This document shows, in pieces, positions 1 to 30,065 of a stretch of 30,065 bases of DNA. Every line of letters starts with the position of its first letter. Position 1 is the first letter of the stretch. The stretch lies in the NCBI GenBank assembly GCA_025201705.1, contig MU616876.1:5046-35110 (forward strand). The letters run 5' to 3'. The notes under the pieces are model-generated. The model saw only the letters and a program-made list of their open reading frames with translations. It was not told the origin of the DNA and did not search any database. This DNA is from Dissophora ornata (lineage: Eukaryota; Mortierellomycota; Mortierellomycetes; Mortierellales; Mortierellaceae). Made by a program: the position numbers and the translations under genes.

Positions 1-333
1 AAATAGAACGTCGCCAACAAATAGTGATACCAAATGCCTTCTTGTTAACAGAGTTGGAACGCCGTGGTTTGCAGCGTTGGCAAGCGAAGACATCACCAGT
101 TTTTTGGATTCTCGGCCATGGCGCAACCACGTTTATGTGATATGGGGTTTGCAATCGAATTTGAAGAAACAATCTAGTAGTCGCAAAGTTGTCCTGCACA
201 TCTGTTGGCAGATACAGACACGGGCATGAACATACTCAAAAACGATTGTGTATTGTGTAATCTGTATAGTAAATATCGAATCTCCCGCCTATCTTTTTTT
301 TTTTGGTGGTCCCTCCCATCTAGAAAATTGATC
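1..333. other. Sequence downstream of the chitin synthase; no gene seen
   Basis: This is the 3' flank of the chitin synthase gene and presumably includes its 3' UTR. Short open frames on both strands near 174-399 have no recognisable motif, and part of that stretch is already the last chitin synthase exon. A T/A run lies at 294-304. No neighbouring gene could be supported at the left edge. Confidence 0.5.
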
Positions 334-3300
334 TTACGATGTGCTATTGTTGAGAACGCGCTCAATCACTTCGTTGATGTAGTCCTTTCGCAAAGTTAGA
401 TCGACGCCAAAGAATGCCATCAATCGTTCACGCACTAGATATTTCATGGAGGAGAGCGACGGTTAGTTTATGTGCCCACCTCCTTATAGCGTCTCGTTTT
501 GATTTGTCAAGTTTAAACGGTTACCTTGTTTCTTCGTGATGCTCATCAGATCAGCAGTAGCGAGGACATTCTGAATCTCGTTCGAGAGCTGTTCGTCAGT
601 CGGTTGGTCTGATCCAAACATTATTCCAGTTCCCATCCCTGCCACAGTTGCGATCTGGCTTAATCCGGCACTCGCAGCTGAACCCGATCTTCCATGAGAT
701 TGGAAGCCCACATCGAATGGAACACCTACAACCGAGGATCCATGTTGGGAGCCCCCCATCATTGATCGGCTGGAATTGTCCGCAAAAGGATTCCTGCCTA
801 GCGCGCCAACCAATGTGCCACCGCTGACTCCCTGGTTTACTGGATTCATTCTATGACCAGTGTTGAACGCCGCAATGGGCGGCTGCTGAGGTGATTCACC
901 GTAAGCTTGACTGTGTGCACACACAGAGTGGCTTCCTCCTGCTACGCTCGCAGTGGCTGTGCTCCGGGCGGCCATACCGACGTTGATGATGGATCGAGGC
1001 ATAGAAGAAATGGATACCCTTCTCATATTGTCTTCCTCGTATCCCAGAGATGACTTTGAGTTCTGATTGCGGTGGGAGCGATTCTGCTGATACGACTGCA
1101 GTGCAGAGTTGCTAGGATATTGTTGCATCTGCTGCTTCTGGATTATATTCGTGTCACGATAGTATTCATGTCCAACAAGCTCTTCCTGTGACCCCGAGAT
1201 CGAGTGCCCAAGTGACAATGAATGTCCGGAGCGAGTTCCTCCGCGAACAGACCCGTCGGCAACAGATCTTGGCGATCCCGGATTTCCAGGCATCTTCTTG
1301 CCTTCAGAAGTCTTGGATCGATAAGAGACTGCAGTGCCCTTGCTCTCGCGGCTGTCGACCGAATCAATCTCCCACATCTCTTGCTCATAGACACTCCACT
1401 TTTTCATCGGGATCATCTTTTCGTTAAATGGTTCCTCGTCATCTCCGATAATTACCACCTTCTTGGCATTACCGGACTCACCTACAACCATACGAGTATT
1501 TCCCCAAGAAAAGTCGTCGAAATGCCAGAAGGAATAGACGGGGATAAAGAACGAGAAAAGAGGTATAGCCAACATATAAATAAACATCCAGCCAATGTGT
1601 TGCCACTGCCGCTTGATGATGAAAATTAACGCCTGCAGACCGTAGACTGCTCCGAGAAGGATCAACGAGATCTTTGGAAGAGTTTCCATGCCTGTCGCCA
1701 CAATGACAATGAGGTAGATGAGGTAGATAACCGACGCGGGAAGGGTCAGGGTTCCAAAGAGATCCAAAAAGACAACGAAGCGCATAGAGAAGCAGCAGAA
1801 TCCGCACATCTCGGGGAGGAACACAAGCTCGGCCAGGTTGTGAATCGTAGAGTTGATCCAGCGGCGCCGCTGCGAAAGCAAAACGCTCCAGCGATCTGGG
1901 GCGACAGTCTTGCAGGTTGCATCGGGCGTGAAAGTCATCTTGTACTGGGGAAAGTGTTTCATCATGAGAGTGGTCAGGTACCGGTCCTCTCCGAGTGACA
2001 GCAAGTTCTTCTTGTGCAAGGTGTCGACAGTGTTATCAGAGTATTCCTCAATGACCTTGCTCGAGATGATAAGCGGCAGCGACTTGACCACGGTCCGGAC
2101 GCGGTACATACAAAAGCACCCTGGCAAACAAGTGACAGAACCGAAGAGCGACTCGAAAGCCTTGGCCAAATGATGCGAGATATAGTACTCGTAAACCTGG
2201 ATCATGGTCGTCCAGCTGTTCTCCTCGTTACCCAACTGTGTCTCACCACAGAGTCCGATGATCTTGCCATCGTTGATCATACAGCTCACTAGACGGTTCA
2301 GGGCATCGGGCATCACCTCTGTATCGGCATCAACCTGAAGAATATACTCATAAAAGCTTGGGTTCACACCAATGACGTTCTTCATCTGGTGGTAGATCTC
2401 GAGCTCAAGCGGACACATAGGCGAATCGAAGTGAACCTTATTCAGGAACTTCATCAAGATCACCTGCGAATCACGTTTGCCACGGTTACCAGGCCGACTG
2501 CGTTCGCTTGGCTTGCCAACCTTGGCGACGATGATATACGGGACAACGTGGCCCTCGTGCTCGTATAGACCCGAGTAGATCTTACCCATGTTGAGCTGCT
2601 TCGATCCATCTCCAATACTCTTGAATGCAAGCGGCTCTGGGTCCACATTGGGGTCGGCGCCCAAGATGTTCAGCACGATTCTGGGGGTGGGTAGGTCGTT
2701 ACCACTGCCGATAATCATACCGTCGGCAATGATGAAGAGTAACTTGCGCTTGTCATCGTACCTCAATGCTGTGATTGAATCGATTGTCTTTCGCAGAGAA
2801 TCCTCGTCCTCGGTATAACAAGGAATCTGGATGATCACAAACTTGTCATGCTCCTCAGGGATGCGTACCGAGCCCAGTTGCAGAGCAGCCAAGAACTTGA
2901 TGGCGATGACAGAGACCAAGACAATAGATGTGCTCAACAGCATATAGTTCGTGAACTGACACTGGAACGACTTGCGGTAATCGACCTTTCCGACATAAAA
3001 AACCTGGTTTAGGCAACTCTTAGTGAGTGCGCGAGTTTGGGCATCAAGCGGAAGCTTCTTCCAGATAGCAGTAATGTCCTCGCCATTGTTATTGAAGGCC
3101 ATGTCCTCGACCGACTTGTCCAAAAAGTGCGCAGATGGCACACCCGCACCTAGTGGACCCGTGTTTCCTGGTGCATGGATCGTGTTGTAGTAGCTGGTCA
3201 AATCGTAGACACCGTTCTCCAGCACAAACCACCTCCTGTCCGTATTTGCCTGGATGTCCGCCATCTCAAAGGCCAACTCGCCTTTTTTCATAGGTAGGAG

Positions 3301-6300
3301 ACGAAGAAGGGCTACTCTCCAATACCACTGCCCTTGGTTGTTCTGTGGAGCCCAACCAATGGTTGTGTCTGAGGTCGGTGGTCCGTGGACCTGCGCACCA
3401 ATGATGGTGTTATTCGCGACCATATTCAAATTAGGACTCGTCACCAGCCCATAGCATGCAATGTTCAATTGCAGTGGGAAGTAGTCGGTGACATCTGTGC
3501 CAGCAAATGGCAACATGTAAGCCATGTCCGACGGGTACGATGCATGTCCGTTCGAGTGGTCGCTTTTCGCAAACTTGGTGATGTCGTAGACCTTTCCTCG
3601 GAGCGAGACGAAAAAGTCATCTGGAGCCGCATGGTACCCGACCTCCTTAGAGGAGAATAAGTTCTCGGCCCCTGGGCACATGATTTTACCGAAGCCGGTG
3701 ATTACAAAAATGATAGCTGCAGACATGAAGAAGATGATACAGCAAAGCGCGACCTTTTCACGCCACGCCATACGAACATCTTCGCGCTTCATCTTGCCGC
3801 AGCTCGAGAGCATGAACGAGGGAATCCACCAAGTCATGCACCAGGTAAAGAAAACCCAAAGCTTGCGAGCGCGCGTTGTTGGCACCACCTCGACCGGTTC
3901 TGCCTGCTGCAGCTTTTCAATGGAAGCACCTTGGCCTTTAACACCATGAAATCCGTCACCTCGTCCGCCTCTTCCCCCGCCGGCAGTGTCGCCGTTGACT
4001 CTCTTCCCGGAGGCCCTTGAAAGCCCTCGCCTTAGGGCACTCATGGCGGGCAGTGTTGCCATACCGTAGTCGCTCATAAGGTCATCCTCCTTTTCACCAG
4101 AGTCCGAAAAAATATCATCGTCGAGACCCTCTGCTTCCGAGACTGCATCATCGCTGGCTCCCTTACCCATCGCCAAGGTTAGTAATCTGTCCGTACTAGA
4201 AAAGGCCGAGTTGAGTTTGTTGTGGTCCCCGCCCAGCAGATCATCCCCGTCTGCGCCATCGATCGTGGCCAGCTCCCCAGGTCCTGTAAGACCTCTAGCC
4301 CTGGCCTTGGCAAGCTCTGCCTGCGCAACGGCTGAAGCCTGGGACTTCTTCTCCTGCAGGCGCTCTTCCTTCTCAATCGCACGCAAGTCGTCCTCAAGTT
4401 CCTTCCAGACTTCCTCTGCTAGCCACACAGAAGTGTTACCGAGCGCAAACTTAGGGCCTGCCTGGCCATCAGGAGCGCTCCAACCTCGACCAGGTGCATT
4501 TGCTACATCCAGACACTGAGATTTCTCAGTCGTTGTGCTTCTATCCAAGTTGAGGCTCGAAACCAGGACCGTCCGCCCATAACGAGCGAGGAATTCTCCG
4601 AATGAGTACGACATCATGTACTCAGTTCTCTTGCGGTTTGCAATATCTGGTAGGAGGAATGCGTTCACCTGTGTCCGCAGCTTCTTAGTATCCACAGCAA
4701 TGCTTGACTGCACATCGTTGGGCTTCAGGCAGATCATGTGCCAAAGTGTCGTCTCGTCCATAGTTTGGACTAGTTCATGCAAGGTCGTGAACACTTGCGA
4801 TAGTACCGTACTCACAGACAAGGAATCTTCCTCCATCTGCCGTGCTTGCATCATGGCATTCAAAACACTCTGCTGTTGCTGTTGCTGCTGGTTCTCAGCA
4901 GTCTTGGCTCCATGCTGGCTGCGACGAGAAGCCAAATAAGAGCCAGCAGCGCCCCCGTGACGTGAAGGCTGTCGCTTAGGTCTGGTCTGAAGCTGGGCCT
5001 TGACAATCGTCTTTTCGAACTTTGGATGTCTCTCAACAGAGATAGCACCAGCAGAGTCGGTCGAGAAGAGATCGACGATAAACTTGTTAGCCGAATTTCT
5101 GAGCAGGACAATAAAATCGGGCGAGATCTGGTCTAGATTTTTTTCCAGAAAGTCGTCGACGGAATACTCGACCTTGCCAGTGAAGTGCTGAACCGCAAAA
5201 TAGTTGGACGACGTTCGATTCGTGGTAAATATCGACTGAGCTTGTGTGTCACCCCGAAGCTGTAGTGTGGCCTTGTGGAGACAGTCGGCGTCAGTTGCGG
5301 ATCCTTGGCTGTAGAGTGTGCTGGAGTCATCCATGATACGAATGAGTCCACCGCCGACGACTGAGTTTGAGGATTGAATCTGCTCCTTTTGCTGTGCTTG
5401 GTTGCGGATCGAATAAGGATTGGGTTTAGTTGAGCTGCTATTACTCTGTAAAGCCGACGGCTTTGTCGACAAAGGGATCGGCTGGTCGTCAATGTACTGT
5501 TTCCCCACGAGGAACTGCAAGCAACTGTCATCAAACACAGAATGTGAAGGTGTGTTTGGCTGGCTATTCGAAGTGTTGTGAGTATTGACTCGTTGCATCG
5601 GACCTGGTAATAGGATGCCATCTTGTATTTGCAGTTTGTTGAAACCAGCAGTGTCGTCCAACATCCTTCTACCAACGAACCCATGAAGGAGCTCGTTCGC
5701 AAAATTGACTGAGAACTGCTCAAAATTCGCAAGGTGGATTGAAGATGAACCGGACGCTTCAGACAGCCCAATTTGGTCCAGAATGGCTACGAAGTTAGCT
5801 GGATCAGAGTGACAAAGTGTTCTGTTGATTTGTTCGACCAGGTACCCGAAAAGAGCCATGTAGAGTGCTCGCGCTAAGGAGTCTCGGTGGGCAGATGAAC
5901 CTTGGCTATTCAGCACCACCGTGCAAAGATCTCGGCGGATCAGCTTGGATTTATATGTCAGGGCTAACAGTAACTTGTCTGCGGAGTGGCGAAAGGTGTT
6001 GGTAAATATTTTTAGTTAGAACGTGAAAGCCTTCGAGTGATCCGTGTTCAAATGTCTTGGGTTACTCACCACTGGGAACACCGAGGATGTCAGCAATAAA
6101 GTCCAAGACCTCTGGATTTCTGACAACAGCAGCTTCTTGGAGTGCGCTTTGCTTACTAGCAGAGACGGGGTCCGTGAATTGCAAATTGCCAAGATGCAAT
6201 ATTGCAGCCAGAAGTCTCCAGACATGCTGCGTTTGTCGCGGTCTGAATCCACAAGCTGCCATTGCACTCTTCAAATTTTCAAATCCAAGGTTGTCATCCA

Positions 6301-7488
6301 TACCCATCCCTGCCGAAACCGAGGCAGATGCAGCATTGCCAAATGCACCGCCAGTTGTGCTACTGATACCAGTACCCATGCCGACAGACCCATAGCCAGC
6401 ATGTCCATGTCCGCCGAGAGTATCCTGACGGGCCAAGCGGGACTGACTAATGTAGGTGAATGTCTGCTGTAGTTGAAGCTGAGACTTTTCCTGATCCGAG
6501 AACGAGCTCTGTCCGGCTTGGAGGAGATAGTAAAAGACGTGGAACGTCCGCTCATCCTGAGGAATCTTTGTCAATCTGGAAGTGTTCAAGAGATAACACA
6601 AAGTCTTTCCGCCGAGGACGCGACCTCGTTCGTTGAACTGTCGCATGCGAGCAGCACACAGTGAAAGGCACACAAATATAAGTAAGCCAGATATTTCCGT
6701 TGAACTGAGATTGACAATGGAAATTTTCTTCTCTATTTTTTTACCTGGATCTCGAGAAACTTTGAAAACATGCTCGCGTTGTTGTTCTCTCTGGTGTAGC
6801 AACACCCGAACGCGTCTAGGACCTGCTGGGCCTGCTGTAACTGAGTTGCTACACGGGCTTCTTTTTTGGTGTGCACAGCCAATCGACACAGCTGGGACAT
6901 TAGATGCGAAGCACCTACCGTCTTGCCTGAACCAGAAACGCCACTGCGGGAAATAGTGCGTTAATATAAACAGCGTCTGCCATGGTAACAATGAATAGAT
7001 TTCGGTTTCACTTGCCTCATTACGACAGTTTGATCTTGGCCAGTTCGTCTCAAATGGAGATAAATCTTTCCAGCAAGTTCATACGGATGCGGTGCTATGC
7101 TGCTCGACCCATTCAGACTGTTGTGTTGACTATGCTGGTCCCCACTCTTGTCCTTTGGTTTGTGTGAGCGACTCTTTTGAAACGGATCTAATGGTGACAA
7201 GGTTGTCGGTGATAGATTGTGCTGTTGTTGTTGGTCCTCCAGAGCGCTGCCAGAGGAAGACTCGACTCCAATGTTCCGATAGCACCAATCGGCATACTGC
7301 TCTGCATTGGCGTCATTGAGGATGGAGAGAACCTCATACGGGTTGACGGCGACTAACGTCGAGGCATTGATTCGAGTATAGGGCAGTTTTTGTTTCCAGC
7401 GTGAGGAAATGTTGTGAACAATAGCATCGTCTGAGGTCGAGCCAAGGTGTGTGAGGTCTGGGGAGGTATAATCGGATTGGAACGGCAT
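334..7488 (-). CDS. Chitin synthase with N-terminal myosin-like motor domain (class V/VII type)
   Basis: Exons (complement): 7488-7016, 6943-6745, 6637-6070, 5978-525, 434-334; 2264 aa. The protein makes chitin from UDP-GlcNAc at the plasma membrane of growing tips. The myosin-like head spans residues 1 to about 880, with P-loop GVSGSGKT at 159-166 and motor motifs such as FNERGR and SFGEFLARYG. Two membrane segments follow (about 1116-1180), then a cytochrome b5-like domain (about 1197-1250). The glycosyltransferase domain has a membrane segment near 1425-1446, VDADTEV near 1628, GEDR near 1740 and QRRRW at 1783-1787. More membrane segments and WGNTR follow. After a low-complexity tail comes a DEK_C domain (about 2207-2259) split by the last intron; the 32-residue final exon completes it. 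The first intron must use a GC donor to give the P-loop. The start at 7488 is the first ATG of the open first exon. The family is clear; the exact class (V or VII) is not settled. Confidence 0.93.
435..524 (-). other. Last chitin synthase intron; hides the true C-terminus
   Basis: Donor CAAG|GTAACC and acceptor ATCTAG|TGCGTG on the minus strand. Reading through it stops at 484 and leaves a half DEK_C domain. Splicing (phase 1) adds a 101-nt exon encoding VRERLMAFFGVDLTLRKDYI and onwards, which completes the domain as in other myosin-chitin synthases, and ends at TAA 334-336. Confidence 0.88.
6944..7015 (-). other. GC-AG intron in the chitin synthase, just before the P-loop
   Basis: The minus strand reads ATGAG|GCAAGTG at the donor and CCCGCAG|TGGCG at the acceptor. 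Joining AG with T gives serine, followed directly by GVSGSGKT. A GT lies 4 bases further in (CAA|GTGAAA), but using it shifts the frame and destroys the P-loop, so GC is the productive donor. The motif GCAAGT is the usual strong GC-donor consensus. Confidence 0.85.
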
Positions 7489-7693
7489 GGCTGGCAGACA
7501 GTGAAGAATGTAGTATTAAGCGAGGAATAAAAACTACAAAGACGAAGATAATGAGGCTTTGAAGGAGTAAGAGAGCTACGAGATTTAAGCTTCTATTGCT
7601 CAATGATTCTGAGGATGCCTACTAAGGACCCGCTAGTTATTCGCATCCAGAGTTCTTATCTCAAAAGGAAACGGGGGCGGAAAATAAAGTACC

Positions 7694-7717
7694 TGAATGC
7701 GTGAATGCGTGAATGCG
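7694..7717. repeat. 8-bp tandem repeat (TGAATGCG x3)
   Basis: Three perfect head-to-tail copies of an 8-bp unit upstream of the chitin synthase start. This is probably a simple microsatellite; no function can be read from it. Confidence 0.8.
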
Positions 7718-9375
7718 TGATGGGATGTCTCTGGGTTGCTTTCTACGCCAGGTCTCTCGTCTCTTCAGATCAGCGAGAAGGAGCAAAGGGAATGTGTAGA
7801 CGTTGGTCGGATCGGTGTCGTGATCACAGGGTTGGGTCTGTTATAAAAGAGGCACCGACAACAGGAAGGAAGGGGCGGATATTGCAAAAGAAAGGCCAAT
7901 GGTGGCGGACTGGCGACGAGTAGGGCAATGTAGGTAGAATACCTTTGGAGCAAATAGAAGGAAAGCAGGAAGGTAAACAGAAGGGTAGGCAGCTGGAAGA
8001 TTAGTTGGTGAGCGATGAGAGGGAATAGGTGGACGGCAAAGACTACAGATGAAAGGGTAAAAAGATTTAAAAGCCCTTCAGCGACGAGGACGTGGAATGA
8101 TGGAAGCAAGAACAGCAGCAACAAAAATAATGACCATGGATCATTCAACGAGTCTTTGAGAGGCTGCATCGAATAGTAAAACGATAGAGAAGCACCAGAC
8201 TCCTAATGTAAGGAGGGGAGCACACAAATAGAGGGATGGGATAGGCGTATGCCCAAGGAGAGACGAGGGAACCATTCAGGCCCGGCTGTCTAGCACGACC
8301 TCTCTCTCTTTTCGCGCACATGGATCTAGGGTCAGGACAAAAGGGAGATGGCTGCGGACACCTCTGCCCTCGCCTACTATCTATTGTACTAGCATGCGAT
8401 ACTATTTTATTAGTAACCCAAGTGTATTGCGATTGAGATAGTGCAGCTGCTCGAATCGCGTTGCGTTACGCTTCTCTCATTCGAGGGTAGCACCATCAAG
8501 CAACATGCACAAAATGGCTGCAGAAAACATCAACTAACTGATTTGTGGGTCCACAGGCAGGGCTTTAGAGCACCACGGCACCGTGGGCTTTGCATGCAGG
8601 AAAGGGGTGGACGTTCACCATTCACGGGGCAACAAGACGTCCGTGATATGAATATTTATATAACACGCAGCAAGGAGACTGAAAAATAAACATCTGTGGC
8701 CCATGTCCACGATTGCGTATCTTTGCCATCCCGTCCCCACCCTCCTTGAATGTTGCTCGCCCTCTCGTCAGAGAAGGAGATTGACTATTGATATCCAAGG
8801 GAGAAAAGAAAGGGCGAGATTGCACGTCGCAGGTGAATAAAAGAGTCCCACTCAGGATCCCAACGTTGGTGTTGTCCTTGGAAACATGAAAAAGGGGACA
8901 GTAGGCGAGTCTAAAAAGGAGAGTCTCAGGAGACAGACTCATGGAGAGAGACACAGAAGATACGGATGACGGGTATTTCATCAATGGCCAACAGGCTCTG
9001 AGACTGTGGTTTAGGACTCATCTCCAGGACAGAGCGAGGACAGCGACAGGGGCTCAAGAGGGGTGCTGGAGTGTGGTCCAGGAGAGAGTCCTGCGTGGGC
9101 CGAGAGACGACAGAGAACGAGAGCGGTGCGCCGATGGAATCTCTTGTGGCGAGTGGCAGGCGTGTAACAAGGTGTGTGGATGTCAGATTGTTGCGCGTCA
9201 ACAATCGCGTTGTGCTTGTCAGCCGTCTCTCATTGGCCAGTTGTGGCAAGGCTGATTCACAGTCTACCTGACTACGGCTCCGACACGAAAGCTTGATTCC
9301 ACATTCGACTCAGCAAAGCTGTTCCCATCGTTGCCTCCATCAGCATCGAATCCCCCTCGCCTGTCCACGCCGAAC

Positions 9376-9430
9376 TCTCTTTCTCTCTCTCTTTCTCTTT
9401 CTCTCTTTCTCTCTCTCTCTCTTTCTCTCC
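9376..9430. repeat. CT-rich microsatellite (TCTCTTTCTC-type)
   Basis: An almost pure pyrimidine run on the plus strand, built of CT dinucleotides interrupted by extra T. It produces the Arg/Glu/Lys-rich and Leu/Ser/Phe-rich spurious frames on the two strands. Pyrimidine runs of this type are common near fungal promoters, so a promoter role is possible but not shown. Confidence 0.85.
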
Positions 9431-10259
9431 CGACGGACACGTTGCATTGATTCCCATGGAGTCACAGGTCGATGGCAAGGCAACAATCGACACAAACACC
9501 ATCGAGCGAGATCGTCGTTTTTGTTTTCTTTTTCCTTTACGCGTCTGTCGCTAATTCGCCGCCGAACTGTGGCTCTTCTTGCTTTCCTGTCGTTCATAGA
9601 AAAGGAACGAGTGACTCTGTACCTGCACTCTCTCCATTCGTGGTCGGGCCATGAACTGGAGCAGCTCAGGGTCATGATAGAGTACGCCTTAGCCAGTGAC
9701 TGTTGACGCAACTCAAGTGCCTGCTGCAGTATATGTTGACAGTACCTTGCTTTTGTCTGCTTGTAACTATCCATAGTCAGATTGCAAGGCAAAACGTTTC
9801 CTCAATCAAATACGACCACATCAACCTGGTAAGTTAAGCTGGTTAACCCAATAGCAATCGAGGCGACCATACAAACCTGCACACGGATTGTGGCACTGGA
9901 AAAAAGGACGATATCTGGTGATTGGGACGAGGACGATGCTTCCACTCTTGAATAAAATCGGCCATGACCCGAATCTGACGATGTAGTTGACGAAACTTCA
10001 TTCACTTACTCTTTTTATTAGGTTTTCACTGTATTAGGAAACGACCCCGAACTGCAACATCAGGCGTAGGTTTATCTACTTATCCTTGATGGATCACACG
10101 CACGGACACAATACAGACACAAGTATCAAACTAATCCTGTCAATCTCATGGACTTGCTATAGACTGGATGCTCTAAAGGAGCTGCTTGAAAAAAATGTAG
10201 GGGTTGTCGCTGACATGGCCACTTTCAGATTGCGGAACGAATAATACCACACCAGAAAA

Positions 10260-12975
10260 ATGCCAGTCGCATCAAAACACGCTATGGTGGTCTGCTTTCC
10301 ATCAAGTCATTTCACTAAATCTACCATCCAACTCTACTGTTATGTTCTTGTCCAGGTTCCCGCACAGCCTGTGCTTGCTGAGAAACCTTTCCGAGACAGC
10401 AAGTCTCGTTCTTCTTCTCCAAGTCCATCGGAAACTGTAGATGAATGTATTTCTGGCGTGTTGATTGACTATATCGATACACCTGCCCCAAAGAAGGCAA
10501 TTAGACATTCGATCGGGTTTCAAGTCGACGAAAAGGTTCGCGATCCCTTTCAGATGTATTATGCAGACCCGAGGCAGAAAGTCGATCTGCCGACCATGTT
10601 TGCCCAAGCACGCGACTGTGTGGCAAAGGTCTCCGAAGACGGAAGGGTAAGCCGCATGCGTAACAGCCTCTATTTCTCGCCACGCTTAGCAGGATTTCAG
10701 ACTCACTTCCAGCATCTTCACAATCGTATTCTCTGGGAATAGTCGATCAACGTGTCGGGCGAGAACAAGGACAATGTCAACAAGTGCATCGTGCAGATCC
10801 AACAGATGCAGGAATACTTTCTTCGTACGCCATTCAGGATGGAAAAGGTCTCCCTCGTTTACGGAAGTAGGCGGGAAGAGTTCCGGCTGCAATTTGTACC
10901 TGTCGCAGAACACGAGTACTACTCGAAACGTATTCAGTACCTTCCAACCTCGCTCACCAGGGCTGGTCGTGACAGTTTTTGCGTTGCTGGAAAGGCTGTA
11001 TACGACGTGGACCGCGACGTTTGGGCACTGCGCAAAGGTGTCTGGCAACCAGCTCAATCCACAGCGTTGCCACCAAACCTGCCGGGCAGCAATGTCGTGC
11101 CCAGCACCTCACAGAAAGGAAAGGGACCGGCGCAGGGCGCCTGGGGCCGAGGATCAACGTCCGCTGGTCGCTCACCGTCAAGTGGATCCAGATCTGATGT
11201 CGCAGAATGGCACGAGCAAGAATATCCAGCATTCGGATTTGCCCCTCCCAAGGGGCGTGCCACCCCTGACAAAAGCCAGTCCATGTCACCCTCAGGATGG
11301 GGACCGCCTTCGAGCCATTTGGCCTCAGCTCAGTCTCAAGTCCATTCTGCCTGGTCATCTTCTGCAGGATCAAGTAGCACAGGCTCACCGAAACCAACTG
11401 CCAGAGGGGCTCAAGTGGTAGTGAGAAAAATGGCGAATCCAGAATGGGCTGCGCCGACTTTCGAAGGAGGAGAAAGCGGCGATTTTCCTTCGTTGTCGAT
11501 GGGCCCAAAGAGCTCTCCGAAAAAGAGTGGCATGCCCACACTACCTCCACCACGGAAAGCAGAACCTCTTGACCCTAGAGAGTATACCACAGTAGGCAGC
11601 TCCGGCAGTGGAGAATCTGTACCCAAATCTTCCACGCCTCAAGGAAAGCCCAAAACCAATCAGCGGCCGGATATGTCGCGTCAAAGTGTGACAGCCACAA
11701 CGAGCAACGATGGTCTTATTTTCGGTGAGGAGGAGCTTGATTTTTTGGCAAACATTCCTATCCAGTCCTCGTCATCGAGACCAAAAGAGCGCGATAGTAG
11801 CGAACTGGAACTGGCCAGATTGGCTGATCCTGCCAAGGTGCACGAAGATTCTCGACGGGTCATTCGCACAATGCCACTGCTTCAGGCGTCCCCCGTTCGC
11901 TCGACCTCCTCGCAGATCCCATTTACTATTGGGATGCGAGACTATAACATGAGACGACTTTCGCAGGCCATTAGAAATGGCTTGAGTGAACTGCGGGGAC
12001 AGCGCAAGGAGATTCGGCTTATAGGACGACTTGGCTGCGTACTCTACCCCAAGGGCCCCTCGATTCTGAACCAGATATGGGAGTACACCCAACTCGAAAA
12101 AGTGGTCGTGAAGGAACGCGGCGTCCAACCCATATTTTGTCCAATCGTTACGATCAAAAACGAGGATGTGAACAATCTTTATGGGTTTTTGGGCCCATTC
12201 GCGACCGAGTCGGCTCATTTTGAGATTGAGTGCAACACGCGAATCAATCCTACGTCAAGATATGTTCGCACTTTGGTGACGGTTCCCTCGAAAGCCGCGA
12301 TTCTCGATCGCGTGGTGACGCCATGGGATACGTATGGAGAAGTGATCTGGAATGCAGTCGATAAGCACATGGACTTTGAGATCCTGCTCCAGGCAAGAGA
12401 GGGTGTGATCCATGACACCAAGTCTGCTCTCGGAAGAACAGACGTGAAGCCATTCAGTACTTTCCGCAAGAAACTGTCCATCGGAACCCACAATAGCCAC
12501 ATCACCTGCTACGACATCAATGGCTATTTGGAGGTGTTGAGCATCAACTTTAAGGAGACAAGGACGTACGTGAAGCCTGGGGGATTTACTGTGGTTATTC
12601 ACAAGATCGAGGAGCTGAAGTTGCAGAGGACTGCGGGTCTCGACGCTGTGACAGCACGCACGTTTGGCAATGGCAGAAAGTGGTATGAGATCGAGGTAAG
12701 TTTTACTTTTTTGTTACTGGAAGAATCGGGAGCAATGTATATTGTAATTGCTTCAAGAGCCGAGCATGTTGACGGAGGTGATATGATTTGCTTACTAGGT
12801 GCACAATGAAAATATAAACCGCAACTTGCTGTCGAACCTGACGCTGATTCCAGGGACAGTAGCAGACTGGGAGGTGGATGGCCTTGTGGGACCAGATCCC
12901 AGCAAGTCGGAAGAGTTGGAACGAATTGTCAAGACATTGATGCTCATTGTGGACGAATGCCAGGAAAAGTTTTAG
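10260..12975 (+). CDS. Conserved-looking fungal protein with KH-like segment; function not recognised
   Basis: Exons 10260-10646, 10743-12695, 12799-12975; 838 aa. I do not recognise a named family. Residues about 115-150 (DGR joined across intron 1 to SINVSGENKDNVNKC) resemble the core of a KH RNA-binding fold. The middle (about 230-480) is Ser/Pro/Gly-rich and probably disordered. The C-terminal third (about 510-835) looks globular and conserved. It might match a fungal domain of unknown function such as DUF7905, but that is a weak recollection. Intron 1 (GTAAGC...ATAG, 96 bp) removes an in-frame TAG at 10740-10742. Intron 2 has GTAAGT and CTAG ends. The start at 10260 has a good context (AAAAATGCC) but is uncertain: a TCCAG at 10351-10355 could be an acceptor, making the first residues partly intron. 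An AATAAA lies at 13078-13083. Confidence 0.72.
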
Positions 12976-13186
12976 TTCCGCGAAAGCTGCTAAGAAAAAA
13001 ACAACTCCTCCCCCTACTTGCAGCGTTCCTTGACTCTAGCATTTGCAATAACACAAGCCGACAAAATCAAACCAAGCAATAAAGAAGAGTAAAAAAAAAC
13101 AATCCCTATCGCTGGTGGCAACAAAAGTATGGATGAGAATTATTTATTTGAGCGTAGTAATATACATTTAATATTGTGGGCGCCTT
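12976..13186. terminator. Convergent 3' region with AATAAA poly(A) signal
   Basis: 211 bp between the TAG of the plus-strand gene and the end of MED25 on the minus strand. A canonical AATAAA at 13078-13083 on the plus strand, followed by an A-run near 13093-13100, fits the poly(A) site of the KH-like gene. The MED25 3' UTR must share this short space. Confidence 0.55.
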
Positions 13187-15857
13187 CTATCCTTGATTAG
13201 GGTCTTGAAGATGGCCCTGGTTCTGCTGCTGCTGCTGTTGCTGCTGCTGTTGCTGTTGCTGCTGCTGTTGATGCTGTTGCTGGAGCTGATGCAATTGCTG
13301 TTGCTGCTGTTGAATCTGCTGCAGTTGAAGACGTTGTTGCTGTTGCATATTCAGTACGGGCGATCCAAACGATGCTCCTTGAAGGTTTGGCATCATGGTA
13401 GGAGTTCCAGCAGTAACCTGACCAGGCATCCCCATGGATTGGATCGGGCTATTGTTTGCATTAACAACTAAGAGAGACGACATATAGACAAAATAGACAT
13501 TTTTTTTTTTTTTAAAAAAGAGATGTCATTTTGAGCACCCAAACGAAATATTGCAAGTTCGAGAAAAAAAATAATCGTACCTTGTCCTGCTTGCGACGAT
13601 GCTTGTTGGAAAGCAAGCTGTTGTTGTTGCTGTTGTTGTTGATGTTGCTGCTGTTGTAAGATCCTATTCTGTTGAATCAGCTGCGCCTGCAACAAATACT
13701 GCTGTTGTTGCTGCTGTTGCGGAGTAATCATCCCAGGTTGATTCGACGGGGACATCATATTTGGGGAATTGACACCTGCCTGCTGTTGTTGTTGCTGCTG
13801 CTGCTGTTGCTGCTGTTGTTGCATAGCCCCAGCGAAACCACCGACACCGACATTCCCAACCGTCAAGTTTGGGATCGGTACCTTCAAGAACAACAATCCG
13901 ATCAGATTGAACCGTTTCTCATTATAGATCAACACCATACCAGCCTGAGGACCTATCTGTGGGAAACGAACAGTGGCGACAACTTTACGAATACCCATGT
14001 TCTTGGTCAGGGTCTCAAAGATGGATGAATTCTCGAGAGAGTTGCCGGCTGAGGGATAGATGTGGATAAAAGGAAGGCTATGTTCTTCGGCAAGCTTTTG
14101 GAGCTCAGAGGTCTTGGCCGGCATGTGACCCGAGATGACAAGTTTCTTGGGCCAGAGCGAAAACGAGCTGGCAGGAAAAAAAAAAAAAAAAAAAGTGAGG
14201 TGGGAAACGAAGGAATAGAACGGGTGAGTACTTTTCATTAGTCCTAGCAGCATCGATATGTCCCCCCCCCCAAACTCCTGGGTGAATGTGTATATGCACA
14301 GATTACGTACTATTCCTCTTCCAGGGATTTGTCAATCTTCTTGCCCGCAAACGTCGATACCACACAGACACATTCCCGAGGAGGCTGTCCATTCGCTCCG
14401 TTGATCATCCATGCGATTTCGCCCGACCAAACAGGGTCGCTGCCCAGCCCGTTAATACGTTGCTGCTCCTGAGCCTGGATCAAAAGCCGGTGCTGCAAAG
14501 TCTGTAACTGTTGCTGAGGAGTTGGCTGCTGCTGTTGCGGTTGTGGTTGCTGCGGTTGCTGTTGTTGCTGCTGTTGCTGCTGCTGCAAAGGTTGTGGCAA
14601 TTGCTGGTGCTGTTGTTGCCCATCCTGAACTGCGGTCTGTCCCTGAGGATGATTCTGCTGCTGCTGCTGCTGTTGTTGTTGTTGTTGCTGTTGTTGTTGC
14701 TGCTGCTGTTGTTGCTGTTGTTGTTGGAGCTGAAGTCTTTGCTGCTGCAAAAGCATGCTAAGCTGCTGCTGTAACTGAGGAGACTGTTGCTGTTGTTGAA
14801 TCTGCTGTTGAATCTGCTGTTGACGTTGTGCAGTCAAGAGCTGTACCAACTGCTGCTGCTGTTGTGGGGTTAATGCGTTAGCATTTGCACGTTGCTGCAA
14901 CACCCGGAGCATATTCAGCTGAGGTTGCGTCAATTGCGTAGTGGGAAGCTGCTGACCCGCGGCAAGATTCGTCTGTAGTGGTTGGGGTGGGCGCTGCTGC
15001 TGCTGATCTTGTTGTTGTTGTTGTTGCTGTGCTTGTGCCTGTGCCTGTGCCTGTGCTTGTGCTTGTGCCTGCTGCTGCTGTTGCTGGACCGCAGCAGTGA
15101 CAATAGGAGATCCTGCTGCAATGTTTGCCGCTGGTGAACCCACGTTTCGCTGTAAGGGTGAGCCCACAGCCGCAGTTTTGGCTGTCAAGGGCGACCCCAT
15201 ACCTGGAGCAACACCTGTCTGTTGAGGTTGCTGTTGACCTTGGTTCGGCTGTTGTTGCTGCTGCTGTTGCTGGGCCTGCAATTGAGGCTGCAGAGGCTGT
15301 GCCTTGAGATGTTGTTGCTGCTGCTGATACAGATTATACTCCTGACCCGTAGCAAGAGGTTGCTGCGGTTTGACAGGGCTGGCAATCACGCCACCCATGC
15401 CTGCAGAACTTGCAGGTGTCTGATTCGGGAATGCCAGCTGCGATTGTTGCTGTTGGGCTTGTTGCTGAGCCTGCTGAGCCTGTTGTTGTTGCTGCAATAG
15501 GAACTGCCGCTGTAGCTGCTGTTGTTGAACTGCTACTCGCTGAGCCTGAGCCTGAGCCTGGGCCTGGGCCTGAGCCTGAGCCTGAGCCTGAGCCTGGGCC
15601 TGAGCCTGAGCTTGGGCCTGAGCCTGAGCCTGGGCCTGGGCTTGAGCTTGAGCCTGAGCTGCCTGCTGAGCTGCTGCCTGCTGAGCTGCAGCCTGTTGTA
15701 CTGCAGCCTGTTGTGCTGCCAATTGAGCTGCTTGCTGTTTAATAAGTGGCGACATTTGCGGTTGCTGCTGCTGTTGCTGTGTCTGCGATTGTTGTTGTTG
15801 TTGTTGCGTCTGTTGCTGTTGTTGTTGTGTCTGTGGTTGTTGCTGTAGTTGTTGCTG

Positions 15858-15899
<42 letters not shown>

Positions 15900-17976
15900 T
15901 TGCTGCTGCTGTGCCTGTCGCAACTGGGCCAGTTGTTGTTGTTGGCCCCGGATTGCTTGTAACTGCTGTGGCGTGAACTGCTGCTGCTGAGGATGCATTT
16001 GCGGAGTAGCTGTTAGGGACTGGGTCTGAACAGCATGCTGCTGCTGCTGCTGCGGTTGTTGCTGAGGCGTCGATACAAGTTGCGGGGTGTTATTGCTATT
16101 GTTGTTGTTGCCGTTGCTGCTCTTCGCCTGAGCTGCCGCCACGGCACGAGCAGCTTTCGTCATCGCGGGGCTTGTCATAATCGTCGGCGCCGGTGCACCA
16201 ACTGCTGCAGCAGTAGTCATAGTGTCCCCAGAGACTTCAGGGGTACCCATGGACGCCACTGAATCGACTCCACCGCCTGGCTTTGTCCCTTGATCCATCT
16301 GCAATCCCTTCTTAGTGTCCTCTGGGGAGGGCACAAGTGCTGATGGCGTGTGAGTGCCCTCTTCGATTTTGGTCCGTTTTACTGATGAATTGCCAGACAT
16401 CTTTGGAGAACTTCCCATAGCAGCGGGTGAGCTGGCAGAGGTTTCCCGTTTGAGATCCATAGAATCTGAAGCCCCGTTCATGCTTGGTCGCTTGGTTGCG
16501 GTTCCTGCACCAAGGGTATGGCTATCTGAGATCAAGGGCGATGAGCCTGCTGGCGTTGTTGTTGTAACCGTGACGGTAGTAGAAGGAGGAGGTGGTGGTG
16601 CAGAGGGTAATTGGAATCCTGCAAGTTTGACAACATGGTTGGCCGAGGGCTTGGGTGTTGCGTCGATGATATCGATAGTCTGCTGGTTCACCTAGTGTTG
16701 TGTGTGTGCATATATGCGGGCTCCATGTTAGGATCACATATCATCATGGGCGGTTGATATCATAGCCCATCAGAGGAGAGGCATCGCCTGGCTTATGATC
16801 CTTGTTACCTTCACAACCAAGTCGACGAGCTCGCTATGTTCTGATGGAGAGACCAAAGATAAGGATATAGAGTGCTGAAAGAGAGAGAGAGAGAGAGAGA
16901 GGACATTCGTTAGCATCGGTTCTCGTGAACAGGGGCATCTCACTAGCAATGGGCAGGGATTACTACCTTGCGCAACTCTTGGGCGGCGTCTTCATAGTTG
17001 AAACCATCGTATCTTTCAGTGGAGTTGCACCGGCATCCTGTCAAGTGCGGGTCGCTGTCAGCAACAAGAATAAGATGTCGCTCCGGTTCCGAGCTGCCGT
17101 CGCTCACCCGAAGTTCGTCATACTGGTCAAACATCTATCCACATTAGACACGGGTCAGTCAATCCGTTGCTTTGCTTTGCTTTGCTTCGCAAATACTCCT
17201 GAGAGGCCTTACCTCCAAGGCTGATACTAATCCCTCAGTGACAGCATTACGAAAGACGCCTCCGTATTCAAACTTGATTTGTCGCAGCTCGCGGATGAAA
17301 GAGACAGGGTCAATGGTGAAGTAACGCGTGTCAAGAGTCGAAGTCGAGCTTGGCTGATAGTCGCCATAGATGGCCAATCCACACCGCACTAGAGGCTAAC
17401 GACCAAGAAAACAGAAAGGATGTCTAGGATTGTCAGAACCTTTACATCCGCCATGCAATGGCTATAGCGGCTTTCAGGCAGCTCCGCTCTCTATCGGTGT
17501 TCTTACCGCATCCTTGGGTCGGGGCTGGTTTGTTTCCGGATCAATTGGAGGTGAACGAAAGTGTCTAACCGTCGCGCCGCATGAGATGAGTGTACAAAAG
17601 CAGTGTCAGCATCAACTGTAGAACATATCCATGTCAATGGAGCTATCACAGCAAACGCGTTTTTTTCATCCAAGCATTTTTTGTGCATGCTTTCTAATCC
17701 ATCGATCAATCACACCCTTGCTGGGAGGAGGGGTTATTTTTACCGAACGATAGGCTCGATATACGAGATAAGAAGCGACTCGAAACTGGAACCCATCCTT
17801 GCCGAGTTCTCGATAGCAAAGACACACAGGATCTCGTGTCGCTGGCTGGGAGGGCCTGGTGTGGAGACGCTGTGGAGAGGCATGGGTGAGGCACTGGCCC
17901 CTGGCGAGGACAGGCCAAACGCGGGCGACGCGGCTGTGGGCCCCAAAGAGGGCGTGTGCGCATTAGCCGCCAGCAT
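13187..17976 (-). CDS. MED25: Mediator complex subunit 25 (vWA + Q-rich + PTOV/ACID domain)
   Basis: Exons (complement): 17976-17744, 17564-17507, 17395-17213, 17134-16967, 16874-16809, 16691-14311, 14167-13581, 13467-13187; 1318 aa. Nuclear Mediator subunit that links transcription activators to RNA polymerase II. An N-terminal von Willebrand A domain (about 45-235) has the MED25 layout: FAIENSARMGSSFESLLISY, then CGLAIYGDYQ, IKFEYGGVFRNAVTEGL, RHLILVADSDPH and HSISLSLVSPSEHSELVDL. The vWA domain tethers MED25 to Mediator in other species. Residues about 240-980 are low-complexity, with long Gln runs and a run of about 20 Ala-Gln pairs. The PTOV (ACID) activator-binding domain lies at about 983-1130 (VWSGEIAWM ... 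FLKVPIPN). A second Q-rich tail ends the protein. The ATG at 17976 opens exon 1. All eight exons join in phase. The gene is absent from budding yeast but known in animals and plants. Confidence 0.9.
13867..14450 (-). repeat. PTOV domain copy A (in MED25), partner of an inverted duplication
   Basis: 147 codons (GLGSDPVWSGEIAWM to VPIPN) interrupted by one phase-2 intron at 14168-14310. The other copy is at 26192-26775 on the opposite strand. Both spans are 584 bp, align without gaps at the protein level (105 of 147 identical by hand count), and have the intron at the same codon. The minus strand carries a T19 run (A 14176-14194) just before the acceptor. Confidence 0.9.
15537..15662 (-). repeat. 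Hexanucleotide repeat coding for about 20 Ala-Gln pairs in MED25
   Basis: On the minus strand the units are GCTCAG or GCCCAG, interspersed in an irregular order, giving an alternating Ala-Gln stretch. A shorter Ala-Gln block occurs at about 15027-15072. Flanking sequence is CAG/CAA glutamine repeat. Such arrays are expected to vary in length between strains. Confidence 0.9.
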
Positions 17977-18538
17977 TGATGGTGTGTTGTAATGTGTCGT
18001 ACTGTCCTGGTCAGCTCTTGTGGTTTGTTGTTGCTGTAGGATATGATGAGGTTGCCAGAGACAAACAAGAGAGGGGGAGGGGGGGAGGAAGAGGCGGTGC
18101 GAATGGACGAGAGTGATGATGACTGATCACAAGAGATCGTCTCTTATTTTAAGGTTTTTATTTGTTCCAGGTCAATGCGAGGTGATGGGAAATATGCACC
18201 AGGATGACTGGCAGCTGGGTGGAGAATCGATCGAATGAGAGTCGAGCAAGGAGGCGAGAGAATGACAGTCAAGCAAGGAGAGGCGAGAGAATGATAGTCA
18301 GGCAAGGAGGCGAGTGAATGAAGAAGTAGGGTTGTGAGGTGCATGTCTGGGGATCGCGGACGACCTTTTATACCGAGTGCGCTGCAGAATAAGGAATAAG
18401 AACACCCGAATATGGCTGCATAGAGATTCACAGGTTAGTAGTCACCATGCGGTGGTGCGGTGTGTGGCAGCACCACTCGCGCTGTTCTGTGGACTGAGTG
18501 TCCAGCCTCTCACATATCCACCTCTACTCCTCCCATCC
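17977..18538. other. MED25 promoter side / intergenic spacer with tandem repeats
   Basis: 562 bp between the MED25 start and the end of the next minus-strand gene, so it should hold the MED25 promoter and the 3' UTR of the 18539-19995 gene. Apart from the 25-29 bp repeats at 18241-18321 and a G-rich run near 18072-18095, I see no gene. Confidence 0.55.
18241..18321. repeat. Imperfect tandem repeat, three units of 25-29 bp
   Basis: Units start at 18241, 18268 and 18297. Each has the form GTCRRGCAAGGA, then GGCGAG, then AATGA, with a 2-bp insertion in the middle unit. It is purine-rich on the plus strand and non-coding. It lies between two minus-strand genes, upstream of MED25. Confidence 0.8.
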
Positions 18539-19995
18539 TCACAGAAACGGGTTCTCGTCTTCCGTGCTCTCGGCGCTGTCTTGTTCGTCCTCGTCCTTCC
18601 TCTTCGTCTTCCAGCCCCCCAGTATCGCATCACTGCTGCTCAAAGACATGTTTTCCATCAGGTCAACAAACATCGGCTTGCGGATCGCCTGCATCTCAAA
18701 GATTTTCGTCCGCTCAATCTCCTCCAGCACACTCGGCTCTAGTACTTTGGCGCCCTCGCCTTGCCGCACCCTGACTCGCACATACGCCTCCAGCGGCCTC
18801 TTTGCCGAGACGTGGATTCCGACACCTGCAAATGTCGAATCCGTTCGCTGACCTGAAAGATTGACCCCCGGAGCACCGGGGAGTTCCAGGTACAGGGGGA
18901 TCACATTCGCATGTATCCACTCTAGAGAGTAGTCTGCCCTTAAAAAGATTCGATCGATCCAATGCATGCAGGTCTTGAGCGCTACCGCCTTGGGCCGCTC
19001 CTCCCGATCCTTTGTCACAATAAAGATCACCTTGCCACCGAGTCCCATTGGGACCCCATAGAGCTCTGCTTCTGATTGATCTATCACGCAAATGAGTTCC
19101 ATAGGTCCAGTGCGCAACTTTGAGGCATCAGAGATGCTGCTGAGAAGACTCTCCAGTCGCCTACTCTGATGCCTCAAAGACTGTGCGCAGTGCACTCCAG
19201 CCCCCTCGGTGCCGTGCCATTTGACAGAGGACTTATCCATGGTCATGGCCTGCAAGCTGGCCCAGGAGTCATCTGCGACAAACACGCTTTTCAGAGGAAG
19301 AGGTGTGTTCTCCACTTGAATGTCGACCATTCGCATCCGGTCAAAGAGGTCGAGTTTGAAGGGCTCTGCCAGCATCGCCTCGACGTGCTTATCAGAGTTT
19401 GGCGAGATGAGTAACGCCAAGATATTGGAGCGCAGTTGTAGGTCCAGCGCGCTATTGCCACTGACATTGCCATTAGTGTCTGTCGGTACTGACTCTATTG
19501 ATGCCTTTGCTGCTCCGGCATCAATGATATCTGGGATCACACGCACAATCTCTGCAAAAAGCTCTGCATGATACTTGAGGATAGGGCAAAGAATATCTGT
19601 TTCATAAGCTGTTAGCTTAGAATTGATAATGTGCAATTCAAAGATAAAACCCGACGATGCTACGGGAAGAATGACGAACCAGAGAAGAGAATGATGTATT
19701 GGGGTCGCAGGCGGTCTGAATCGGAAAGCTGTTCGATTTTGGAGCAGATCTTGCCTATCAAGACTTCGTTCTTGGCTACCAAGGCTCTTTTGAGCGGTTC
19801 ATCGGCGGGCAGCTCAGAACCAGCGTTGGCTAGCTGCTGGAGAAGGTCCTGCTGGGGCTCGCGTGAGGCGGGATGCTCCAGTTCCAGTTCCAAGGTGACA
19901 TTGGTGAGCTCTTGCCTGACGCTGCCACCGCCGGCATTGAGAGGAGACGAAGACGGGACGGGAGTTAAGGCGGGGGATGGGGCAGGGGAATCCAT
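18539..19995 (-). CDS. Unrecognised 457-aa protein divergent from Gtr1
   Basis: Exons (complement) 19995-19680 and 19596-18539, joined in phase 1 (donor CTCTG|GTTCGT, acceptor GAAACAG|ATATTC). I do not recognise the family. The start (MDSPAPSPAL) is Pro/Ser-rich. Residues about 25-125 look helical (QELTNVTLELELEH ... KNEVLIGKICSKIEQL ... ILKYHAELFAEIVRVI). The middle and C-terminal parts look mixed alpha/beta (MELICVIDQSEAELYGVP, GGKVIFIVTKDREERPKAVAL). The end is strongly acidic (DEDEQDSAESTEDENPFL). No signal peptide or membrane segment is evident. It shares a 337-bp upstream region with the Gtr1 gene, so joint expression is possible; a link to that pathway is only a guess. The long open second exon and clean splice phase support a real gene. 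Confidence 0.78.
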
Positions 19996-20332
19996 ATGGG
20001 CTATTACAGGGTCATTTCACTCGCAAGGGATTTTGGCAGAACTCAATGTCAGTGGATGGAAACGGACAGAGGTGGATGGGAGGGTGTGGAATGACAGAAT
20101 GCGCGACGCGTGCACAGCGAACAGCGACTCGGGTGTTGTTTGGGCGCGTGCCCTGAGCAGCACGTGACCTGCCAACGTCCCAGATGCACCACCGGGGCAT
20201 TTGTCTTTTGTGGAAGACTTTGCATTCCATTCCCTGCTTCTCCATTACCCCCCTGCATCTGCACCCAACTACATAGGCCTACATTCCTCGCTCCCTAGAC
20301 CCCACCCCCTCCTGCTGCCATAATCTGAAATC
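19996..20332. promoter_or_regulatory. Shared divergent promoter of the 457-aa gene and Gtr1
   Basis: 337 bp between two divergent ATGs. It contains GC-rich stretches (GCGCGACGCGTGCACAGCG near 20101) and a C-rich pyrimidine run (about 20235-20320) just upstream of the Gtr1 start. No clear TATA box is visible. The compact layout suggests a bidirectional promoter. Confidence 0.6.
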
Positions 20333-21879
20333 ATGAAGAAAAAAGTACGCGCACCATGCTCCCTGGTTTTCGCATGCGCTGCCAACACAATGAGCGACAT
20401 CCACTGACGAGAAGCCTCTTGTCATGTCTCTTGTCATGTCCGACCCAAACCAACACAACCCTACCCTAGGTGCTTTTGATGGGAAAGAGTGGCTCGGGCA
20501 AGACCTCCATGCGCTCCATCATTTTCTCCAACTATATTGCCAGAGATACGCGCCGTCTTGGAGCCACAAGTAACGTGCCTTTTTGCTGGAAACTAACGAC
20601 GCTTCCAACCCAAAACCACCAGACCTAATTGGGGTATCTTTGTCATGCTGCTTCACTCTCGCAATAGTCGACGTTGAACATTCGCATGTCCGCTTCCTTG
20701 GAAACTTGGTGCTCAATCTGTGGGACTGTGGAGGGTACGTTTTCTGTTCTTACCGTTGAGGCATCTAGGAACACACAAAAAGAAAACTCGTTTCAAAAGA
20801 CGAGAGCGAGCAAAACGTTGACCCATGCATTGATGTTTCTATTGGATGTAGACAAGAGGCGTTCATGGAAAACTACTTTGCTTCACAGCGCGACCACATC
20901 TTCAAGAATGTCGAGGTTTTGATCTACGTGTTTGATGTCGAGAGTCGGGATGTGGAAAAGGACATGCACTACTATCAGTCGTGCCTCGAGGCCATTATGA
21001 CAAACTCCAAGGACGCAAAGATCTTTTGTTTAATCCACAAGATGGATCTTGTTCAGGAGGACCAGCGAGACAAGATTTACAATGAGCGTGTGCTCGAGCT
21101 TCAGACGAGGTCCCTGCCTCTGCAGGTGATACCCTTCCGGACATCGATCTGGGACGAAACACTGTACAAGGTAAGAAGGGGAAACACGACATGCAGAACA
21201 CAGATGGTAGACCGTGCCTCGTAAAGCTAACTCTAGTCCACTGGTCTTCTGCCCTCACTCGTTTGCATCCCCAATAGGCTTGGTCATCGATCGTTTACTC
21301 TCTCATCCCCAACGTCCAGCTCCTGGAGAGCCATCTGGATAACTTTTGCAAGATTTGCGAGGCTGATGAGATTGTGCTGTTTGAGCGGATGACGTTCTTG
21401 GTCATTGCACACTCGACCAGGGTCGATAACGGGGATGTGCATCGTTTTGAAAAGATTAGTAACATTATCAAGCAGTTCAAGCTATCTTGCTCGTAAGTGT
21501 CGCGGTCTTTGTTCGCTAACAATGTTGACTCTTCATGTGTCGGGTGACTCACTGGTTCAATCTACTCTTGGATGCAGCAGGACACAGGGCAGTTTCCAGA
21601 GTATGGAAGTACGACACTCCAACTTTGCAGGATTCATCGACTACCTGACAGGCAACACATATGTGATGGTGATCATGTCGGATCCGACTATCCGTAAGTT
21701 ATTTAGTTGGAAAATGCCTCGGGAGTCGCTGTGCAACAATGTTCGCGTCTTGCTGCGAGCATGTCGCTGAACATTTGTTCCTTTTCCTCAACTTTATAGA
21801 ATCCGCGGCGACCCTTATGAATATTGGCATTGCTAGGAAGCACTTTGAAAAGCTGGAGGGAGCTCAGTTTTCAAAGTAG
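20333..21879 (+). CDS. GTR1: Rag-family GTPase Gtr1/RagA
   Basis: Exons 20333-20344, 20470-20569, 20668-20734, 20852-21170, 21278-21492, 21578-21693, 21800-21879; 302 aa, close to the usual 310. Gtr1 pairs with Gtr2 at the vacuole/lysosome membrane and signals amino-acid supply to TORC1. The protein starts [20 protein letters not shown], with the G1 loop GKSGSGKT at about 9-16. Switch [16 protein letters not shown]3 [14 protein letters not shown] and G4 [12 protein letters not shown] follow, then the roadblock-like C-terminal half ([11 protein letters not shown] ... [18 protein letters not shown] ... [23 protein letters not shown]). The first exon is only 12 nt (Met-Lys-Lys-Lys). Exon 6 has a NAGNAG acceptor (GCAGCAG), so it may start at 21578 or 21581, adding or dropping one residue. 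Every GTPase motif is intact. Confidence 0.96.
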
Positions 21880-22434
21880 CGTCACGAAGGAGCACATATC
21901 AGGAATTATGCAGGAGCAGCGCCGATCAGCACACAATGCTTCTCGCCACACAGCCCCTCCAACGCAACACACATTATAAAGTAAATCGAATAAAAAGGCG
22001 GAAGGCGCGTTGGTCTTTATGCACAAGTCGATTGCATGTATCGCAATGCTGACCACGCGCTAGACAGGGCCCAGCCCCTCGTGTGTATGAAGTTGAACTA
22101 AATAAAAGAGCAATTGACAATTGACAATTGACAATTGACCGGTCCAGCAACATGTCTAGATAGCCACGGGCTGGCAGCATCCAATCCCCAAAGAGCGGAA
22201 CGCTGTAAAAAAAAGGGGGACTAGTGGTTGACGAGCAGTGGCAAACACTTGGACGCATGAGAGTCTTTATACTTTGCTCATCTCTTGCCCATTCATTTGT
22301 CCATTCTCTCTTCTTTCCTTCTGTCGCCCTACACCTCCCCTCCTCCCCTCTCCCTCTTCTCGCGCTCTTGTTCCTGCTCACTTTGGCTTTTCAATCCTCG
22401 CCATACAAGCACAGCCTTCAACCCATCTCGGTCC
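21880..22434. other. Gtr1 3' region and promoter of the F-BAR/RhoGAP fusion gene
   Basis: 555 bp between two same-strand genes. An AATAAA near 21988 fits Gtr1 polyadenylation. A four-fold CAATTGA repeat lies at 22111-22138. A long pyrimidine-rich stretch (about 22300-22375) just before the ATG at 22435 fits a fungal core promoter/5' UTR. An in-frame upstream ATG at 22285 would only add a Ser/Pro/Leu-rich stretch encoded by that tract, so it was not used. Confidence 0.55.
22111..22138. repeat. 7-bp tandem repeat (CAATTGA x4)
   Basis: Four perfect head-to-tail copies, each with a 6-bp palindrome (CAATTG, an E-box-like core). It lies about 300 bp upstream of the fusion gene ATG. It could be a simple repeat or a cluster of factor-binding sites. 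Confidence 0.85.
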
Positions 22435-25400
22435 ATGACCTCTCGACATAGCCGAATGCCGAGCGATGCCGACCGCGAAACATTCGCTCAGGCCCCGAGT
22501 GGTGGTCTGACGCGTTCCACGCCTATCATGCCCCTGGGCATGCCTCCCATGACGAAGGAGGCCAAAGAGTCCAAAGAGCAAGCCCAGGCCTGGGACGCTT
22601 CCCTCAACAGAATATTTCAAACGATGCATGGCGAGGACACGGCAAAGTACCTCACCTACTTCAAAGCCAGGCTCGAGGTAGAGGAGACTTATGTCCGCAG
22701 CCTCGAAAAACTTGTCGCTTCTGCAAAAGGTGGATCCAGAAACTCGATTGTTAGCCACAGAGACAGTAGTTACAGCACTGGAGCCAATAATGTCAATGCC
22801 GCGGAAAAAGGCCAGGGCGGAAATGGAACTTCTGCAGACCCCGAGGAGATCCCGACCACGCTCCAAATGGCCTACGACGCAATGTTGGATACAACCCTGC
22901 AACTGTACAAGCGTCGTCGCCCATTCCTTCGACTCTTGAAAACCTTGACTGGAGCTCTTGCGAGTTTAAAGGTAAAGGATAACCAGTTGCCAATGTTTTT
23001 TTTACTGCTCTCTCATTTCTCTCATGCCTGTTGATATGGGAAGGATCTGTAATTGCTCTGCCAAGGGGCCCTGGGAATATTTTTGTGATATGTGGTACTG
23101 ACGGGCCATTCTTATTTCATTTGCTGCACCTGCAGGAAGCCCACGAGAAGCAGCGCAAGGGCCAGAAGGAGACCGTCAGGCCTGTCTTCCAGCTGTATGC
23201 GGAGACCAGACTTTCCACAGTTCCAAAGGTAATTGGGACTTTATTGCATTTGCGTGTTCAATCTCGTCGAGGCCGCGACGTCGGCACTTGTTCAGTGAAT
23301 TGACTAGCTGGTTGTTATTTCCAAAACACTCTCAGCTCAAGAGGGCGTACGAACAACGGTGCCGCGAGGTTGAACAGGTGCTCGCCATTGAGGACAGCGA
23401 CCATCTTCCTGTGCGCGAGAGACTCAAGAATCTTGCCAGTTCTACTGGTGCGGCAGGAAGACTTGTCAAGTGCAAGCGCGACATGGAGGAAGCGGGTAGG
23501 AACTTGAACATTCTAGGCCGTGGGATGACCTTGCGCTGCGTAGTATACGCCCCCCTCATTGGATTCGTCGATTGTTGACCTATAAATATATCTATTGTTG
23601 ACGCTTTTTTATTTTCAACGTTATCGATACACAGATAGCGAGTACAAGACGGCTGTGCAGTCCCTCGAGGTGTACCGTGTGCAACGCGAACGTTACTTTG
23701 AGTCTTCGTTCCAGGTATATGCAGAGAGATGGGCATTACGCCTAACGACAACAGTGTGCCTTGCTTTTTTCTTTGCCACCACCCTGTGTCACAATGGCAT
23801 CGACTTATTTTTAGTCTAACATCGCCGAGGCTGATCTGTATCATACTACCAGATTATGCAAAACATGATCAAGGAGCGCGAGACAACGTCCCGCCAGTGT
23901 CTCGAGGCGTACGTCAACGGGGAGCGCGAATTGATCTCGGGCGCCAAGGAGGATATCGACCGCTTTTCGATCGTCGTCGACTGCGTCAAACCCGCTAGCG
24001 ACATGGACCAGATTAGCATGACATTTACAAAGGATATCCATTCACATCCCAAGCCTGTGCCCTACGAGAACTATTATCAAAAGCCCATCCCAGGTAACGT
24101 CTTCAATATATGCTGCGATTCCTTGGCCATCGCGTCCGTATTCGCCAGTCGTGCGCCTTCTTTATCAAAACCACGAGCTGCACATACTGACGACCGTTTC
24201 CTTGATGCTCCAATTGTAGAGGGTGTTTTCGGAGCAGGCCTGTCAGACTATGTCAGGAAGTATAGGCATCCCATCCCTTTGGTGATTGTCAAATGTTGTG
24301 ATGCAATCGACCGTGCAGGTGATGTGCCTCTCCTATGTCTGTCATGTAGTTTAGCAGGCTTTTTTGCAGATCGAAATCAACGTGCTCATGCTCTGTTCTC
24401 CATCCTGCCACACTACCAGGATTACGCCGAGAGGGTATCTATCGTGTCTCTGGACGTCACGCTCTGATCATGAGCCTTAAGAAGCAGTTTGAAATCAACG
24501 AGGAAGCTGTCGATCTGACCGACCCCTCGTTTAGTGAAGATGCTGCCTCCATCGCAGCGGTCCTGAAAATTTATCTTCGCGAGCTTCCAGAACCTTTGTT
24601 CCCGTTCTCGCTTAACGAACGTATCGCCTACTCTGGTAAGGCCCCCACCTCCTCTCTGTTGTTGTTGTTTTTTTTTTCCGCTGTTGCAAGTTTTTACCCA
24701 CCGCGACCAATGTGCTTATCAAGCTGGGACAATGTTAAAATAGGCAACCGTGATACCAACATTAGGCTGCATGAACTCAAAGGTCGACTCAAGCGTCTTC
24801 CAGACTGCAACATTGACGCGCTACAGTTTTTGATCCAACATTTACGCAGGTACTATAGCCTCTCCCCCTTGTCATTAGTGCCCATGATAGTATTAGACGA
24901 CAGAGAATTGATATTCAAGACTTGTGTGTCTTCTTTCCTCTATATTAGGGTATACCAACACGTGGATGATAACAAGATGACACTAGACAATATCTCCATG
25001 ATCTTTACTCCAGCGATCTTCCACGACTTTAACAGCGCTTTGGTTGGAGGTGGTCAACAGGGTGGGAGTAATACTTCCACAGCACTTTCTTTCGCGTCCC
25101 AAACAACATCGGCGACCTCCCCTCCTGCAGCAAGCTCGCCTAGTTTTAACACAGCATCCTGGTCAGGACATTCGCCGCCATCCTCGGATCACTACTCGGC
25201 TGTTCAATCAAAGCAGCAGCAGCAGCAGCAGCAACCACTACACCAGTTACCACCAATCACGCCCCAAAACTTGAGTCTTGGTTTCAGCAACTCGGCTTCG
25301 TCATCTCCTATGCTGACGCATGACCTTCCCCCTGGTCTGATGTCATATACTCCTCCTCCAAGCGGTCCCAATAATGGCATGTCATACACTCCTCCTCCAA

Positions 25401-25951
25401 GCGGTTCCATTGCTGCTGGTATGGCAACAGTTGTTCCTCACCCCGGCGCTCACCCTAATATAAACCAGAGTGTCAACGCCCATTCCGCCCCGAGCACTAT
25501 GAGTTCTACGTCGTCCATGTCCACTTCACCAACACAACCATCATTTGCTCCGCCCACAAACACGGTTTCTGCGGCAGCCAGTTGGAGCAATGACCTGGTT
25601 TTGGCAGACCTTATCCTCAACAGTGATACGATCTTTAACGTCTTGCCAAATCTACCCGCCCGTACCAATTCGATGATGGCGATGGATGAAAGATTGTTGG
25701 CTTCGTTAGCGAATACCTCTATGGGGAATAACGGGAATAACAATGGCAGCAGCGCGACGAGACCGTTTGATAACTCAAGGAAATCATCTAGCTCGTCTCT
25801 AGTCGAGGGGACTACTCCATTGCGACCAAGGATGGATAGCTTGGGGCCAAACTATTCGAATCGCATTACGACATTGACTTCGACTGCTCCCTCTATACCC
25901 ATTGTTGCCGGAAGGGATGTGGATCAACAGTACCAGAACCCGCAACAGCAA

Positions 25952-26048
<97 letters not shown>

Positions 26049-26424
26049 CGTACTTGCCACCACCACAGCCGCAGCAGCCAAGTTATCCTCAGGGGCCAAC
26101 GACAGGACAGGAAGGACAGCAGCGGCCACAGAATCTACAACAGCAACAACAGCTCCTGTATCAGACTGCGCAGCAGCAGCAGCGCAGTTATGGACTGAGC
26201 AACGATGCTATCTGGTCGGGCGAGATATCATGGATGATCAACGTGGCGAGTGGACAACCACCCCGAGAATGCATCTGTGTGCTGTCTATGTTTGCGGGCA
26301 AGAAGATCGACAAGTCCTTGGATGAGGAATTGTACGTTACTTTTCAAGGGTATATCTATCAAAGGAGCACACTCAATCCACCATGATGCAGAGAGTACTC
26401 ACAACCTGTCTCTCTTTTTTTCTT

Positions 26425-26455
<31 letters not shown>

Positions 26456-26793
26456 TTCTCTTGTTCATATGCAGTTCACTTTCGCTATGGCCCAAGAAAC
26501 TCATGATCACAGGCCACATGCCCGCCAGGACCTCCGAACTTCAAAAACTCGCCGAAACCCACAATCTTCCTTTCGTCCGCATCTTCCCCTCTCCGGGAAG
26601 TTCTGTCGAGAACAGTGAACTCCATGATGCCCTTACAAGGAACCTGAACAATCATAAAATGGTGGCCACCATTCGGTTCCCACAGGTCGGTCCACAGGCC
26701 GGGTTGGTGTTGATCTATAACGAGAAACAACACGATTTGATCGGGATGTTGTTCTTGAAGGTTCCGATCCCCAACTTTTCGCAAGCATTGTGA
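22435..26793 (+). CDS. F-BAR + RhoGAP protein fused to a MED25-type PTOV domain
   Basis: Exons 22435-22971, 23136-23228, 23336-23495, 23635-23714, 23853-24093, 24220-24318, 24420-24635, 24744-24849, 24949-26331, 26475-26793; 1077 aa. The F-BAR membrane-bending domain is at about 38-330 (AWDASLNRIFQTMHGEDTAKYL, CKRDMEEADSEYKTAVQ). The RhoGAP domain is at about 371-540, with arginine finger in EGIYRVSG (about 411) and LKIYLRELPEPLFPF; it should switch off a Rho GTPase. This pair resembles yeast Rgd1. A Ser/Thr/Pro-rich tail follows, then poly-Q (about 842-877), then PTOV (about 926-1071), which ends the protein. Exon 9 runs without a stop from the end of RhoGAP into PTOV, so the fusion does not depend on splice choice. 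The last intron matches the MED25 PTOV intron. The usual RhoGAP FGPNL/FGPTL reads FTPAIF here. ATG 22435 was chosen because the next upstream ATG only adds pyrimidine-tract peptide. Confidence 0.88.
25945..26048 (+). repeat. CAG/CAA repeat (poly-Gln) between RhoGAP tail and PTOV
   Basis: A near-pure glutamine tract of mixed CAG and CAA codons, in frame within exon 9 of the fusion gene. Shorter CAG runs occur at about 25213-25232 and 26137-26182. It sits where the Rho-regulator part gives way to the MED25-like part, and MED25 has an equivalent tract in the same place, so it is the likely junction. Confidence 0.92.
26192..26775 (+). repeat. PTOV domain copy B (in the RhoGAP fusion)
   Basis: Codons from GLSNDAIWSGEISWM to VPIPN, with a phase-2 intron at 26332-26474. 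It is the inverted partner of 13867-14450. The introns are both 143 bp but their sequences have largely diverged. Copy B has a CT microsatellite where copy A has a T run; both keep an AGTACTCAC string in mid-intron. After VPIPN the two proteins diverge: copy B ends 6 residues later, whereas MED25 continues into a Q-rich tail. Confidence 0.9.
26413..26450. repeat. CT microsatellite in the last intron of the fusion gene
   Basis: Alternating CT on the plus strand, serving as a long pyrimidine tract about 25 bp before the acceptor ATGCAG at 26474. Confidence 0.85.
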
Positions 26794-27017
26794 TGACTAA
26801 AAATGTCATTATAGCAAGAGAGAAAGAAAAAAAAAACAACAACTTGTCATATGGACTCAAATAGTAGAATTTACATATACCATAACAATGAACAGCATAT
26901 ACAACAAACAGCGATAATGTTTCTTTTTTTCTTTTTTGATTGTTGATGTTGTTGCTGTTGATTTTTATACAAGTACAAGTGCTACACTAGTTTTTTTTCT
27001 CGGCTTCTTGGCTTCTT
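26794..27017. other. Convergent 3' spacer between the fusion gene and SNF1
   Basis: 224 bp, A/T-rich, with A-runs near 26828-26836 and T-runs near 26921-26937 and 26991-26998. It should contain both 3' UTRs. No gene seen. Confidence 0.5.

Positions 27018-30065
<3,048 letters not shown>

Follow-up and report, generated by a model that had tools for sequence, protein, structure and literature searches.

Rgd1-type proteins, among them yeast Rgd1 and 29 Mortierellaceae orthologues (P0002-P0030), combine an N-terminal F-BAR domain, a central RhoGAP domain with an arginine finger and a low-complexity tail. According to excerpts of two studies, Rgd1 exerts GAP activity on Rho3 and Rho4 and is located at the bud site and the tip of small buds (PMC4393305), and its binding to liposomes is improved by PIP2 through the F-BAR domain (PMC5487894). 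The PTOV (ACID) domain is known from MED25, in which a VWA domain is the part that joins Mediator. MED25-related PTOV domains also occur outside Mediator in human PTOV1, which has two of them, A and B, and is partly cytoplasmic in action (excerpts of PMC5355357). In the openly licensed literature we found no paper that brings PTOV and RhoGAP together. Here, we describe a gene of Dissophora ornata, lying in an analysed window of 30,065 nucleotides, that encodes an F-BAR-RhoGAP protein ending in a PTOV domain and is best read, from its sequence, as a lineage-specific chimeric gene. Our main reading, to which we give a probability of roughly 0.57, is that the PTOV domain was likely copied from MED25 and likely forms a new partner-docking module on a Rho regulator predicted to be cortical. 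Chimeric genes are a known kind, and in this case a single 30-kb window holds the likely donor, the recipient and the junction, with the MED25 gene still present for comparison.

When spliced, positions 22435-26793 of the plus strand form a single gene, as the first-pass annotation had placed it, and its ten exons, predicted from sequence, give an open frame of 1,077 amino acids (Table 1). All nine introns are GT-AG and 99-164 bp long, and a long pyrimidine tract precedes exon 10. The same annotation had called the gene a chimera of F-BAR, RhoGAP and MED25-type PTOV, which our analysis supports, with D. ornata the only species to carry it in the protein searches made. It had also described the exon at 24949-26331 as linking the C-terminal part of RhoGAP, by way of the Ser/Thr/Pro tail and polyglutamine, to a complete PTOV domain. 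The exon does pass from RhoGAP through the tail and a 35-glutamine tract into PTOV in a single frame, but it holds only the first third of the domain (from 26192); the last exon does finish it, carrying the remaining two-thirds. A near-identical protein, P0001 (D. ornata BGZ58_005461), is annotated with the same RhoGAP-PTOV join.

Table 1 Features of the fusion gene and of the neighbouring MED25 gene, in window positions.
Feature	Position	Strand	Evidence
Fusion gene: F-BAR, RhoGAP, Ser/Thr/Pro tail, polyglutamine, PTOV	22435..26793	+	splicing, Pfam, near-identical P0001
Fusion gene, exons 1-5	22435-22971, 23136-23228, 23336-23495, 23635-23714, 23853-24093	+	
Fusion gene, exons 6-10	24220-24318, 24420-24635, 24744-24849, 24949-26331, 26475-26793	+	
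F-BAR part (exons 1-5)	22435..24093	+	PSTPIP1 F-BAR match, sub-cut-off Pfam FCH, long modelled helices
RhoGAP domain (exons 6-8 and start of exon 9)	24220..25027	+	PF00620, R412, K453, N525
Ser/Thr/Pro tail, RhoGAP-type, in frame, with AASWSNDLVLADLILN motif	25028..25942	+	motif common to relatives
Glutamine tract, 35 CAG/CAA codons, likely junction zone	25943..26047	+	7 Q in P0001
Linker of likely MED25 origin (PQGPTTGQEGQQ...) before PTOV	26087..26191	+	aligns with MED25 NHPQGQTAVQDGQQQ
PTOV copy B (coding 26192-26331 and 26475-26775; 143-bp intron 26332-26474)	26192..26775	+	PF11232, identity to MED25 copy A
MED25 gene (likely donor), 8 exons, 1,318 aa: VWA, polyglutamine, PTOV copy A	13187..17976	-	Pfam
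MED25 segment aligning with fusion 25946-26777	13865..14726	-	DNA 68% (601/879 columns), intron included

An F-BAR domain at the N-terminus is indicated by similarity of fusion residues 161-365 to the solved PSTPIP1 F-BAR structure (E 2.7e-7); the Pfam FCH match scores 22.2 bits, under its cut-off of 27.8, and the AlphaFold model of P0001 shows long helices in this part, with pLDDT blocks up to 90. The RhoGAP domain (PF00620, E 1e-37, residues 390-537) matches yeast Rgd1 among many other proteins and keeps the catalytic arginine R412 (EGIYRVSG). We take R412 to be the arginine finger, and K453 and N525 presumably are RhoGAP functional residues; the positions matching all three are invariant in 11 relatives. 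Genome searches found one F-BAR and a single close RhoGAP of the kind, with 39% identity in the next match; the fusion is therefore no spare copy.

The 29 orthologues P0002-P0030 are 53-79% identical to the fusion over the aligned part, and the AASWSNDLVLADLILN motif of the tail is present in 28 of them as well as in the fusion. A C-terminal motif found in 16 of the 29 is absent from the fusion, where PTOV occupies its place. The usual RhoGAP C-terminus in many relatives is TPPSPSS...RSRSNxDL-like. In a profile search that scanned 104 proteins, P0001 was the only one of the 30 Mortierellaceae orthologues fetched to join F-BAR-RhoGAP with PTOV. Searching proteins of 592-1,885 aa for PTOV (140 candidates) again returned P0001 only, and proteins of 189-602 aa (154 candidates) yielded five MED25 pieces. 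Neither size range yielded a full-length Mortierellaceae MED25 model, so the MED25 outgroups are few and fragmentary, and P0102-P0104 do not have the first part of the PTOV domain.

The likely donor is within the window too, about 11 kb from the fusion and on the opposite strand; the first-pass description of the fusion had not pointed this out. This MED25 gene has seven introns, all GT-AG, and Pfam matches to both the VWA (PF11265, E 1.3e-27) and PTOV (PF11232, E 2.8e-4) domains. By protein search, PTOV occurs at two places in the genome, both within this window, and the one VWA of MED25 type found is in the MED25 gene; Pfam finds no PF11265 in the fusion protein, which differs from MED25 in this respect, in its faster-evolving PTOV and in its attachment to RhoGAP. 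The MED25 copy (A) and the fusion copy (B) are identical at 105 of 147 amino acids (71%) and 334 of 441 nucleotides, and a 143-bp intron with a GTACGT donor interrupts each of them at the same position and codon phase, which ties copy B to the PTOV of the VWA-bearing gene. The homology probably extends upstream of the domain, given that only 4 of 1,000 shuffles reach the score of the fusion linker against MED25 NHPQGQTAVQDGQQQ, and the linker scored clearly above shuffles against none of 26 RhoGAP tails (best 8/200). It is likely, on these alignments, that the RhoGAP gene received an inverted copy of about 0.8 kb of the MED25 polyglutamine-PTOV region, homologous intron included. The inverted duplicate would have inserted within or close to the CAG/CAA tract in the tail of the RhoGAP and displaced the old C-terminus, an in-frame join made easy by glutamine codons on both sides. 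This suggests that glutamine-repeat coding tracts can serve as in-frame joints by which an interaction domain of nuclear origin passes to a signalling protein of the cytoplasm.

A 105-bp repeat of glutamine codons at the junction is also a classic place for a misjoin, and two loci could have been fused artificially through their CAG/CAA repeats. We consider this very improbable. P0001 comes from another contig (31,073 bp, compared with at least 35,110 bp here) and differs from the fusion by one R-to-W change and by having 7 glutamines instead of 35, that is, 28 codons fewer, with the frame kept in both. That the join recurs on another contig, and with a far shorter tract, makes misassembly at the repeat unlikely, and the P0001 join spans just 7 glutamines (about 21 bp), within reach of any read. 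Moreover, the genome searches turned up no second VWA or F-BAR as the leftover of a misjoin. A motif search around the gene and a genome search run without a positive control likewise revealed no remnant of the usual RhoGAP end. Two genome pattern matches to the old RhoGAP end proved to be unrelated reading frames.

Read without splicing, intron 9 (26332-26474) closes the frame with a stop codon at 26386, when only a third of PTOV has been encoded; hence, the entire PTOV domain requires splicing. The P0001 gene model skips exon 6, so its annotation is no proof of a transcript. Both points would suit separate transcripts that start between RhoGAP and PTOV, or retention of intron 9 that leaves PTOV untranslated, but we hold such readings to be improbable, since the RhoGAP tail motif and frame continue into PTOV without a stop, the frame is kept in both assemblies despite the 28-codon glutamine difference, and exon 10 has its pyrimidine tract.

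Calling copy B a complete PTOV domain, as the first-pass annotation had done, is too strong. Searched alone, it matches PF11232 at positions 3-134 of 154 with E 2.9e-5 and 24.4 bits (cut-off 25), and Pfam does not list PF11232 for the whole 1,077-aa protein. A profile comparison with the human MED25 ACID gives E 0.005 and a probability of only 7%. The alignments of both copies with human MED25 stop before the third helix, which holds the activator contacts V534, I537 and R538; this helix was not recognized in copy B, which ends at PIPNFSQAL, five residues past the last strand common to the fusion and MED25 PTOV/ACID. PDB sequence searches gave no match for copy A or for the profile. Two AlphaFold models were poor in the PTOV part (whole-model mean pLDDT 42.5 and 45.5), too low in confidence to judge the seven-stranded barrel with three helices, and Foldseek with these models gave no match at E ≤0.001. 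The fusion carries one PTOV domain and not the tandem pair of human PTOV1, which is not known to carry RhoGAP or F-BAR, and the two proteins probably originated independently.

Copies A and B differ with Ka 0.167, Ks 1.04 and Ka/Ks 0.16 (bootstrap 0.087-0.262), a pairwise ratio that covers both branches together and not copy B alone, and 27 of their 42 amino-acid differences are conservative by BLOSUM62. Judged from these substitutions, amino-acid constraint is shown to have acted between the copies. The changes are very unevenly distributed, with 5 private to A and 33 private to B (chi2 20.6), about six times more in B, and a rough share-out would put the Ka/Ks of the B branch near 0.3; faster evolution of copy B is also compatible with relaxed constraint. 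At five sites A and B share a residue that neither of the other two MED25s has, and the unrooted tree splits A and B from the other MED25s (SH-aLRT 88.7, UFBoot 84); the AU test does not reject a grouping of A with D. globulifera (p 0.121).

The excess of changes in copy B, their lack of concentration at contact-equivalent positions and the confinement of the fusion to one species in our data would all fit a tolerated passenger, a low-cost in-frame fusion kept foldable and with no specific role. We regard this as unlikely, if worth serious consideration: at a Ks of about 1, the low Ka/Ks means that the frame, the splice sites and most residues were long kept, and the predominance of conservative differences points the same way. 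In the docking-module reading that we prefer, the F-BAR domain would take the protein to the plasma membrane, RhoGAP would switch off a Rho3/Rho4-like GTPase and PTOV would grip a short peptide of a partner. Given that the fusion is predicted to be cytoplasmic and that copy B evolved fast, a new cytoplasmic partner is tentatively favoured over the activators of MED25, if a little less so for the finding that contact-equivalent positions changed no more than the rest. A slow and a fast PTOV copy in one genome also provide a natural test of retention and loss in such a domain outside Mediator.

The first-pass annotation had suggested that the fusion might bring transcription factors, or MED25 partners, to the cortex or tie Rho signalling to transcription. 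Copy B belongs to the same domain family as the MED25 ACID, and excerpts of PMC5355357 indicate that human PTOV1, whose PTOV domains lie outside Mediator, can move between the nucleus and the cytoplasm. A PTOV domain that kept activator binding could hold factors at the cortex or carry the RhoGAP into the nucleus, which we nevertheless think quite unlikely. A related reading, in which the captured Mediator domain tethers activators or activation-domain-like regulators to the membrane and these are released or hidden as Rho signalling changes, is likewise a doubtful proposition; if true, a single protein would wire Rho GTPases to transcription, having arisen in one step via a glutamine repeat. 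In a weak alignment, the eight alignable positions equivalent to human activator contacts give a mixed picture: five are the same in A and B, favouring retained binding, and three differ: at the equivalents of I449, Q451 and L525, copy B has M, T and M and copy A has V, S and L. The loop aligned, equally weakly, with human K518-I521 reads KQHD in B and KRFN in A, and these differences, with the third helix unaligned in both copies, argue against activator binding. The idea that copy B changed mainly at activator contacts was rejected, with differences at 3 of 8 contact positions compared with 30 of 106 aligned columns elsewhere.

As the first-pass annotation had proposed, F-BAR, RhoGAP and a MED25-type PTOV domain are joined in one gene: rebuilt from its splice sites, it has ten exons forming a single open, stop-free frame of 1,077 residues, and all nine introns are GT-AG. 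The RhoGAP domain matches Pfam at E 1e-37 and many structures, including yeast Rgd1, and retains R412, which we take to be the arginine finger, and K453 and N525, presumably the usual RhoGAP residues. FCH is weak in Pfam (22.2 bits, cut-off 27.8), and the F-BAR matches the solved PSTPIP1 F-BAR at E 2.7e-7. PF11232 (Med25 PTOV) matches the C-terminal piece searched alone (E 2.9e-5, 24.4 bits, cut-off 25) and is not listed by Pfam when the whole 1,077-residue protein is submitted.

Features of the window (copies A and B, the two PTOV domains)
Feature	Position	Strand	Detail
Chitin synthase	484–7515	−	myosin motor part, cytochrome b5 and DEK_C domains
MED25 gene	13187–17976	−	8 exons, 1,318 aa; VWA E 1.3e-27; PTOV (copy A) E 2.8e-4, below Pfam cut-off
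Gtr1/RagA-type GTPase exon	20769–21224	+	between MED25 and fusion gene
Fusion gene	22435–26793	+	F-BAR, RhoGAP, PTOV (copy B)
Exon 6 of fusion gene	24220–24318	+	99 bp, start of RhoGAP part
Glutamine tract	25943–26047	+	35 codons (21 CAG, 14 CAA)
SNF1/AMPK alpha-type kinase pieces	27018–29031	−	adenylate sensor, UBA/autoinhibitory part

The first-pass annotation had named an assembly error across 25900–26200 as one way in which the gene could prove false; such an error at the glutamine repeat is countered by the best database match, P0001 ('hypothetical protein BGZ58_005461 [Dissophora ornata]', 1,009 aa). P0001 lies on a 31,073-bp contig and the window on one of at least 35,110 bp, in an assembly of 31.4 Mb and 968 contigs, so the two come from different assemblies. 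The aligned proteins are identical apart from four differences in P0001: a start 7 residues further in, the absence of the 33 residues encoded by exon 6, a tract of 7 rather than 35 glutamines, and W instead of R at one PTOV residue. Such near identity makes D. ornata the most likely source of the window. Because the 21-bp tract of P0001 can be spanned by any read, the same join there speaks against a misjoin. The tract thus differs strongly in length between the assemblies. The P0001 annotation leaves out exon 6 without disturbing the frame, so this exon is either wrongly missed there or an alternative exon that preserves the frame.

Searching the window's genome for PTOV found copies A and B and no others, and the MED25 VWA is the only one of its type found there. 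The fusion and MED25 DNA are 68% identical across an alignment of 879 columns that begins in the tract, includes the intron and reaches the last strand. The PTOV coding parts are identical at 334 of 441 nt and at 105 of 147 amino acids, and in both copies the intron is 143 bp long, in the same codon phase and with a GTACGT donor. The linker that precedes PTOV in the fusion (PQGPTTGQEGQQ) matches MED25 (PQGQTAVQDGQQQ) at a score reached by 4 of 1,000 shuffled linkers (8 of 1,000 without its last 12 residues); its scores against 26 RhoGAP tails were no higher than those of shuffled linkers (best 8/200). The donor segment therefore likely starts within the tract or directly behind it. Homology stops at KVPIPN; the fusion ends five residues on and MED25 continues. 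Copy B lies approximately 11 kb from the donor segment in the opposite orientation; the remainder of MED25 and two likely genes separate them.

The MED25 gene itself is complete in this early-diverging fungus, with VWA, a very long Q/QA-rich middle and PTOV. PTOV queries found no full-length Mortierellaceae MED25 model at 592–1,885 aa, only pieces of 191–341 aa, and MED25 is perhaps often mis-annotated in this family. A review on Mediator disorder places MED25 mostly in metazoans and plants, yet fungal values are also listed (PMC4770211).

The fusion protein search, with scoring limited to the 7,993 candidates sharing most words, returned 99 proteins, of which 30 are Mortierellaceae orthologues by source names (P0001–P0030; some partial). 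The combination of FCH, RhoGAP and PTOV, of which the earlier annotation knew no description, occurs among these 30 solely in P0001, in a profile run over annotated models, where a short model would hide a PTOV exon. Over 104 fetched proteins the PTOV profile matched only P0001 and five MED25 pieces, and a separate search with the fusion's PTOV among proteins of 592–1,885 aa matched P0001 alone. The tail motif AASWxNDxVLxDLILN is common to the fusion and 28 of its 29 Mortierellaceae relatives. A TPPSPS/RSRSN-like motif stands close to the C-terminus in 16 relatives, including P0027 (D. globulifera), is missing from 13 and was not found in the last 320 residues of the fusion. The F-BAR and the close RhoGAP were each found once in the window's genome, so the fusion is not a surplus copy; the next-best of 16 matched stretches outside the gene is another RhoGAP, at 39% identity. 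In the openly licensed literature we found no paper on PTOV together with RhoGAP or on MED25 in Mucoromycota and, by title among the matches listed, no RhoGAP–Mediator subunit gene fusion in fungi.

As outgroups for dating the duplication we used the MED25 proteins P0100 (Mortierella sp. GBA39) and P0101 (D. globulifera). At five sites A equals B while both outgroups differ, and an unrooted tree separates A and B from other MED25s (SH-aLRT 88.7, UFBoot 84). The two copies are likely sisters, provided that the tree is rooted elsewhere than on the branch of B, as is likely because the relatives lack the fusion. Four-taxon tests rejected the grouping of A with P0100 (AU p 0.032) and did not reject that with P0101 (AU p 0.121). 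On these sequence comparisons, duplication within the D. ornata line is favoured rather than proven.

The two copies diverge under amino-acid constraint (NG86: Ka 0.167, Ks 1.04, ratio 0.16; bootstrap 0.087–0.262 from 1,999 usable replicates out of 2,000, Ks 0.70–1.74). At a Ks close to 1, a frame free of constraint would have broken down. Change is lopsided, with 5 private changes in A and 33 in B against P0100 (chi2 20.6), 5 and 30 against P0101 (chi2 17.9), and branch lengths of 0.04 and 0.30. This suggests that copy B is constrained, though less than A, or has adapted to something new, and the data fit both alike.

In two papers, the human MED25 ACID residues tied to activation domains are K413, P414, I449, Q451, V534, I537 and R538 (PMC7564715) and T424, Q451, Q456, L458, C497, H499 and L525 (PMC4038590). 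Aligning the human sequence from PDB to the fungal PTOV profile gave a weak match (E 0.005, probability 7%) in which WSG..W, WP.KL, FP and the final strands keep their order and 8 of the 13 residues can be placed. On this weak alignment the positions of I449, Q451 and L525 differ between the copies, and those of T424, Q456, L458, C497 and H499 are the same in both. Differences at 3/8 contact-equivalent positions against 30/106 aligned columns overall show no concentration of change on the activator-binding face. The loop aligned with human K518–I521 reads KRFN in A and KQHD in B, net charge is +2 and 0, respectively, and the third helix is unaligned with human in both. Structure models were of low confidence, and Foldseek with them found no match at 0.001 or below. 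The Ku70/Ku80 beta-barrel model is a further match for two of the seven PTOV rows in the alignment (best E 0.00089), in agreement with the SPOC/Ku-like fold that we take to be that of PTOV.

By analogy with Rgd1, described as having an F-BAR linked to PIP2-rich membrane (PMC5487894) and as a RhoGAP for Rho3/Rho4 (PMC4393305), the F-BAR would bring the fusion protein to PIP2-rich membrane and the RhoGAP would act on a Rho3/Rho4-like GTPase. In a putative further step, PTOV would dock a partner's peptide at the membrane. A precedent for a cytoplasmic role of PTOV is human PTOV1, which acts there with RACK1 and Flotillin-1 (PMC5355357).

Among the neighbouring genes, the kinase pieces run convergently towards the fusion gene's end. 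The chitin synthase, presumably of class V/VII, was scanned for domains over 484–6015, and its extension to 7515 was judged by eye.
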